Assembly: GCF_003337555.1 (NCBI RefSeq)
Contig: NZ_QPJK01000004.1
Span: 533,320-597,319 of the forward strand
Direction: 5' to 3'
DNA length: 64,000 nucleotides
Source: Pseudorhodoferax soli
GTDB lineage: Bacteria > Pseudomonadota > Gammaproteobacteria > Burkholderiales > Burkholderiaceae_C
Both the position numbers and the translations under genes were made by a program. Position 1 is the first letter of the stretch. Every line of letters starts with the position of its first letter. Below the pieces are notes generated by a model that saw nothing but the letters and a program-made list of their open reading frames with translations, was not told the DNA's origin and did not search any database. Shown one piece after another: positions 1 to 64,000 of the stretch.

Positions 1-1523
1 GGCTGCTGGGCCAGTGTCTTGAGCACGTTCTTGAGCACCTTGCCGGTGGGCGCGGCCGGCAGCGCCGGCAGGAAGCGGATCTCGCTGGGCAGCTTGTAGG
101 GCGAGAGGCGCTCGCGCAGGTGGCGGCGCAGGCCGTCCTCGTCGAGCGCCGCGCCGCCCTGGGTCTCGACGAAGGCGACCACTTCCTCGTTGTGTTCCAC
201 GGTGCGCCCGACCACGGCGGACTGCACGACCTGCGGGAAGGCGTTGATGGCCTGCTCCACCTCGACCGGGTAGACGTTGAAGCCGGAGCGGATGATGAGC
301 TCGCGCGTGCGGCCGGCGATGTGCAGCGCCCCATCGTCCGTGCGCCGGGCCAGGTCGCCGGTGTTGAACCAGCCTTCGGCGTCGACGGCGGCGCGCGTCT
401 GCTCCGGGTTGCGGTAGTAGCCGCGCATCACGTTGGGCCCGCGCACGTGCAACTCGCCGACCTCGCCGGGCGGCACGGGCTGGCCTGCGCGGTCGAGCAG
501 CCGCACCTGCACGCCGGGCACCGGCGGGCCCACGGCGCAATCGGCGCGCGGCGCATCGACGGGCGTCTGCGCCACCGTGGGCGCGGTCTCGGTCAGGCCG
601 TAGCCGTTGTGCAGCGGCAGGCCGAACACGCGCTCCACGTCGGCCTTCAGGCTGGTGGTGAGCGGCGAGCCCGACACGCCGATGAAGCGCAGCCGCGGCG
701 CCGCCAGCGGCCGGCCCTGGCGCAGCTCCAGCAGCCGCGCGAACATGGCCGGCACGCCCATGAAGACGGTGGCGCCCTGCTGCTCCAGCGCGTCGGCCAG
801 CGCCTGCGGCGTGAAGCGCGGCTCCAGCAGCAGTGCCGCGCCGCTGGCCATGCTGCCGAGGAACTGGATCGACAGGCCGACCACATGCGCCATGGGCAGC
901 ACGCCGTACAGCAGGTCGCCCGGGCCGAAGCGCCGCTGCGTGCGCAGCGTGTTGGCCGCGAACAGCAGGTTGGCGTGGCTCAGCATCACGCCCTTGGGCG
1001 CCCCCGAGGTGCCGGAGGTGTAGATCATGGCGGCTACCTGTTCGGCCGCGTCCGCCGCGCTGGGCTCGGGCTGCACCGCATCGGCCAGCGGGCCCAGCAG
1101 CAGCCCGTCGAGCCCGGGCCAGTCCACGGCCGCGGCGCCATGGCGCTCGGCATGGCGGGCCGCGTCGGCCGAGACATGCGCGGTGTAGAGCACGCGCCGC
1201 GCGCCGGAGTGGGCGATGAACTCGTCGATCTCGCGCGGCGACAGGCGCGCGTTGACGATGGCCGGCCAGGCATCCAGCCGGCTCAGCGCGAGCACCAGCA
1301 CGCACAGCGCGACGCAGTTCTCACCGACCAGCAGCACACGGTCGCCAGCGCGCACGCCGGCGGCCTGCAGCGCGGCGGCCGTGGCCAGGCCGGCGCCGTC
1401 GAGCGCGGCATAGCCGAGGGCGGTGTGGGCGTCGCGCACGGCCGGCGCGTCGGGCTGGGTGCGGACCCAGGGGTCCAGCAGCTCATGGATGCGCCGGGGC
1501 GGCGCCGTGGTCGTTTGCGTCAA
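1..1523 (-). CDS. AMP-dependent acyl-CoA ligase, C-terminus cut by window edge
   Basis: Adenylate-forming ligase that activates a carboxylic acid with ATP and CoA; substrate unknown (fatty or aromatic acid). The start is taken as TTG at 1523, because an AGGAGAC ribosome site lies just upstream and the protein then opens MTQTTTAPPRRIHELLD. Visible motifs are the P-loop-like YTSGTSGAPKGVM, the NGYGLTE core, the GWFNTGD hinge and the C-terminal PTGKVLKN lysine motif. The protein is therefore nearly complete and only its last few residues lie outside the window. The gene is single here; its operon partners, if any, are to the left. Confidence 0.93.
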   Translation of the reverse strand, partial: MTQTTTAPPRRIHELLDPWVRTQPDAPAVRDAHTALGYAALDGAGLATAAALQAAGVRAGDRVLLVGENCVALCVLVLALSRLDAWPAIVNARLSPREIDEFIAHSGARRVLYTAHVSADAARHAERHGAAAVDWPGLDGLLLGPLADAVQPEPSAADAAEQVAAMIYTSGTSGAPKGVMLSHANLLFAANTLRTQRRFGPGDLLYGVLPMAHVVGLSIQFLGSMASGAALLLEPRFTPQALADALEQQGATVFMGVPAMFARLLELRQGRPLAAPRLRFIGVSGSPLTTSLKADVERVFGLPLHNGYGLTETAPTVAQTPVDAPRADCAVGPPVPGVQVRLLDRAGQPVPPGEVGELHVRGPNVMRGYYRNPEQTRAAVDAEGWFNTGDLARRTDDGALHIAGRTRELIIRSGFNVYPVEVEQAINAFPQVVQSAVVGRTVEHNEEVVAFVETQGGAALDEDGLRRHLRERLSPYKLPSEIRFLPALPAAPTGKVLKNVLKTLAQQ

Positions 1524-1665
1524 GCCTGTCTCCTGTGCGGGACGCCGTGCAGCGTCCTCTGCGCAGGATGGTAGGGCGCAAGCCGGCCCGTGAGGGCTTG
1601 CGCAGGCCTGGTGCGCCCAAGTTCAAAACTGCATGGTGGAACGGCAGCCTGCAGGCGCTGGCCTC

Positions 1666-2151
1666 TCAATCAGGCTGCGCCCGGATCTCCTGCGAGCGCT
1701 TGGCCAGCTCGTGCCGCAGCTGCTTGCGCTCCTGCGCCTGGGCATGGCGGCGGCGCTCGTCGGGCGAGAACGGCCGCAGCGGCGCCACCGCCACCGGCTT
1801 GCGCTCCTCGTCCACGGCCACCATCGTGAAGAAGCAGCTGTTCACATGGCGCGAGGCCTGGGTGCGGATGTTCTCGGCGATGACCTTGATGCCGATCTCC
1901 ATCGACGAGGTGCCCGTGTAGTTGACCGAGGCCAGGAAGGTGACGAGTTCGCCGACCAGGATGGGCTCGCGGAACATCACCTGGTCGACCGACAGCGTGA
2001 CCACGTAGCAGCCCGAGTAGCGCGCCGCGCAGGCGTAGGCCACCTGGTCCAGCAGCTTCAAGATGGTGCCGCCGTGCACGTTGCCCGAGAAGTTGGCCGT
2101 GTCCGGCGTCATGAGCACGGTCATCGTGAGCTGGTGGGCGGGCATGTCCAA
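1666..2151 (-). CDS. Hotdog-fold acyl-CoA thioesterase
   Basis: Hydrolyses acyl-CoA to free acid and CoA in the cytoplasm. The sequence has the hotdog thioesterase pattern of the YciA/ACOT group: TPDTANFSGNVHGGTILKLL, then a beta strand with VDQVMFREPI, and a charged C-terminal tail rich in Arg, Glu and Gln. A TTG at 2151 is preceded by GGAGAT at five bases, so I prefer it to the ATG at 2145 or the longer in-frame start at 2187. It is a single gene with no close operon partner. Confidence 0.88.
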   Translation of the reverse strand: MDMPAHQLTMTVLMTPDTANFSGNVHGGTILKLLDQVAYACAARYSGCYVVTLSVDQVMFREPILVGELVTFLASVNYTGTSSMEIGIKVIAENIRTQASRHVNSCFFTMVAVDEERKPVAVAPLRPFSPDERRRHAQAQERKQLRHELAKRSQEIRAQPD

Positions 2152-2309
2152 GGCGGATCTCCGGTCGGTGGGGGCGCCGATTGTCACGCGAAAGCCATGC
2201 CAGTCCGCGCTCGGCGTCGGCCCGCGACTACAGGGGCTCGCGCCGCTGGCCGGGCGCCAGCGCCTCGCTGCCCTGCCAAGCTGGAGCTTTGCCCAACCCC
2301 GGAGACGCC

Positions 2310-2483
2310 ATGACAGACCCCGCCCCCGCCAAGCCCCAGAAAGCTCCTCAGGAAGAGCCCGAGCTGCGCCAGGAAGAGTCCGTGCCCAGCGACGGCAAGG
2401 ACACCAAGGGCGAGAAGATGATGGAGGAATTGGGCCGCGACAAGCCCGGCAAGCCGCTGGCGCCCGACGACGCGCGCGGCTAG
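2310..2483 (+). CDS. Small highly charged protein, unknown function
   Basis: This 57-residue protein begins MTDPAPAKPQKAPQEEPE and is rich in Glu, Asp, Lys and Pro. It has no hydrophobic segment, so it is predicted to be soluble and disordered. The ATG has a GGAGA ribosome site five bases upstream, which supports translation. It runs convergently towards the glutamate-synthase-like gene and ends eight bases before that gene's stop. I do not recognise the family; conservation in relatives is the missing evidence. Confidence 0.6.
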   Translation: MTDPAPAKPQKAPQEEPELRQEESVPSDGKDTKGEKMMEELGRDKPGKPLAPDDARG

Positions 2484-2491
2484 CGACTGCC

Positions 2492-4198
2492 TCATGCCGC
2501 TTCGGCGTGCAGCCCTTGCGCGTGGAGCCCCTGCGCGTGCAGCCCTTCCTTGAGCGGCTGGAAACTGTCGGCCGTGGCGATCGGCCAGTAGTAGCGGAAC
2601 ACGTTGTGCAGCTGGTCGACCGGCCCCAGCAGTGCGCCGGGGGCCACGCGCATGATCAGGTTGGACAGCAGGCGCACCTCGGTGTCGGAGATGCGCCGCA
2701 CGATGTGGTGCGCGGTGATCTGCTGCGGGTGCTCCAGCCCTGCGGCCTGCACCAGTTCCTGCAGTGCATGCAACGTGCTGCGGTGGAAGTTGTGCACGCG
2801 CTCGGCCTTGGCCGGCACCACCAGCGCCTGCTGGCGCACCGGGTCCTGCGTGGTGACGCCCGTGGGGCAGTGGCCGGTGTGGCAGGCCTGGGCCTGGATG
2901 CAGCCCAGCGCCATCATGAAGCCGCGGCCCGCGTTGCACCAGTCGGCCCCCAGCGCCATCATGCGCGCCACGTCGAACGCCGTGATCACCTTGCCGGCGC
3001 AGCCGACCTTGATGCGCTGGCGCAGGTTCACGCCGACCAGCGTGTTGTGCACCATGAGCAGCCCCTCCTGCAGCGGCGCGCCCACGTGGTCGCTGAACTC
3101 CACGGGCGCCGCGCCGGTGCCGCCCTCGGCCCCGTCGACGACGATGAAGTCCGGCGTGATGCCGGTCTGCAGCATGGCCTTGACGATGGCGAACCACTCC
3201 CATGGGTGCCCCAGGCAGAACTTGAAGCCCACCGGCTTGCCGCCCGACAGGCGCCGCAGCTCGGCGACGAAGCGCATCATCTCCAGCGGGGTGCTGAAGG
3301 CGCTGTGCGAGGACGGCGAGATGCAGTCGATGCCCACAGGCACGCCACGCGCCGCGGCGATCTCCATCGTCACCTTGGGCCCGGGGAGCACGCCGCCGTG
3401 CCCGGGCTTGGCGCCCTGGCTCAGCTTGATCTCCACCATCTTGACCTGTGGGTCGGTGGCGTTGGCGGCAAAGCGCTCGGCGCTGAAGCTGCCGTCGTCG
3501 TTGCGGCAGCCGAAGTAGCCCGAGCCGATCTCCCAGATCAGGTCGCCGCCGTGCACGCGGTGGTGCTGCGAGATGGAGCCCTCGCCCGTGTCGTGCGCGA
3601 AGCCGCCGAGCTTGGCACCGCGGTTCAGCGCCAGGATGGCATTGGCCGACAACGCGCCGAAGCTCATGGCCGAGATGTTGAACACGCTGGCGCTGTAGGG
3701 CTGGGTGCAGGGGTGGGTGTGGGCCGGGGCGCCGGTGTCGCCGATGTCCACCCGGAAGTCGTGGCCGGCCAGCCGCGTCGGCTGCATCGAGTGGTTGATC
3801 CACTCGTAGCCGAGCAGGCTCACATCCAGGTGGGTGCCGAAGGGCCGGTTGTCGGGGTCGCCCTTGGCGCGCTGGTAGACCAGTGAGCGCTGCGCGCGCG
3901 AGAACGGCGCGGCTTCGGCGTCGCTCTCGATGAAGTACTGGCGGATCTCCGGCCGGATGAACTCCAGCAGGAAGCGCATGTGGCCGATCACCGGGTAGTT
4001 GCGCAGGATGGCGTGGCGCGTCTGGCGCAGGTCGTGCACGCCGGTTCCGCTGAGCACCGCGAACACCAGCAGCGCCAGCCATGCCGGCCAGGCCGTGGGC
4101 GTCAGCGCCACCGCGACCGCGCTGGCCGCCAGGCCCGCCAGGCACAGCGCGAAGCTGCTGTAACGCATCGGGAAGAGGGATGGCGTGGTCGGTCGCAT
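2492..4198 (-). CDS. FMN-binding glutamate synthase family protein
   Basis: About 568 residues. The N-terminus has two hydrophobic stretches (residues about 10-30 and 33-48), so it is probably membrane anchored. The rest is the central FMN/Fe-S domain of glutamate synthase: MSFGALSANAI, GEGSISQHH, a lysine-rich KLSQGAKPGHGG substrate loop, DGAEGGTGAAP, and a cysteine group in CIQAQACHTGHCPTG. It lacks the glutaminase and C-terminal domains of full GltB. The true electron donor and substrate of this stand-alone family are not known to me. The C-terminus carries a three-fold degenerate GLHAQ repeat. The start at 4198 has a purine-rich AGAGAG upstream; an alternative Met lies nine codons in. Confidence 0.88.
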   Translation of the reverse strand: MRPTTPSLFPMRYSSFALCLAGLAASAVAVALTPTAWPAWLALLVFAVLSGTGVHDLRQTRHAILRNYPVIGHMRFLLEFIRPEIRQYFIESDAEAAPFSRAQRSLVYQRAKGDPDNRPFGTHLDVSLLGYEWINHSMQPTRLAGHDFRVDIGDTGAPAHTHPCTQPYSASVFNISAMSFGALSANAILALNRGAKLGGFAHDTGEGSISQHHRVHGGDLIWEIGSGYFGCRNDDGSFSAERFAANATDPQVKMVEIKLSQGAKPGHGGVLPGPKVTMEIAAARGVPVGIDCISPSSHSAFSTPLEMMRFVAELRRLSGGKPVGFKFCLGHPWEWFAIVKAMLQTGITPDFIVVDGAEGGTGAAPVEFSDHVGAPLQEGLLMVHNTLVGVNLRQRIKVGCAGKVITAFDVARMMALGADWCNAGRGFMMALGCIQAQACHTGHCPTGVTTQDPVRQQALVVPAKAERVHNFHRSTLHALQELVQAAGLEHPQQITAHHIVRRISDTEVRLLSNLIMRVAPGALLGPVDQLHNVFRYYWPIATADSFQPLKEGLHAQGLHAQGLHAEAA

Positions 4199-4305
4199 GG
4201 AGCTCTCTGATGGATTGTTGTACGGCGGCAAGCCGGCGCAGTGCACCATGATCGCAGCAGACGGACAAGCCGGAATGACACTGCCCCATGCCGTAGCATC
4301 GACCG

Positions 4306-5601
4306 ATGCGTTTCCTTGCCAAGAGCCTTGCCACCCTGCTGCTGGCCGCCGCCGTCATCCTGCCCCTCGGCGTGGTCGGCCTGCTGGTGCTGGCCTGGTA
4401 CTGCACCGACCACCAGCCCAGCGTGGTCCGCCTGGCCGTGACCACGCCGGCCGACGTGGCGCGCGCGCTGCGCCTGGCCGAACGCAACGATCCACGCAGG
4501 GCGCCGCAAGGCGTGCTGCGCACCATCACGCTGACGCAGGAAGAGCTCGACCTGCTGCTGCCGCAGCTGGCCGCGCACGCAGCCCGCGGCCAGGCCGTGG
4601 CCGAGCTGCAGGACGGCCGCGCCCGCGTGCAGCTCAGCCTGCCGCTGCCCAGCAGTCCGTTCGGCTCCTGGCTCAACGTGCAAGGGCAGCTGGTGCAGAC
4701 CGAGGGCCTGCCGCGGGTGCAGGCGCTGCGGCTGGGCCGGCTGGAAGTGCCGCAGCCCATCGCCGACTGGCTGCTCGCGCGCGGGATGGCCTGGCTGCAG
4801 CAGAACCCCGGGCTCGGCACCGCGGCCGATGCGGTGCAGCGGGTGCAGATCACGCCGCAGGCCCTGAGCGTGGTCTACGCATGGCACGACGGCCTGCCCG
4901 GCCCGCTGCAGGCTGCCCTGCTCCCCCCCGAGGAAGTGCAACGCCTGCGCGCCCAGCAGCAGCGGCTGGCGCAGCTGGTGGACGCACCGCAGCCGCAAGG
5001 CGTGGCATTGCACGAACTGCTGCAGCCGCTGCTGGCCCTGGCCGGCGAACGCGCCGGCGGCACCAAGGCCACGCCCGAAGAACGCGCGCAGGAGCAGCGC
5101 GCCGCGCTGCTGGTGCTGGCCTTCTACGTCAACGGCAAAGGGCTGGCGGCCATTGCGCCCGCGGCGGCCGACGGCCCGGCGCCGCGGCCGCAGCGCGTGC
5201 AGCTGGCCGGCCGCGGCGACCTGGCCCAGCACTTCAGCGTGTCGGCCGCGCTGGCGGCCGTGGCCGGCACGCCGCTGGCCGACGCCGTGGGGCTCTACAA
5301 GGAACTGGACGATGCGGGCGCGGGCGGCAGCGGCTTCTCGTTCGTGGACCTGGCGGCCGACCGGGCCGGCGCGCGCCTGGGCGCGCTGGCGGTCGGCCCG
5401 GCCGCGGCGCAGGAGCGGCTGCAGCGCCGCGTGGCCGCCGGCCTGACCGAGCAGGACCTGCTGCCCAGCGTGCGCGACCTGCCCGAGTTCCTGCCGCAGC
5501 CGATGTTCCAGAAGCGCTATGGCGAGCCCGGCAGCCCGGCCTACAAGCGCATGCAGGCCGACATCGAGCGGCGCATCGGCGCGCTGGCCCTGTACCGCTG
5601 A
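4306..5601 (+). CDS. Conserved membrane-anchored or periplasmic protein, unknown function
   Basis: 431 residues. It starts with a single strong hydrophobic segment (residues about 7-32), which is an uncleaved signal anchor or signal peptide; the remainder is hydrophilic and probably periplasmic. The middle alternates amphipathic helices and strands with no catalytic motif I recognise. The end reads LPEFLPQPMFQKRYGEP followed by a terminal helix. It is divergent from the glutamate-synthase-like gene (108 bases between starts) and convergent with the methyltransferase, so it appears monocistronic. Confidence 0.82.
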   Translation: MRFLAKSLATLLLAAAVILPLGVVGLLVLAWYCTDHQPSVVRLAVTTPADVARALRLAERNDPRRAPQGVLRTITLTQEELDLLLPQLAAHAARGQAVAELQDGRARVQLSLPLPSSPFGSWLNVQGQLVQTEGLPRVQALRLGRLEVPQPIADWLLARGMAWLQQNPGLGTAADAVQRVQITPQALSVVYAWHDGLPGPLQAALLPPEEVQRLRAQQQRLAQLVDAPQPQGVALHELLQPLLALAGERAGGTKATPEERAQEQRAALLVLAFYVNGKGLAAIAPAAADGPAPRPQRVQLAGRGDLAQHFSVSAALAAVAGTPLADAVGLYKELDDAGAGGSGFSFVDLAADRAGARLGALAVGPAAAQERLQRRVAAGLTEQDLLPSVRDLPEFLPQPMFQKRYGEPGSPAYKRMQADIERRIGALALYR

Positions 5602-5608
5602 GCCGCCG

Positions 5609-6478
5609 CTACATCGCGCTCGGCAGGCCGCCCAGGCGCAGGAACAGCGACAGCTGGCGCACATCGGCCTTGCGCGCCGCCGGCAGCGCGCGAAAGCGCT
5701 GCTTCAACTGCGACGCGACACTGGCCGGCCCCATGGCCACGGGGCTGCGCAGCACCACCGTGAACGGGCTCACGGCCGTCGCGTAGATCTGCGCCCGGCC
5801 GGCCAGGTGCCGCTGCGCCACGCGCTCGAAGTCCTGCAGCGTGAAGGCCGCGTGCAGCGAGTGGATGTAGTCGTCGATCAGCGCGCGGCTCTCGCCGGCG
5901 GCGGCGCGGCTCACGAAGTAGCGGATCGACTCGGCGCTGCGCAGCCGGCCGAAGTCGTTGAAGTACACCGTGCCCTGCGGCTTGAGCACGCGTGCCACCT
6001 GCGCGAACGCGCGGTCCAGCGCGTCCTCGTCGGGCAGATGGTGGAAGGCCATGGAAGAGACGGCCAGGTCGACGCTCTGGTCGGCGATGCCGGCCAAGGT
6101 GGTCATGTCCTCGCACTGCAGCGTGGCATTGGCGATGCCGCGCGCGTGGAAGGCCTGCGCCGCGCGCTCCAGCATGGGCTGGGACAGGTCGGCACCGATG
6201 AAGCGCGCGCCCGGGTTCAGCTCGGCCAACTGGCCGAGCAGGTTGCCGGGGCCGCACCCCAGGTCCAGCACCGTGCCGCCGGGCGGCACCATGCGGCACA
6301 TCTGCGCCAGGTGGTAGAGGTAGGCGCCCGACAGCGCGCCGTTCTCGCGGCCGCCATTGGCATAGGCGGCCACGGCGTCCTCTTCCTCCATGGCCTGGGT
6401 GGGCTCGGGCGTGCGGGCCAGAGGCTCGCGCAGCGTGAGCTCCCGGATCACGGTCTTCAGCAGTTCTGGCATGAGCAT
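5609..6478 (-). CDS. Class I SAM-dependent methyltransferase
   Basis: 289 residues. Motif I is VLDLGCGPGNLLGQL (around residue 85), followed by the acidic GADLSQPML loop that binds the ribose of S-adenosylmethionine, and SVDLAVSSMAFHHLPDED as motif II. The fold is of the UbiE/COQ5-like Methyltransf_11/25 group; the substrate is unknown. The start at 6478 has GGAGG seven bases upstream and is favoured over the longer in-frame extension to 6754. It runs convergently with the preceding gene, seven bases apart. Confidence 0.88.
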   Translation of the reverse strand: MLMPELLKTVIRELTLREPLARTPEPTQAMEEEDAVAAYANGGRENGALSGAYLYHLAQMCRMVPPGGTVLDLGCGPGNLLGQLAELNPGARFIGADLSQPMLERAAQAFHARGIANATLQCEDMTTLAGIADQSVDLAVSSMAFHHLPDEDALDRAFAQVARVLKPQGTVYFNDFGRLRSAESIRYFVSRAAAGESRALIDDYIHSLHAAFTLQDFERVAQRHLAGRAQIYATAVSPFTVVLRSPVAMGPASVASQLKQRFRALPAARKADVRQLSLFLRLGGLPSAM

Positions 6479-6666
6479 GGCGGGCCTCCGGTCGCTGTGG
6501 GGTGGTGGATTTGCGTTGTGCGACCGGGGCGGATTGTGCGGTAGCGGGGGGCTGCCGCGATGCTCGAAGCGCTTGGACGAACCCATCCCGCCTCGGCATG
6601 AGGGCATCGCCGGCAACGCGGTACCGGCCACAGAATCGCCGCTCGACCGATTCCCCGCGTGCCTCC

Positions 6667-7023
6667 ATGAACGACACCTCCCCCACCGGCTTTCGCCCCG
6701 ACACCCAGGCCCCTGGCCCAGGGGTCGCGCTGAGCGTGGCCATCGCCCGGCCACCCGAGGCCATCGCGGCCCAGATCGCCGGCGTGCAGGCCGTCCTGCA
6801 ACGCCAGCTCGGTGGGCACCTGCGCGCCATCCACCTGTACGGCTCGGCGATCGATGGCGGGCTCAAGCCCTGCAGCGACATCGACCGCATGGTGGCCGTG
6901 GCCGCACCGCTGCCGCCGGACGTGCGGCACGCGCTGCTGCACGCGCGGGTGGCCGCGACCATCCTTTTCTGCAAACACGCCGTGCTGCGCCCACTCGCCC
7001 CCGAACCCAGGCCGCCCGCATGA
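6667..7023 (+). CDS. Truncated AadA-like nucleotidyltransferase
   Basis: 118 residues. AIHLYGSAIDGGLKPCSDID matches the N-terminal nucleotidyltransferase core of ANT(3'')-type aminoglycoside adenylyltransferases, including the GSAxDGGLKP loop and the two metal-binding Asp of SDID. AadA proteins are about 260 residues. Here similarity stops near residue 95, so the later catalytic Glu and the C-terminal helical domain are absent. The hydrophobic LLV strand after SDID is also replaced by RMV. It is either a remnant or a minimal nucleotidyltransferase, and resistance activity is unlikely. It overlaps the next gene by four bases (ATGA), so the two are probably co-translated. Confidence 0.7.
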   Translation: MNDTSPTGFRPDTQAPGPGVALSVAIARPPEAIAAQIAGVQAVLQRQLGGHLRAIHLYGSAIDGGLKPCSDIDRMVAVAAPLPPDVRHALLHARVAATILFCKHAVLRPLAPEPRPPA

Positions 7024-7391
7024 CCACCCTGCTCGACGAACTCCAGGCGCTCGAAACCGAGCTGCACCATCCCGGCCACCGCTGCACGCCCGCGCGGCTG
7101 GAGCGGCTGCTCCATGCCGATTTCCACGAGGTCGGCCGCTCCGGGCTGGCCTACGACCGCGCCACCGTGCTGGCCTGGCTCACGCGCCAGGCCGACCGGC
7201 CCGATGTGGTGTCGGACGCTTTTCGCATGGAGCGTCTGGCGCCAGACATGGCGCTGCTGCACTTTCGCTCCGTGCTGCGCGACGCCGGCGGGCCCACGCA
7301 GCACACGCTGCGCATGTCGCTGTGGATGCAGACCACGGCCGGCTGGCAGCTGCGCTACCACCAGGGCACGCCGGCCGCGCAAGCCTGGTAG
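7020..7391 (+). CDS. NTF2-like (DUF4440/SnoaL-type) protein
   Basis: 123 residues. The pattern ALETELHHPG, RLLHADFHEVGRSG, then a helix and a C-terminal strand WQLRYHQGTPA is typical of the small DUF4440 NTF2-like fold, whose members bind small ligands or act as minor enzymes. No catalytic assignment is possible. The ATG overlaps the stop of the truncated AadA-like gene (ATGA), so translation is coupled. It ends 82 bases before the stop of the convergent hmp gene. Confidence 0.8.
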   Translation: MTTLLDELQALETELHHPGHRCTPARLERLLHADFHEVGRSGLAYDRATVLAWLTRQADRPDVVSDAFRMERLAPDMALLHFRSVLRDAGGPTQHTLRMSLWMQTTAGWQLRYHQGTPAAQAW

Positions 7392-7472
7392 CGCCGCACT
7401 CCCCGCGCGCCATGGACTCCATCGCCCCGCACGCCGGCATCCACCTGCAACGCGCGCCGGCTGGCCGGGCGT

Positions 7473-8660
7473 TCAGGCCAGCGCCGATGCCGGGCCGAAG
7501 AACTCGTAGCGCGCCTGCGCGGCCGGCACGCCCAGGGCCTGCAGGTCGCGTTGCAGCTGCGCCATGAAGGGCTTGGGGCCCAGGAAGTAGGCGTCCAGGT
7601 CGCGGTCCGCGGGCAGCCAGTCCTGCAGCCGGGCACGGTCGAGCCGGCCCGTGGCATGCGCGGTGGGGCCGGCGCCGGCCTGCTCCTCGTGGCAGTAGAA
7701 GACCTGCAGGCGCGGGTGCCGGGCAGCCTGGGCGTCCACATGGGCGCGGAAGGCGTGCACGTCGGCGTTGCGCGCGCAATGGATGAAGTGCACGGGCCGC
7801 TGGCCCGGGGCGGCCAATGCGGCGTCCAGCATGGCCAGCGTCGGCGTGATGCCGACGCCGCCGCTGATCAGCACCAGCGGCTTGTCGCCCGCGGCCAGCG
7901 TGAACGCGCCGGCCGGCGGGAAGACATCGAGCAGGTCGCCTTCCTGCACGCGGTCGTGCAGGTGGTTGGAGGCCAGGCCACCAGGTTCGCGCTTGACGCT
8001 GATGCGGTACTGCCGGCCATCGGGCGCGGCCGACAGCGAGTAGTTGCGGCGGATTTCCTGGCCGCCCACGACCAGGCGCAGCCCCAGGAACTGGCCGGGG
8101 TGGAAGTCCAGCAGCGCCCCGCCATCGGCCGGCACCAGGTGGAAGGAGGTGATTTCGGCGCTCTCGCGCTGCCTCGATGCCACGCGGAAGGCGCGCGCGC
8201 CGCGCCAGCCGCCCGGCGCCTGGGCGTTGTCGGCATAGGCTGCGGCCTCGGCGCCGATCAACAGCTTGGCCAGTTGGCCGTAGGCCGCGGCCCAGGCCTC
8301 GATCACGGCATCGGTGGCGATCTCGGCGCCCAGCACCTCGCGGATCGCCTGCAACAGGCTGTCGCCCACCATGGGGTAGTGCTCGGGCTGCACCTGCAGC
8401 GCCACATGCTTCTGCACGATCTGCTGCGCCAGCGGCCCCAGGGCTTCGAGCCGGTCGATGTTTTTGGCGTACATCAGCACGCCGTTGGCCAGCGCGCGCG
8501 GCTGGTCGCCGCTGGCCTGGTGGGCCTGGTTGAACAGGGGCCGCACCTCGAGATGGTCGCGGAACAGCAGCTGGTAGAAGTGCGTGGTCAACGCCTCGCC
8601 GCCGGTTTCCAGCAGGGGCACGGTGCTCTTGACGATGTCGCGTTGCGCAGGGGTCAGCAT
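7473..8660 (-). CDS. hmp: Flavohaemoglobin (nitric oxide dioxygenase)
   Basis: Oxidises NO to nitrate using O2 and NAD(P)H, protecting against nitrosative stress in the cytoplasm. 395 residues. The globin domain (about 1-135) has Tyr29, Gln53 and proximal His85 (KHVALQVQPEHYPMVG) at the same numbers as in E. coli Hmp. The FAD domain has RRNYSLSAAP, and the NAD domain has ISGGVGITPTLAMLD and FLGPKPFM. ATG at 8660 was chosen because it matches the family N-terminus MLTPAQ; the in-frame extension to 8693 runs into the promoter. A sigma-54 type promoter and two NorR-type sites lie upstream, facing the NorR-like regulator. Confidence 0.96.
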   Translation of the reverse strand: MLTPAQRDIVKSTVPLLETGGEALTTHFYQLLFRDHLEVRPLFNQAHQASGDQPRALANGVLMYAKNIDRLEALGPLAQQIVQKHVALQVQPEHYPMVGDSLLQAIREVLGAEIATDAVIEAWAAAYGQLAKLLIGAEAAAYADNAQAPGGWRGARAFRVASRQRESAEITSFHLVPADGGALLDFHPGQFLGLRLVVGGQEIRRNYSLSAAPDGRQYRISVKREPGGLASNHLHDRVQEGDLLDVFPPAGAFTLAAGDKPLVLISGGVGITPTLAMLDAALAAPGQRPVHFIHCARNADVHAFRAHVDAQAARHPRLQVFYCHEEQAGAGPTAHATGRLDRARLQDWLPADRDLDAYFLGPKPFMAQLQRDLQALGVPAAQARYEFFGPASALA

Positions 8661-8694
8661 GGGGGACTCGATTGGTGGATGACCCGCATGCACA

Positions 8695-8710
8695 GGCAGC
8701 GTTCGTGCCA
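8695..8710 (-). promoter_or_regulatory. Sigma-54 (-24/-12) promoter of hmp
   Basis: Read on the minus strand the sequence is TGGCACGAACGCTGCC. It has the invariant GG and GC ten bases apart and five of six bases of TGGCAC plus CTGC for TTGC. The expected transcript start lies about 24 bases before the hmp ATG. The position fits a promoter activated by the neighbouring NorR-type protein. Confidence 0.75.
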
Positions 8711-8750
8711 GGGAAAAAATCCTTGCGCTGCAACGGCTTGCCGAGCCTCA

Positions 8751-8763
8751 GGTCAAAATGACG
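8751..8763. promoter_or_regulatory. NorR-type enhancer site 1
   Basis: GGTCAAAATGACG contains GT-N7-AC, and the inner GTCA-AAA-TGAC is a perfect inverted repeat. This matches the published NorR core consensus. It lies about 41 bases upstream of the -24 element of the hmp promoter. Confidence 0.72.
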
Positions 8764-8776
8764 CAGCTTGAAAACC

Positions 8777-8789
8777 GGTCTTGATGACC
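8777..8789. promoter_or_regulatory. NorR-type enhancer site 2
   Basis: GGTCTTGATGACC is a second GT-N7-AC site, with perfect GGTC/GACC arms, centred 26 bases from site 1. It ends 11 bases before the regulator's start codon, so it could also allow autorepression. A third site, as in E. coli norVW, was not found between 8690 and 8800. Confidence 0.7.
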
Positions 8790-8800
8790 TCTTTCGGGAC

Positions 8801-10444
<1,644 letters not shown>

Positions 10445-10474
10445 AGGCGCGGCGGGCGCACCCGGCTGCCGAAC

Positions 10475-12253
10475 CTACGGGCGCGCCTGCAGCCAGGCGT
10501 CGAACTCGGCCACGCCGAGCGGGCGGGCGAAGTGGTAGCCCTGGCCCTTGTCGCACTGCATGGCGGCCAGCATGCCCGCCTGTGCCTCGGTCTCGATGCC
10601 CTCGGCCACCGTGCGCAAGGCCAGGCTCTGCGCCACGCGCACGGTGGACTCGACCAGCACCCGGTGGTGCCGGCTGGTTTCCAGCTGGCTGACGAAGGAA
10701 CGGTCGATCTTCAGCACGTCGACGGGCAGCTGGTGCAGGCTGGCCAGCGACGAATAGCCGGTGCCGAAATCGTCCAGCGCCAGCGTGAGCCCCAGCCGCT
10801 TGAGGTCGCGCAGGCGCGTCTGCACCGCGGCATCCTGCGCCGCCATGCTCTCCGTCACCTCCAGCTGCAGCTGGCCGGGCCGCATGCCGGTGGCTTCGAT
10901 GATGGCGGCCACATCGTCGACGAGCGAGGGGTGCGGCAGCTGTCCGCGCGACAGGTTCACCGCCATCAGCGCCGGTGCGCGCGTGCCGTGCTGGCGCTGC
11001 CAGCGCATGAACTGCCGGCAGGCCTCGCGCAGCACGAAGGCCCCCACCTCGACGATGAGGCCGGTCTCCTCCGCGATGCCGATGAAGTCGACCGGGGACA
11101 CCAGGCCGCGCACCGGGTGCCGCCAGCGCACCAGCGCCTCGACGGCTTCGACACGGCCGTTGCGCAACGACACCACGGGCTGGTAGACCACGAACAGCTC
11201 GTCGGCATGCACGGCACGCCGCAGCTCGTTCTCGGTGGCGCTGCGCTGGCGTGCCTGCTCGCGCAGCGCGTGCGCGAACTCCATCGCACGGTTGCCGCCT
11301 GCGCGCTTGGCCGCCACCATGGCCAGCCGTGCGTGGTACAGCAGGTCGCCCACGGTCTGCGCCTGTTCTGCCGCGTAGGCGATGCCGATGCTGGCCTGGC
11401 AACGCAGCGCCTGGCCGTCCAGCGTGTACGGTTGTCCGAGCGCCAGCAGCGCCCTGGCCGCCAATGCGCGGGCCGCCTGCGCGCCGGCGCCCGGCTCGGG
11501 CTCGAAGGCCACGGCGAACTCGTCGCCGTCGATGCGCGCGACCAGTGCCCGCTGCGTCATCGCCATCTCCAGCGGCGCCGGCACGGTCTCCTGCGGTTCG
11601 GCCGGTGCCGCATCCACCAGGGCCTGCAGCCGCCCTGCCAGCTGGGCCAGCACCGCATCGCCCGCGGTCTGGCCGACCGTGTCGTTGACATGCTGGAAGC
11701 GGTCGCTGTTGATGAACAGCAGGGCCAGCGGCCGCGCCTGTCCGGCGCCCTGCTCCAGGCGGGCCGCCAGATAGGCGTGCAGCGCCTGCCGGTTGGCCAG
11801 GCCGGTCAGCCGGTCGGTCTGGGCCGCGGCATCGACGCGCCGCCGCTGGCGCCGTTCGTCCTGCGTGGCGTCGTGCACCACGGCGGTCAGCCGCGTGCCG
11901 TCGGTGCTGAACAGGCTGAGCGCCAGGATGCGCTGGCGCGCCGGGTGCGTTGCAGCCGTGGGGCCGCCGCCCTCGAAACGCAGGCCTTCGCACAGCACGC
12001 CGCGCGGGCCGACCGGGCCGGCGGCCAGTCGGCGCACCTGCGGCACCACCTCCTGCAGGACATCGAACAGGTTGCTCAGCACCGCGTGGCGGGCCAGCGG
12101 CATGAGCAGCTGTGCGGCCATGGGATTCATCATGCGGATGCGGCCATCGGCATCGGCATCGATGAGGCCCACCGGCGTCTGGTAGAGGAACTGGATCAGC
12201 GACTGGAACGCGTCGCTGTCTTCCGGCACCTCGGGCGCTGTGGAGCCCGGCAC
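10475..12253 (-). CDS. PAS-GGDEF-EAL protein; EAL probably active, GGDEF degenerate
   Basis: 592 residues from GTG 12253, which shares one base with the stop of the upstream PAS gene (TAGTG), so translation is coupled. The N-terminus (FQSLIQFLYQTPVGLIDADA, then MMNPMAAQLL) is a PAS domain. The GGDEF domain reads IDGDEF at the signature, and its metal/base-binding region is INSDRFQHVND instead of DxDxFKxxND, so cyclase activity is doubtful. The EAL domain keeps EAL in VEALVRW, NLSRGQL, DDFGTGYSSL, KIDRSFV and VAEGIE, as expected of an active c-di-GMP phosphodiesterase. It has no membrane segment. It probably takes its input from the preceding PYP-like protein. Confidence 0.9.
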   Translation of the reverse strand: MPGSTAPEVPEDSDAFQSLIQFLYQTPVGLIDADADGRIRMMNPMAAQLLMPLARHAVLSNLFDVLQEVVPQVRRLAAGPVGPRGVLCEGLRFEGGGPTAATHPARQRILALSLFSTDGTRLTAVVHDATQDERRQRRRVDAAAQTDRLTGLANRQALHAYLAARLEQGAGQARPLALLFINSDRFQHVNDTVGQTAGDAVLAQLAGRLQALVDAAPAEPQETVPAPLEMAMTQRALVARIDGDEFAVAFEPEPGAGAQAARALAARALLALGQPYTLDGQALRCQASIGIAYAAEQAQTVGDLLYHARLAMVAAKRAGGNRAMEFAHALREQARQRSATENELRRAVHADELFVVYQPVVSLRNGRVEAVEALVRWRHPVRGLVSPVDFIGIAEETGLIVEVGAFVLREACRQFMRWQRQHGTRAPALMAVNLSRGQLPHPSLVDDVAAIIEATGMRPGQLQLEVTESMAAQDAAVQTRLRDLKRLGLTLALDDFGTGYSSLASLHQLPVDVLKIDRSFVSQLETSRHHRVLVESTVRVAQSLALRTVAEGIETEAQAGMLAAMQCDKGQGYHFARPLGVAEFDAWLQARP

Positions 12254-12651
12254 TAGCGCTGCACCAGCACGTAGCGCCAGCGCAGCGCCGGATCGGCCAG
12301 CAGCCGCAGCTTGACGGGTGTCGGGCGCATGCGCAGGGTCAGCACATAGTCGATCGTGTCGTCCAGCGGGCGGCCCTGCTCCGCGGCGTCTTCGAACCGC
12401 TGCGCCACGAGAAAGTTGTTCATGCAGGGGGCGACCGACTCGAACAGGTGCTGTCCGACCACCCGCTCGGGCCGCAGCCCGGCGGATGCGGATTCCAGCT
12501 GGTTGTAGGTCTGCACGATGCAGTTGGCGTCGAAGCCGATCACGCCGAACGCCAGCCGGTCGATGTCGGTGCTTTCCAGTACCGCGGCGAGGTCCGGCGC
12601 GTCCATGGTGCAGGCGTGCCGCACAGCGGGGTGCTCTGTCGACACGCTCAT
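12253..12651 (-). CDS. Photoactive-yellow-protein-like PAS protein
   Basis: 132 residues. From LAFG to VAPC it aligns without gaps to Halorhodospira PYP: LAFG and VAPC are identical, and the residues equivalent to Tyr42 (TYN), Glu46 (QLES) and chromophore-linked Cys69 (VAPC) are all present. Thr50 is replaced by Ala and Arg52 by Leu. The end (DYVLTLRMRPTPVKLRLL) matches the last PYP strands. PYP binds p-coumarate at Cys69 and senses blue light; whether this one does is unknown, and no tyrosine ammonia-lyase gene is in the window. Its stop overlaps the start of the GGDEF-EAL gene. The start is uncertain: ATG 12651 or ATG 12606. Confidence 0.78.
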   Translation of the reverse strand: MSVSTEHPAVRHACTMDAPDLAAVLESTDIDRLAFGVIGFDANCIVQTYNQLESASAGLRPERVVGQHLFESVAPCMNNFLVAQRFEDAAEQGRPLDDTIDYVLTLRMRPTPVKLRLLADPALRWRYVLVQR

Positions 12652-12777
12652 CTGGCGCTGCGTGCGGGATGCCTCCGCGCCGCTCCAACGGGTTTCTCCA
12701 GGACCCAGGACGCAAGGCTCCCGGGCATTCGCACTTTCAGCATGCTGTAGCTCCCTCAAAGGCCCCAAGCCTACCGC

Positions 12778-12793
12778 CGGACACGGGTGTCCG
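12778..12793. promoter_or_regulatory. Inverted repeat upstream of the PYP-like operon
   Basis: CGGACAC-GG-GTGTCCG has perfect seven-base arms. It lies about 130 bases upstream of the PYP-like start and before the end of the LysR gene, in the only intergenic space that can hold the operon's promoter. It is a candidate operator; the protein that binds it is unknown. Confidence 0.4.
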
Positions 12794-12867
12794 TGCCAGT
12801 GGCGCGGAATTCGTGGTGTAGGACGCGGGCATCTCGGACCGTGGCAGCAGCTCCAGGGTGGCGCCGC

Positions 12868-13797
12868 TCAGCCGACCGCCGGCGCGGGCGGCGGCAGGCC
12901 CTGCGCGAAGAAGCGCGCCATCACGAGGTTGCGCTGCGCGATCGTCAGGATGCGCGCCGCCGTCTCGATGCGGTGGTGCGCCAGGTACGAGAAGTAGTAG
13001 GGCACGGCCGGCAGCGCGGGCCGCGCGTCCAGCACGCGCAGTGCGCCCGACTCCACATGGGCACGCGCGATGGAGACCGGCAGCACCGCGATGGCGTGGC
13101 CCGACAGCACCAGCGCGAGCATCAGCGACAGCGAGTTGCAGCGGCTGTACTCCTCGAACTCGCAGCCGCCCCCGCGCAGCCACTTGGTGACCGAGGTGTT
13201 GAGCGTGGAGGGCGGCGGGTTCGAGACGATGCGGCAGGCCAGCGCCTGCTCGGGCAGGAACGGCCCGGGCGGCAGCACGAGGTCGGGCGCGGCCAGCCAC
13301 TGGTGCTCGGTCCAGCCGATGAAGCTGCTGGCCACCTTGGGCTGCTCGCTCTGGCCGGTGTGCAGCGCCACGTCCAGCTCGCCGTTGTCGATGCGGCGCA
13401 GCAGCTCGGCGCCGCCGCCCACCGTGAGGTCCACGCGCAGGCCGGGAAAGCTGTCCTTGAGCTCCTTCAGGATCTGCGGCATGCCGACGATGGCGCAGGA
13501 CTCGTCCACGCCGATGCGGATCAGCCCGCTGATGCTGTTGCCCTGGTCGAGCCGGGCCATCTCCTGCGCCGAGGCCAGCACGCGCTCGGCATAGACCAGC
13601 GCGTTGCGCCCCTGGGGCGTGACCTGCAGGCGCTGGTTGTGCCGCTGGAACAGCTGCAGCGACATCTCCTCCTCCAGGTCCTTGATGCGGTTGGAGACGG
13701 CCGGCTGCGTGAGGTTGAGCTGCTTGGCCGCGGCATGCACTGTGCCGAGCCGCGCGGTCCAGACAAAGGCTTCGAGTTGGTGCAGGGTGAATCGCAT
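12868..13797 (-). CDS. LysR-family regulator, divergent from RraA-like/Bug genes
   Basis: 309 residues from ATG 13797 (MRFTLHQLEAFVWTARLGTV). It has the LysR helix-turn-helix (AAKQLNLTQPAVSNRIKDLE) and a two-lobed effector domain. The N-terminus resembles regulators of the CysB/CbbR type in length and pattern. It faces the RraA-like gene across 98 bases, the usual LysR arrangement, so it probably controls the RraA-like and Bug genes in response to their substrate. Confidence 0.9.
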   Translation of the reverse strand: MRFTLHQLEAFVWTARLGTVHAAAKQLNLTQPAVSNRIKDLEEEMSLQLFQRHNQRLQVTPQGRNALVYAERVLASAQEMARLDQGNSISGLIRIGVDESCAIVGMPQILKELKDSFPGLRVDLTVGGGAELLRRIDNGELDVALHTGQSEQPKVASSFIGWTEHQWLAAPDLVLPPGPFLPEQALACRIVSNPPPSTLNTSVTKWLRGGGCEFEEYSRCNSLSLMLALVLSGHAIAVLPVSIARAHVESGALRVLDARPALPAVPYYFSYLAHHRIETAARILTIAQRNLVMARFFAQGLPPPAPAVG

Positions 13798-13817
13798 TGA
13801 TACAGGCCGCTTATCAA
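13797..13817. promoter_or_regulatory. LysR-type binding site (TTGATA-N9-TATCAA)
   Basis: A perfect six-base inverted repeat with a nine-base spacer contains the T-N11-A LysR signature. It starts at the first base of the LysR start codon, in the divergent gap. The position suggests autoregulation plus activation of the rightward operon. Confidence 0.5.
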
Positions 13818-13895
13818 GCTTGCGCACAAATCATCAATATCTCCGGCGGGGGGTTGTGCCTAGCATGACCGCATTGTCATCACTGCGAAACAACG

Positions 13896-14561
13896 ATGAG
13901 CTGCATCACCCTCGGGCCCCTGCCGCAAGCGATCGCGCCGCCCCTGCTCTCCCGGCTGCTGCAGGCCGAGCCGGCCACGATCGGCCACTTCCGCGACGAC
14001 GGCTTCATGGACCCCGGCGTGCGGGCGATCGCCGGTGCGGCACGCCGCGCCGGCACCGCCGTGACGGTGCGCTGCGACGGCCTGGACGGCTCCATCCTGC
14101 ACCATGCGCTGGGCCAGCTGCGGCCGGGCGATGTCCTCGTGGTGGACCGTGGCGGCGACGCGGCCATCGCCTGCATCGGCGGCGCCAGCGCACTGGCGGC
14201 CGCCCTGCGCGGCGCCGCCGGCATCGTCGTCGACGGCCTCGTGACCGACCTGCAGGAGCTGCGCGAGGCCGGCATCGCGGTCTGGGCGCGCGGCCTGGCC
14301 GCGCGCACCACGCGCGCCATCGGCCGCAGCGGCAGCTTCTGCGCGCCGGTGCAATGCGGTGGCGTCACGGTGCACGCCGGAGACGCCATCCTGGCCGACG
14401 AGAACGGCGTGCTGGTGCTGCCGCCGGCCGACATCGAGGAGGCCACCCACCGCGCCCTGGAACTGCAACGCCGGGAGATCGACACGCTGGCCCGGCTGCG
14501 CCGGGGCGAGCCCTATCCGCAGATCCTCGGCACCGTGCTGCACCACGGCCAGGGGGCGTGA
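13896..14561 (+). CDS. RraA-family protein (HMG-aldolase-like), catalytic Arg not conserved
   Basis: 221 residues with the RraA/HMG-CHA aldolase fold: LRPGDVLVVDRGGDAA, then the GIVVDGLVTDLQEL helix, and CGGVTVHAGDAILADENGVLV near the end. In true 4-hydroxy-4-methyl-2-oxoglutarate aldolases the segment reads DGxxRD, with the Arg-Asp pair binding pyruvate and metal. Here Arg is Thr (TD), so aldolase activity may be lost or altered. It is followed 76 bases later by a Bug receptor, which suggests a role in using the imported carboxylate. Confidence 0.82.
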   Translation: MSCITLGPLPQAIAPPLLSRLLQAEPATIGHFRDDGFMDPGVRAIAGAARRAGTAVTVRCDGLDGSILHHALGQLRPGDVLVVDRGGDAAIACIGGASALAAALRGAAGIVVDGLVTDLQELREAGIAVWARGLAARTTRAIGRSGSFCAPVQCGGVTVHAGDAILADENGVLVLPPADIEEATHRALELQRREIDTLARLRRGEPYPQILGTVLHHGQGA

Positions 14562-14637
14562 TCATGCGCCTCGCCGGCCCCGCCACCGCCGCGCTGTTCT
14601 GCGCCCCGACCACCCCCCTGCCCTTGTGAGGTTCGCC

Positions 14638-15612
14638 ATGCCTTCCCGACTGCCTTCTCCCAGACGCCTGCTGCTCACCCTGCTGGCCGCCATCGCGCCG
14701 CTGGCCATGGCGCAGGACTACCCGAGCAAGCCGGTCAAGCTCATCGTGCCGTTCCCGCCCGGCGGCAGCGTCGACCTGGTCGCGCGGCTGCTCGGCAAGA
14801 GCCTGCAGGAGCAGCTCAGGCAGCCCTTCATCGTGGACAACAAACCGGGGGCCTCGGGCAACATCGGCGCCGAGTTCGTGGCCAAGTCGCCGGCCGACGG
14901 CTACACGCTGCTGGTCGGCAGCGCCGGCGTGTTCGCGGCCAACCAGCACCTGTACGCCAAGCCGCCATTCGACCCCGAGAAGGCCTTCGCGCCCATCATG
15001 CGCATCGTCGACCAGCCCAATGTTCTGGTCGTGCCCCCGGACTCGCCGGCCAGGAGCGTGCAGGACCTCATCGCGCTGGCCAAGGCGCAGCCCGGCAAGG
15101 TCAGCTTCGGCACCGCCAGCGTGGGCTCGGCCCAGCATTTCTCGACCGAGATCTTCATGCAGCAGGCCGGCATCCAGATGCTGCACGTGCCCTACAAGGG
15201 CGGTGCGCCGGCCCTGTCCGACCTGATGGGCGGGCAGATCGACATGGTCTTCGACACCTCGCCCACGGCCGTGCCCTTCGTCAAGAGCGGCAAGCTGCGC
15301 GCGCTGGCGGTGACGAGCGCGCAGCGCTCGCCGCTGCTGCCCGACGTGCCGACCATGCGCGAGGCCGGATTGCCGAACTTCGAGGTGGTGACCTGGACCG
15401 GCATCGCCGCGCCGGCCGGCACGCCGCCCGCCGTGGTCGGTGCGCTCAACGCGGCCATCAAGAAGGCACTGGGCGGGGAACTCGGCCGCCAGCTGGCCGA
15501 GACCTCGCTGATCCCGGTGGGCGACACACCGCAGGCGTTCAAGGCCTTCATCCACCAGGACGCGCAGAACTACGCACGCCTCGTGAAGTCGGCCAACATC
15601 ACGCCGCAGTGA
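14638..15612 (+). CDS. Bug-family periplasmic receptor (tripartite tricarboxylate type) 1
   Basis: 324 residues. A signal peptide ends at about residue 25 (LAMAQ). The mature protein has the Bug hallmarks YPSKPVKLIVPFPPGGSVD, FIVDNKPGASGNIGAEFVAK, SPADGYTLL and HVPYKGGAPALSDLMGGQID. Bug proteins capture carboxylates in the periplasm for TctAB or act as sensors. A GAGG ribosome site precedes ATG 14638. It is downstream of the RraA-like gene under the divergent LysR. Its stop directly abuts a decayed nucleotidase fragment on the other strand. Confidence 0.93.
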   Translation: MPSRLPSPRRLLLTLLAAIAPLAMAQDYPSKPVKLIVPFPPGGSVDLVARLLGKSLQEQLRQPFIVDNKPGASGNIGAEFVAKSPADGYTLLVGSAGVFAANQHLYAKPPFDPEKAFAPIMRIVDQPNVLVVPPDSPARSVQDLIALAKAQPGKVSFGTASVGSAQHFSTEIFMQQAGIQMLHVPYKGGAPALSDLMGGQIDMVFDTSPTAVPFVKSGKLRALAVTSAQRSPLLPDVPTMREAGLPNFEVVTWTGIAAPAGTPPAVVGALNAAIKKALGGELGRQLAETSLIPVGDTPQAFKAFIHQDAQNYARLVKSANITPQ

Positions 15613-15778
15613 TCACCGCGCCAGGTCGAGCGCGTACCGGGCCGGGCCTTGCCCGAGCCGTCGCCGGCCAGCAGCGCGTGTTGGCCAGGCCCGCGGCGCG
15701 CGCCGCGGCGGGGGCTGCGGCTGGGTGCGGATGGAGGCGATCGGCACGTCGCGGTTGGTGTCGGGCGCGGCCAGCAGC
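15613..15778 (-). pseudogene. Decayed 3' fragment of a CpdB-like nucleotidase
   Basis: On the minus strand this gap encodes, in shifting frames, PDTNRDVPIASIRTQPQ, then a segment like AGLANxLLAxDGSGKG, then RYALDLAR and a stop. These match in order PDANRDVLINHIRANPQ, AAGLANISLLAADDGSGKG and KYAVDLSR at the very C-terminus of the intact gene at 19526-21598. About 70 bases in the middle are missing and there are small frame changes. The rest of the gene is absent; the GntR gene begins where similarity ends. It is a relic of a duplication or an insertion event. Confidence 0.75.
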
Positions 15779-16492
15779 CTAGGCGCCGAAGCGCAGCTGG
15801 TTGGCGGCCAGGTAGGCGTCGCGCGAAGGAGGCAGGTGGGCAGCACAGAGGCGCACGAGCGTCGTGCGGTCGGCGCGCTGCAGCGCCTCGATCATCTGCC
15901 AGTGCTCGGCACGCGCCCGTTCGCGGTATTCGGGCGAGACCAGCGAGGCGAAGCGGATCGGGTGCGTCTGGCGCGCGTATTCGGTGATGGCCTGCTGCAG
16001 CACCGCGTTGCCGGTCAGCGCGAACAGCGCGCGGTGGAACAGCAGGTTGGCACGGAACACGCGGCGCGGATCCTGCGAGTCGACTGCAGCGTCGTGCTGC
16101 TGCTGCACCGCCACCAGCGCCTGCAGCTGCTCGGCCGGCACCGGCAGCGGGATCTGCCGCGCGGCCTCGGTCTCCAGCAGCTCGCGCAGCGCGTACAGCT
16201 GGGCCACCTCCTGGGCGGAGAAGTGCCGCACCAGCGCACCGATGTTCTTGCGCCGCTCCAACAGGCCCATGCGGTCCAGCGTGGCCAGGGCCTCGCGCAC
16301 CACATGGCGCTTGGCGCCGAAGCGCTCGATCAGCTCGTCCTCGACCAGCCGCTCGCGCGGATGCAGGCGGCCGAAGACGATGTCTTCCTCCAGCGTGGCG
16401 ACGATGGCGGCCAGGTCGTTTGCAGGCGGCGGCGCGGCATCGACAGCGGCCGTGTTGGCATCGGAATCGGGCGAAGGGGCCATCGTCGGCAA
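15779..16492 (-). CDS. GntR-family regulator (FadR/FCD subfamily)
   Basis: 237 residues. The N-terminal winged helix reads DIVFGRLHPRERLVEDELIE then REALATLDRMGLLERR. The all-helical FCD effector domain carries metal-binding His candidates in HRALFALTGN and the late HW motif. Members sense sugar acids and other carboxylates. It is transcribed in the same direction as the upstream dehydratase (58 bases away) and probably controls it and the divergent Bug gene. An alternative start is the Met at 16483. Confidence 0.88.
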   Translation of the reverse strand: MPTMAPSPDSDANTAAVDAAPPPANDLAAIVATLEEDIVFGRLHPRERLVEDELIERFGAKRHVVREALATLDRMGLLERRKNIGALVRHFSAQEVAQLYALRELLETEAARQIPLPVPAEQLQALVAVQQQHDAAVDSQDPRRVFRANLLFHRALFALTGNAVLQQAITEYARQTHPIRFASLVSPEYRERARAEHWQMIEALQRADRTTLVRLCAAHLPPSRDAYLAANQLRFGA

Positions 16493-16550
16493 GGCGGGTC
16501 GGAGCGAACGGGCCCGGATTGTGGCGCAAGCCGCCCGGGCCGCCGGGCCG

Positions 16551-18341
16551 TCAGGCGGTGGGCGTCTTGCCGCGCCTTTGCGTGGCGCGCAGGAAGTCGA
16601 AGTCCACGCCCTGGTCGGCCTGGGTCACGGTCTGCAGGAACAGCTTGCGGTAGCCGCGTTCGGCGGTCGGCTCGACGACCGGGTGCGCCGCCGCCCGGCG
16701 CGCCAGTTCCGCGTCGTCGACCAGCAGCTCGATCGCGCGCGCCGCCACGCTCAAGCGGATGCGGTCGCCGCTGCGCACGTGCGCCAGCGGCCCGCCGACC
16801 GCGGCCTCGGGCGTCACGTGCAGCACGATGGTGCCGAACGCGGTGCCGCTCATGCGGCCATCGGAGATGCGCACCATGTCCTTCACGCCGGCCTTGGCCA
16901 GCTTCTTCGGGATCGGCAGGTAGCCGGCCTCGGGCATGCCGGGCGCACCCTTGGGCCCGATGTTCTTGAGCACCAGGATGTCGTCGGCGTGCACGTCCAG
17001 CGCCGGATCGTCGATGCGCAGCGCCAGGTCTTCGGCGTTCTCGAACACCACGGCGCGGCCTTCGTGTTCCATGAGCTTCGGGTCGGCGGCCGACTGCTTG
17101 ATGATGGCGCCGCCCGGCGCCAGGTTGCCCCACAGCACGGCGATGCCGCCCTGCGGGTAGATCGGCTGGTCGAACGGGCGCACCACATGTTGCTTGAAGC
17201 CGGGGCCGGCGGCCTCCAGTTCCTCGCCCAGCGTGCGGCCGGTGACGGTCAGCGCATCCAGGTGCAGCAGCGGCTTGAGTTCGCGCAGCAGCGTGGCCAT
17301 GCCACCGGCATCGTGGAAGTCTTCCATGTAGTGGTCGCCGGAGGGTTTCAAGTCCAGCAGCACCGGGGTCTCGAGGCCCATGCGGTCGAGCGCGTGCAGG
17401 TCCACGTCGAAGCCCATCCGCCCGGCAATCGCCGTCAGGTGCACGATGCCGTTGGTCGAGCCGCCGATGGCCAGCAGCACGCGCATGGCGTTCTCGAAGG
17501 CCTTGGCGGTCAGGATCTGGTCGATGCCCAGGCGCGCACGCGCCATGCGCACGGCCTCGATGCCGGTGCGCTCGGCCACGCGCATGCGGTCGGCCGTGAC
17601 GGCGGGCGGCGAGGCCCCGCCCGGCACCGTCATGCCCAGCGCCTCGGCGATGCAGGCCATGGTGCTGGCCGTGCCCATCACCGAACAGGTGCCCACGCTG
17701 GCGACCAGCTGGTTGTTGACGTCGGCGATCTCTTCGGCGTCGATCTCTTCGGCGCGGAACTTGCCCCAGTAGCGCCGGCAGTCGGTGCAGGCGCCCACGC
17801 GCTCGCTGCGGTGCGAGCCGGTCAGCATCGAGCCGGTGATGAGCTGGATGGCGGGCAACCCGGCCGAAGCCGCGCCCATCAGCTGCGCCGGCACGGTCTT
17901 GTCGCAGCCGCCGATGAGCACGATGGCGTCCATCGGCTGCGCGCGGATCAGCTCCTCGGTGTCCATGGACATCAGGTTGCGCAGGTACATGCTGGTCGGC
18001 GCCGAGAAGCTCTCGTGGATCGACAGCGTCGGGAAGTCCATCGGCAGCCCGCCCTCCATGAGGACGCCGCGCTTGAGCGCCTCCAACAGCTGCGGCATGT
18101 TGCCGTGGCAGGGGTTGTAGCTGCTGCCGGTGTTGGTGATGCCAATGACCGGGCGCTCCAGCGCGGCGTCGGTGTAGCCCGCGCCCTTGATGAAGGCCTT
18201 GCGCAGGAACAGCGAGAAGCCACGGTCGCCGTAGCTGGTCAGGCCCTTGGACATGCCCTGCGCGGCATCGGCCGGGGCGGTGGGGTGGCTGGCGGCCGGC
18301 GCGGCGGCGGCGTCCGGGGAAGTGTGCGGTGGCTTGGACAT
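16551..18341 (-). CDS. IlvD/Edd-family dehydratase (probably sugar-acid dehydratase)
   Basis: 596 residues. Dehydrates a 2,3-dihydroxy acid or aldonate using an Fe-S cluster. The three cluster cysteines are visible in NPCHGN, IGGCDKT and VGTCSVMGTA, with the metal-binding DGRMSGTAFG near the C-terminus. It is placed with a GntR regulator and a Bug receptor rather than with ilv genes. I therefore favour an aldonate dehydratase (arabinonate- or xylonate-like) over dihydroxyacid dehydratase in branched-chain synthesis. The first 30 residues are Ala/Pro rich, so a later start at Met30 is possible. Confidence 0.9.
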   Translation of the reverse strand: MSKPPHTSPDAAAAPAASHPTAPADAAQGMSKGLTSYGDRGFSLFLRKAFIKGAGYTDAALERPVIGITNTGSSYNPCHGNMPQLLEALKRGVLMEGGLPMDFPTLSIHESFSAPTSMYLRNLMSMDTEELIRAQPMDAIVLIGGCDKTVPAQLMGAASAGLPAIQLITGSMLTGSHRSERVGACTDCRRYWGKFRAEEIDAEEIADVNNQLVASVGTCSVMGTASTMACIAEALGMTVPGGASPPAVTADRMRVAERTGIEAVRMARARLGIDQILTAKAFENAMRVLLAIGGSTNGIVHLTAIAGRMGFDVDLHALDRMGLETPVLLDLKPSGDHYMEDFHDAGGMATLLRELKPLLHLDALTVTGRTLGEELEAAGPGFKQHVVRPFDQPIYPQGGIAVLWGNLAPGGAIIKQSAADPKLMEHEGRAVVFENAEDLALRIDDPALDVHADDILVLKNIGPKGAPGMPEAGYLPIPKKLAKAGVKDMVRISDGRMSGTAFGTIVLHVTPEAAVGGPLAHVRSGDRIRLSVAARAIELLVDDAELARRAAAHPVVEPTAERGYRKLFLQTVTQADQGVDFDFLRATQRRGKTPTA

Positions 18342-18407
18342 GGGTCTGGACTCGGCGTGGGGAGGTCGGGGCAGTGTGCGGTGGATGGCCGCGGACGGGT
18401 CTCGGTA

Positions 18408-18441
18408 TTGTCACCTATATTATTAATAATCTTCTCGACAA
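18408..18441. promoter_or_regulatory. 34-bp symmetric operator candidate between dehydratase and Bug genes
   Basis: A 12-base perfect palindrome (ATTATTAATAAT, 18419-18430) is flanked at six bases on each side by the perfect pair TTGTC/GACAA. The whole element is symmetric. It is strikingly AT-rich against the surroundings and sits in the 134-base divergent gap. The neighbouring GntR protein is the obvious candidate to bind it. Confidence 0.55.
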
Positions 18442-18475
18442 AAATCCGGGCGACCCCATTCGAACAGGACGCCCC

Positions 18476-19489
18476 ATGCATGACATCCCGCCAATTGACC
18501 GACTGGCCCGACCGGCCCGCCGGCGCCGCCTGCTGACCGGCGCCGCGGCGCTGCTGCTCGCGTCCGCCGCACCGGCGTTCGCGCAGACTTATCCCGACAG
18601 GCCGATCCGCCTGGTCGTGCCCTACCCGCCTGGCGGCGCGACCGATGTGATCGGCCGCGTGGTCGGGCAGCAGCTGGGCACCGTGCTGGGCCAGAGCGTG
18701 GTGGTGGAGAACAAGGCCGGGGCGGCCGGCAACATCGGCGCGGCCATGGTGGCGCGCGAGAAGCCCGACGGCTACACCCTGCTGCTGGGCGCGCTGACCA
18801 GCCACTCGATCAACAGCGCGCTGGTCGGCCCGGCCGCGCAGTTCGACATGGTCAAGAGCTTCGCGCCGGTCTCCATCGTCGGCCGGGTGCCGCTGGTGGT
18901 GGTGGTGCATCCCGGGCTGAAGGCCAACGACATCGCCGAACTGGTGGCGCTGGCCAAGGGCCGGCAGCAGCCGCTGAGCTACGCGTCGTCGGGCAACGGC
19001 TCGCCGCAGCACCTGGCCGGCGAGATGTTCCAGCGCCAGGCCGGCATCAAGCTGCTGCACGTGCCCTACAAGGGCAGCAGCCCGGCGCTGACCGATCTCA
19101 TGGGCGGCCAGGTCGACCTGATGATCGACACCGTGCCCGCGGCGCAGGCCTTCATCAAGAGCGGCAAGCTGCGCGCGCTGGCCACCGCCACGGCCGAGCC
19201 GGTGGCCACGCTGCCGGGGGTGCCGACGGCGGCCCAGGCCGGCCTCAAGGGCTTCGAGGTCAGCTCGATGTTCGGCATCCTGGCGCCGGCCGGCACGCCG
19301 GCCGCCGTGGTCGAGCGCCTGAACGCCGCTTTGAAGGACGTCATGGTCCAGCCCGCCGTGCGCGAGGGCCTGCTGGCCCAGGGTGCCGTGGCCGCCTACA
19401 CCACGCCGCAGGAGGCCGCCGGCGCCATCGGCCGCGAGGTGGCGCAGTGGACCCAGGTGATCAAGGACGGCGCGATCAAGGCCGAGTGA
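18476..19489 (+). CDS. Bug-family periplasmic receptor 2
   Basis: 337 residues. The N-terminus has an Arg-rich region (ARPARRRRLLTG) followed by a hydrophobic core and AFAQ cleavage site. The mature part shows YPDRPIRLVVPYPPGGATD, VVVENKAGAAGNIGAAMVA, KPDGYTLL and HVPYKGSSPALTDLMGGQVD. It is divergent from the dehydratase and ends 36 bases before the stop of the convergent CpdB-like gene. It is likely the receptor for the sugar acid handled by the dehydratase. Confidence 0.93.
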   Translation: MHDIPPIDRLARPARRRRLLTGAAALLLASAAPAFAQTYPDRPIRLVVPYPPGGATDVIGRVVGQQLGTVLGQSVVVENKAGAAGNIGAAMVAREKPDGYTLLLGALTSHSINSALVGPAAQFDMVKSFAPVSIVGRVPLVVVVHPGLKANDIAELVALAKGRQQPLSYASSGNGSPQHLAGEMFQRQAGIKLLHVPYKGSSPALTDLMGGQVDLMIDTVPAAQAFIKSGKLRALATATAEPVATLPGVPTAAQAGLKGFEVSSMFGILAPAGTPAAVVERLNAALKDVMVQPAVREGLLAQGAVAAYTTPQEAAGAIGREVAQWTQVIKDGAIKAE

Positions 19490-19525
19490 GGCCGCGGCCG
19501 GGTCCAGGCGCCAGCGTCCGGCCGG

Positions 19526-21598
19526 TCACCGCGACAAATCGACGGCGTACTTGGACAGCCCCTTGCCCGAGCCGTCGTCGGCGGCCAGCAGCGAGATGTT
19601 GGCCAGGCCTGCGGCCTGGGCCACCGGCAGCGCCCCCGGCGCGCTGCTGAACACCACGGGACCGGCCGTCGCCACGGGCGTGAAGCGCCAGCTGCGCGCC
19701 GCGCCGTCGTTGCTGCGCGTGACCTGCGGGTTGGCGCGGATGTGGTTGATCAGCACGTCGCGGTTGGCGTCCGGCGAGGCCCAGATCGTGGCCGAGCCGT
19801 CCAGCTTGGGGATGAAGCTGGCGCCGCTGGTGGCGCGGTAGTTGTTGGTGGCGATCACGAACTCCTGCGCCGGGTCGATCGGCTGGCCCAGGTAGCGCAG
19901 GTTCTTGATGCGGCTGCCTTGGGCCTGCGTCACGTCGATCTCGTACTGGATGTCGGGCGTCGTGAACATGTCGAAGTTGTAGCCCGGGAAGCTGCTGATC
20001 AGCGCCTGCTCCGCGGTCGCCGCCGGGTCGATGCGGTTGAAGCGCTGCGCCGCGGCCTCCAGCCACTGCTGGATGTCGGCGCCGTTGACCTTCACCGCGT
20101 ACACCGTGTTGGGGTAGAGATAGAGGTCGGCCGCGTTGAAGATGGCCAGCGCGCCGGCGGCCACGTCGGTGTAGTCGCCCGCGCCCTGGAAGCCGGACTT
20201 GAACGGCGCGCTGACCGACAGCACCGGCAGGCTGGCGTACTGCGGCAGGTTGGCCTGGATGTAGGCCGACACATAGCTCTGCTGCGCCGCGTTCACGATC
20301 TGGACCGCGCCCGGGTCGCCGACGTCGGCGAACAGCGTGCTCATGCGGAAGTCGGTGCTGCCGATGGGCTGCTGCACGTAGGCGATGGTGGCCTGGTGCG
20401 GCGCCTCGACCAGCGGCGCGATGCTGGCGTCCACGGCCACGTACTGCGCCGGGCTGGCCTGGGTCTGCGCCGCCGTCAACGTGTTGCGCAGCGCGCTCTT
20501 GTTGGCCGCCTTGTCCACGCTCCAGCGCGTGCCGTCCCAGCGCAGCGCCAGCTCGATGACGCCCAGTGACTTGCCCCAGGAGCTCGGCATCACGGCCGGC
20601 ACGCCATGCACGGTGCCGGCGGCGTTGTCCACGCCGGGCTGGGTGTAGGCCGGGCGCGCGCCGCGGTCGGGGAACACGCCGTGCTGGTGGCCCATGACCA
20701 GCGCGTCGATGCCAGCCACCTGGGCCAGGTGCAGGCCGGGGTTCTCCATGCCCGGCGAGTAGCCCGCGCCGTCCATGCCGCCATGCAGCAGCGCGACCAC
20801 GATGTCGGCGCCCTGCGCGCGCACCTCGGGGATGTAGCGCGTGGCCGCCTCGACGGCGCCTTCGACACCGACCTTGCCTTCGAGGAAGCGCTTGTCCCAG
20901 TTCAGGATGCCGGGCGTGGTGAAGCCGATCACGCCGATCTTGATCGGCAGCGCGACAGGGGTGCCGTCGGTGCGCCGGGCCTGCACCGTGCGCTCCAGCA
21001 CCGCGTAGGGCTGGACCAGCGGCTGGTTCGATTTGCTGCTCCGGACATTGGCCAGCACCATGGCGAAGCCCGGGCCGGCGCACTTCAACGAGGCATCGAC
21101 GCCATCGACGTTCAGGCCACCGCCCAGCACCCGGTTCAGGAACGGCAGGCCGTAGTTGAACTCGTGGTTGCCCAGCGTGCCCGCGTCGTACTGCAGCGCG
21201 CCCATGGCCTTGTACATGGCGTGCTGCTGCGTGCAGGCGATGGGGTTGACGACGGCCTCGTAGTCGGCCAGGGCGGTGCCCTGGATGGTGTCGCCGTTGT
21301 CCACCAGCAGCGTGTTGGCGAAGTCGCTGCGCGCCTGGCGCACCAGCGTGGCGGTGCGCTCGAAGCCGTAGGACGGATCGGCCGCGAGCTTGAAGTAGTC
21401 GTAGCTGCGGATGTTGTTGTGCAGGTCCGTCGTGGCCAGCACGGCCAGCGTGGCCTGGGCCGGCTGGGCAACAGGGGTCTCGGAGGCCGGATCGTCGCTG
21501 CCGCCGCAAGCGGCCAGCAGGGCCAGGACACCGGCAGTGCACAAGGCCATGGCGAGACGGGCGGGGCGGGGGGGGGGGGGGGGATGGAGCGTGGTCAC
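19526..21598 (-). CDS. CpdB-like 2',3'-cyclic phosphodiesterase/3'-nucleotidase lipoprotein
   Basis: 690 residues from GTG 21598. The lipobox is LLAAC, so it is predicted to be a lipoprotein. The metallophosphatase domain has TTDLHNNIRSYDYF, VDNGDTIQG, GTLGNHEFNYG, VVALLHGGMDG and VMGHQHGVFP. The C-terminal nucleotide-binding domain includes TNNYRATSGASF. It would release nucleosides and phosphate from cyclic or 3'-nucleotides in the periplasm or at the surface. The N-terminal region before the signal core contains five Pro codons within a run of 16 C, so the upstream start is sensitive to slippage. ATG 21552 would bypass the run but gives a signal peptide without basic residues. Confidence 0.9.
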   Translation of the reverse strand: MTTLHPPPPPRPARLAMALCTAGVLALLAACGGSDDPASETPVAQPAQATLAVLATTDLHNNIRSYDYFKLAADPSYGFERTATLVRQARSDFANTLLVDNGDTIQGTALADYEAVVNPIACTQQHAMYKAMGALQYDAGTLGNHEFNYGLPFLNRVLGGGLNVDGVDASLKCAGPGFAMVLANVRSSKSNQPLVQPYAVLERTVQARRTDGTPVALPIKIGVIGFTTPGILNWDKRFLEGKVGVEGAVEAATRYIPEVRAQGADIVVALLHGGMDGAGYSPGMENPGLHLAQVAGIDALVMGHQHGVFPDRGARPAYTQPGVDNAAGTVHGVPAVMPSSWGKSLGVIELALRWDGTRWSVDKAANKSALRNTLTAAQTQASPAQYVAVDASIAPLVEAPHQATIAYVQQPIGSTDFRMSTLFADVGDPGAVQIVNAAQQSYVSAYIQANLPQYASLPVLSVSAPFKSGFQGAGDYTDVAAGALAIFNAADLYLYPNTVYAVKVNGADIQQWLEAAAQRFNRIDPAATAEQALISSFPGYNFDMFTTPDIQYEIDVTQAQGSRIKNLRYLGQPIDPAQEFVIATNNYRATSGASFIPKLDGSATIWASPDANRDVLINHIRANPQVTRSNDGAARSWRFTPVATAGPVVFSSAPGALPVAQAAGLANISLLAADDGSGKGLSKYAVDLSR
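21568..21583. repeat. 16-base G/C homopolymer in the 5' coding end of the CpdB-like gene
   Basis: The plus strand has 16 G in a row (16 C in the coding strand), preceded by GCGGGGC. Runs of this length are slippage-prone. A change of one base would shift the frame between GTG 21598 (or ATG 21634) and the signal peptide. It could also be a sequencing-length error. Confidence 0.9.
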
Positions 21599-21661
21599 GC
21601 CCCGGATTCTTGTGGGCCGCCTTGACAGCCCCATGACGTGATGTGACGGCGCGTTACAGGC

Positions 21662-22477
21662 TCAGCCGCCGCCGCGGGCACGCTCGTACAGCGGCATGAC
21701 CTTGGGCAGGTTGCGCTCGATGCCGGTGATGCGCGTGCTGCCCGACGGGTGGGTGCTGAGCCACTGCGGCGGCGCGCCCTGGGCCGCAGCGTTCATCTTC
21801 TGCCACAGCGTGACGGCGGCCCGCGGGTCGTAGCCGGCACGCGCGGACAGCTCCAGGCCCACGAGGTCGGCGTCGGTCTCGTTCTCGCGCGAGAACGACA
21901 GCCCGATCAGCTGCACGCCGCCGCCCACGACGGTGCGGCCCAGCGTGCCCAGGCCCAGCAATTCGGAGAACACATTGGCGCCCAGGTTGGTGGCCGCGCT
22001 CTTGCCGGCCCGCTCGCGCGCATGCTCGCGCAGCGCGTGGGCAATCTCGTGGCCCATCACGGCCGCGACCTCGTCGTCGCTGAGCTTGAGCTGGTTCAGG
22101 ATGCCCGTGTAGAAGGCGATCTTGCCGCCCGGCATGCACCAGGCGTTGACCTGCTTGCTGCCGATCAGATTGACCTCCCACTTCCAGTCCTTGGCGCGCG
22201 GGTTCCAGTCGATGGCATGCGGAATGATGCGGGTGGCGATGGCGCGCAGCCGTTGCAGCTGCGCGTTGTTGGCCGGCGCCAATGCGTTCTGCTGGGCCGC
22301 CTCGCGCAGCACCTGGCGGTACTGCTGCAGGGCCGTCGCCTCGATCTGGTCGGCCGATACCAGGCCGGTGAACACCGAGTTCTGGCCGACGCTCACGCCC
22401 TCGCGCTGCGCCAGCGCCGGGGTGCTCAGCAGGGCGCCGGCCAGGCCGAGCGCGACAAGGGTCTTGGAGGGCTTCAT
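21662..22477 (-). CDS. M48-family periplasmic metallopeptidase
   Basis: 271 residues. A signal peptide (MKPSKTLVALGLAGALL, cleavage near ALAQ) is followed by the zinc motif GHEIAHALREH and the third-ligand region ENETDADLVGLEL. The family includes E. coli LoiP/YggG and BepA, which degrade or assist outer-membrane proteins under stress. The start at 22477 gives a clean signal peptide; the longer form to 22585 does not. It is divergent from the AmpG-like permease across 50 bases. Confidence 0.9.
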   Translation of the reverse strand: MKPSKTLVALGLAGALLSTPALAQREGVSVGQNSVFTGLVSADQIEATALQQYRQVLREAAQQNALAPANNAQLQRLRAIATRIIPHAIDWNPRAKDWKWEVNLIGSKQVNAWCMPGGKIAFYTGILNQLKLSDDEVAAVMGHEIAHALREHARERAGKSAATNLGANVFSELLGLGTLGRTVVGGGVQLIGLSFSRENETDADLVGLELSARAGYDPRAAVTLWQKMNAAAQGAPPQWLSTHPSGSTRITGIERNLPKVMPLYERARGGG

Positions 22478-22527
22478 CGGGTGCTTCGCGCGGCCGGTGA
22501 CAAAAGACCGCAACGTATTATTCCCAG

Positions 22528-23904
22528 ATGACGTCGAGCCCGGCAAAGTCCGTAGAACTTGAGGCCGGTGCGGCCCCCTCCGCACCGGCCCGGCCCTCCT
22601 GGGCCGAGACCCTGCGCGTGTACCTGGAGCCGGCCACGCTGCGCATGCTGGCGCTGGGCTTCTCGGCCGGGCTGCCGCTGCTGCTGGTGCTGGGCACGCT
22701 GAGCTTCCGGCTGCGCGGGGCGGGCATCGACCGCACCACCATCGGCTACCTGAGCTGGGTCGGCCTGGCCTACGGCTTCAAGTGGGTTTGGGCGCCGCTG
22801 GTGGACCGCCTGCCGCTGCCGCTGCTGACGCGCTGGCTGGGCCGGCGCCGCAGCTGGCTGCTGCTGTCGCAGGCGCTCATCGTCGCCGGCCTGGTGGGCA
22901 TGGCGCTGGCCGACCCGCGCGGCGGGCTGGAGCCGCTGGTCTGGTGCGCGCTGCTGGTGGCCTTCGGCTCGGCCACGCAGGACATTGCGCTGGACGCCTT
23001 CCGCATCGAATCGGCCGCCACCGACAAGCAGGCCGCGCTGGCCGCCGCCTACCAGACCGGCTACCGCCTGGCCATGATCTGGGCCGGCGCCGGCGTGCTG
23101 TGGATCGTCGCCGGTGCGCGCGTGCAGGCCAGCGGCTACGAGAACCCGGCCTGGACCATGGCTTACCTGGCGATGGCGGCGAGCATGGTGGTCGGCGTGC
23201 TGACGGTGCTGCTCTCGCGCGAACCGGTGCCGCGCGCCTTCCAGCCCGCGCGCAGCCCGGGCGAATGGCTGCAGCAGACGCTGGTCGAGCCCTTCGCCGA
23301 CTTCTTCCGCCGCTACGGCTGGCAGGCCGCGCAGATCCTCGCGCTGATCGCCGTCTACCGCATCAGCGACGTGGTGATGGGCATCATGGCCAACCCCTTC
23401 TACGTGGACATGGGCTTTTCCGAGGGCGAAGTGGCCACCGTGAGCAAGGTCTACGGCGTGGTCATGACGCTGGTCGGCGCCTTCGTCGGCGGCGCGATGG
23501 CCATGCGGCTCGGCGTGCTGCGCGTGCTGATGCTGGGGGCCGTGCTCAGCGCGGCCAGCAACCTGCTGTTCGCCTGGATGGCCGGCCGCGGGCACGACCT
23601 GATGGCGCTCACGCTGGTGGTCTCGGCCGACAACCTGGCGGGCGGCATCGCCTCGGCGGCCTTCATCGCCTACCTGTCCAGCCTGACCAACGTGCAGTAC
23701 TCGGCCACCCAGTACGCGCTGTTCAGCTCGCTGATGCTGCTGCTGCCCAAGTTCATCGCGGGCTTCTCGGGCCAGTACGTGGACAGCTTCGGCTACGCCA
23801 GCTTCTTCACCGGTACGGCGCTGCTGGGCGTGCCCGTGCTCCTGCTGGTCTGGCTGGTGGGCCGCCGCATTCCCGTCAAGCCGCGCACACCACCGTTTAC
23901 TTAA
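22528..23904 (+). CDS. ampG: AmpG-like major facilitator permease
   Basis: 458 residues with about 12-14 hydrophobic segments. The pattern LEPATLRMLALGFSAGLPLL, SWVGLAYGFKWVWAPLVDR, FGSATQDIALDAFRIE and GYRLAMIWAG is characteristic of AmpG, which imports GlcNAc-anhydroMurNAc peptides for cell-wall recycling and so influences beta-lactamase induction. It ends about 80 bases before the response regulator; co-transcription is possible but not shown. Confidence 0.88.
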   Translation: MTSSPAKSVELEAGAAPSAPARPSWAETLRVYLEPATLRMLALGFSAGLPLLLVLGTLSFRLRGAGIDRTTIGYLSWVGLAYGFKWVWAPLVDRLPLPLLTRWLGRRRSWLLLSQALIVAGLVGMALADPRGGLEPLVWCALLVAFGSATQDIALDAFRIESAATDKQAALAAAYQTGYRLAMIWAGAGVLWIVAGARVQASGYENPAWTMAYLAMAASMVVGVLTVLLSREPVPRAFQPARSPGEWLQQTLVEPFADFFRRYGWQAAQILALIAVYRISDVVMGIMANPFYVDMGFSEGEVATVSKVYGVVMTLVGAFVGGAMAMRLGVLRVLMLGAVLSAASNLLFAWMAGRGHDLMALTLVVSADNLAGGIASAAFIAYLSSLTNVQYSATQYALFSSLMLLLPKFIAGFSGQYVDSFGYASFFTGTALLGVPVLLLVWLVGRRIPVKPRTPPFT

Positions 23905-23984
23905 CTTTACGGGCGTGACAACACAGGTCGGCGCACGCGCCGCACCATGGCGCATCCAGGCCCTGCCTGCACAGAAAAACACCG

Positions 23985-24695
23985 ATGACCACTCCTTTGC
24001 TGATGATCGAGGACGACACCCGGCTGGCCCAGATGGTGGGCGCGTACCTGGGCCAGTCCGGCTTCGCGGTGGAGCACAAGGCCACGGCCACCGAGGGGCT
24101 GGCGCGGCTGCAGCAGCCCGGCGGCCTGCCCGAGCTCGTGATCCTGGACCTGATGCTGCCCGACATGGACGGCCTGGAGGTCTGCCGCCGCATCCGCGCC
24201 GCCCAGGGCGAGATGGCGCGCGTGCCCGTGCTCATGCTGACCGCCAAGGGCGACCCGCTGGACCGCATCATCGGCCTGGAGCTCGGCGCCGACGACTACC
24301 TGCCCAAGCCCTTCGAGCCGCGCGAGCTGCTGGCGCGCATCCGCGCCGTGCTGCGCCGGCGCAGCGAAGGCGCCCCCGTGGCCACCCAGGTGCTGCGCTT
24401 CGGCTCGCTGGACATCGACCGCGACGCGCGCAGCGTGACGGTGGCCGGCCAGGCCTGCGAGCTGACGGCCTACCAGTTCGACCTGCTGGTGACGCTGGCC
24501 GAGCGCGCCGGCCGCGTGCTGAGCCGCGACCAGATCATGGAGGCCGTGCGCGGCCGCGAACTCGAGGCCTTCGACCGCTCGATCGACGTGCACATGGGCC
24601 GCATCCGCGCGGCCATCGAGGCCGACCCGAAGAACCCCAAGCGCATCGTGACGGTGCGCGGCGCCGGCTATGTCTTCGCCAAGCAGCAGGACTGA
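23985..24695 (+). CDS. OmpR-family response regulator
   Basis: 236 residues. The receiver domain has the acidic pair ED (9-11), phospho-acceptor Asp55 in LVILDLMLPDMDG, and Lys108 in YLPKPFEP. The C-terminal winged helix has ELTAYQFDLLVTLAERAG and VDVHMGRIRAAIEAD-like recognition. The closest functional relatives by pattern are RstA/OmpR types. The sensor kinase gene overlaps its end by 26 bases, so the two are co-expressed. Confidence 0.93.
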   Translation: MTTPLLMIEDDTRLAQMVGAYLGQSGFAVEHKATATEGLARLQQPGGLPELVILDLMLPDMDGLEVCRRIRAAQGEMARVPVLMLTAKGDPLDRIIGLELGADDYLPKPFEPRELLARIRAVLRRRSEGAPVATQVLRFGSLDIDRDARSVTVAGQACELTAYQFDLLVTLAERAGRVLSRDQIMEAVRGRELEAFDRSIDVHMGRIRAAIEADPKNPKRIVTVRGAGYVFAKQQD

Positions 24696-25947
24696 GGCGA
24701 CGCCCAGGCGCCTGCCCGGCGTGCTGCAGCGCCTGTACGTGCGCATCTGGCTGTCGGTGCTGGCGGCCGTGGCCGTGCTCATGCTGCTGCTGGGCTGGGC
24801 CTGGCGCCTCACGACCGATCCGCCGGCGCGCACGGTGGTCGTGCAGAACATGGCCGGCGAGACCATCGGCCAGGGCGCCTGGCGTGGCTGGCGCGACCTG
24901 GACGGCAAGGTGCCCCAGCATTCCGACGGCGACAACGAGCCGCCCGACCCGGCCACGGTGGCCAAGTACGCCGAGTTCAAGAGCGGGCCGGAATTCCTGG
25001 TGCGCATGCAGGACGGACAGGAACTGGTGCTGCACATGCCGCGGCCGCCGCGCTCGATCTGGGGCCGCCCGCCGGACGGCTTCTTCTGGGTGCTGGGCAT
25101 GGTGGGCATCGGTTGCGCACTGGTCATGTACCCGGTGGCGCGCCGGCTCACGCGCCGGCTCGAGCGGCTGCAGAGCGGCGTCGAGCGCTGGGGCGCGGGC
25201 GACCTGTCGGCGCGCGTGGCGGTGGGCGGTGACGACGAGGTCGGCTTCCTGGCGCAGCGTTTCAACACCGCGGCCGAGCGCATCGACCAGCTCATGCGCG
25301 CGCAGAAATCGCTGCTGGCCAACGCCTCGCACGAGCTGCGCTCGCCGCTGGCGCGCATCCGCATGGGGCTGGAGCTGATGAGCCTGGCGCCCACGCCCGA
25401 GATCCGCGACGAGATCAGCCGCAACATTGGCGAGCTCGACCAGCTCATCGACGAGATCCTGCTGGCCAGCCGGCTCGACGCGAAGGAGGCCGACATGGGC
25501 ACCGTCGAGGAGGTGGACTGGACGGGCCTGACCGCCGAGGAATGCGCGCGGCTGGACGTGGCCTTCGAGGCCGGTGCAGAGGACGGCAGCGATGCCGCCC
25601 CGGTGCAGGTGCGCGGCGTGCCCAAGCTGCTGCGTCGCGCCGTGCGCAACCTGCTCGAGAACGCGCGCCGCTACGGCCGTGGCGAGGTCAGCGCCAGCCT
25701 GCAGCACGATGGCCGCCAGGCCGTGCTGCGCGTGTTCGACCGCGGGCCCGGCGTGCCGCCGGCGCTGCGCGAGCGCATCTTCGAGCCCTTCTACCGCCTG
25801 CCGGGCGCCAGCGAGAGCAATGGCGGCGTGGGCCTGGGGCTGGCGCTGGTCAAGTCGATCGCCGAGCGCCATGGCGGCTCGGCGCGCTGCGAAGGGCGCG
25901 AGGGCGGCGGGGCCTGCTTCGTCATTGCGCTGCCGGACGCGGCCTGA
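24670..25947 (+). CDS. Sensor histidine kinase, partner of the preceding regulator
   Basis: 425 residues. Two membrane segments (about 25-45 and 137-155) flank a periplasmic loop of about 90 residues rich in Asp and Pro. HAMP (RRLTRRLERL to AARVAVGGDDE) leads to His221 in NASHELRSPLARIRM, the N box LRRAVRNLLENARRYG, the G box DRGPGVPP and G2 NGGVGLGLALVKSI. The start at 24670 overlaps the regulator gene. Its signal is unknown; the short periplasmic domain has no recognised fold. Confidence 0.92.
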   Translation: MSSPSSRTEATPRRLPGVLQRLYVRIWLSVLAAVAVLMLLLGWAWRLTTDPPARTVVVQNMAGETIGQGAWRGWRDLDGKVPQHSDGDNEPPDPATVAKYAEFKSGPEFLVRMQDGQELVLHMPRPPRSIWGRPPDGFFWVLGMVGIGCALVMYPVARRLTRRLERLQSGVERWGAGDLSARVAVGGDDEVGFLAQRFNTAAERIDQLMRAQKSLLANASHELRSPLARIRMGLELMSLAPTPEIRDEISRNIGELDQLIDEILLASRLDAKEADMGTVEEVDWTGLTAEECARLDVAFEAGAEDGSDAAPVQVRGVPKLLRRAVRNLLENARRYGRGEVSASLQHDGRQAVLRVFDRGPGVPPALRERIFEPFYRLPGASESNGGVGLGLALVKSIAERHGGSARCEGREGGGACFVIALPDAA

Positions 25948-26287
25948 AACTGCGCATGCCTGGAGACGCGGACGACTCCAGAACATGGGTCGCCCTGGAA
26001 GTTCGCCGCTGACATCGGTCGGTGCGTAATCGAATCTTCGAAAAGGCGATGTTGCCGAACGAAGTGATTTCCACGGCCTGAACCAGCGTCGCTGACGCAG
26101 AGTGCGCTGGGCTCCAACTGCGAACGCGCTGATCGACCTGCACCGCGACGAAGCCATCGTGTTCGCCGCAGGCCATCCTGTAGATGGCTCCGTTCAGCGT
26201 ATCGTCGAACGTCCGTCCGAGGTGCCGAGATTGAGGGATATGCAGCGCCTTCGCCCCACGCCGCAAGGAAGCTGCAGCCTTGAATTG
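25948..26287. other. 340-base gap without a convincing gene
   Basis: Lies between the kinase and the TbpB-like gene, whose 3' ends converge here. Base composition drops compared with the flanks. The longest open frame (minus strand 25922-26266, reading ALHIPQSRHLGRTFDDTLNG) has no clear ribosome site and no family I recognise. It may be remnant DNA at the edge of an acquired segment. Confidence 0.5.
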
Positions 26288-27586
26288 TCAATCCCGTTTG
26301 GCAGTGAAACCACCGATCATTCCCCAGTTTGAATTGGATCCGCTGGCCGTGTAGGTTCTTGCAACACCACTCACTTCGCTTGCCGCGGGACCATAGAAGC
26401 GCCCAGAAACCTCAGTATTGGCGTTCGACGGCAGGACACATCGAAACATGCCTGTTGCCATGTCGACGTTCGCAGTGCATGTCAGCGTACTGACCGGGCC
26501 TTGTGGATTTCCAACATCATTGGACTCGCTGTGGGTGCTGGGGCCTCCAATGGGTTGGAAATGGACGATGCTGTATGTACTGACTACATCAACATTCACG
26601 GTGGCTGTCTGGCTACCTGCGTCGAAGGTGATACGAACAGGCCCGTAGTTTGAATACATTCGATCCCAGGCAGGAAATAGATATTGCATCCCCGCCAGAC
26701 CACTATATTGCGTCAAACCGCTGGTCGGTATCTCACTTGGGCTCGTCGGACTTCCATAGGCATAGGCACCCCAGAACGTGGGCCGGCCAGAAAAATATCC
26801 CGAATGTGCAGACCCTACGTAAGACCACAGTGCAAAGGTGCTGTAGACAGCGCCATAGCTCGCCAGATTGTGGTCGACGACCCACCATGATTTTTGCAAG
26901 ACCGTATTGGGTGAATTCGGATCGTCGACATCGGCAAAATCGCTGGCGTGCCTCGTCACCGGAATGCCTGCCAATGGAGTGGTCAGGGTCCGCGCATTGA
27001 TCAGAAACAGGTTTTCGTTCAATGTCGAGCCATTCACTGGATCTCTCGCACCGGTGATCGAGAACCCCTGCCTGTGCGCCTTGGTGAGATCGAAACCGTT
27101 TGCGGCAATAGAAGGCTGAAACCACTGCGGATCAGCCGGCACAAGGTACCCCAAGCTTGAATAATCTGTGTACCGGCCTGCGTTGGCCATCAGCACCAGC
27201 CCCGGCAAAGCAGCATCGGCGATCGAAGCCACTGGCGCATAAGTTGGGGCTGGGGCTGGTGCAGGGCTTGGGACTGATGGCGGGGCCGGGACTGGTGCCG
27301 GGGCCGGGACTGGTGGCGGCGCGGGCACTGGCGGCGGGGCCGGCACTGGTGGCGGCGCTGGCACTGGTGGCGGCGCTGGCACTGGTGGCGGCGCTGGCAC
27401 TGGTGGCGGCGCTGGGACTGGTGGCGGCGCTGGGACTGGTGCTGGTGCTGTTCCCGGGGCAGGAGCCGGGGCATTCTGGGATTCTTCACTGTCACCACCA
27501 CCGCCACACGCTGCCAGCAACACAGCGCATAGCGTCAATGAGGAGAGCTTCAGTTTGCTGACATCCACTCGTTCACATTTGCTCAC
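26288..27586 (-). CDS. Surface lipoprotein with TbpB-like barrel end and PVPAPP repeats
   Basis: 432 residues from GTG 27586 (GGAG six bases upstream). The signal ends at a lipobox LLAACGGGG. Residues about 38-115 are a Pro/Ala linker with tandem PPPVPA hexapeptides. The rest is a beta-rich, Tyr/Ser/Gly-rich domain ending VSGRFYGPAASEVSGVARTY then GGFTAKRD, the pattern of the last barrel strands of TbpB, HpuA and factor-H-binding lipoproteins that Slam proteins bring to the surface. No Slam or TonB receptor gene is next to it. Base composition is clearly less GC-rich than its neighbours, suggesting transfer. The ligand is unknown. Confidence 0.8.
   Translation of the reverse strand: MSKCERVDVSKLKLSSLTLCAVLLAACGGGGDSEESQNAPAPAPGTAPAPVPAPPPVPAPPPVPAPPPVPAPPPVPAPPPVPAPPPVPAPPPVPAPAPVPAPPSVPSPAPAPAPTYAPVASIADAALPGLVLMANAGRYTDYSSLGYLVPADPQWFQPSIAANGFDLTKAHRQGFSITGARDPVNGSTLNENLFLINARTLTTPLAGIPVTRHASDFADVDDPNSPNTVLQKSWWVVDHNLASYGAVYSTFALWSYVGSAHSGYFSGRPTFWGAYAYGSPTSPSEIPTSGLTQYSGLAGMQYLFPAWDRMYSNYGPVRITFDAGSQTATVNVDVVSTYSIVHFQPIGGPSTHSESNDVGNPQGPVSTLTCTANVDMATGMFRCVLPSNANTEVSGRFYGPAASEVSGVARTYTASGSNSNWGMIGGFTAKRD
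27289..27450. repeat. 18-bp tandem repeat, about nine units
   Basis: The unit is GGCACTGGTGGCGGCGCT on the plus strand. Four exact copies start at 27343, 27361, 27379 and 27397, with diverged units on either side. Each unit encodes one PPPVPA hexapeptide of the lipoprotein linker. Because the unit is a multiple of three, copy-number changes would lengthen or shorten the linker without breaking the frame. Confidence 0.9.
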
Positions 27587-28116
27587 TCACTTCTCCTGTT
27601 TTAATAAGCTCGATCCTGTTGTTGTAACGCCATTCGTTACAACTTAGCGGCGGGCGATCATGCCAGCAGCTGGATTGCATCCGTGCGCATTCTTCATTTG
27701 TTTTGCGTACACGTCGCCTGCCGGGAAGCGCGCCGAAGCTCTCTCTAGAGAGCAGTCTTAATTCACAGGGTCGGTTGACGCCATGCACCCGAACAACGGC
27801 CGCCGGCAGCAGACGCGGGCGGGCTTCCACAACGCCAAATGGCCACGCCCGATGTCATCTACTGCACATGCGACGGCTGCGTGGCGCGAGGCGGTGCCGC
27901 TGCCGCAGCTGGCCAAGACCCTGCCGATGCCAGCGGTCGCGGAGTCCAGCGCGGCGACGCCTTCCTGCAGCGCAACGACACCAAGGGCCCGGTAGCCACC
28001 AAACTGCGCCAGCAGTAACTCCGAAGGCGCGCGTGCCCGCAGCGTGCACGCCGCGCCGCGCGTGGGCCAGCCAAGCGAGGCGTCTGGGCCGATTTCGATC
28101 CCTGAGCGAGCCTGGA
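27587..28116. other. 530-base gap: lipoprotein promoter region plus unassigned sequence
   Basis: Left part (to about 27720) is AT-richer and should hold the promoter of the lipoprotein gene. A 12-base palindrome CTCTCTAGAGAG lies at 27741-27752. From 27758 to 28116 the minus strand is open in one frame (for example LLLAQFGGYRALGVVALQEG, IGRVLASCGSGTASRHAAV) without a supported start. I cannot assign it; it may be a gene remnant. Confidence 0.5.
27621..27643. promoter_or_regulatory. Perfect inverted repeat upstream of the TbpB-like lipoprotein
   Basis: GTTGTAACG-CCATT-CGTTACAAC has nine-base perfect arms and a five-base loop, 35 bases upstream of the GTG start. It may be an operator or a 5'-UTR hairpin. 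It does not resemble a Fur box. Confidence 0.5.
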
Positions 28117-28434
28117 TCAGCCCTGCGCCTGCAGGAACGCCGGCTGCGGCCACTCCAGCAGCTCGGCCGTGCGCGCAACGACCCAGTTCGCCTCGGGCGG
28201 CTCGACACCGCTGCCGTCCTGCAGCAGGCCCATCCAGCAGCGCCGCAGCACCTCTTCCTTGGAGAGGTCGTGCCGGTGCTCCAGGCTGTCGCACAGCGTG
28301 GTCATCTGCACGGCCATGTCTTCGCACCAGTCGTGCCGCGCCTCGACGTGGGCGCGCGTTGCGGTGGGCCGGCCGTTGGCGGTGTACAGGGCCATGAAGG
28401 CGGCGGGAATGACGGTCTGGTTCGGGTCTTCCAT
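28117..28434 (-). CDS. Small conserved protein of unknown function
   Basis: 105 residues: MEDPNQTVIPAAFMALYTAN, then HVEARHDWCEDMAVQM and a helical C-terminus ending WPQPAFLQAQG. I believe this matches a small family common in Comamonadaceae, sometimes labelled an ATPase with chaperone activity, but no nucleotide-binding motif is visible. It is divergent from the next Bug gene across 159 bases. Confidence 0.75.
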   Translation of the reverse strand: MEDPNQTVIPAAFMALYTANGRPTATRAHVEARHDWCEDMAVQMTTLCDSLEHRHDLSKEEVLRRCWMGLLQDGSGVEPPEANWVVARTAELLEWPQPAFLQAQG

Positions 28435-28593
28435 GGGGCGACGAGTATGCGCCACCGCTGCAGCGGCGCGGCGCCAGCGGCCAGGCTTCCATAAGCGCGT
28501 CGTATGCAAACGCAACGCAGGCTGGCGTTCCCAGCAGGGCACCGGCTTCAGATACTGGGGCAGCCGCGCACCGCGGCCCCCCACGGAGACAGC

Positions 28594-29568
28594 ATGCACC
28601 CCTTCTTGAACCGCGCCCTGGCCACGGCCCTGGCCAGCACCCTGGCCTGCAGCGCCGCGCTGGCACAAGCCCCGGCCGCCTGGCCCACCAAGCCCATCCA
28701 CCTGATCGTGCCGTTCTCGGCCGGCGGCGCGAACGACCTGATGGCGCGCTCGGCCGCCGAGGGCGCCAGCAAGGCGCTCGGCCAGCCCGTCATCGTGGAA
28801 AACAAGCCGGGCGGCGGCACCACGCTGGGTGCCGATCTGGTGTCCAAGGCGGCGCCGGACGGCTACACCTTCCTGGCGAGCGCGGCCGGCGTGATCTCCA
28901 ACAGCATGATCAAGAAGCGCATGCCGTACCAGGATGCCGACCTGGTGCCGGTCGCCATGATCGGCCTGGCGCCCTCCGTCATCCTGGTGCCGGCCGACGC
29001 GCCCTACAACACGCTCAAGGAGTTCATCGCCGCCTCGCGCAAGGGCGACGGCTTCCACTGGGCCACCGCGGGCACCGGCAGCACGCCCCACTTCGTGGCC
29101 GGCGTGCTGCAGACGAAGTACGACACCAAGCTGGACATCGTGCCCTACAAGAGCGGCTCGGAGTCCATCACCGCGGTGCTGGGCAAGCAGGTCGAGGCAA
29201 CGTCGGAGGCCAGCATCGTGGCCATTCCCTATCTCAAGAGCGGCAAGCTGAAGGCGCTGGCCGACACCTGGACAGCCCGCATCTCGGCCTACCCCGATCT
29301 GGCCACGGCCACCGAGCAGGGCTATGGCGAACTGCGCATCGCGCACTGGGCCGGCGTGCACGCGCCGCGCAACACGCCGCCGGCCATCCTCGACCGGATG
29401 GCCGCCGCCATCGACGCGGCGATGAAGACGGCCGAGGTGGCCAACCGCCTCAAGGGCATGGGCATCGAGCCCATCGGTGGCACGCGCGTGACTTTCGAGA
29501 AGTTCATCGCCGACGAGCGCGCGCGCCTGGGCGCGGTGGTCAAGGCCACCGGCATGAAGGACGAGTGA
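28594..29568 (+). CDS. Bug-family periplasmic receptor 3
   Basis: 324 residues with a signal peptide (cleavage near AALAQ) and the family motifs WPTKPIHLIVPFSAGGANDL, VIVENKPGGGTTLGADLVSK and APDGYTFL. Unlike most Bugs it has DIVPYKSGSESITAVLGKQV in place of HVPYKGGxPAxxDLxGGQ, so it belongs to a diverged branch. GGAG precedes ATG 28594. The amidohydrolase gene starts two bases after its stop, so they form an operon with the next Bug. Confidence 0.92.
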   Translation: MHPFLNRALATALASTLACSAALAQAPAAWPTKPIHLIVPFSAGGANDLMARSAAEGASKALGQPVIVENKPGGGTTLGADLVSKAAPDGYTFLASAAGVISNSMIKKRMPYQDADLVPVAMIGLAPSVILVPADAPYNTLKEFIAASRKGDGFHWATAGTGSTPHFVAGVLQTKYDTKLDIVPYKSGSESITAVLGKQVEATSEASIVAIPYLKSGKLKALADTWTARISAYPDLATATEQGYGELRIAHWAGVHAPRNTPPAILDRMAAAIDAAMKTAEVANRLKGMGIEPIGGTRVTFEKFIADERARLGAVVKATGMKDE

Positions 29569-29569
29569 G

Positions 29570-30394
29570 GTGGCGCAGGCGGACATCGGCGCGGTCGACA
29601 GCCACGCGCACGTGTTCGTGCGCGGGCTGCCCCTGGCGGCGCAGCGCCGCCACGCGCCCGACTACGACGCCACGCTGGCCGACTACCTGGCGCTGCTGAA
29701 CGCGCACGGCGTGTCGCGCGGGGTGCTGGTGCAGCCCAGCTTCCTCGGCACGGACAACCGCTTCCTGCTCGCGGCGCTGCGGGCGGCGCCGCAGCGCCTG
29801 CGCGGCGTGGCGGTGGTCGATCCCGGCATCGCCGAGGCCGACCTGCAGTCGCTGGCTGCTGTCGGTGTCTGCGGCATCCGCCTGAACCTGGTCGGCCTGC
29901 CGCTGCCCGCCCTGTCGCAACCGCCCTGGCAGCGGCTCCTGGCCCGCGTGCGTGCGCTGGACTGGCACGTGGAAGTGCACCGGCCCGCGCACGACCTGGC
30001 GCTGGCCGCACAGCCGGTGCTGGATGCGGGCTGCCGGCTGGTGGTCGACCACTTCGGGCTGCCCGGCCCCGCCGGCATCGCCGGCTGGCTGCTCGGCGCC
30101 GCCGCGGGCGGGCGCACCTGGGTCAAGTTGTCGGCGGCGTACCGCAGTTGGCCACAGGCCGATGGCGCACCGGCGCGCGCCGCCGCACAGGCGCTGCTCG
30201 GCGCCTTCGGCGCTGGGCGGCTGCTGTGGGGCAGCGATTGGCCGCACACGCAGCACCGCGAGCAGGTGGACTACACCCAGGCCCATGCCGCGCTGGCCGA
30301 TTGGGTGCCGGACGCCGCAGCCCGGCGCCGCATCCTGGTGGACACACCGGCCGAACTCTTTCAATTCGAACCTGGAGACGAACATGCACCCTAG
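29570..30394 (+). CDS. Amidohydrolase of the 2-pyrone-4,6-dicarboxylate hydrolase type
   Basis: 274 residues from GTG 29570 (AGGA upstream), two bases after the preceding stop. Metal motif DSHAHVF is at the N-terminus, VHRPAH and VVDHFG lie in the middle, and the catalytic Asp is in WGSDWPHTQH near the end. This is the TIM-barrel Amidohydro_2 family, which hydrolyses lactone rings such as 2-pyrone-4,6-dicarboxylate or decarboxylates aromatic acids. Its position between two Bug receptors suggests the substrate, or its precursor, is an imported carboxylate. It overlaps the next Bug gene by 11 bases. Confidence 0.87.
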   Translation: MAQADIGAVDSHAHVFVRGLPLAAQRRHAPDYDATLADYLALLNAHGVSRGVLVQPSFLGTDNRFLLAALRAAPQRLRGVAVVDPGIAEADLQSLAAVGVCGIRLNLVGLPLPALSQPPWQRLLARVRALDWHVEVHRPAHDLALAAQPVLDAGCRLVVDHFGLPGPAGIAGWLLGAAAGGRTWVKLSAAYRSWPQADGAPARAAAQALLGAFGAGRLLWGSDWPHTQHREQVDYTQAHAALADWVPDAAARRRILVDTPAELFQFEPGDEHAP

Positions 30395-31358
30395 AACGCA
30401 CTGGATGCGCGCCCTGTGCGCCGCGGCCCTGGCGCTTGCCAGCGTGGCAGCACAGGCGCAGGCCTGGCCGGCCAAGCCCATCAAGCTGGTCGTGAGCTAC
30501 CCGCCGGGCGGCACGCTCGACGCGGTGGCCCGCATCCTGGCCACGCCGCTGTCGCAGCGCCTGGGCCAGCCGGTGGTGGTGGACAACCGCGCCGGCGCGG
30601 GCGGCGCCATCGGTGGCGACCTCGTGGCCAAGAGCGCGCCCGACGGCTACACGGTGCTGCTGGACGCGTCCAACCACGCGCAGAACCCGGCGCTGCGCAG
30701 CAAGATGCCGTTCGACACGCTGCGCGACCTGGCGCCGGTGTCGCTGCTGGTCAAGGTGCCCAACGTGCTGGTGGTGAACCCCGCCACCTCCATCAAGACC
30801 GTGCAGGACCTCGTCGCCCAGGCCAAGGCCAAGCCGGGCGAGATCAACTTCGCGTCCTCGGGCAACGGCTCGGCCCAGCACCTGGCGGCCGAGCAGTTCA
30901 GCGCCATGGCCGGGGTGCGCATGACCCACGTGGCCTACAAGGGCGGCGGCCCGGCGCTGACCGACGTGATGGCCGGCCAGGTGCCGGTGTTCTTCGGCAG
31001 CCTGGCGTCCAGCCTGGCCTACATCCAGGGCGGCAAGCTGCGCGCCGTAGCCGTCACGGGCAAGGCGCGCGCGGCCGTGCTGCCGCAGCTGCCCACGGTG
31101 GCCGAGGCCGGCCTGCCGGGCTACGAGGTCTACGAGTGGAACGCGGTGTTCGTGCCGGCCGCCACGCCGGCCGCCGTGACCGAACGCCTGTCGAAAGAGC
31201 TGGCCGCGGTCCTGCAGGATCCCGAGGTGCGCAAGCGGCTGGAAGCGACAGGCGCCGAAGTCATCGGCTCCACGCCGGCCGAGCTCGACGCGTTTCGCCG
31301 CGCCGAACTGACCAGGTGGACCAAGCTGGCCAAGGACAACAAGATCCAGCTGGACTGA
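30384..31358 (+). CDS. Bug-family periplasmic receptor 4
   Basis: 324 residues. Signal peptide MHPRTHWMRALCAAALALAS cleaved near AQAQ; then WPAKPIKLVVSYPPGGTLD, VVVDNRAGAGGAIGGDLVAK, APDGYTVL and HVAYKGGGPALTDVMAGQV. GGAG lies upstream of ATG 30384, inside the amidohydrolase gene. It is third in the Bug-amidohydrolase-Bug operon. Its stop is three bases from the stop of the convergent, frameshifted Bug gene. Confidence 0.92.
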   Translation: MHPRTHWMRALCAAALALASVAAQAQAWPAKPIKLVVSYPPGGTLDAVARILATPLSQRLGQPVVVDNRAGAGGAIGGDLVAKSAPDGYTVLLDASNHAQNPALRSKMPFDTLRDLAPVSLLVKVPNVLVVNPATSIKTVQDLVAQAKAKPGEINFASSGNGSAQHLAAEQFSAMAGVRMTHVAYKGGGPALTDVMAGQVPVFFGSLASSLAYIQGGKLRAVAVTGKARAAVLPQLPTVAEAGLPGYEVYEWNAVFVPAATPAAVTERLSKELAAVLQDPEVRKRLEATGAEVIGSTPAELDAFRRAELTRWTKLAKDNKIQLD

Positions 31359-31377
31359 CGCTCAGGTCAGCTTGATC
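31343..31377. terminator. Imperfect hairpin joining the ends of two convergent Bug genes
   Basis: Left arm GATCCAGCTGGACTGA and right arm TCAGGTCAGCTTGATC pair at 13 of 16 positions around CGC. The symmetry arises because the two genes encode similar C-termini (NKIQLD and AGIKLT) in opposite directions. It may act as a bidirectional terminator, but no T-run follows. Confidence 0.4.
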
Positions 31378-32341
31378 CCGGCGCCCTTCACCGCCTGGCC
31401 CAGCACGCCCACCTGGTCCTTGACGAGGCCGTTGAACATGGCCACCGTCTCGGGCTTGGCCACGATGGCCAGCTCGGTCAGCTTCTTCTGGATGTCGGGC
31501 ATCACCAGCACCTCGTTGCACGCGGCGTGCAGCCGCGTCACGAGCTCGGCCGGCAGCCTGGCGGGGCCTGAGAGGCCGAAGAAGTTCTCCAGCACCAGCT
31601 TGGGCTGCCCGAGCTCGACGATGGTGGGCACGTCGGGCATCAGCGGCGAGCGCTGCGCTCCCGTCACCGCCAGCGGCACCAGTTGCCCGCCCGGAAGAAC
31701 GGCACATAGGCGGTGATGACGTCGATGCCGATGGGAATGGTGCCCGCGATCAGGTCGGTGGTCATCGGCGCGCCACCGCGGTAGGGCACGTGCACCATGT
31801 TCAGGCCGGCGGTCTTCTTGAGCAGCTCGCCATGGATGTGGCCGATGGAGCCGGGCCCGCCCGAACCGAAGTCCATCCGCCCCTGCTTCTTCGCGGCGTC
31901 CTCGAACTCCGCATAGGTCTTGAGGCCCGCGGCCTTGCTGGCCATGACGACCAGGGGCGCCGCGCCCAGGTAGGCGATGTGGGTGAAGGCAGCCACCGGG
32001 TCGTAGGGCTGCTTGTCGAGCGTGAAGGGGCCGAGCGCGATGGGCGTGGTGTTGGAGAGCATCAGCGTGTAGCCGTCCGGCGCGGCGGCAGACACCAGCG
32101 CACCGCCGATGGTTCCACCCGCACCGGGTCGGTTGTCCACCACCACCGCCTGCCCCAGCTTCCTGGCCAGCTGCTCGGCCATCAGGCGCGCCAGCACGTC
32201 GCTGGAGCCGCCGGGCGGGAAGGTCACGACGATCTTGATCGGCTTGTCGGGCCACTCGGCTCGGGCCGGGAGCGCGGCGGCTGCGGCGCCGGCAGAGAGC
32301 CATTGGAGCGCGGTGCGCCGGGTCGGGTGGAAGTTGCGCAT
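31362..32341 (-). pseudogene. Bug-family receptor 5, frameshifted near 31690
   Basis: The first part (ATG 32341, GAGGA upstream) reads a Tat/Sec-like signal, then WPDKPIKIVVTFPPGGSSDV, VVVDNRPGAGGTIGGALV and HVPYRGGAPMTTDLIAG up to YVPFFRAG. There the frame runs into a stop, but the next frame continues the family sequence (LVPLAVTGAQRSPLMPDVPT to the end AGIKLT). One base is missing in GCGGGCAACTGG relative to the expected codons. A lone -1 change in an otherwise intact gene is either a recent mutation or a sequencing error. A LysR gene lies upstream on the same strand. Confidence 0.85.
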
Positions 32342-32460
32342 GGCGTCCTCTCGTCGAAGTGACACCCATGCTTAGCAATATGCGAGCCTGCCCCTGGCCC
32401 TGGCCAGCCCGTCGGACCGGCGGTGGCCGACAGGCGCGCACCGCGCCGCTGCGGCGAACG

Positions 32461-33342
32461 CTACGCCCTCAGCATCTCTGCGAACAGGTCGGCGAAACCG
32501 GGCCGCGAGCGCATGCGCCACAGCGCCGACAGCTCGAACCGCGGCAGCACGTCGACATCGCTGACCTCGGCGAAGCGCACGCCTTCGTGCTGCAGCGCGC
32601 GCACCGAACTGGGCAGCAGCGACCAGCCCAGGCCCGCCGCCACGCAGGCCAGCACCGTCAGCGTGCGGTTGGCATCCTGCACCACGTGCACGTCGTGGCC
32701 GGCGCTGCGAAAAGCGCTGAGCAGGCGCGCGCGCAGGGCCGGGATCTGCTGCTCGGGAAACCAGACCAGGCCGTGCCGCGCGATGTCGGCCAGCGACACG
32801 GGGCCGCCATCGGCCGGCGCATCGGCCACCGGCAGCGCGGCCACGAAGGTCTCGCCGCCCAGCAGCAGTTCGTGCACGCGCGCGTTGACCGACACCGGCG
32901 GGTGCAGCAGCGCCACGTCGATCCGGCCACCCTCCAGCGCGGCCACCTGCTCGGCGTTGCTCATCTCGCGCAGCACCACGTCCACCTGCGGATGCGCCGC
33001 ACGCAAGCGGCGCAGCGCGCGGGGCAGCACCTCGTACACCGCATGCGTGACGAAGCCGATGGTCAGGCGCCCGGCCCGGCCGGCACCGATGGCGCGTGCC
33101 CGCTCGCCGGCGGCGTCACCGTGCGCCAGGCTGGCGCGCAGGTCGTCGACGATGGCCTGGCCGGCCTCGGTCAGCACTGCGCCCCGGCGGTTGCGCACGA
33201 AGAGCCGGGTGCCGAGTTCGGCTTCCAGCCGGTTCAGCGTCTGCGTCAGCGCCGGCTGGGCCTGGCCCAGGCGCTCTGCCGCGCGCGTGAGGCTGCCGGT
33301 CTCGGCGACCGCCACCACGCAGCGCATCTGGCGGGTGTCCAT
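32461..33342 (-). CDS. LysR-family regulator
   Basis: 293 residues from Met at 33342 (MDTRQMRCVVAVAETGSLTR). The winged helix includes AAERLGQAQPALTQTLNRLE, followed by a substrate-binding domain. It is tandem with, and 119 bases upstream of, the frameshifted Bug gene on the same strand, so it is probably that gene's regulator or an autoregulator. The longer in-frame start at 33396 adds a tail not typical of the family. Confidence 0.88.
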   Translation of the reverse strand: MDTRQMRCVVAVAETGSLTRAAERLGQAQPALTQTLNRLEAELGTRLFVRNRRGAVLTEAGQAIVDDLRASLAHGDAAGERARAIGAGRAGRLTIGFVTHAVYEVLPRALRRLRAAHPQVDVVLREMSNAEQVAALEGGRIDVALLHPPVSVNARVHELLLGGETFVAALPVADAPADGGPVSLADIARHGLVWFPEQQIPALRARLLSAFRSAGHDVHVVQDANRTLTVLACVAAGLGWSLLPSSVRALQHEGVRFAEVSDVDVLPRFELSALWRMRSRPGFADLFAEMLRA

Positions 33343-33562
33343 GCCCTTGCCTGCGGACTCACGCCACGCAGGCGGACGGGCCGTGGCCGACCGCACTTGC
33401 GCGCTGCTCGCCTTGGGTCCCCGGCCGCCGGAGCGCCTGCAGCGCCGCCCCTTCGGCCCGGGGCTGCAGGACGGCGGTGTGCGTCGGTACGGGATGTTCC
33501 ATCGGGGCGCGAGTATGCGCCTGCAAGCTCGCTATATTCGGCGACTCAATTTGGAGAACAGC

Positions 33563-33718
33563 ATGGCCAAAGGCGAACAGCGCAGCAACAAGATGACCAA
33601 GAAACCGAAGAAGGACAGCAGTGCTCCACCAAGCCTGAGCACCAGCACCTCGACCCGGCCCACGCCGCCCACCACGACGGTGATGCCCAAGGGCAAGCTC
33701 AAGAACAAGCCTGCCTGA
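33563..33718 (+). CDS. Small basic protein, unknown function
   Basis: 51 residues: MAKGEQRSNKMTKKPKKDSS then a Ser/Thr/Pro stretch and KGKLKNKPA at the end. A GGAG ribosome site lies seven bases upstream of the ATG. The composition (many Lys, no Cys or hydrophobic core) suggests a disordered nucleic-acid-associated or growth-phase protein; I cannot name the family with certainty. Its stop codon lies within a 20-bp palindrome shared with the convergent next gene. Confidence 0.7.
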   Translation: MAKGEQRSNKMTKKPKKDSSAPPSLSTSTSTRPTPPTTTVMPKGKLKNKPA

Positions 33719-33728
33719 TCAGGCAGGC
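33709..33728. terminator. 20-bp perfect palindrome holding two convergent stop codons
   Basis: GCCTGCCTGATCAGGCAGGC is fully self-complementary. It contains TGA for the rightward small protein and TCA (TGA) for the leftward gene, back to back, so both proteins end in Pro-Ala. It may serve as a bidirectional terminator hairpin; there is no T-run. Confidence 0.55.
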
Positions 33729-34204
33729 CCGCGGCGCGCCGCCTCGATGGCGGCCACGTCGATCTTGCGCATGGTCATCATGGCCTCGAACACGCGCTTG
33801 GCCACGGCCGGATCGGGGTCGGCGAAGCCGTCGAGCAGCACCCGCGGGCTGATCTGCCACGACAGGCCCCAGCGGTCCTTGCACCAGCCGCATTCGCTCT
33901 CCTGGCCGCCGTTGCCGACGATGGCGTTCCACAGCCGGTCTGTCTCGGCCTGGTCGTCGGTGGCGATCTGGAACGAGAAGGCCTCGCTGTGCTTGAACGC
34001 GGGGCCGCCGTTCAGGCCCACGCAGGGGATGCCGGCGACGGTGAACTCCACCGTCAGCACGTCGCCCTGCCGGCCCGACGGGAAGTCGCCCGGCGCGCGG
34101 TGCACGGCGCCGACCGCGCTGTCGGGGAAGGTCCTGGCGTAGAAGGTGGCGGCCGCCTCGGCGTCGCCGTCGAACCACAGGCAGATCGTGTTCTTGCTCT
34201 GCAT
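33719..34204 (-). CDS. VOC-superfamily protein (PhnB/3-demethylubiquinone-like)
   Basis: 161 residues: NTICLWFDGDAEAAATFYAR, then VLTVEFTVAGIPCVGLNGG and ECGWCKDRWGLSWQISP. This is the PhnB/YdeG-like branch of the vicinal-oxygen-chelate fold, often named 3-demethylubiquinone-9 3-methyltransferase-like. No enzymatic activity can be assigned. GAGGAGA precedes ATG 34204. It is followed by the nitronate monooxygenase gene upstream on the same strand, 57 bases away. Confidence 0.85.
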   Translation of the reverse strand: MQSKNTICLWFDGDAEAAATFYARTFPDSAVGAVHRAPGDFPSGRQGDVLTVEFTVAGIPCVGLNGGPAFKHSEAFSFQIATDDQAETDRLWNAIVGNGGQESECGWCKDRWGLSWQISPRVLLDGFADPDPAVAKRVFEAMMTMRKIDVAAIEAARRGPA

Positions 34205-34261
34205 GGCGTGTCTCCTCGAAGGCAAAAGAAACGATGCTGGCAGCGCCGCCGCGCTGCCCTG

Positions 34262-35290
34262 TCAGAGGCCGGCCAACGCGCGTGTCAGCCGCGCCGCACT
34301 GGGCTCGTTGCAGCCGCTGCGGTTCTGGCCCGACCACAGCGAGGTGAAATCGGTCAGGCCCTGCGCCTCGGCCTTGGCCTTCAGCGGAGCCAGCGCCGCC
34401 GTCGCGGTCGGGAAGGCCGGTGCGTCCGGGCTCAGCGCACCGAGTTCGCGCATGAGCCGGTTGACGATGCCGCGCGCGGGGCGGCCCGTGAAGAGCCGCG
34501 TCAATTCGGTCGGCGCGGCCAGGTCGCGCAGCGCGGCGCGGTGCAGCGCGCTGGTCTCGGCCTCGTCGCAGCCCAGGTAGGCCGTGCCCACCTGCACGGC
34601 CGCGGCGCCCAGCGCCAACGCGGCCTGCACGCCGCGTGCGTCGGCAATGCCGCCGGCCGCGACCACGGGCACGGACACCGCATCGACGATCTGCGGCAGC
34701 AAGGCCATGGTGCCGCTTTGCAGGCCCAGGTCGTGCGACAGGAAATGGCCACGGTGGCCGCCGGCCTCCAGGCCCTGGGCGATGACCACGTCGGCACCAT
34801 GCTGCTGCAGCCAGACGGCCTCGGCCACGGTGGTGGCGGAGGACCACACCTGGGCACCGCGGGCCTTCACGCGCGCCAGCAACTCGGGTGCCGGCAGGCC
34901 GAAGTGGAAACTGACCACGGCGGGCTGGAACTCTTCCAGCACCTCGGCCATGGCGGCCGTGAAGGGCTGGCGGCCGGCACCGGCCGGCACGCCGGCAGGG
35001 TCGATGTCCAGCTCGGCGTAGTACGGGGCCAGCCGCTCACGCCAGCGCGCCTCGGCCGCGGCGTCGGGCGCCGGCGGCTGGTGCGCGAAGAAGTTGACGT
35101 TCCAGGCGCCGCGCACCTGGGCGGCCAGGGCCTGCAGCTCGGTGCGCAAGCCCGCCGCGTCGAACATCGCGCCGGGCAGCGAGCCCAGGCCGCCCGCCGC
35201 GCAGACCGTGGCGGCGAGCCGGCTGCGCTGCGAGCCCGCCATGGGGGCCTGGACGATGGGCAGTTCCGTGCCCAGGAATGCGTGGCGCAT
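34262..35290 (-). CDS. Nitronate monooxygenase family protein
   Basis: 342 residues. FMN TIM barrel with the start IVQAPMAGSQRSRLAATVCA, the FMN/substrate motif GLEAGGHRGHF, and PVVAAGGIADARGVQAALAL with AVQVGTAYLG. These are class I nitronate monooxygenase (2-nitropropane dioxygenase) features; the enzyme detoxifies alkyl nitronates with O2 and FMN. GGAGA precedes ATG 35290. It is 20 bases downstream of waaF and probably co-transcribed. Confidence 0.9.
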   Translation of the reverse strand: MRHAFLGTELPIVQAPMAGSQRSRLAATVCAAGGLGSLPGAMFDAAGLRTELQALAAQVRGAWNVNFFAHQPPAPDAAAEARWRERLAPYYAELDIDPAGVPAGAGRQPFTAAMAEVLEEFQPAVVSFHFGLPAPELLARVKARGAQVWSSATTVAEAVWLQQHGADVVIAQGLEAGGHRGHFLSHDLGLQSGTMALLPQIVDAVSVPVVAAGGIADARGVQAALALGAAAVQVGTAYLGCDEAETSALHRAALRDLAAPTELTRLFTGRPARGIVNRLMRELGALSPDAPAFPTATAALAPLKAKAEAQGLTDFTSLWSGQNRSGCNEPSAARLTRALAGL

Positions 35291-35310
35291 GGCCGGTCTC
35301 CTGAAGAAAT

Positions 35311-36339
35311 TCAGGCGATGGTAGCGAGCACCTCGGCCACGCGCACGGGCCGGATGTCGACCATGCAGCGGTTGTGGCCCAGCGGGCATTCGCGCTGGAA
35401 GCAGGGCGCGCAGTCCAGCGGCGGCTGGTAGGCCGGGTCGCGCTTGAGCCAGAGCACGGTGGCCGCACCGCTGAGCGGCGGCGTGTGCTCGGGGCTGGTG
35501 GAGCCATAGACCGCGACCTGCGGCGTGCCGAAGGCGGCTGCCACGTGCATCAGGCCGGAGTCGTTGGAGACGACGCTGTGGGCCGCGGCGATCAGGCAGA
35601 ACGCATCGACGAGCGCGGTCTTGCCCGCCAGGTTGATGCAGCGGCCCGGCGCGCGGGCGTTGGCGGCAGCGGCGATCTCCTCGCACAGCGCGCGCTCCTT
35701 GCCCGAACCCAGCAGCAGCACGGGCAGGGCCAGGCCGGTGGCCAGCTCGGCGTAGTGCCCGGGCGGCCAGCGCTTGGACGGGCCGAACTCCGCACCGGGT
35801 GCGAACACGTGGAAGCCGCGCCGCGCCAGGCCATGGGCCTGCAGCACGGCGTCGATCTGCGCCGGCGGCAACAGCAGGCGCGGCTGGTCGGCCTCGGTGC
35901 CGCGCTCGCCCGACAGCGCCGAATAGAAGCCCACCATGGGCGGTCGCTCGTCGCGTGGCGGGTTGGGCAGCCGCTGCGTGAGGAGGCCGTAGCGCATCTC
36001 GCCGTGGTAGCCGACGCGGCGCCGGATGCCGGCCAGCCAGGGCAGCAAGGCGCTCTTCGCCGAGTTCGGCAGCACGTAGGCGTTGTCGAAGCGGCCGCGC
36101 AGTTGGCGCGCCATCGCGCGGCGCGCCTGCCACTGCAGGCCACCATGCTGGAACGGGAACTCGATGACCTCGGCCACCTGCGGCATGGCGCGGTAGACCG
36201 GCGCCACCCAGGGCAGCGCACCGACGCTCAGCCGCTCGCCACGCTGGTGGAGCCGCAGCATCAGCGGCTCGGTCATCACCGCGTCGCCGATCCACTGCGG
36301 CGCGATGACGAGCGAACGGGTCTTAGTGCCCGGCTCCAA
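35311..36339 (-). CDS. waaF: Lipopolysaccharide heptosyltransferase II (glycosyltransferase family 9)
   Basis: 342 residues. Adds the second heptose to the inner core of LPS at the inner membrane. Visible are VIAPQWIGDAVMTEPLM at the N-terminus, PGAEFGPSKRWPPGHYAELA for ADP-heptose binding, and SNDSGLMHVAAAFGTPQVAV; the end has a CAPCFQRECPLGH cysteine patch common in WaaF. The start is TTG 36339, overlapping the zinc-finger gene by 17 bases. The order waaF, zinc-finger protein, ilvE is recurrent in Burkholderiales. Confidence 0.92.
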   Translation of the reverse strand: MEPGTKTRSLVIAPQWIGDAVMTEPLMLRLHQRGERLSVGALPWVAPVYRAMPQVAEVIEFPFQHGGLQWQARRAMARQLRGRFDNAYVLPNSAKSALLPWLAGIRRRVGYHGEMRYGLLTQRLPNPPRDERPPMVGFYSALSGERGTEADQPRLLLPPAQIDAVLQAHGLARRGFHVFAPGAEFGPSKRWPPGHYAELATGLALPVLLLGSGKERALCEEIAAAANARAPGRCINLAGKTALVDAFCLIAAAHSVVSNDSGLMHVAAAFGTPQVAVYGSTSPEHTPPLSGAATVLWLKRDPAYQPPLDCAPCFQRECPLGHNRCMVDIRPVRVAEVLATIA

Positions 36340-36532
36340 AGTGCTCGCCGGCCTTGAGCTGGTACGCGGTGCCGCAGTAGGGGCACTTGGCCACGCCGGT
36401 CTTGGCGATGTCCAGGTAGACCTTGGGGTGGGTGTTCCACAGTTGCATGCCGGCCTGGGGCGCAGGGCAGAAGACGCCGCCCTGGGAGTTCAGGTCCTTG
36501 GCCAGCAGTTCGATGGTGGCGGTGGTGCTCAT
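36323..36532 (-). CDS. Small zinc-finger protein
   Basis: 69 residues. CPAP at residue 22 and CPYCGTAYQL near residue 50, together with His residues, form a probable zinc site like that of the NDUFS6-type C-terminal domain. Function unknown. It lies between ilvE (5 bases away) and waaF (17-base overlap), so it is part of one transcript. Confidence 0.88.
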   Translation of the reverse strand: MSTTATIELLAKDLNSQGGVFCPAPQAGMQLWNTHPKVYLDIAKTGVAKCPYCGTAYQLKAGEHFGAGH

Positions 36533-36537
36533 GGGAA

Positions 36538-37482
36538 TCAGATTTTGGTCAGCCAGTGGGCGTACTTGGGATTGCGGCCGTTCACGATGTCGAAGAACGC
36601 GCTCTGGATCTTCTCGGTGACCGGGCCGCGCGAACCGCTGCCCAGTTCCACGCGGTCGAGTTCGCGGATCGGCGTGACTTCGGCGGCCGTGCCGGTGAAG
36701 AAGGCTTCGTCGGCAATGTAGATCTCGTCGCGCGTGATGCGCTTTTGCACGAGCTCGATGCCGAGGTCCTTGCAGATGTGCAGCACGGTGTTGCGCGTGA
36801 TGCCGTTCAGTGCGCCGGCCGACAGGTCGGGCGTGTAGACCACGCCGTCCTTGACGACGAACACGTTCTCGCCCGCGCCTTCGCTGACGAAGCCGGAGGC
36901 GTCGAGCAGCAGTGCCTCGTCGTAGCCGTCGTCCAGCGCTTCCATGTTGGCGAGGATCGAGTTGCTGTAGTTGCTGACGGCCTTGGCCTGCGTCATCGTG
37001 ATGTTGACGTGGTGGCGCGTGTAGCTGGAGGTCTTCACGCGGATGCCGCGCTTCATGCCCTCTTCGCCCAGGTAGGCGCCCCAGGCCCAGGCGGCGACCA
37101 TGGCGTGGATGGTGTTGCCCCTGGGGCTCACGCCCAGCTTCTCCGAGCCGATCCAGACCAGCGGGCGCAGGTAGCAGCTTTCCAGCTGGTTCTCGCGCAC
37201 GACGTCGAGTTGGGCCTGGTTGAACTGCTCCTGGCTGAACGGGATCTGCATGCGCAGGATCTTGGCGCTGTTGAACAGGCGCTGCGTGTGCTCCTGCAAC
37301 CGGAAGATGGCGGTGCCGTCCACCGTGTTGTAGGCGCGCACGCCTTCGAAGGCGCCGCAGCCGTAGTGCAGCGTGTGCGTCAACACGTGGATCTTCGCGT
37401 CGCGCCAGTCGACCATCTGGCCGTCCATCCAGATCTTGCCGTCGCGGTCGGCCATGGAGGGCGCGGGGGGGATGAGGCTCAT
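36538..37482 (-). CDS. ilvE: Branched-chain amino acid aminotransferase
   Basis: 314 residues. PLP fold type IV: HYGCGAFEGVRAY at the N-terminus, the Schiff-base Lys in MTQAKAVSNYSNS, Glu in SEGAGENVFVV, and TRDEIYIADEAFFTGTAAE. It transfers amino groups between glutamate and the 2-keto acids of Val, Leu and Ile. It is first in the ilvE, zinc-finger, waaF, nitronate monooxygenase block. Confidence 0.95.
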   Translation of the reverse strand: MSLIPPAPSMADRDGKIWMDGQMVDWRDAKIHVLTHTLHYGCGAFEGVRAYNTVDGTAIFRLQEHTQRLFNSAKILRMQIPFSQEQFNQAQLDVVRENQLESCYLRPLVWIGSEKLGVSPRGNTIHAMVAAWAWGAYLGEEGMKRGIRVKTSSYTRHHVNITMTQAKAVSNYSNSILANMEALDDGYDEALLLDASGFVSEGAGENVFVVKDGVVYTPDLSAGALNGITRNTVLHICKDLGIELVQKRITRDEIYIADEAFFTGTAAEVTPIRELDRVELGSGSRGPVTEKIQSAFFDIVNGRNPKYAHWLTKI

Positions 37483-37537
37483 GATGCGCGAAGTCCTTTG
37501 GTGGGGAAGCTGCCGGTGGGGCGAAAAACGGCGGATT

Positions 37538-37966
37538 TTACGGCGCGGCCGGCGGCGCCCCGGCCGGCTCGGACTCGGCCTGCGGACGGGTCATCTGCCA
37601 GTGCTGGAGCTTGCCGCCCTGGAAGGTGCAGTCCACATAGGAGCCGCCGGCATCGGTCCAGCGGTAGACCTCGGGCTGCTCGTCCTTGGGGCTGAGCAGT
37701 TGGCCCAGCGCGCGCGTCATGGCCACCACGTGCAGCAGGGTGTGGCCGGGCTTGAGCTTGGCGTTGAGCATGACGGCGCTGCCGACAAAGCCGATGGGCC
37801 GGTCGGACGCGCGCTTCATGACCTGCATCATGCGGGTCACGTGCAGCATGCCCCACATGACCAGCGCGCCGGCCACGAGGGCGACGCCGCCGAAGCCGTA
37901 GTTGCGCCAGGCGAAAAACACCGCGATGAGGCCAAGGGCCGGGATGAGGATCCTCTGAAAGTTCAT
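37538..37966 (-). CDS. Membrane protein of unknown function
   Basis: 142 residues. Two hydrophobic helices at residues 5-20 and 24-40 are followed by a cytoplasmic region with NAKLKPGHTLLHVVAMTRAL and YRWTDAGGSYVDCTFQGGKL. I recognise it as a conserved Comamonadaceae type of small membrane protein but not its role. It lies upstream of ilvE on the same strand, 55 bases away. Confidence 0.82.
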   Translation of the reverse strand: MNFQRILIPALGLIAVFFAWRNYGFGGVALVAGALVMWGMLHVTRMMQVMKRASDRPIGFVGSAVMLNAKLKPGHTLLHVVAMTRALGQLLSPKDEQPEVYRWTDAGGSYVDCTFQGGKLQHWQMTRPQAESEPAGAPPAAP

Positions 37967-38016
37967 GGGCCGATTGTCGCCCGACGCCACCGGCGCCCGG
38001 CAATGCCCCCGGCGTG

Positions 38017-38496
38017 TCAGCCCGCCGGCGCGAGGCGGGCCCAGGCCGCGTAGAGGTCTTCTCCCGCGTCGCGCACGGGCAGCGGGCGCAGCGGCATGCT
38101 GCGCTCGGCCGGCGGCAGGGCGATCTCGGCATAACCGCGCTCGGCGGACAGGCCGAAGGGCGCGCCGTCCTCGTTCGAGTAGGCGTAGAACACCTCGCGC
38201 ACCCCGGCCAGCAGCATGGCCGTGAGGCACATGGGGCAGGGATAGCCGCTGGCGTAGACCGTGCTGCCCGACAGGTCGGTGCTGCCCAGCGCCTGGGCGG
38301 CTGCGCGCACGGCCTGCATCTCGGCATGGGCGGAGGGGTCGCACAGGGCCTCGACCTGGTTCACGCCGGTGGCGACGACCTGGCCGTCGCGCACGAGCAC
38401 GGCGCCAAAGGGCCAGGTGCGGCGCGCGTGCACGTTGTCCATGGCCAGGCGGATCGCGTCCAGCATGTGGCGCTCGTCGTGGGTGGGGAGCGTCAT
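38017..38496 (-). CDS. Nucleoside/guanine-type deaminase (CDA fold)
   Basis: 159 residues. Zinc motifs HAEMQAV (catalytic Glu) and PCPMCLTA define the cytidine-deaminase fold; TWPFGAVLVRDG is the N-terminal substrate loop seen in guanine deaminases and TadA-like enzymes. Its four-base overlap (ATGA) with the uraD-like gene points to purine catabolism, so guanine deaminase is the best guess. GAGGAGG lies upstream of ATG 38496. Confidence 0.87.
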   Translation of the reverse strand: MTLPTHDERHMLDAIRLAMDNVHARRTWPFGAVLVRDGQVVATGVNQVEALCDPSAHAEMQAVRAAAQALGSTDLSGSTVYASGYPCPMCLTAMLLAGVREVFYAYSNEDGAPFGLSAERGYAEIALPPAERSMPLRPLPVRDAGEDLYAAWARLAPAG

Positions 38497-39029
38497 GGCG
38501 CGACCTCCTCGGACTGCGCGACCAGCGCTTCGAGGCGCCCGCGCGTGATCAGGCCGATCTGCGCCAGCGCCTCCTGGCGCTCGGCCGGCGTGGGCGCCTC
38601 GGTGCGCGAGCGCAGCGCCGCGAAGATCTGCTGCTTGCTGCTGCGCCGCACGGCGACGATGAACGGAAAGCCGTGGCGCGCACGGTAGGCCTGGTTGAGC
38701 CGCTGGATCTCCAGCAGCTCGGCCCGGCTCAGCGCATCGAGGCCCGCGCTGCCCTGCTCGCCGACCGATTCGCTGGTCATGGTGCCGGCCTGCGCTTCGC
38801 GGCCGGCCAGTTCCGGGTGGCCGCACAGGAAGGCCAGCTGGCGCTCGTCGGGCGCGCTGCGCACCACGGCCAGCATGGCGGCGTGCAACTGCGCCACGCT
38901 GGCAAAGGGACGCTCGGCCCAGGCGGCTTCGGCCACCCAGGCGGCATGCTCGAAGCTGCTGCCCACTGCGGCGGCAAAGGCAGCGCGGTCCATGGCGTTG
39001 AGCTCGGCGAGCTCGAAGGCGGTTGGCAT
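38493..39029 (-). CDS. uraD: OHCU decarboxylase (ureidoimidazoline decarboxylase)
   Basis: 178 residues. Converts 2-oxo-4-hydroxy-4-carboxy-5-ureidoimidazoline to (S)-allantoin in urate breakdown. Family marks are FEHAAWVAEAAW, LAFLCGHPELAGREA (catalytic His), SVGEQGSAGL and YRARHGFPFIVAVR. GGAG precedes ATG 39029. It sits between an MFS permease gene (26 bases) and the deaminase gene, forming a purine-use operon; no urate oxidase or hydroxyisourate hydrolase is in the window. Confidence 0.92.
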   Translation of the reverse strand: MPTAFELAELNAMDRAAFAAAVGSSFEHAAWVAEAAWAERPFASVAQLHAAMLAVVRSAPDERQLAFLCGHPELAGREAQAGTMTSESVGEQGSAGLDALSRAELLEIQRLNQAYRARHGFPFIVAVRRSSKQQIFAALRSRTEAPTPAERQEALAQIGLITRGRLEALVAQSEEVAP

Positions 39030-39055
39030 GGGGTTCTCCAGGAAGTTGAGGACGT

Positions 39056-40384
39056 TCAGCGTGCAGCCTTCTTCAGGTGCGGCACGCACAGCAGGATCAG
39101 CACCGTGGCGCAGATCTCCACCGCGGCCACGACGTACAGCCCGGGCGACAGGCTGCCGGTCGAGGTCTTGATCAGGCCGAGCATCCAGGGCGCGCCGAAG
39201 CCGGCCAGATTGGCCACCGAGTTGATCAGCGCCACGCCGCCGGCCGCGGCCGTGCCGGCCAGGAAGCGGTTGGGCATTTGCCAGAACACAGGGATGGCGC
39301 CCATGGTGCCGACGATGGCCAGCGTCAGCGCGGTCAGCACGATGGCCGGGCTGTGCTGCAGGAACAGCGCGATCACCAGCAGCGACGCCGAGCCGAGCGC
39401 CGCGGCCAGGCCGCAATGCCAGCGCGACTCCTGGTGGCGGTCGGAGTGGAAGCCGTTCCAGATCATGCCGGCCGCGCCGCACAGGTAGGCGCCGGACATG
39501 ATCCAGCCGACCATCAGCGGGTTGGTGAAGCCCACTTCCTTGACCAGCGTGGGGCCGTAGAAGGTCAGCGAGGAATTGGCCGCGATGATGCAGAAGAAGA
39601 CCAGGATCAACAGCCAGATCTTGCCGTCCTTGAGCGAGGCCAGCAGGCTGTGCTCGCGCTCGCCCAGCGCCTTGCGGTCGCGCTCCAGGTCGGTTTGCAC
39701 GAGCTGCCGTTCGCGCGGCGTGAGCCAGTGGGCCTGCTCGGGCCGGTCGGTCAGGTAGAAGTACGTGGCGATGCCGGCCAGCACCGATGGAATGCCCTCG
39801 ATCAGCAGCACCCACTGCCAGCCCGACCAGCCGTTCACGCCGTGCAGGTTGTTCATGATGGCGCCGGCCAGCGGCCCGCCGATGACACCCGCGAAGGCCG
39901 AAGCCGACATGAACATGCCGAAGGCCTTGGCGCGCCGGTCGTTCGGGAACCAGTAGGTCAGGTACAGGATGATGCCGGGGTAGAAGCCCGCCTCGAACAC
40001 GCCCAGCAGGAAGCGCAGGCTGTAGAACATGGTCGGCGTGGTCACGAACATGGTGGCGATCGAGGTCAGCCCCCAGCCGATCGTGATGCGCATGATGGTC
40101 TTCTTGGCACCGATCTTCTGCAGCAGCAGGTTGCTCGGCACCTCGAAGAAGAAGTAGCCCAGGAAGAAGATGCCGGCGCCCAGGCCATAGACGGCCTCGC
40201 TCCACTTGAGCTCGTCCAGCATGGTCAGCTTGATGAAGCCGATGTTGACGCGGTCGATCCAGGCCAGCACCCAGAGCAGCATCAGGAAGGGGATCAATCG
40301 GAAGATGATCTTGCGGTAGACGCCGTCGAGTTCCGTCGCGGCGGGCTTGTCCAGAATCGGTGCGATCGCTGCATCCGTGGCCAT
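39056..40384 (-). CDS. MFS transporter, anion:cation symporter type
   Basis: 442 residues with 12 predicted membrane segments. WIDRVNIGFIKLTM in the first segment, FFEVPSNLLLQKIGAKKTIM, and RFLLGVFEAGFYPGIILYLT are typical of the ACS family, which takes up tartrate, phthalate, glucarate or ureido acids. It is the first gene of the uraD-deaminase operon, so allantoin, urate or a ureido acid is a reasonable substrate. It is divergent from a LysR gene across 134 bases. Confidence 0.88.
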   Translation of the reverse strand: MATDAAIAPILDKPAATELDGVYRKIIFRLIPFLMLLWVLAWIDRVNIGFIKLTMLDELKWSEAVYGLGAGIFFLGYFFFEVPSNLLLQKIGAKKTIMRITIGWGLTSIATMFVTTPTMFYSLRFLLGVFEAGFYPGIILYLTYWFPNDRRAKAFGMFMSASAFAGVIGGPLAGAIMNNLHGVNGWSGWQWVLLIEGIPSVLAGIATYFYLTDRPEQAHWLTPRERQLVQTDLERDRKALGEREHSLLASLKDGKIWLLILVFFCIIAANSSLTFYGPTLVKEVGFTNPLMVGWIMSGAYLCGAAGMIWNGFHSDRHQESRWHCGLAAALGSASLLVIALFLQHSPAIVLTALTLAIVGTMGAIPVFWQMPNRFLAGTAAAGGVALINSVANLAGFGAPWMLGLIKTSTGSLSPGLYVVAAVEICATVLILLCVPHLKKAAR

Positions 40385-40518
40385 GGTTGTCTCCTGTTGT
40401 TTGAAGGGTGTGGTGGGACTGCCAGGCGACTGTAGGCAGCGCAGCCCGCGGCGGCGTGCGCTTTCTAGAATGTGCGGCATCACGGTTTTGCGATAGTCCC
40501 CGCCGACCCATCCACCCG

Positions 40519-41454
40519 ATGTCCCGCGCCACCGACCCGATCGACACCTACCTGCTGCGCGTGCTCGTGGCGCTGGTGGCCGAGCGCAGCGTCTCGCGCG
40601 CGGCGGCGCGCATGAACCAGACCCAGCCCGCCATCAGCACGGCGCTGCGCCGGCTGCGCGACCTGTTCGGCGACCCCATCCTCGTGCGCGAGCGCAGCGG
40701 CATGGTGCCGACCGAGCGCGCGCTGCAGCTGCGCGACCGCGCGCGCGACGCGCTGGCCGAGATCGACCGCATGCTGGCCGGGCCCGAGCGCTTCGAGCCC
40801 TTCGCGAGCACATCCACCTTCCACATCGCGCTGCCGGACTACCTGGCCGCGCAGTTCCTCGTCGAGGCCACGGCCCGCTTTCGCACCGAGGCGCCGCAGG
40901 CCCGGCTCGTGGTGCACGCACTGAGCACCACCTACGACTACGAACGCGCGCTGGCCCAGGGCGAGCTCGACATCGTCATCGGCAACTGGCCGCAGCCGCC
41001 CGAGCGGCTGCACCTGTCGCTGCTGCTGGAAGACGAACTGGTCTGCCTCATGAGCGCACGCAACCTGCTGGCCAGCGAAGAGGCGCTGACGCTGGAGCAG
41101 TACCTGCAGGCCCAGCACCTGGTGCCCACGCCCTACACGCAGGCGCAGCGCGGCGTGGTCGAGACACACCTGGCCACGCTGCGGCGCACGCGCGATGCAC
41201 GCATGACGGTGCCCTACTTCGCGCTGGCGCCGCACCTGCTGGTCGGCACCGACCTGGTGTTCACCACGGCCCGGCATTTCGCGGCGCAGTTCGTACGCCA
41301 GCTGCCGCTCGTGGCGGTGCCAGTGCCGGCCGGCTTTCCGCGCATGCGCTTCTACCAGCTATGGCACGAGCGCTCGCAGCACCAGGCCGGGCACCGCTGG
41401 CTGCGCGGCCTGCTGGCCGCGGTGGCCGCGGGCCTGGCCACGCCACCGGCCTGA
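40519..41454 (+). CDS. LysR-family regulator, divergent from the MFS/uraD operon
   Basis: 311 residues. HTH AAARMNQTQPAISTALRRLR, then FGDPILVRERSGMVPTERA, typical of the NodD/PcaQ-like branch. The C-terminal domain ends in a helix HRWLRGLLAAVAAGLA. Placement opposite the MFS transporter gene suggests control of the purine-use operon. Confidence 0.88.
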   Translation: MSRATDPIDTYLLRVLVALVAERSVSRAAARMNQTQPAISTALRRLRDLFGDPILVRERSGMVPTERALQLRDRARDALAEIDRMLAGPERFEPFASTSTFHIALPDYLAAQFLVEATARFRTEAPQARLVVHALSTTYDYERALAQGELDIVIGNWPQPPERLHLSLLLEDELVCLMSARNLLASEEALTLEQYLQAQHLVPTPYTQAQRGVVETHLATLRRTRDARMTVPYFALAPHLLVGTDLVFTTARHFAAQFVRQLPLVAVPVPAGFPRMRFYQLWHERSQHQAGHRWLRGLLAAVAAGLATPPA

Positions 41455-41519
41455 GGACCACAGGCCAAGCCCTGGCTGGCGCTGTTCCCGCACCGAGAGG
41501 CCGCGCCGGCGCGGTTTCT

Positions 41520-42884
41520 CTAGGCCGAACGCAGCACCGCCACCGCCTCGTCGACCCGGTCCACCGCGTGGATGGTCAGCCCCTCGATGGGCTTCTTCGG
41601 CGCATTGGCCTTGGGCACCACCGCCACCGAGAAGCCCAGCTTGGCCGCCTCGCGCAGGCGCTCCTGGCCGCGCGGCGCCGGCCGCACCTCGCCCGCCAGG
41701 CCGACTTCGCCGAAGGCCACGAAGCCCTTGGGCAGCGGCTTGCCGCGCAGGCTGCTCGTGATGGACAGCAGCACCGCCAAGTCGGCGGCAGGCTCGGCGA
41801 TGCGCACGCCACCCACGGCGTTGACGAACACGTCCTGGTCCAGGCAGGCGACGCCGGCGTGGCGGTGCAGCACGGCCAGCAGCATGGCCAGGCGGTCGCG
41901 GTCCAGGCCGACCGACAGCCGGCGCGGGCTGGGGCCCCCGTCGTCCACCAGGGCTTGGATCTCCACCAGCAGGGGCCGCGTGCCCTCCAGCGTGACCAGC
42001 ACGCAGCTGCCGGGCACGGGCTCGGCATGCTGGCTCAGGAAGATCGCACTCGGGTTGCTGACGCCCTTCAGGCCGCGCTCGGTCATCGCGAACACGCCGA
42101 TCTCGTTGACCGCGCCGAAGCGGTTCTTGATCGCGCGCACCAGGCGAAAGCTGCTGTGCGTGTCGCCCTCGAAGTACAGCACAGTGTCGACCATGTGCTC
42201 GAGCACGCGCGGGCCGGCCAGCGCGCCCTCCTTGGTCACGTGGCCCACCAGCACGATGGCGGTGCCTGAGGACTTGGCGGCACGCGTGAGGTGGGCCGCG
42301 CACTCGCGCACCTGGGCCACGGAGCCGGGCGCGGACGTCAGCTGCTCGCTGTAGACGGTCTGGATCGAGTCGATCACCGCGATGCCGGGCTTGCGCGCGT
42401 CCAGCGTGGCGAGGATCTTCTCCAGCTGCGTCTCGGCCAGCACCGGCACCTGGCTGTTGTCCAGCCCGAGCCGGCGCGAGCGCAGCGCCACCTGGGCGCC
42501 GCTCTCCTCGCCCGTCACGTACAGCGTGGGCATGCCACTGCGCTGCAGCGCGTCCAGCGCCTGCAGCAGCAGCGTGGACTTGCCGATGCCGGGGTCGCCG
42601 CCGATCAGCACCACGCCGCCATCGACGATGCCGCCGCCCAGCACGCGGTCCAGCTCCTCCTGGCCGGTGGGCGTGCGCGCCACATCGCTGGCCTCGATGT
42701 CCGCCAGCACCTGCAGCTCGGCCGTCGGCGCCAGCGAGGCGAATCGGTTCTTGCCGCTGCCAGCCGGCTGCGCGACGGTCTCCACCAACGTGTTCCAGGC
42801 TTCGCAATGCGGGCACTTGCCCAGCCACTTGGGGCTGGTGCCGCCACATTCGCTGCAGGTGTAGATCGACTTGTCTTTGGCCAT
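41520..42884 (-). CDS. radA: DNA repair protein RadA
   Basis: 454 residues. Branch-migration ATPase in recombination. N-terminal zinc finger CSECGGTSPKWLGKCPHC, Walker A GGDPGIGKSTLLLQ, Walker B IAVIDSIQT, the RadA-specific KNRFG motif (RAIKNRFGAVNE), and a C-terminal Lon-like domain. ATG 42884 gives the standard MAKDKSIYTCSECG start. Housekeeping gene, single, convergent with the LysR gene. Confidence 0.96.
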   Translation of the reverse strand: MAKDKSIYTCSECGGTSPKWLGKCPHCEAWNTLVETVAQPAGSGKNRFASLAPTAELQVLADIEASDVARTPTGQEELDRVLGGGIVDGGVVLIGGDPGIGKSTLLLQALDALQRSGMPTLYVTGEESGAQVALRSRRLGLDNSQVPVLAETQLEKILATLDARKPGIAVIDSIQTVYSEQLTSAPGSVAQVRECAAHLTRAAKSSGTAIVLVGHVTKEGALAGPRVLEHMVDTVLYFEGDTHSSFRLVRAIKNRFGAVNEIGVFAMTERGLKGVSNPSAIFLSQHAEPVPGSCVLVTLEGTRPLLVEIQALVDDGGPSPRRLSVGLDRDRLAMLLAVLHRHAGVACLDQDVFVNAVGGVRIAEPAADLAVLLSITSSLRGKPLPKGFVAFGEVGLAGEVRPAPRGQERLREAAKLGFSVAVVPKANAPKKPIEGLTIHAVDRVDEAVAVLRSA

Positions 42885-42955
42885 CGGGGGACTATAGCCA
42901 GCGCCCAGCCACCCGCCCGCAGCTTGACCGGCTCCGGCCCAAGGCCTACATTGTC

Positions 42956-42986
42956 CCAATATTTCAAACACCGTTCTATATATTGG
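42956..42986. promoter_or_regulatory. Operator candidate CCAATAT-N17-ATATTGG before the IclR gene
   Basis: Perfect seven-base inverted repeat in an AT-rich patch ending seven bases before the IclR start codon. TATATAT at its right edge could serve as a -10 element. The location suggests autoregulation by the IclR protein and control of the downstream operon. Confidence 0.5.
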
Positions 42987-42992
42987 AACCAC

Positions 42993-43838
42993 ATGGATTC
43001 TACGCTTGCCAAGGGTCTGGCCGTGCTCGAGTGGCTCGCACGTGCCGGACGAGAGTGCCGCGTCACCGAAGTCGCCCAGGCCTTCGGCGTGCCGCGCAGC
43101 AACGCCCACCGCACGCTGCAGACCCTGGTCGAATGCGGCTGGGCCACACAGGACCCAGCCACCAGCGGCTACCGCGCCAGCATGAAGCTGTTCGAACTCG
43201 GGGCGCAGGCCGGCGCGGCGGCCGACATCCCGGCCCTGCTGCGCCCGCTGCTGGCGCGGCTGGCCCAGGCCAGCGGCGAGACCATCCACCTGGCGGCGCT
43301 GGACGGCGCCGAGATCCTGTATCTGGACAAGTTCGACAGCCCGCTGCCCGTGGCCGCCTATTCGCGCATCGGCGGCCGTGCGCCGGCCTATTGCGTGGCC
43401 TCGGGCAAGGCGCTGCTGGCCGCGCAGCAGCCTGATGCCGAGGCCTTGCGCGCGCTGCTGGGGGCGCTCGTCGCGCACACGCCCCGGTCCATCACCGAGC
43501 ATGCCGCGCTGCTGGCCGAGCTGGGCCGCGTGCGCGCCCGCGGCTTCGCCGAGAACCGCGAGGAATGGCGCACCGGGGTGTGCGGCCTGGGCGCGCCGGT
43601 GTTCGACGCGCGCGGCCAGGCCGTGGTGGCGGTCGGCATGAGCGTGCCCTCGATCCGATTCGCCCGCGCGCAGTCGCGCGCCCTGTCCGAGATGCTTGTG
43701 GCATGTGCCCGCGAAGCGAGCCACATGCTGGGCTGCCCGCAGGCGGCAGGTACGCCGCCATTCCAACGTCCGTCAGAGACACACCGGAGACAAACAGCAT
43801 GGAAACCTTCCAACGCGGCCGACGAGCCTGCTGCCTGA
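42993..43838 (+). CDS. IclR-family regulator of a sulfoacetate-type operon (SauR-like)
   Basis: 281 residues. The N-terminal winged helix reads LAVLEWLARAGRECRVTEVA then GVPRSNAHRTLQTLVECG. The IclR effector domain has DKFDSPLPVAAYSRIG, APAYCVASGKALLA and VGMSVPSIRFA. The family protein normally ends near the position of CAREASHML; a further tail of about 30 residues overlaps the next gene by 40 bases. It heads an IclR, Bug, acylating aldehyde dehydrogenase, CoA ligase operon; SauR of Cupriavidus is also an IclR protein. Confidence 0.88.
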   Translation: MDSTLAKGLAVLEWLARAGRECRVTEVAQAFGVPRSNAHRTLQTLVECGWATQDPATSGYRASMKLFELGAQAGAAADIPALLRPLLARLAQASGETIHLAALDGAEILYLDKFDSPLPVAAYSRIGGRAPAYCVASGKALLAAQQPDAEALRALLGALVAHTPRSITEHAALLAELGRVRARGFAENREEWRTGVCGLGAPVFDARGQAVVAVGMSVPSIRFARAQSRALSEMLVACAREASHMLGCPQAAGTPPFQRPSETHRRQTAWKPSNAADEPAA

Positions 43839-44797
43839 GCCTTGCGGGGGGTGCCGCTGCGGCGCTGCTGCCCTGGGCTGCCCGTGCCGAGGGACCGCAC
43901 GCCTATCCCGACAAACCCGTCAAGTTCCTCGTGCCCTACCCGCCGGGCGGCGGCACCGATGTGATCGCGCGCATCGTGCAGCCGCGCTTCCAGGCCCTGC
44001 TGGGCCAGCCCGTGGTGATCGACAACCGCGGCGGTGCGGCCGGCCTGGTCGGCACCGAACTGGCGGCCAAGGCGCCGGCCGACGGCTACACCGTGCTGTT
44101 CACACTGTCCTCGCACACCATCAACCCGGCCATCTACACCAAGATGGCGTTCGACACGGCACGCGATTTCGAGCCCGTCGGCACCGTGGCCTCGCTGCCG
44201 CAGATCCTGGTGGCCCATCCGCAGTTCGGCGCCAGCACGGTGGCCGAGCTCGTCGCGCAGGCCAAGGCCAAGCCCGGCACGCTGTCTTACGCCACCGTGG
44301 GCAACGGCTCGCCGGGCCACCTGGCCGGCGAACTCATGAAGCTGCGCAGCGGCATCCAGATGACGCACATCCCCTACCGCGGCGGCGGCCCGGCCGTGAC
44401 CGACGTGCTGGGCGGCCAGGTGCCCCTGCTGTGGGTGTCCATCCCGGCCGCGGCTGCGCATGTCAAGGCGGGCAAGCTCAAGGCGCTGGCGGTGTCCACG
44501 CTCAAGCGCAGCGCCGCCTTCCCGGATGTGCCGACCATGCAGGAGGCCGGCGTGGCGGACTTCGAGGTCGACTCCTGGTACGCCATGTTCGTGCCCGCGC
44601 GCACGCCGCGCGCGGTGGTGGACAAGCTCAACCGCATCCTCAACGAACTGCTGCAGGAGCCCGACATCCGCACCAAGCTGCTCGAGCAGGGCAGCGAAGG
44701 CGTGGGCGGAACGCCCTCGGCACTGGCGCAGACGGTGGACAGCGAACTCGTGAAGTGGGCCCGCCTGGCCCGCGATGCCAATATCAAGGTGGAATGA
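43799..44797 (+). CDS. Bug-family periplasmic receptor 6 (in the sau-like operon)
   Basis: 332 residues. Signal peptide with basic start ETFQRGRRACCLSLAGGAA and cleavage near ARAEG. Motifs: YPDKPVKFLVPYPPGGGTDV, VVIDNRGGAAGLVGTELAAK, PADGYTVL and HIPYRGGGPAVTDVLGGQV. GGAG precedes ATG 43799. It stands where the permease SauU would be expected in sauRSTU-type operons; with no TctAB nearby it must share membrane subunits encoded elsewhere, or act as a sensor. Confidence 0.92.
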   Translation: METFQRGRRACCLSLAGGAAAALLPWAARAEGPHAYPDKPVKFLVPYPPGGGTDVIARIVQPRFQALLGQPVVIDNRGGAAGLVGTELAAKAPADGYTVLFTLSSHTINPAIYTKMAFDTARDFEPVGTVASLPQILVAHPQFGASTVAELVAQAKAKPGTLSYATVGNGSPGHLAGELMKLRSGIQMTHIPYRGGGPAVTDVLGGQVPLLWVSIPAAAAHVKAGKLKALAVSTLKRSAAFPDVPTMQEAGVADFEVDSWYAMFVPARTPRAVVDKLNRILNELLQEPDIRTKLLEQGSEGVGGTPSALAQTVDSELVKWARLARDANIKVE

Positions 44798-44798
44798 C

Positions 44799-46250
44799 AT
44801 GCAGATGAACGAAGCGAAGGATTCTTCCGCGGCACGCACGGTGGCCGCGCTCGTCGCCCGCGCACGCGTGGCGCAGCAGGTGGCCGATGGCTACGACCAG
44901 CAGCGCGTGGACGAGCTCGTGGCCGCCGCAGGCTGGGCCATCATGGAGCCGGCCCGCAACCGCGCGCTGGCCGAGCTGGCGGTGGCCGACACCGGCATCG
45001 GCAAGGTGGACGACAAGATCCGCAAGAACCACCGCAAGACCATGGGCCTGCTGCGCGACCTGCAGGGCGCGGGCTCCGTCGGCGTGATTTATGAGGACGC
45101 AGAGAAGGGCATCACCGAGATCGCACGGCCCGTGGGTGTGGTCTGCGCGGTGACGCCCTCGACCAACCCGGCGGCCACGCCGGCCAACAAGATCATCAAC
45201 GCGCTCAAGGGCCGCAACGCGGTGATCGTGGCCCCCTCGCCCAAGGGCTGGAGCACCTGCGCGCGGCTGATCGAATACATCCACGCGCAGCTCGACCGCA
45301 TCGGCGCGCCGCGCGATCTTGTGCAATGCCTGCCGGCACCGATCGACAAGGCCGCAACCAACGAGCTGATGCGCCAGTGCGACCTGGTGGTGGCCACGGG
45401 ATCGCAGGCCAATGTGCGCGCGGCCTACACCTGCGGCACGCCGGCCTTCGGCGTGGGGGCCGGCAACGTGGCCAGCATCGTCGACGAGACAGCCGATGCC
45501 GCCTTGGCGGCCGAGCGCATCGTGCTGTCCAAGACCTTCGACAACGCCACCAGCTGCTCGTCCGAGAACAGCCTGGTGGCGGTGGGCAGCGTGGCCGCGC
45601 CGCTGCTGGCGGCGCTGCAGGCGCACGGCGCCGCGGTGCTGGGCGCCGCGCGCAAGGCCGAACTGCAGCAGCTCATGTGGCCCGAGGGGCGCCTGTCGCC
45701 GGCCGTCATCGGCCAGTCCGCCACGCGCATCGCCGAGAAGATGGCCGCGCGCGAAGGCGCCGGCCGCAGCGAATGGCAGGCCATTGCCACGGGCCGGCCG
45801 AGCATGCTGGTCATCGAGGAAGACGGCTTCGGCGAAGACCGTCCCTATTCCGGCGAGAAGCTCAGCCCGGTGCTCGCGCTGTACCGCGTGGCCGACTTCG
45901 CGCAGGCGGCCGACACCGTGCGCCAGCTCTACGCCTACCAGGGCGCTGGCCACTCGGTGGGCCTGCACAGCGCACGGCCCGAGCGCGCGCTCGCGCTGGG
46001 CCAACAGCTGCCGGTCTCGCGCGTGATCCTGAACCAGCCGCACTGCATCGCCACGGGCGGCAGCTTCGACAACGGCCTGCCGTTCTCGCTGTCCATGGGT
46101 TGCGGCACCTGGGGCGGCAACAACTTCTCGGACAACATGAACTACCGCCACTACCTGAACATCACCCGCGTGTCACGGCCCATCCCCGAGCGCGTGCCGA
46201 CCGAGCGCGAGATCTTCGGCAGCTTCTTCGACAAGTACGGAGACGCCTGA
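44799..46250 (+). CDS. CoA-acylating aldehyde dehydrogenase, SauS-like
   Basis: 483 residues. Acylating aldehyde dehydrogenase: IARPVGVVCAVTPSTNPAAT, NALKGRNAVIVAPSPKG, VVATGSQANVRAAYT, and the catalytic Cys in KTFDNATSCSSENSLV. In C. necator, SauS reduces sulfoacetyl-CoA to sulfoacetaldehyde; the gene order here (IclR, receptor, dehydrogenase, ligase) matches that pathway. No xsc gene (sulfoacetaldehyde acetyltransferase) is in the window, so another acyl-CoA cannot be excluded. The ATG follows the Bug stop by one base; the next gene starts within its stop codon. Confidence 0.87.
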   Translation: MQMNEAKDSSAARTVAALVARARVAQQVADGYDQQRVDELVAAAGWAIMEPARNRALAELAVADTGIGKVDDKIRKNHRKTMGLLRDLQGAGSVGVIYEDAEKGITEIARPVGVVCAVTPSTNPAATPANKIINALKGRNAVIVAPSPKGWSTCARLIEYIHAQLDRIGAPRDLVQCLPAPIDKAATNELMRQCDLVVATGSQANVRAAYTCGTPAFGVGAGNVASIVDETADAALAAERIVLSKTFDNATSCSSENSLVAVGSVAAPLLAALQAHGAAVLGAARKAELQQLMWPEGRLSPAVIGQSATRIAEKMAAREGAGRSEWQAIATGRPSMLVIEEDGFGEDRPYSGEKLSPVLALYRVADFAQAADTVRQLYAYQGAGHSVGLHSARPERALALGQQLPVSRVILNQPHCIATGGSFDNGLPFSLSMGCGTWGGNNFSDNMNYRHYLNITRVSRPIPERVPTEREIFGSFFDKYGDA

Positions 46251-47779
46251 TGGCCGCGCCCGCCCCGCCGGGCACGGTGTTCGCGCTGGTCGAGCACCAG
46301 GCGGCCACCCGGCCCGACGCCGTCTACGCGCTGGGCTGCGAGGACGGCCGCAGCGTCGACTTCGCCACGCTGCGCATGCACTGCCGCGCCACCTGCGCGC
46401 TGCTGGAGCGTGCCGGCGTGGCCGCTGGCGACACAGTGGCCTTCGTTATGCCCAACGGCCTGCAGACCCTGCTGCTGCTGCTGGGCGCCATGTACGGCGG
46501 CCGCTGCGTGAACCCGGTCAACCTGCTGTCGCAGCCCGAGCAGATGCGCTATGTGCTGGACCATTCGGACTGCAAGCTCGTGTTCGTGGCGCCGGAGTGG
46601 GAGGCGCGCGTGCGCGCGCTGCTCGATGGCATCGCGCGGCCGATCGCGCTGCAGGTGGTCGACCCGGCCGCCGACCGGATCGCCGGGGCACCCGCCGCTG
46701 CTCCCACCGGCGGGGTCGCACCGCCCGCGCCGGACGCCACCGCGCTGCTGATGTACACCTCGGGCACGACCGGCCGGCCCAAGGGCGTGATGCTGACGCA
46801 GGCCAACCTGGCGGCCAACGCGCAGGCCATCGGCGCGGAGCACGCTCTCGGCCCCGGGGACCGCGTGCTAGGCGTGCTGCCGCTCTACCACATCAACGCC
46901 TTTGCCGTGACCATGCTGGCCCCGCTCGCGCACGGCGGCAGCGTGGCCATCGCGCCGCGCTTCTCGGCCACCGCGTTCTGGCCGCAGGTCGAGGCGCAGC
47001 GCTGCACCTGGATCAACGTGGTGCCGACCATCATCTCCTTCCTGCTCGAAGGCGAGGCACCGCCGCCCGGCGCGACGGCGGGTGTGCGCTTTTGCCGCTC
47101 GGCTTCGGCGGCGCTGCCACCCGAGCACCTGCGCGGCTTCGAGCAGAAGTTCGGCATCGGCGTGATCGAGACCATGGGCCTGACCGAGACCGTGGCACCG
47201 GCGTTCTCCAACCCTTTGGCGCCGGCGCTGCGCAAGCTCGGCGCGGTGGGCCGGGCCAGCGGCTGCGAGGCGCGCGTGATCGATGCCGACCTGCGCCCGC
47301 TGCCCGACGGTGAGAGCGGCGAGATCGCGATCCGCGGGCCCAACGTGATGCGCGGCTACTACAAGAACCCCGAGGCCACGGCCGCGGCCTTCACGCCGGA
47401 CGGCTGGCTGCGCACGGGCGACCTGGGCCACCGCGACGCCGACGGCTTCTTCTTCGTCACCGGCCGCATCAAGGAACTCATCATCAAGGGCGGCGAGAAC
47501 ATCGCGCCGCGCGAGATCGACGAGGCCCTGCTGCAGCACCCGGCCGTGCGCGAGGCCGCGGCCGTGGGCGTGCCCGACAAACACTACGGCCAGGAGATCC
47601 TGGCCTGCGTGGTGCTGCGCGACGGCATGGCCTGCGGGTCTGCGGCGATGGAGGCGGAACTGCGCGCGTTCTGCCTGGACAAGCTGGGCCGCTACAAGAC
47701 GCCGGCGCAGTTCCGCTTCGTGGCCGAGCTGCCGCGCGGGCCCTCGGGCAAGGTGCAGCGGCTCAAGCTGCTCGACTGA
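46250..47779 (+). CDS. Acyl-CoA ligase, SauT-like (sulfoacetate-CoA ligase candidate)
   Basis: 509 residues. Adenylate-forming ligase: MYTSGTTGRPKGVMLTQANL, LPLYHINAFA, ETMGLTETVAPAF, GWLRTGDLGHRDADGF and the C-terminal PSGKVQRLKLLD lysine motif. In the sulfoacetate pathway SauT makes sulfoacetyl-CoA for SauS. ATG shares its A with the stop of the dehydrogenase gene, so translation is coupled. Its 3' end overlaps the convergent LysR gene by 17 bases. Confidence 0.88.
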   Translation: MAAPAPPGTVFALVEHQAATRPDAVYALGCEDGRSVDFATLRMHCRATCALLERAGVAAGDTVAFVMPNGLQTLLLLLGAMYGGRCVNPVNLLSQPEQMRYVLDHSDCKLVFVAPEWEARVRALLDGIARPIALQVVDPAADRIAGAPAAAPTGGVAPPAPDATALLMYTSGTTGRPKGVMLTQANLAANAQAIGAEHALGPGDRVLGVLPLYHINAFAVTMLAPLAHGGSVAIAPRFSATAFWPQVEAQRCTWINVVPTIISFLLEGEAPPPGATAGVRFCRSASAALPPEHLRGFEQKFGIGVIETMGLTETVAPAFSNPLAPALRKLGAVGRASGCEARVIDADLRPLPDGESGEIAIRGPNVMRGYYKNPEATAAAFTPDGWLRTGDLGHRDADGFFFVTGRIKELIIKGGENIAPREIDEALLQHPAVREAAAVGVPDKHYGQEILACVVLRDGMACGSAAMEAELRAFCLDKLGRYKTPAQFRFVAELPRGPSGKVQRLKLLD

Positions 47780-48767
47780 CGCGCGCGCGCCGCGGCGCCA
47801 TCTGCGCACCGCGCGCCGCGCGCGCACCGACCTCGCGCACGGCCTGCACGAAGGCCTGCAGCACGGCCGGCTGCTCCACCCGCTCGCTGCGCGTGAACAG
47901 GCCGAACGACGGCAGCGCGATGGCCGGCTCCATCGCCAGCTGCCGCACGCCGCCACGTGCGATCTCGTCGACGGCCTGCTCGCGCCGCACGGCGCACAGC
48001 AAGCTGGCGTCCAGCCGCAGCACGGCGCCCACGGTGACCGAGGACATCGCCTCGACCACCGGCTCGGGCGGCGTCACGCCGTCGTTGAGGAAGGCCGTCA
48101 TGAAGGCCTGGCGCACCAGCGTCTCGCGCGACGGCACCACCCAGGCCGCACCGCGCAGGTCGGCCCAGCGCAGGCGGCGCCGCGCGCACAGGCTGTTGGC
48201 CTGCGCCGCCAGCACGCACAGCGCATCGTCCAGCACCACCTCGGGCCGCACCCGCGGCAGCAGGTCGCCGGACTGCAGCTGCGGCGTGATCGCGCCGAAC
48301 ACGCAGTCCAGCTCGCCGTCCAGCAGGCGCTGGAACAGCTCCTGCACGCGCCCCTCGCGCACGTGCACCGCGGTGCCCGGCAGGCGCTCGCGCAGCCGGG
48401 CGATGGCGGCCGGCACCGTGGCAGTGACGGACGGCGCACCCACGCGCAGCACGGCGGTGGCGCCGCCGCGCATGGCGTCCACGTCCTCCGTGGCCCGGGC
48501 CAGCTCGTGCAGCACGGCGCGGGCGCGGTAGATGGCCCCGTGCCCCAGCGCGTTGGCGTGGATGCCCTGGTGCCCGCGCTCGAACAGGCGCGCACCGAAG
48601 CACTCCTCGACCTCGCCCAGCATCTTGCTGATGGCCGGCTGGCTCAGGTGCAGCCGGGCCGCCGCGCCACGCATGGTGGACACGTCGGCCAGCGCCACCA
48701 GCAGTTCGAGGTGGCGCAGCCGCAGCTTGCGCACCAGGTGGTCGGTCTTGGCGTCCAAGGTGATCAT
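47763..48767 (-). CDS. LysR-family regulator, divergent from the CoA-transferase operon
   Basis: 334 residues. HTH AAARLHLSQPAISKMLGEVE, then CFGARLFERGHQGIHANALG, close to the GbpR/PcaQ-like branch. Its start at 48767 lies 68 bases from the CoA-transferase start, so control of the rightward CoA-transferase, DUF1254 and Bug genes is likely. Its 3' end overlaps the ligase gene by 17 bases. Confidence 0.88.
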   Translation of the reverse strand: MITLDAKTDHLVRKLRLRHLELLVALADVSTMRGAAARLHLSQPAISKMLGEVEECFGARLFERGHQGIHANALGHGAIYRARAVLHELARATEDVDAMRGGATAVLRVGAPSVTATVPAAIARLRERLPGTAVHVREGRVQELFQRLLDGELDCVFGAITPQLQSGDLLPRVRPEVVLDDALCVLAAQANSLCARRRLRWADLRGAAWVVPSRETLVRQAFMTAFLNDGVTPPEPVVEAMSSVTVGAVLRLDASLLCAVRREQAVDEIARGGVRQLAMEPAIALPSFGLFTRSERVEQPAVLQAFVQAVREVGARAARGAQMAPRRARVSRAA

Positions 48768-48835
48768 GATCCGTGATCGAAGCCTCACGATTTGCGAATT
48801 TTCAAGAATCGCCGGCGAGGATAACGTCGCTGGCC

Positions 48836-50050
48836 ATGAAGCAGAACGACAACACGCCGGAGACAGCCCGCCCCGCCACCCCGCTCCAGGGCGTGCGCGT
48901 GCTCGACCTGGGCCAGTACATCGCCGGCCCCGGCGCCGCCATGGTGCTCGGCGAACTCGGCGCCAGCGTGGTCAAGATCGAGCCGCTCACGGGCGACCAG
49001 GCCCGCCACATCGGCCGCTACGGCGAGTCCATGCTGCGCAGCTACAGCCGCGGCAAGCAGTCGATCGCGCTGGACCTCAAGAGCGAAGCCGGCCGCGAAG
49101 TGGCATGGCGGCTGATCGCCGACAGCGATGTCGTCATCCAGAACCTGCGCCCCGGCGCCGCCGAGGCGCTGGGCCTGGGCGCGCAGGCGGTGCGCAGCCG
49201 CCACCCGCGCGTGGTCTACCTGTCCATCACCGGCTTCGGCGAGCACGGGCCTTCGCGCGAGCGGCCCGGCTACGACGTGGCCGCGCAGGCCGAGAGCGGG
49301 CTGATGGCGGTCACCGGCGAGCCCGACGGCCTGCCGCAGAAGGTGGGCGTGCCCATCATCGATGCCGCGGCCGCCCACCTGGGTGCCCAGGCCGTGCTGG
49401 CGGCGCTCTACGGCCGCGAGAAGACCGGCGCGGGCGAGACGCTGCACACCTCGCTGCTGGAGGTGGCGCTGCACCTGCAGGCCACCACCTGGTGCGACTA
49501 CCTGGGCGGCGCGCCGGAGCCCACGCGCATCGGCGCCGGCCAGCCGAACAACGCGCCGGCCGCCGAGGTGGTGCCCACGCGCGACGGCCACATCGTGCTG
49601 TCGGCCTATGCCGATGCGCACTGGGTGCGCTTCTGCCACGCCATGGGCCGTCGGGCGCTGGCCACCGACGCGCGCTTTTGCAGCAACGCGCAGCGCGTGC
49701 AGCACCGCGATGCGCTGCGCGCCGTGCTGCGCGAATGCCTGTCGGACCTCAGCAGCGAGGAATGCGTGGCCCTGCTCGGCCGCCACCAGATCGTGGCCGG
49801 TGCCGTGCGCAGCTACCGCCAGGTGCTGGACAGCCCCGACCTGCACGCCAGCGGCATGCTGGTGGACGCCGTGGCCGCCGACGGCAGCCACTACCGCGCG
49901 CTGGCCCTGCCCTACCGCCTGGGCGACGCGCCGCGCGCCGCGCCGCCCGCCGCCCCCGCCTGCGGCGCCGACACCGACGCCGTGCTGGCCGCCTGCGGCT
50001 ACGGCGCGTCCGACATCGCCGTGCTGCGGCGCGCCGGCGCCGTCGGCTGA
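48836..50050 (+). CDS. Class III (CaiB/BaiF) CoA-transferase
   Basis: 404 residues. Transfers CoA between carboxylic acids through an Asp-bound anhydride. LQGVRVLDLGQYIAGPGAA at the N-terminus, VVIQNLRPGAAEALGLG, RPGYDVAAQAESGLMAVTGE with the catalytic Asp in GYDV, and GRHQIVAGAVRSYRQVLDSP near the C-terminus. First gene of an operon with a DUF1254/DUF1214 protein and a Bug receptor. The CoA acceptor is probably the acid bound by that receptor. Confidence 0.92.
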   Translation: MKQNDNTPETARPATPLQGVRVLDLGQYIAGPGAAMVLGELGASVVKIEPLTGDQARHIGRYGESMLRSYSRGKQSIALDLKSEAGREVAWRLIADSDVVIQNLRPGAAEALGLGAQAVRSRHPRVVYLSITGFGEHGPSRERPGYDVAAQAESGLMAVTGEPDGLPQKVGVPIIDAAAAHLGAQAVLAALYGREKTGAGETLHTSLLEVALHLQATTWCDYLGGAPEPTRIGAGQPNNAPAAEVVPTRDGHIVLSAYADAHWVRFCHAMGRRALATDARFCSNAQRVQHRDALRAVLRECLSDLSSEECVALLGRHQIVAGAVRSYRQVLDSPDLHASGMLVDAVAADGSHYRALALPYRLGDAPRAAPPAAPACGADTDAVLAACGYGASDIAVLRRAGAVG

Positions 50051-50070
50051 ACCCAACCGAACGCCCCACC

Positions 50071-51339
50071 ATGACCACCTCCCTGCCCCACGCCAGCGAC
50101 GGCGCCGACGCCGCCGTCGTCCAGACGCTGCCCCTGTTCGAGATGATGCGCATGCGCGCGGCCACCACCGCGCGGCGCCATCCGCGCCACGGCTTCGCTG
50201 GCGAAGGCCGGGCCTCGGCCATGCGCTGGGTCAACCAGTTCACCCACACCCACCGCCGGCTCGGGCCGGACGACCGCGAGGTCGTCAGCCCCAACAACGA
50301 CACCGTCTACAGCAACGCCTGGCTCGACCTCTCCGCCGGCCCGGTGGTGATCGATTCGCCCGACATGGGCGAGCGCTACTGGACGCTGGGCCTGCTCGAC
50401 GCCTGGACCAACCCGTTCGCCTACGTCGGCCGCCGGGCCACGGGCAACCGCCCGCAGCGCACGCTGGTGCACGGCCCGTCGTGGCTCGGCACGGTGCCGG
50501 CCGGCATTACGCAGGTGATCGCCGCGCCGGGCGACGATGTCTGGCTGATCGGCCGCATCCTGGTCGACGACGACGGCCCCGATGCCGCGCAGGTGCGCGC
50601 CCTGCAGGCCCAGTTGCGCATGGAGCGGCTGGACGGCAGCGATGCCGCGATGCGCGTGGACACGGGGCTCGATGCCGCAGACACCGGCGTGCCCGACCCC
50701 CAGCTCTACAGCGCCACCGTCGCCACGGCGCTGCAGCGCAACCCGCCGCCGCCCGGCGAGCGGCTGCTGTGGCCGCCCGCCACACCCGAGGCGCTGGCCG
50801 GCGCATTGCCCGCCGTCTACGCGCGGCTGCGCGCAGACCAGCAGCCGCATGCGCTGGGCGGCGGCTGGGCCATCCCGGTGCTGGTGCGCACGCACTGGGG
50901 CGACGACCTGCGCAGCCGCGCCCGCATCGCGCGCAACTTCATCGGCGCGCTCGGCATGGACGAGGCCATGTACCCCACGGCCGAGGTCGATGTGGACGGC
51001 GCAGCCTTGCACGGCGGGCGCCGCTACGCGCTGACCTTCGCGCCCGGCGCGGGGCCGCGCGTGGGCGCCTTCTGGTCGCTGACCATGTACCGCCGCAGCG
51101 ACTGCCTGTTCGTGGCCAACCCCATCGCGCGCTACTCCATCGGCGACCGCACGCCCGGGCTGCGCCATGCGCCGGACGGCAGCCTCACGATCCGGCTGCA
51201 GGCCGACGACCCGGGGCCGGACGCCAACTGGCTGCCCGCGCCACGCGACGAGGCGTTCTACGTGGTGCTGCGGCTGTACCAGCCCCATGCCGACCACCTG
51301 GAGCAGCGCTTCACCTATCCCCCCATCCGGCCCGTTTGA
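50071..51339 (+). CDS. DUF1254/DUF1214 domain protein
   Basis: 422 residues without a signal peptide. N-terminal DUF1254: VSPNNDTVYSNAWLDLSAGP then VIDSPDMGERYWTLGLLDAW. C-terminal DUF1214: FAPGAGPRVGAFWSLTMY and ANPIARYSIGDRTPGL. The family is often secreted and of unknown biochemical role; a cytoplasmic member in a CoA-transferase operon is less usual. It begins 20 bases after the CoA-transferase and ends 28 bases before the Bug gene. Confidence 0.88.
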   Translation: MTTSLPHASDGADAAVVQTLPLFEMMRMRAATTARRHPRHGFAGEGRASAMRWVNQFTHTHRRLGPDDREVVSPNNDTVYSNAWLDLSAGPVVIDSPDMGERYWTLGLLDAWTNPFAYVGRRATGNRPQRTLVHGPSWLGTVPAGITQVIAAPGDDVWLIGRILVDDDGPDAAQVRALQAQLRMERLDGSDAAMRVDTGLDAADTGVPDPQLYSATVATALQRNPPPPGERLLWPPATPEALAGALPAVYARLRADQQPHALGGGWAIPVLVRTHWGDDLRSRARIARNFIGALGMDEAMYPTAEVDVDGAALHGGRRYALTFAPGAGPRVGAFWSLTMYRRSDCLFVANPIARYSIGDRTPGLRHAPDGSLTIRLQADDPGPDANWLPAPRDEAFYVVLRLYQPHADHLEQRFTYPPIRPV

Positions 51340-51367
51340 GGCCGCACAAAGCAGACTGGAGACAACG

Positions 51368-52342
51368 ATGACCTTCAACAGGCGCCACTTCCTCGCCGGC
51401 ACCGCCGCCCTGGCCCTGCCCTGGGCCGCACCCGCCAGCGCGCAGGGCTGGCCGGCCCGCCCGATCCGCCTGATCGCGCCCTACGGCGCCGGCGGCTCCA
51501 ACGACATCCTCACGCGCGTGCTGGGCGACGACCTGTCGCGCCGGCTGGGCCAGGCCATCGTGGTGGAGAACAAGGCCGGCGCGGGCACGCGCATCGCCAA
51601 CGACTTCGTGGCCAAGGCGGCGCCCGACGGCTACACGCTGCTGCACGCGGCGGCGCCCATCGCCATCGGCGAGGCCTTGTACAAAGACCTCCCCTACAAC
51701 GTGCACAAGAGCTTCGCACCGATCGCCAGCACGGCCATCGCCCCGCTGTTCCTGGTCGTCAACGCCGCGGCGCCCTACAAGACCGTGCAGGACTTCATCG
51801 CCCACATCAAGGCCAACCCCAAGGGCGCAACCTTCGGCTCGCCGGGCGCGGGCTCGGCGCCGCACCTCACGGCCGAACTGCTGCTGCGCGCCGCGGGCGC
51901 CAAGGGCATCGTCGTGCAGTACCGGGGCGACGCGCCGGCCTACACCGAGCTGCTGGCCGGCCGCATCGACGCTACGCTCACGGCCATCTCCACCGCCATC
52001 CCGCACGTGCAGGCTGGCAAGCTGCGTGTGCTGGGCGTGGCCAACGAGGAGCGCTCGCCGCTCTACCCCGATGCGCCCACCCTGCGCGAGCAGGGCCTGG
52101 CCTCGGTCGTCGGCTATGGCTGGTACGGGATGATGGCGCCGGCCGGCACGCCGGCCGACATCGTGGAGCGGCTGGGCGGCGCGATCAACGCCGCCATCGC
52201 CGACCCCGAGGTGCGCCGCAAGGCAGAAGCCGCGGGCCTGCAGCTGCGCGGCGGCACGGCCGCGGCGTTCAGCACCTTCATCACCGCGGAAACGCAGAAG
52301 TGGGCGCAGATCATCCAGGCGGCGAACATCACGGCCGAGTAG
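51368..52342 (+). CDS. Bug-family periplasmic receptor 7
   Basis: 324 residues. N-terminus MTFNRRHFLAGTAALALPWA has a twin-arginine-like NRRHFL motif, so Tat export is possible; cleavage near ASAQ. Then WPARPIRLIAPYGAGGSNDI, VVENKAGAGTRIANDFVAK and APDGYTLL. The later VVQYRGDAPAYTELLAGRID replaces the usual HVPYKGG segment. Third gene of the CoA-transferase operon. Confidence 0.92.
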   Translation: MTFNRRHFLAGTAALALPWAAPASAQGWPARPIRLIAPYGAGGSNDILTRVLGDDLSRRLGQAIVVENKAGAGTRIANDFVAKAAPDGYTLLHAAAPIAIGEALYKDLPYNVHKSFAPIASTAIAPLFLVVNAAAPYKTVQDFIAHIKANPKGATFGSPGAGSAPHLTAELLLRAAGAKGIVVQYRGDAPAYTELLAGRIDATLTAISTAIPHVQAGKLRVLGVANEERSPLYPDAPTLREQGLASVVGYGWYGMMAPAGTPADIVERLGGAINAAIADPEVRRKAEAAGLQLRGGTAAAFSTFITAETQKWAQIIQAANITAE

Positions 52343-52439
52343 ACCGAGTAGACCGGGCAGGCCCACCACGCCCCAGGCAGCCAGCCGCGGCCGAGACCTC
52401 ACGCGCTGGCGGGCGGCGGCCTGGCGCCGCGCCGCACGG

Positions 52440-53387
52440 TCAGCCCGCCGTGATGCGCCCGATCAGCTCCTCGCGCGAGGCCGCGCCCGCCGCGGGCGCC
52501 AGCACGAAGTCCCAGTCCACCCGCCAGAACGGCGCTGCCATGCCGTAGCGGCGGGCCTCCTCGGGATCGTCCACCTTCTGGAAGTCGGCCACCAGTTCCT
52601 GCTTGACGCCGAACACCGCGTCCTCGCCCAGGTAGGGGCAGTCGGGCGTGAAGATGTGCGTGATGACCGGCTGGTGGCCGGGCGCGGTGACGATGAAGTG
52701 CAGGTGCGCCGCGCGGTTCGGGTGCCGCCCCAGCCGGCCCAGCAGCTGGCCCACTGGCCCGTCCGACGGGATCGGGTAGTGGCGCGGCTTGACGGTCTTG
52801 AACCAATAGCGGCCATCGGCATCGGCCTCGAACACGCCGCGCAGGTTGCCCTCGGGCTGGACGCCCTGCTGCTGCACGTCGTAGAAGCCGTCGTCGTTGG
52901 TCTGCCACACGTCCAGCATGGCGCCGGGCACAGGTTGACCATGGGTGTCCACCACCCGGCCACGCACCACCGTCGGCTCGCCCTTGCCGTCGCGGCAGAT
53001 GTCCGCGCCCAGCGGGTAGCGCGGCGCGCCATCCACGAAGAAGGGCCCGAGGATGGTGTTGGGCGTGGCGCCGCTCGGGCGCCGGTTGTTGATGGAGTCG
53101 ACCAGCATCGACACGCCCAGCACGTCCGACAGCAGGATGAATTCCTGGCGCCAGGCGTTGCACATCTGGCCGGTCTCGGTCAGGAAGCGGATCGCGGCCA
53201 GCCACTCCTCGTGCGTGGGCTCGATCTCCTTCACGGCCGCATGCAGGTGCCGCACCAGCGCGGCCATGACCTGCTTCAGGCGCGGCGACACGTCCTCGCC
53301 CATGCGGGCGTTGACGACCTCGGCCGAGCTGTCTTCCTGGAAGTACGCAAGGCCGCCTGGGCCGGTGTCGGATGGGCGCATGGCCAT
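52440..53387 (-). CDS. Hydroxyquinol 1,2-dioxygenase type intradiol dioxygenase
   Basis: 315 residues. An N-terminal helical domain (QVMAALVRHLHAAVKEIEPT, ILLSDVLGVSMLVDSIN) precedes the Fe(III) catalytic domain: NTILGPFFVDGAP, DVWQTNDDGFYD, PRHYPIPSDGPVGQLL, and the HxH ligands in NRAAHLHFIV. These are two Tyr and two His ligands, as in catechol/hydroxyquinol dioxygenases. With maleylacetate reductase 5 kb away, ring cleavage of hydroxyquinol to maleylacetate is the likely role. GGAG precedes ATG 53387. Confidence 0.9.
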   Translation of the reverse strand: MAMRPSDTGPGGLAYFQEDSSAEVVNARMGEDVSPRLKQVMAALVRHLHAAVKEIEPTHEEWLAAIRFLTETGQMCNAWRQEFILLSDVLGVSMLVDSINNRRPSGATPNTILGPFFVDGAPRYPLGADICRDGKGEPTVVRGRVVDTHGQPVPGAMLDVWQTNDDGFYDVQQQGVQPEGNLRGVFEADADGRYWFKTVKPRHYPIPSDGPVGQLLGRLGRHPNRAAHLHFIVTAPGHQPVITHIFTPDCPYLGEDAVFGVKQELVADFQKVDDPEEARRYGMAAPFWRVDWDFVLAPAAGAASREELIGRITAG

Positions 53388-53434
53388 GGTGTCTCCTGTT
53401 CGTTGGTGTCGCGTGCGCCCCGCCGGCCGGGGGC

Positions 53435-54022
53435 TCAGGGCCGCGCGGGGGCGGTGCTGCCCTGCATTCTCTGCACGGCGGCGATCCAGCCGGCGAAGGC
53501 GGCCATCTGCTTGGTGACGAAGTCGCGCGTGGTCGCATCGGTGCAGGCACCGGTCTCGGCGTCGAACTTCGCGGTCGCGCCACCGATGAAGACCTCGGGC
53601 TTGACGAGCGGCATCGCGTTGACGAACAGCAGCACCTTGCGCAGGTCGTACTGCACGCGCGCGCCGCCGAGCGGGCCGGGCGATGCGCTCACGATGGCGA
53701 CGGGCTTGCCGTCGAAGGGCTGGTCCTCGCCGCGGCTCAGCCAGTCGATCAGGTTCTTGAGGCCGCCGGGGATGCTGAAGTTGTACTCCGGCGTGGCGAT
53801 CAGCACCGCGTCGGCGGCGCGGATGCGCGTGCGCAATGCGGCCACCGGCGCCGGATAGCCATGGGCCAGCGCGTCGGCATCGAGGATCGGCACGGCGCGC
53901 CAGTCCAGCTCCTCGATGGCCATGTGGGAGGGCATGACCTCCTGTGCGAGCCGGATGGCACGGCGGTTGAGGGAGGCGCTGCGCAGGCTGCCGCAGAGCG
54001 CGACGACGTCGAGGTTCTTCAT
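53435..54022 (-). CDS. NAD(P)H-dependent FMN reductase
   Basis: 195 residues, flavodoxin-like: ALCGSLRSASLNRRAIRLAQ binds FMN phosphate, and ATPEYNFSIPGGLKNLIDWL is the family signature near residue 78. It may supply reduced flavin to a monooxygenase that makes hydroxyquinol (not in the window), or act as a quinone/chromate reductase. It lies 47 bases upstream of the dioxygenase gene on the same strand, in a run with a Bug and a Dabb protein. Confidence 0.88.
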   Translation of the reverse strand: MKNLDVVALCGSLRSASLNRRAIRLAQEVMPSHMAIEELDWRAVPILDADALAHGYPAPVAALRTRIRAADAVLIATPEYNFSIPGGLKNLIDWLSRGEDQPFDGKPVAIVSASPGPLGGARVQYDLRKVLLFVNAMPLVKPEVFIGGATAKFDAETGACTDATTRDFVTKQMAAFAGWIAAVQRMQGSTAPARP

Positions 54023-54053
54023 GGGTGGTTGGCCAGTTGGGGGAAAGAGGGGT

Positions 54054-55028
54054 TCATTCGAGCGTGATGTCGTTGTCCTTGACGACCTTGGCCCAGCGCT
54101 TCGATTCTGCGTCGATCACCTGCACGAAGTCTGCCGCCGAACCGCCGACGGGCACCAGGCCCTGCTCGGCCAGGAAGCGGCGGTAGTCGTCGGACGCCGC
54201 GATCTGCCGCGACACGTTGCCCAGCACATCGACGACCGCCTGTGGCGTGCCCTTGAGCGCGAACAGGCCGTGCCAGGAATCGCCCTCGAAGCCGGGGAAG
54301 GCCTCGGCCACCGTGGGCACCTGCGGCAGCGATTCGAGCCGGTGGGCGCTGGACACTGCGAGCGGCCGGATCTTGCCGGAGCGGATGTGCTGCAGCACGT
54401 CGGCGATGGGCGAGAACGCCGTGTCGACCCGCGCGCCGATGAGGTCGGTCACGCCGCCGTCGCGGTAGGGCACGTGGTTGAGCTTGAGCCCCGCGCTGTT
54501 GGCGAAGTAGGCCATGGACATGTGCGGCACGGTGCCCACGCCGTAGGAGGCATAGCTCACGCTGCCGGGCCGGGCCTTGGCGTCCTTGATGAGGTCGGCC
54601 GCCGTCTTGTAGGGCGACTGGCTCGACACCGAGACCACCAGCGGGATCGACAGCATGCGCGTGATGGGCACGAGGTCCTGCGCCTGGTAGGGCAGCTTCT
54701 TGTAGACGAAGGGGTTGATCGTGACGGTTCCGCTGGCGGTGTAGAGCAGCGTGTAGCCGTCTGCCGGCGCGGCAGCCACGGCCTGCGTGCCGACGATGGT
54801 CGAGGCGCCGGCCCGGTTCTCCACCACCACGGGCTGCTGCAGCTGCCTGGACACGCGGTCGCCCCAGTAGCGCGCCATCACATCGGGCGCCGTGCCCGCC
54901 GGGAACGGCACGATGACGCGGATGGGCTTGCTCGGGTAGCGGTCCTGCGCGTGCACGCAGGTGGCGGACGCGAGCAAGGCCACTGCGAGGGCCGGGCCTT
55001 GGAGGAAGCGCAGGGAGGGATGGGTCAT
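54054..55028 (-). CDS. Bug-family periplasmic receptor 8
   Basis: 324 residues. Signal MTHPSLRFLQGPALAVALLA with cleavage near VHAQ; then YPSKPIRVIVPFPAGTAPDV, VVVENRAGASTIVGTQAVA, PADGYTLL and HVPYRDGGVTDLIGARVD. The usual double Gly of FPPGG is reduced to FPAGT, and HVPYKGG is HVPYRDG. Located between the flavin reductase and the Dabb gene, it likely binds the aromatic acid that feeds the hydroxyquinol route. Confidence 0.92.
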   Translation of the reverse strand: MTHPSLRFLQGPALAVALLASATCVHAQDRYPSKPIRVIVPFPAGTAPDVMARYWGDRVSRQLQQPVVVENRAGASTIVGTQAVAAAPADGYTLLYTASGTVTINPFVYKKLPYQAQDLVPITRMLSIPLVVSVSSQSPYKTAADLIKDAKARPGSVSYASYGVGTVPHMSMAYFANSAGLKLNHVPYRDGGVTDLIGARVDTAFSPIADVLQHIRSGKIRPLAVSSAHRLESLPQVPTVAEAFPGFEGDSWHGLFALKGTPQAVVDVLGNVSRQIAASDDYRRFLAEQGLVPVGGSAADFVQVIDAESKRWAKVVKDNDITLE

Positions 55029-55091
55029 GCTTGTCTCTCGTGTTGCAGGGGCCGATGGCCGGCCCTGTGGATGAAGGCGGTTGCGCGGGAA

Positions 55092-55403
55092 TCAGGGGGC
55101 CGCAGCGCTGGCGTAGTCCACCTGGTGGCGGGCGATGCGCATGCCCTCCAGTTCCTGCCGCACCCGCAGGTGCGCGGGGTGGGTGGCGTAGGCGTCCAGC
55201 GCCTGCTGCGACTCGAACTCCGAATACAGCACCACGTCGCAGGCGTAGTCGACACCGCTGCAGTCCAGGCCGATCTCCAGCCGCGCCATGCCGGGAATGG
55301 CCCCAAGCAGGCTCTCGAACCGGCTCTTGAGGAACAGGGCCGCCTGCTGCTTGGCGGCCGGGGTGTCGCCGCGCATGTTCCACATGACGATGTGCTTGAT
55401 CAT
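55092..55403 (-). CDS. Dabb (stress-responsive A/B barrel) protein
   Basis: 103 residues: MIKHIVMWNMRGDTPAAKQQ, LEIGLDCSGVDYACDVVLYS, FESQQALDAYATHPAHLRVR. This ferredoxin-like alpha/beta barrel family includes small aromatic-binding enzymes such as polyketide cyclases. First gene of a leftward run with the Bug, flavin reductase and dioxygenase genes; divergent from a LysR gene. Confidence 0.87.
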   Translation of the reverse strand: MIKHIVMWNMRGDTPAAKQQAALFLKSRFESLLGAIPGMARLEIGLDCSGVDYACDVVLYSEFESQQALDAYATHPAHLRVRQELEGMRIARHQVDYASAAAP

Positions 55404-55447
55404 GGGCAGATGGTAGATTCGCGCCCGGCGGCAGAAAAGAGCATCTT

Positions 55448-55476
55448 CGGGAAATTCTTTCCCGCAAATCGGGAAA
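55448..55476. promoter_or_regulatory. Three CGGGAAA half-sites in the Dabb/LysR divergent gap
   Basis: CGGGAAA-TTC-TTTCCCG-CAAAT-CGGGAAA: two overlapping inverted repeats that share the middle half-site. They sit 7 bases before the LysR ATG and 45 bases before the Dabb ATG. The layout fits a LysR recognition plus activation site, with effector-dependent sliding between pairs. Confidence 0.6.
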
Positions 55477-55483
55477 GAAAGCC

Positions 55484-56398
55484 ATGGACCGTTTCGCATC
55501 GGTGGGCCTGTTCGTGCAGGTGGCCGAAACCGGCAGCCTGACCCGCGCGGCGGAGGCGCTGGGCATGTCGACCTCTGCCGCCAGCCGCCACCTGTTCGCG
55601 CTCGAGGAGCACCTGGGCGTGCGGCTGGTGCAGCGCACCACCCGGCGGCTGCAGCTGAGCGATGCGGGCACGGAGTTCTACCGGCGCACGCGGGCGTTGA
55701 TCTCCGACCTGCGCGAGGCCGAGGAAGCCGTCACCGAATCGACCGCCAACCCCACCGGCGTGCTGCGTGTGACGGCCTCGCTGTCGTTCTGCCTGCTGCA
55801 CATCGAGCCGTTGCTGCCTGCCTTCACGCGCAGCTACCCCGCGATCTCGGTGGAGGTGGTCGCAGCCAACCGCTACTACGACATCATCGACAACAACATC
55901 GACCTGGCCATCCGCACGCGCCAGTTCGAGGCGGATTCGAACATCACCATCCGCCGGCTGGCCACCACGCGGCGCATCCTCGCGGCGGCGCCGGCCTACC
56001 TGGACCGGCACGGCGTGCCGCGCACCCCGGCCGACCTGGCGCAGCACCGCATGCTGATCTACACGCACGCCATCGACCCGCACCGGCTGGACTTTCGCCA
56101 GGGCGACGCCAGGGAGGAAGTGGTGGTCAAGCCGCTGCTGGAAGCCAACGACGGCCAGATCGTGGTGCAGGCCGCGCTGTCGGGCCTGGGCATCCTGGTG
56201 CAACCCAAGTACATCGTGCAGGAGCACCTGGCCGCGGGCCGGCTGGTGGCGGTGCTGGACGACTGGGACCTGCCGCGCCTGACGATCAACTTCGCGTTCC
56301 AGAGCCGGCGGCACCTGCCCGCGAAGGTGCGGCTGTTCATGCAGGCCATGATCGACCGCTTCGAGGCGCACGGCTACGAGCGGCTCTGGACCGCCTGA
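55484..56398 (+). CDS. LysR-family regulator of the dioxygenase gene run
   Basis: 304 residues. HTH AAEALGMSTSAASRHLFALE then RLVQRTTRRLQLSDAGTEFY, of the CrgA/AaeR-like branch. Divergent from the Dabb, Bug, flavin reductase and dioxygenase genes, with a clear symmetric site between them. Stops 89 bases before the convergent next LysR gene ends. Confidence 0.9.
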   Translation: MDRFASVGLFVQVAETGSLTRAAEALGMSTSAASRHLFALEEHLGVRLVQRTTRRLQLSDAGTEFYRRTRALISDLREAEEAVTESTANPTGVLRVTASLSFCLLHIEPLLPAFTRSYPAISVEVVAANRYYDIIDNNIDLAIRTRQFEADSNITIRRLATTRRILAAAPAYLDRHGVPRTPADLAQHRMLIYTHAIDPHRLDFRQGDAREEVVVKPLLEANDGQIVVQAALSGLGILVQPKYIVQEHLAAGRLVAVLDDWDLPRLTINFAFQSRRHLPAKVRLFMQAMIDRFEAHGYERLWTA

Positions 56399-56487
56399 CC
56401 GCTGGGGGATCGGCGGGGGCGGCGCTGGGCCGGCAACTGCCCTCCGCGCGGCCGAGGCCTGCGCCGAGCCCGGCAGCCCGGCCGACC

Positions 56488-57453
56488 TCACGCCGGCATG
56501 GTGTCCGCCTGCGGCACCGGACCCCGCGCCTGCGGCACCACCGCCCCCACCCAGCCGGCCGCGGGGCCGATGCTGTGCAGCAGGTGGTCCGTGAAGGCCC
56601 GCACCTTGGCATTGGCGCGCCCGCCGGGGCGCAGCAGGTGGATGCCGCTGACCTCGGCCGGCGGCGCATCCTCCAGCTGCAGCTCCACGATGCGGCCGGC
56701 CGCCAGGTCTTCTCCGATGGCCCAGTTGGGCATCAGCGCGATGCCCAGGCCGCGCGCGGCGCACATGCGCCGCGTGTCGCAGTCGTTGCTCTCCAGCGCG
56801 AACTGCGGCGGCTGGCGCCAGTCGATGCCGGGTAGCTCGCGCCAGCCGCGCACGCTGGTGCTGTGCTGGCGGTCGATCAGCCGGTGCGCTGCCAGGTCGG
56901 CCATGCAGCGCGGCGTGCCGTGGCGGCGCAGGTAGGCCGGCGAAGCGCCCATCACGTAGCGCTGGCTGCCGATGCGCCGGCTGACCAGCGCGCTGTCGGG
57001 TTGGTCGCCGATGCGGATGACGAGGTCGAAGCGCTCGGCCACCGGGTCGACCACGCGCTCGGTCAGCTCCAGCTCCACGTTCAGGGCCGGGTAACGGTCG
57101 AACAGCGCGGGCAGGTGCGGCGCCACATGGCGCCGGCCGAAGGCGGGCACGCAGCTCACGCGCAGCAGGCCCTGCACGCTGCCGTCCAGCGCCACCACCT
57201 CGCTGCGCGTGTCCATCAGGTCGTGCAGGATCTTCAGCGCGCGCTCGTACAGCAGCGCGCCGGCCTCGGTCAGTGCCAGCGCGCGGGTGGAACGCGTCAG
57301 CAGCGGCACCTGCATCTCGCGCTCGAGTGCGTCGATCTGGCGCGCCACCGACGAGGCGGCCAGGCCGCGGCGCCGCGCCGCGGCGGAGAAGCTCTTGTCC
57401 TGCACCACGTCGACGAACAGGGACAGACTTTCGGCAAAACCCAGGGAATTCAT
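56488..57453 (-). CDS. LysR-family regulator, divergent from Bug 9/maleylacetate reductase
   Basis: 321 residues from ATG 57453. HTH AAARRRGLAASSVARQIDAL then PLLTRSTRALALTEAG, CrgA-like. Effector domain has RVVDPVAERFDLVIRIG and GLGIALMPNWAIGEDLAAGR. It faces the Bug and maleylacetate reductase operon across 100 bases and probably controls it. The convergent neighbour is a second LysR of the same branch. Confidence 0.9.
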   Translation of the reverse strand: MNSLGFAESLSLFVDVVQDKSFSAAARRRGLAASSVARQIDALEREMQVPLLTRSTRALALTEAGALLYERALKILHDLMDTRSEVVALDGSVQGLLRVSCVPAFGRRHVAPHLPALFDRYPALNVELELTERVVDPVAERFDLVIRIGDQPDSALVSRRIGSQRYVMGASPAYLRRHGTPRCMADLAAHRLIDRQHSTSVRGWRELPGIDWRQPPQFALESNDCDTRRMCAARGLGIALMPNWAIGEDLAAGRIVELQLEDAPPAEVSGIHLLRPGGRANAKVRAFTDHLLHSIGPAAGWVGAVVPQARGPVPQADTMPA

Positions 57454-57553
57454 CTGTGCACCTCGCGCAAAGGCATTTGGCCTGCGGGCGGCATTCCACC
57501 CGTGTGGCGCAAAGAATAGCATCGGCCGCTTCTTCCGATTGCCCCTTCACGCC

Positions 57554-58567
57554 ATGCACACACACGAGACAACCCGCGAGCGCGCGCGCTTTCCCGCCAC
57601 CCACCTGCGCCGGCGCCAGGCCCTGCTCGGGGCCGGCATGGCCCTGCTGCTGGCCGGCGCAGCGCCGGCGCGGGCGGAGGACTACCCCAGCCGCCTGCTC
57701 ACGCTGATCGTGCCCTTCGCGGCCGGCGGCACCGTGGACAAGGTGGCCCGCATGCTGCAGGAGCCGTTGCGCGAGCGGCTGGGCCAGCAGGTGCTGGTGG
57801 ACAACCGGGGCGGTGCCGGGGGCACCATCGGCATGGCGCAGCTGGCCAAGAGCGCGCCCGATGGCTACACGGTGGCGATGGTGTTCGACTCCTACGCGAC
57901 CGAGCAGCACATCCACCGCAAGCTGCCCTACGAGACGCTGCGCGATTTCGCCGGCGTCTCCTACGCCGTGCGCTCGCCCATGGTGCTGGTGGTGCCTGCC
58001 GCCTCCCCCCACAAGACCCTGGAGGACTACGTGGCCGCCGCGCGCCAGCGCGACGTGACCTACGCCTCGGTCGGCGCGGGCAGCTCCAACCACCTGGCGG
58101 CCGAGCTGTTCCACGAGACCGCCGGCAGCCGCGGCCTGCACGTGCCCTACAAGGGCGGCGGTCCGGCCATCGCCGACCTGCTGGGCGGCCACGTCGATTC
58201 GATGATCGCCAGCCTGCCGCTGGTGCTGTCGCACGTGCAGGCCGGCAAGCTGCGCGCACTGGCCGTCACCTCGCAAGCGCGCAGCACCGCGCTGCCCCAG
58301 GTGCCGGCCGTGGCCGAGGTGCACAAGGGCTTCGAGGTCTATTCCTGGGTGGGCATGGTGGCGCCGGCCAGGACGCCGGCACCGGTGCTGGACAAGCTCT
58401 CTGCCGCGATGACGGCCACGCTGCGCGATCCGGCGCTGGCGCGCCGGATGGCGGACAACGGCTTCGAGGTGGTGGCCGGCGACCGCGCCGCCATGGACCA
58501 GCTGGTGCAGCGCGAAAGCCAGCGCTGGGGCCAGCTCATCGCCAAGCGCAAGATCAGCGTGGAGTGA
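57554..58567 (+). CDS. Bug-family periplasmic receptor 9
   Basis: 337 residues. The long n-region (MHTHETTRERARFPATHLRR) is followed by a hydrophobic core and cleavage near ARAED. Motifs: YPSRLLTLIVPFAAGGTVD, VLVDNRGGAGGTIGMAQLAK, APDGYTV and HVPYKGGGPAIADLLGGHVD. The maleylacetate reductase gene starts 5 bases after its stop, so receptor and enzyme are co-expressed. Confidence 0.92.
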   Translation: MHTHETTRERARFPATHLRRRQALLGAGMALLLAGAAPARAEDYPSRLLTLIVPFAAGGTVDKVARMLQEPLRERLGQQVLVDNRGGAGGTIGMAQLAKSAPDGYTVAMVFDSYATEQHIHRKLPYETLRDFAGVSYAVRSPMVLVVPAASPHKTLEDYVAAARQRDVTYASVGAGSSNHLAAELFHETAGSRGLHVPYKGGGPAIADLLGGHVDSMIASLPLVLSHVQAGKLRALAVTSQARSTALPQVPAVAEVHKGFEVYSWVGMVAPARTPAPVLDKLSAAMTATLRDPALARRMADNGFEVVAGDRAAMDQLVQRESQRWGQLIAKRKISVE

Positions 58568-58572
58568 GCGCC

Positions 58573-59640
58573 ATGCCGAACCGCCCCTTCACCTACGAGA
58601 GCCGCGCCCAGCGCGTGCTGTTCGGCCCCGGCATGCTGGCGCAGGCGCCCGACGAACTGGACCGGCTCGGCGCGCGCAAGGCCCTGGTGCTGTGCACCGC
58701 GCCGCAGCGCGCCCAGGCCGAGCAGGTGGCGGCGCTGCTCGGGCCGCGCGCCGCCGGCATCTTCGACGGTGCCGTGATGCACGTGCCCATGGCCAGCGCC
58801 GAAGCCGCGCGCGCCGCGGCGGCGGCGGCCGGCGCCGACGCGCTGGTGGCCGTGGGCGGCGGCTCCACGGTGGGGCTGGCCAAGGCCATCGCACTGGTGT
58901 CGCCGCTGCCGGTGCTGGCCATCCCCACCACCTACGCCGGCTCGGAGATGACGCCCATCTACGGTCTCACCGAGAACGGCCTCAAGCGCACCGGCCGCGA
59001 CGCGCGCGTGCTGCCCCGCAGCGTGCTGTACGACCCCGAGCTCACGCTGGCGCTGCCGGTGGGCCTGTCGGTCGTGAGCGGCATCAACGCCATCGCCCAC
59101 GCGGCCGAGGGCCTGTACGCGGCCGACGGCAACCCCGTCACCAGCCTGATGGCGGCCGAAGGCATCGCCGCGCTGGGCCGCGCGCTGCCCGCGCTGCACG
59201 CCGCGCCGCACGACCTGGCCGCGCGCAGCGACGCGCTGTACGGCGCCTGGCTGTGCGGGCTGGTGCTGGGCAGCGTGGCCATGGCGCTGCACCACAAGCT
59301 GTGCCACACGCTGGGCGGCAGCTTCAACCTGCCCCACGCCGAGCTGCACACCGTGGTGCTGCCGCATGTGCTGGCCTACAACGCCGGCGCGGCGCCGCAG
59401 GCCATGCAGCGCATCGCCGCCGCGCTGGGCACGGCCGACGCAGCGCAGGGTGTACAGGCGCTGGCGCGCCGGCTGGGCGCGCCGGTGGCGCTGCGCGACA
59501 TCGGCATGCGCGAGGAAGATCTGGACAAGGCTTGCGCGCTGGCCCTGCGCGACGCCTACCCGAACCCGCGGCCGATCGAGGCCGCGCCGCTGCGTGCCTT
59601 GTTGCAGGCAGCATACGAAGGCGCGGCGCCGGCCGGCTGA
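58573..59640 (+). CDS. Maleylacetate reductase
   Basis: 355 residues, iron-type alcohol dehydrogenase fold. Reduces maleylacetate to 3-oxoadipate with NAD(P)H. VAVGGGSTVGLAKAIAL binds nucleotide, LAIPTTYAGSEMTPIYG is the family signature, and SGINAIAHAAEGLYA and HHKLCHTLGGSFNLPHAELH include the His positions that bind metal in relatives. ATG 58573 has GGAG eight bases upstream and is preferred to GTG 58564. It completes the lower hydroxyquinol path with the dioxygenase at 52.4 kb. Confidence 0.93.
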   Translation: MPNRPFTYESRAQRVLFGPGMLAQAPDELDRLGARKALVLCTAPQRAQAEQVAALLGPRAAGIFDGAVMHVPMASAEAARAAAAAAGADALVAVGGGSTVGLAKAIALVSPLPVLAIPTTYAGSEMTPIYGLTENGLKRTGRDARVLPRSVLYDPELTLALPVGLSVVSGINAIAHAAEGLYAADGNPVTSLMAAEGIAALGRALPALHAAPHDLAARSDALYGAWLCGLVLGSVAMALHHKLCHTLGGSFNLPHAELHTVVLPHVLAYNAGAAPQAMQRIAAALGTADAAQGVQALARRLGAPVALRDIGMREEDLDKACALALRDAYPNPRPIEAAPLRALLQAAYEGAAPAG

Positions 59641-59661
59641 GCCGCAGCGGCCGCCCGGCGC

Positions 59662-60447
59662 TCAGCGGCCCTGGAAGGCCGGCTTACCGCGCGCGAAGAA
59701 TGCGTCCACGCCGGTGCGGAAGTCCTCGGTGGCGGCGCAGACCTGGAACGCGGCGGACTCCGCATCGAGCTGCTCGGGCAGCGCGCGGTCGAAGCTGGCG
59801 CGCATCAGCCGGCGCAACTGCCCCAGCGCCACGGTGGGGCCGTTCGCCAGCCGCTGGGCGAGTGCCATGGCCTCGCCGGCCAGCGCATCGCCCGGCACCA
59901 CGCGGTTGACCAGCCCCATGCGTTCGGCAGCCGCGGCGTCGAGCATGTCGCCCAGCATGGCGATCTCCAGCGCGCGGCGCAGGCCGACCCAGCGCGGCAG
60001 CGCCCAGGAGGCGCCGACGTCGCAGCTGGCGCCGATGTTCACGTAGGCCAGGTTGAAGCGCGTGCCCTCGGCGGCCAGCACGAAGTCGGCCTGCAGCATC
60101 AGCGACAGACCGGCGCCGGCCGCCACGCCGTGCACCTGCGCCACGATGGGCGCGTCGATGCCGGCCAGCACCACCAGCGCCTCGTGCAGCGGGCCGATCA
60201 GCGCCTTGGCGCCGCCCTGCGGGTCGGCCTGCAGCACGGCCAGGTCGCCGCCGGCCATGAAGCCCTTGCCGGCGCCGGAGAGCAGCACGGCGCGCACGCT
60301 CTTGTCGGCAGCGATGTCCTTGGCCGCGGCGAGGAAGGCCTCGGCCATGGGCACGTCGAGCGCGTTCAGCGCGGCCGGGCGGTTGAAGCGCAGCGTGGCG
60401 ACAGCGCCTTCGCGGCCGATCTGCAGGGGGGCGTTGTCTTCGGTCAT
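59662..60447 (-). CDS. Enoyl-CoA hydratase/isomerase family protein
   Basis: 261 residues, crotonase fold: RFNRPAALNALDVPMAEAFL, GAGKGFMAGGDLAVLQ (oxyanion hole), VHGVAAGAGLSLMLQADFVL, and RMGLVNRVVP. The first catalytic Glu of hydratases is not conserved (FNLAYVNIGASCDV), while the second lies in RALEIAMLGD. Isomerase or another crotonase reaction is therefore possible. It overlaps the upstream TetR gene by four bases, so it is likely repressed by it. Confidence 0.88.
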   Translation of the reverse strand: MTEDNAPLQIGREGAVATLRFNRPAALNALDVPMAEAFLAAAKDIAADKSVRAVLLSGAGKGFMAGGDLAVLQADPQGGAKALIGPLHEALVVLAGIDAPIVAQVHGVAAGAGLSLMLQADFVLAAEGTRFNLAYVNIGASCDVGASWALPRWVGLRRALEIAMLGDMLDAAAAERMGLVNRVVPGDALAGEAMALAQRLANGPTVALGQLRRLMRASFDRALPEQLDAESAAFQVCAATEDFRTGVDAFFARGKPAFQGR

Positions 60448-61157
60448 GTGGCTGTCTTTCGTGGTGCGCGCCTACCCAACTTGGGCAAGGCAATGGAAGA
60501 AGAAGGAGCAGGCACCGGCGCCAGCACGCCGCCCAGCAGCAGCGCGATGCCCTGGTCGGCGATCTGCGTGGGTGACATGCTGCCGTCGGGCCGGTACCAG
60601 CGGCCGACCCAGCTCAGCGCGCCGGCCAGCATGAAGGCCGCGAGCTTGGGGTCGCACGGCGTGAGCGAGCCTTCGGCCACGCCCTCGGCGATCAGGCGGC
60701 GGAACTCGTGGTCGATGCCGGCCTTCAGGCGCCGCAGCTCTTTCTTGAGCGGCGGCGGCAGCGGGTCTTCGCCGATGCGGATCACGCACTGGCCGAAGTC
60801 GTCCATCACGATGGCGGCATAGCTGCGCATGCAGGCCTGCAGTTGGTCGAGCGCGCGGCCGCCGCGCTGGCGCACCTCGGCAATGCCCTCTTGCATCATG
60901 GCCAGCGCGGTGCGCACGCATTCGAGCAGGATGTCGTCCTTGCTCTTGACGTAGTAGTACAGCGTGGGCTTGCTCACATGCAGCTTCTCGGCGATGTCGT
61001 CGAGCGAGGTGGCGTGGAAGCCGCGTTCGTTGAACAGCCGCGCCGCCGTCTGCAGCACGGCCTGGCGCTTCTTCTCGCGCTGGTCCACGCGGGCGCCGCC
61101 GGCCAGCCACGGCGAGGCGATGGCCTTGGCGGTGCGGCGGCGCGGCGTGGTGCTCAT
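60444..61157 (-). CDS. TetR-family regulator
   Basis: 237 residues. HTH LQTAARLFNERGFHATSLDD then LHVSKPTLYYYVKSKDDIL, like regulators of fatty-acid or aromatic acyl-CoA catabolism. The C-terminal helical ligand domain follows. Divergent from livG across 105 bases and overlapping the enoyl-CoA hydratase gene by four bases, it probably represses both sides when an acyl-CoA is absent. Confidence 0.9.
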   Translation of the reverse strand: MSTTPRRRTAKAIASPWLAGGARVDQREKKRQAVLQTAARLFNERGFHATSLDDIAEKLHVSKPTLYYYVKSKDDILLECVRTALAMMQEGIAEVRQRGGRALDQLQACMRSYAAIVMDDFGQCVIRIGEDPLPPPLKKELRRLKAGIDHEFRRLIAEGVAEGSLTPCDPKLAAFMLAGALSWVGRWYRPDGSMSPTQIADQGIALLLGGVLAPVPAPSSSIALPKLGRRAPRKTAT

Positions 61158-61262
61158 GGCGTGGATGCGCAGGGTATTTCCCGATGCCGAGGGTTACGCG
61201 TTGTCACGAAGATCGCGCGTTACCGGCGGGTAGCAATTCTACGAACCAGTAGCCCCGCCGGC

Positions 61263-62129
61263 ATGCAGGAAGAAACCCTAGCCGCCATGCCAGCTGCCCT
61301 GTCGCCCAGCCCTGCCGAACCCGTGTTGCGCGTGGACGCGCTGACGCTGGCGTTCGGCGGCGTGAAGGCGCTCAACGGCGTGGGCTTCGACGTGCAGCCC
61401 GGCAGCATCACGGCCGTGATCGGCCCCAACGGTGCGGGCAAGACCTCGCTGTTCAACACCATCTCTGGCTTCTACCGGCCCACGGCTGGCAGCGTGCAGT
61501 TCGAAGGTGCCGACATCACCCGCGTTGCCGCGCCGAAGCGCGCCGCCATGGGCCTGGCGCGCAGCTTCCAGAACATCGCGCTGTTCCGCGGCATGACGGT
61601 GCTGGACAACATCAAGCTGGGCCGCCACGCGCACCTGAGGACGAATGTGTTCGACGCGCTGTTCTACCTGGGCCGCGCGCGCCGCGAAGAGGCCGAGCTG
61701 CGCCGCGACGTGGAGGAACGCATCATTGATTTCCTGGAGATCGACCACATCCGCCACGCCTCGGTGGCCGCCCTGCCCTACGGCCTGCAGAAGCGCGTGG
61801 AAATGGCCCGCGCACTGGCCATGCAACCCAAGGTGCTGATGCTGGACGAGCCCGTGGCCGGCATGAACCGCGAGGAGACGGAAGACATGGCGCGCTTCAT
61901 CCTCGACGTGCGGCGCGAATGGGGCATCACCGTGTTGATGGTGGAGCACGACATGGCCATGGTGATGGACCTGTCGGACCACGTGGTGGTGCTGAACTTC
62001 GGCCAGGTGATCGCGCAGGGCACGCCGCAGCAGGTGCAGGCCGATCCGGAGGTGGTGCGCGCCTACCTCGGCGCGGGCGACGTGGGCGCGTTGCGCGCCA
62101 AGCTGCGCGGCACGGCGGTCCCCGCATGA
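61263..62129 (+). CDS. livG: Branched-chain-type ABC transporter ATP-binding protein
   Basis: 288 residues. Walker A GPNGAGKTSLFN, Q-loop ARSFQNIALF, signature region LPYGLQKRVEMARAL (weaker than LSxGQ), Walker B VLMLDEPVAGM and His switch VEHDM. The LivG-specific insertion ITRVAAPKRAAMGLARSFQN is present. A second in-frame ATG is at 61287. Linked with a TetR and crotonase, the transporter more likely imports an aromatic or fatty acid than a branched-chain amino acid. Confidence 0.92.
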   Translation: MQEETLAAMPAALSPSPAEPVLRVDALTLAFGGVKALNGVGFDVQPGSITAVIGPNGAGKTSLFNTISGFYRPTAGSVQFEGADITRVAAPKRAAMGLARSFQNIALFRGMTVLDNIKLGRHAHLRTNVFDALFYLGRARREEAELRRDVEERIIDFLEIDHIRHASVAALPYGLQKRVEMARALAMQPKVLMLDEPVAGMNREETEDMARFILDVRREWGITVLMVEHDMAMVMDLSDHVVVLNFGQVIAQGTPQQVQADPEVVRAYLGAGDVGALRAKLRGTAVPA

Positions 62130-63007
62130 TGGACTGGGCCTACCTGTTCGAGATCGCGCTGACCGGCGTCGCCGGCGGCGGGCTCTACGCGCTCGCGGCG
62201 CTGGCCTTCGTGCTGGTCTACAAGGCCACGCGCGTGGTCAACATCGCCATCGGCGAGATGCTGATGGTGGGCGCCTATTTGTTCTTCGCCTTCGCCACCA
62301 CCATGGCGCTGCCGATCTGGCTGGCGGTGCTGGGCGCGGTGCTGGGCACGGGCCTGTTGGGCGCGGTGGTCGAGCGCACCATGATCCGGCCGCTGCTGGG
62401 CGAGCCGCCGATCTCGGTGTTCATGGTCACGGTGGGGCTGGCGTCCATCCTCGTGGGGCTGGTGGAGATCATCTGGACCGCAGACCAACGCCGGCTGCCC
62501 GAGTTCTTCCCGACCGCGCCCGTGATGGTCGGCGAGGCCTTCCTCGCACCCAAGGTGGCCTACGGCGCGCTGGCCGCGCTGGTGCTGATCGCGCTCGTGC
62601 TGCTGCTGTTCCGCTTCTGGCGCGGCGGTGTGGCGCTGCGCGCCACCGCGTCGGACCAGGGCGCCGCCACCATGATGGGCATCAATGTGCCGCGCGTGTT
62701 CTCGCTGGCCTGGGTGGCCTCGGCCATGATCGCGGCCGTGGCCGGCATCGTGGTCGGCGCCATCGGCGGCATCTCCTCGTCGATGGGTGTGTTCGGCCTG
62801 TCGGTGCTGGTGGTGGTGATCGTGGGCGGGCTCGACAGCGTGCTCGGCGCGCTGGTCGGCGGGCTGCTGATCGGCTTGATCGAGGCGCTGGCCGGGGCCT
62901 TCCTGGGCGGCGAGTACAAGCTGTTGGCCACCTTCATCGTGCTGGTGTTCGTGCTCATGATCCGGCCCTACGGCCTGTTCGGCACGCACGAGATCGAAAG
63001 ACTGTAG
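62126..63007 (+). CDS. livH: Branched-chain-type ABC permease LivH
   Basis: 293 residues with eight or nine membrane segments. LTGVAGGGLYALAALAFVLV, ATRVVNIAIGEMLMVGAYLF and the coupling region ATASDQGAATMMGINVPRVF are diagnostic of LivH. The ATG overlaps the livG stop (ATGA). Confidence 0.93.
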   Translation: MMDWAYLFEIALTGVAGGGLYALAALAFVLVYKATRVVNIAIGEMLMVGAYLFFAFATTMALPIWLAVLGAVLGTGLLGAVVERTMIRPLLGEPPISVFMVTVGLASILVGLVEIIWTADQRRLPEFFPTAPVMVGEAFLAPKVAYGALAALVLIALVLLLFRFWRGGVALRATASDQGAATMMGINVPRVFSLAWVASAMIAAVAGIVVGAIGGISSSMGVFGLSVLVVVIVGGLDSVLGALVGGLLIGLIEALAGAFLGGEYKLLATFIVLVFVLMIRPYGLFGTHEIERL

Positions 63008-63010
63008 GCC

Positions 63011-64000
63011 ATGCGCATCGGCACCCTTAAGCAGACCTACACCGCCGATGCGGCGCTGTTCGACTCGCGCACGCAGAAGGTGTGGCTCGCCATCGCTGCC
63101 GCGCTGCTCATCCTGTTCCCCTTCATCGCAAGCGACTACTGGCTCTACCTGGCCTGCCTGGTGGCCATCAACGTGGCCAGCGCCACGGGCCTCAACATCC
63201 TGACCGGCTACACCGGCCTCGTGAGCCTGGGCCAGGCGGCGTTCATGGGCCTGGGCGCCTACACGGTGGCGATCCTGCAGGCGCGCTGGGGCACGCCGTT
63301 CGGCCTGAATATTCTGGCCGGCGGCCTGGTGGCCATGGTCGGCGGCCTCGTGGTGGGCATCCCCTCGCTGCGTGTGAAGGGCCTGTACCTGGCGATCGCC
63401 ACCATCGCGGCCTCGTTCATCGCGCACTTCCTGTTCGCCAACCTCAAGTTCACGGGCGGCACCACCGGCCTGTCGCTGAAGCCGGCCACGGTGTTCGGCC
63501 TGCCGCTGGACACCTCGTTCCGCATCTACTGGCTGATCGTGCCGGTGATGCTGCTCATGGTGCTGGGCGCGGCCAACCTGTTCCGCACACGCGTGGGCCG
63601 GGCCTTCATCGCCGTGCGCGACCGCGACATCTCGGCCGAGGTGCTGGGCATCCCGCTGCTGCGCACCAAGCTGCTGTCGTTCGGGCTGTCCTCGTTCTAC
63701 GCGGGCGTGGCGGGCGGGCTGTGGGCCTACTTCTTCCGCGTGGTCACGCCCGAGAGCTTTCCGCTCCTGATGTCGATCTTCTTCCTCGCCGCCATCATCG
63801 TCGGCGGCATGGGCTCCATCCTGGGCGGCATCCTGGGGGCGGTGTTCATGACGCTGGTGCCCGAGGTGCTGAAACTGGTCTTCGACCTGCTGCCCGGCGG
63901 CACCGAGATGACGGTGTTTCTCTCTCCCGTGCGCACGGTCGTGTTCGGCCTCTTGATCGTGGGCTTCCTGGTGTTCGAGCCGCACGGGCTCGCCGAAGTC
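63011..64000 (+). CDS. livM: Branched-chain-type ABC permease LivM, cut by window edge
   Basis: 330 residues present. GLNILTGYTGLVSLGQAAFM, GIPSLRVKGLYLAIATIAAS, the coupling helix AVRDRDISAEVLGIPLLRTK, and IIVGGMGSILGGILGAVFMT are typical of LivM. The ATG follows the livH stop by three bases. The frame is open to the end of the window; a receptor and livF are expected to follow. Confidence 0.93.
   Translation, partial: MRIGTLKQTYTADAALFDSRTQKVWLAIAAALLILFPFIASDYWLYLACLVAINVASATGLNILTGYTGLVSLGQAAFMGLGAYTVAILQARWGTPFGLNILAGGLVAMVGGLVVGIPSLRVKGLYLAIATIAASFIAHFLFANLKFTGGTTGLSLKPATVFGLPLDTSFRIYWLIVPVMLLMVLGAANLFRTRVGRAFIAVRDRDISAEVLGIPLLRTKLLSFGLSSFYAGVAGGLWAYFFRVVTPESFPLLMSIFFLAAIIVGGMGSILGGILGAVFMTLVPEVLKLVFDLLPGGTEMTVFLSPVRTVVFGLLIVGFLVFEPHGLAEV

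Follow-up and report, generated by a model that had tools for sequence, protein, structure and literature searches.

The way in which single-domain photoactive yellow proteins (PYPs) relay their signal is described as unexplained, the downstream partner of the founding PYP never having been identified (PMC9664959), and the PYP signal chain has been called an important gap (PMC12826048). The closest described relatives of the protein studied here are the clade C PYPs, which are reported mostly from Burkholderiales, often beside GGDEF proteins, and of which no member has been characterised (PMC9664959; Xing, Gumerov, Zhulin 2022). According to the same account these proteins keep Tyr42, Glu46, Cys69 and Met100, have lost Phe92, Phe96 and Trp119 and have GGDEF/EAL neighbours, all of which applies equally to the PYP described below. 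Published pyp operons include 29 with GGDEF and 22 with EAL (PMC12826048), and the pairing of a clade C PYP with a GGDEF/EAL protein is already published (PMC9664959, PMC12826048).

Two further systems resemble this locus in part. The PYP of Idiomarina loihiensis is likewise a single-domain protein, thought to act on a neighbouring GGDEF c-di-GMP enzyme and on biofilm, but it belongs to clade A (PMC9664959). Ppd of Thermochromatium tepidum also joins a PYP input to a GGDEF-EAL output (PMC9664959, PMC12826048); it is, however, one fused PYP-phytochrome-GGDEF-EAL protein, whereas here PYP and enzyme are encoded separately and neither has a phytochrome domain.

Unlike the present study, the published account of clade C (PMC9664959) describes, in the passages available, neither a shared N-terminal partner domain nor a pair of enzymes, cyclase and phosphodiesterase, with the same domain at the head of each; we call this domain N-PAS. 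A shared partner domain of PYPs is not mentioned in the passages of PMC9664959 and PMC12826048, or in the other titles and abstracts listed, that made up our literature scope, outside which supplements and most subscription papers fall. What appears to be new relative to print, and the most interesting part of this analysis, is N-PAS, the N-terminal domain common to enzymes beside clade C PYPs.

The PYP gene and its place in the family

The window, i.e., the whole 64,000-nucleotide stretch of DNA that was analysed, belongs to the 8.16 Mb genome of Pseudorhodoferax soli, which also carries a second PYP of its own; within Pseudorhodoferax, PYP was present in five of the six genomes searched. The window PYP is a protein of 132 aa encoded on the minus strand (12253..12651; ATG start at 12651, stop TAG at 12255-12253). 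A phmmer search against all PDB sequences gave 35 rows to an E-value of 1, and all 33 rows with E ≤ 0.001 were PYPs or their derivatives (FAST, nanoFAST), the best being Ppr-PYP (1mzu, E 1.1e-13), followed by forms of the Halorhodospira (H.) halophila PYP. This search bore out the gapless alignment to PYP across the chromophore region that had originally been predicted, with one added residue further on, near residue 95, and the three pocket residues said to be kept were indeed found at invariant alignment columns: Tyr49 (codon 12505..12507), Glu53 (12493..12495) and Cys76 (12424..12426, all on the minus strand) are the equivalents of H. halophila Tyr42, Glu46 and Cys69, the last of which is the chromophore-attachment cysteine of PYP. 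The H. halophila numbering is used below unless Cys76 is named.

The TIGR02373 photo_yellow model matched the protein with E 1.7e-18 and 66.9 bits, short of the equivalog cut-off of 143.05, and because this model is reported to span just 20% of PYP homologues (PMC9664959), the shortfall is a failure of a narrow model and not of the family. The AlphaFold model (mean pLDDT 83) retrieved PYPs or derivatives as its top 40 fold matches, the full-length ones with a TM-score of about 0.78–0.82, while the first PAS domain that is not a PYP followed at rank 41 with 0.55. The protein thus has the equivalents of Cys69, Tyr42 and Glu46 and groups with known PYPs over other PAS domains, the features by which PMC9664959 recognises the family. 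A decayed or non-PYP PAS domain was ruled out by the solved relatives being PYPs, by the PYP fold and by the intact pocket triad. A position clearly outside the PYP clade, which would have told against the original prediction, is not what the searches gave: by its sequence, its modelled fold and its place in the tree, the small protein is a genuine member of the PYP family.

A tree of 59 PYP rows placed it inside a branch of 40 rows, most of them from Burkholderiales and a few from elsewhere (support 100/98), separate from the H. halophila PYP, Ppr and the clade A-like paralogues from Burkholderiales. This tree is midpoint-rooted, with unsettled bootstrap and no clade B row (Leptospira, Salinibacter), and since all of its rows are PYPs, it shows where in the family the protein belongs rather than setting it against other PAS domains. 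The residues that mark clade C are also present, Phe92, Phe96 and Trp119 being replaced by Ile, Leu and Tyr with Met100 kept, and judged by branch and residues together, the window PYP is a clade C member.

The substitutions noted earlier at Thr50 and Arg52 are real (Ala and Leu, respectively), though nothing odd attaches to them: the family consensus is given as Ser47, Leu49, Ala50, Leu52 and Thr97 (PMC12826048), against Ser, Ser, Ala, Leu and Thr at these positions in the window PYP. With Ala50 and Leu52 as the published consensus, we reject the view that losing Thr50 and Arg52 points to altered chemistry or decay.

Variability of Cys69 among close homologues, which would have spoken against the original prediction, was not seen. 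The residue is invariant in 87 of 87 homologue rows (84 from the query's own branch and three clade A-like paralogues), and Tyr42, Glu46 and Cys69 never vary among 95 rows of the branch, a hand-chosen set with at least three duplicates inside and with L117, L100 and the genome's own second PYP left out; L117, read by eye, retains Cys69 and has lost Tyr42 and Glu46. Counts of Cys69 in the 84 PYP loci and 50 genomes discussed below are biased, because both were retrieved with the window PYP by patterns that span the Cys69 region (the best 80 of 117 being kept). Fourteen positions, each at least 95% one residue in the 95-row branch and at most 30% in 19 PYP rows of other branches (near-copies among them), set the branch apart; they lie mostly right after Cys69 (72–82) and at the gateway (50, 52, 96–99). 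From this distribution, the clade C-specific positions after Cys69 may be regarded as candidates for a partner surface.

The downstream enzyme and its N-terminal domain

The gene behind the PYP gene encodes an N-PAS-GGDEF-EAL protein (10475..12253, minus strand; the open reading frame P0002 minus its first residue). A stop/start overlap of the two genes, as first proposed, is likely: in the motif TAGTG (12251..12255, minus strand), the PYP stop TAG and a GTG at which the enzyme may start (12253-12251) have one base in common. It is likely rather than proven because a second in-frame GTG, 24 bases on at 12229-12227, is usable and would leave a short gap after the PYP gene. The corresponding junction in Leaf274 (Pseudorhodoferax) reads GTGA.

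N-PAS, the proposed PYP acceptor domain, covers P0002 residues 15–143 (11828..12214), followed by a GGDEF domain with approximate limits at residues 145–325 (11282..11824) and an EAL domain at residues 343–579 (10520..11230), all on the minus strand. Pfam cut-offs were exceeded by EAL and GGDEF and missed by PAS. All 28 aligned proteins, including the window enzyme, retain E, N, E, DD, K, E and Q at the positions which we take to be the EAL catalytic residues. The GGDEF motif of the window enzyme is DGDEF (11530-11516), with the first Gly replaced, and so departs from the GGDEF/GGEEF form taken to denote an active cyclase; GGDEF is intact in 18 of the 28 aligned enzymes of this GGDEF-EAL type. 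On these residues, the enzyme is predicted to be a c-di-GMP phosphodiesterase. Its model (mean pLDDT 87) has a helix at residues 15–26, a PAS-like succession of secondary-structure elements up to 129 and a helix at 131–145 leading into GGDEF. Of the PAS-GGDEF-EAL architecture originally proposed, the intact EAL site therefore stands, and the PAS part is PAS-like in the model but below Pfam PAS cut-offs.

The top fold matches were GGDEF-EAL and PAS-GGDEF-EAL enzymes. They include, within the first ten, PA0861 (presumably RbdA) and DosP (5xgd, 9cmf), which share the domain order and fold of the window enzyme; their PAS domains, unlike N-PAS, are not matched by the N-PAS profile.

Compared with Pfam, NCBIfam and the PDB, residues 15–143 gave nothing above threshold, the window N-PAS reaching 18.1 bits against Pfam PAS, short of the gathering score of 22.6. 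None of 37 N-PAS members was matched by NCBIfam; at E ≤ 0.01, Pfam PAS was matched by two of them and PAS_8 by one, every E-value being 0.0029 or worse, and the sole PDB match of the N-PAS profile to E 0.1 was a histidine kinase (E 0.062). These results rule out N-PAS as a catalogued family. Its derivation from a distant PYP copy is unsupported as well, with an hhalign probability of 0.2%.

The distribution of the domain was followed over 84 PYP loci, 80 from the contig database and four others including the window's own; duplicate loci (L002, L004-L006, L089, L090, L092, L094-L097) were excluded from these counts, from the homologue alignment and from the identity and cyclase-motif counts. 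An N-PAS-like stretch occurs in the gene just downstream of PYP in 83 of the 84, the sole exception being the second PYP of the source genome. The commonest layout, in 49 loci, is a PYP followed by N-PAS with GGDEF and then by N-PAS with GGDEF-EAL, and a second PAS lies between N-PAS and GGDEF in both cyclases scanned with Pfam. The GGDEF-EAL protein alone was scored in 17 loci, the window's included, two of which (L058 and L088) have two N-PAS matches within one long frame. Either GGEEF or GGDEF occurs in each of the 59 cyclases that the GGDEF query matched, and an RxxD site in 56 of them; this set leaves out L063, with a broken GGDEF motif, and L029 and L046, where the GGDEF part is absent and N-PAS is retained. 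The EAL motif is retained in 73 of 73 phosphodiesterases. Within a locus, the N-PAS of the cyclase and that of the phosphodiesterase share a mean identity of 46% (50 loci).

The domain is also found on histidine kinases, in L008 (Pfam HisKA) and, read by eye, in L059, L085, L138, L139 and L141. The last three are three of the four Myxococcota loci, with the N-PAS-headed kinase beside PYP; in the remaining one, L140, N-PAS is broken and a GGDEF frame comes after it.

Linkage of N-PAS to the clade C branch

Every row of the 40-row branch in the PYP tree has an N-PAS neighbour, again except the second PYP of the source genome, and the presence of such a neighbour changes twice on the tree, compared with 17.0 times after shuffling. 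The same association was seen in genome surveys, those of Burkholderiales and Myxococcota using a PYP profile built from the pattern-retrieved rows. Among 399 Burkholderiales genomes the profile matched 12 and N-PAS 11, the latter being exactly the 11 with a PYP above 100 bits, a line chosen after a gap in the scores had appeared (95.5 vs 125.6 bits in Myxococcota). The odds of this 11-of-11 coincidence arising by chance are about 1e-21, shared ancestry being ignored. Twenty-one of the 22 N-PAS matches lie at most 2 kb downstream of a PYP, and the remaining one is in a 68%-complete genome (G199), on a contig without a detected PYP. N-PAS accompanies 12 of 13 strong PYPs and one of six weaker matches, a 55-residue fragment in G199; the weaker PYPs without N-PAS include four tandem PYPs in the twelfth PYP genome.

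Among 193 Myxococcota genomes, PYP was matched in 41 and N-PAS in three, and no genome besides these three had a PYP scoring above 100 bits. Each of the five N-PAS pieces, two of which form one broken gene, adjoins a PYP (at most 2 kb downstream), and the 38 other genomes with weaker PYPs gave no N-PAS match. The 50 PYP-selected genomes, taken from the 80 contig-database loci, gave 94 of 97 N-PAS matches at most 2 kb downstream of a PYP, with N-PAS beside 55 of 55 strong PYPs and 0 of 14 weaker ones. The other three matches lie on different contigs in genomes of Noviherbaspirillum loci, in frames of 603–619 aa taken, by length alone, for phosphodiesterases. Three genomes are apparently common to the 399 and the 50, G318, G388 and G414 of the 399 having the same coordinates as G480, G463 and G454 of the 50. 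A search of 369 genomes of the class found N-PAS in none but the window's own. Candidates scored per genome numbered 10–11 in the 399 and 369 genomes, 22–23 in Myxococcota and up to 86 in the 50, and weak copies were possibly missed in the large surveys because of the 10–11 or 22–23 first-look candidates. Among the genomes examined, N-PAS was detected solely in those with a PYP of the clade C branch.

This linkage bears on whether N-PAS receives the PYP signal at all. PAS domains frequently dimerise, and N-PAS might instead be a dimerisation domain, joining cyclase to phosphodiesterase or each to itself, with PYP acting elsewhere and the genes merely travelling together. Its presence on both the cyclase and the phosphodiesterase of one operon, as expected after duplication within the operon, is in keeping with such a role, which we nevertheless find rather unlikely: in three of the four Myxococcota loci N-PAS heads a histidine kinase beside PYP, seven of the 50 PYP-selected genomes have a single N-PAS match, and the four matches away from a PYP (one of 22 and three of 97) are all still in genomes with a clade C PYP. 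Those four matches count, on the other side, against N-PAS as a PYP acceptor, as do the weak PYP fragment accompanied by N-PAS in G199 and the second PYP of the source genome, which has no N-PAS neighbour, and shared inheritance of one operon could yield much of the linkage without protein contact.

Chromophore supply, proposed signalling and its meaning

The source genome was originally taken to be that of a non-phototroph, in agreement with which no Photo_RC (reaction centre) match was found in it at E ≤ 1e-5. Of the two chromophore genes proposed as worth looking for, tyrosine ammonia-lyase was not found in the genome by the PF00221 search, its sole match and the only lyase seen being the histidine ammonia-lyase HutH (above the HutH cut-off), nor did the genome yield a close relative of the PYP-type p-coumarate ligase. 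The PYP-linked ligase of L060 as query gave 37 weak matches in the genome, the best with 55.6 bits; of the four that were scanned, L143 alone hit TIGR02372 among the matches listed, with 103 of the 334.7 bits required, and its identity as a true p-coumarate ligase is unsupported. The formation of holo-PYP is uncertain, since HutH is the sole aromatic lyase and this is the best full-length ligase match. As a separate observation made by eye, the neighbourhood of L143 resembles a lipid or polyene pathway.

The L060 pair itself, the one PYP-linked pair that was scanned, falls below cut-offs, the ligase with 328.6 of 334.7 bits on TIGR02372 and the lyase above no family cut-off. L060 is one of four Methyloversatilis loci (with L064, L075 and L077) that have lyase and ligase motifs beside PYP, and by motif a lyase lies near PYP in two Glaciimonas loci and a ligase in one Caballeronia locus. 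Absence of chromophore genes beside pyp is common, because 5% of pyp operons are reported to include tyrosine ammonia-lyase and 32% to include the ligase (PMC12826048). The uptake of plant p-coumarate is a possible source of chromophore.

That neither tyrosine ammonia-lyase nor a close relative of the ligase was found would also suit a PYP that is not a photoreceptor in this organism, its cysteine pocket sensing plant phenolics, redox state or some small compound that reacts with thiols and reporting to the phosphodiesterase, as would the departure of clade C from other PYPs at the gateway positions. We consider this doubtful, given that most published pyp operons are also without chromophore genes (PMC12826048) and that the pocket triad is invariant in all 95 branch rows, which include the four Methyloversatilis loci named above. 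That an ordinary PAS-GGDEF-EAL enzyme simply happens to follow an unrelated small gene is hardly credible; nothing spoke in its favour, with an N-PAS gene after PYP in 83 of 84 loci and the two co-occurring across the 399 and 193 genomes.

We consider it reasonably probable, judging from sequence comparisons, that a clade C PYP signals blue light to an N-PAS enzyme, altering c-di-GMP breakdown, and that N-PAS is a PYP acceptor elsewhere too. The direct basis of this reading is the family membership, the conserved pocket residues, the gene order, the shared domain and the tight linkage to clade C. p-Coumarate would be bound via Cys76, blue light would change the shape of the PYP, and the PYP would then bind, or release, the PAS-like domain of the enzyme translated directly after it. 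The helix at 131–145 would relay the change to the EAL domain, through which the PYP would control c-di-GMP breakdown in one direction or the other, provided that the enzyme has its predicted activity. The commonest Burkholderiales layout has one PYP facing a cyclase and a phosphodiesterase, both with N-PAS, of which the phosphodiesterase arm alone is present at the window locus, and in other bacteria it would again be N-PAS that receives the PYP, whether on a cyclase, a phosphodiesterase or a histidine kinase.

On balance we lean slightly towards N-PAS being a dedicated acceptor of clade C PYPs, i.e., a portable light-input socket on cyclases, phosphodiesterases and histidine and hybrid kinases, by which one soluble photoreceptor would reach several outputs. 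PYP is a model light sensor, and a branch-specific domain found on several outputs turns the question of its partner into a binding experiment. If the proposal is true, N-PAS would be a domain identified by being linked exclusively to a single branch of PYPs; it would answer what the single-domain PYPs of that branch bind and would provide a modular socket for light-controlled enzymes.

Genes beside the PYP operon

Adjoining the operon of the photoactive yellow protein (PYP), at 7473-10444 of the window, lie a divergent flavohaemoprotein-like gene and a NorR-like regulator, both named by eye from the sequence, and BLAST comparison of the two with the other PYP loci did not reveal either as a regular PYP neighbour.

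Variant PYP loci

A degenerate clade C-branch PYP at locus L117 (G199:C71) has lost, as judged by eye, the Tyr42 and Glu46 equivalents while keeping Cys69, and is still followed downstream by N-PAS, the PAS-like N-terminal domain of the predicted GGDEF-EAL phosphodiesterase. Four divergent PYP-like frames, of two alternating types in which VAPC is replaced by VAVC or LAAC, stand in tandem without N-PAS in one Burkholderiales genome (L119, G160:C1:133878-137370). Single long frames of about 900 aa, each with two N-PAS matches, were seen at L058 and L088 (G464:C1 and G475:C1), and perhaps represent a phosphodiesterase with a fused cyclase remnant.

Loci and genomes with more than one PYP

At L051, L067 and L047 a clade A-like PYP lies no more than a few kb from the clade C PYP, and in the first two, both from Glaciimonas, a frame with an aromatic ammonia-lyase motif separates them. 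The window's own genome encodes a second clade C-branch PYP (G000:C6:265979-266332; L007, L092), 56% identical to the window PYP and without an adjoining N-PAS gene, which might have the same phosphodiesterase as its target, in trans.
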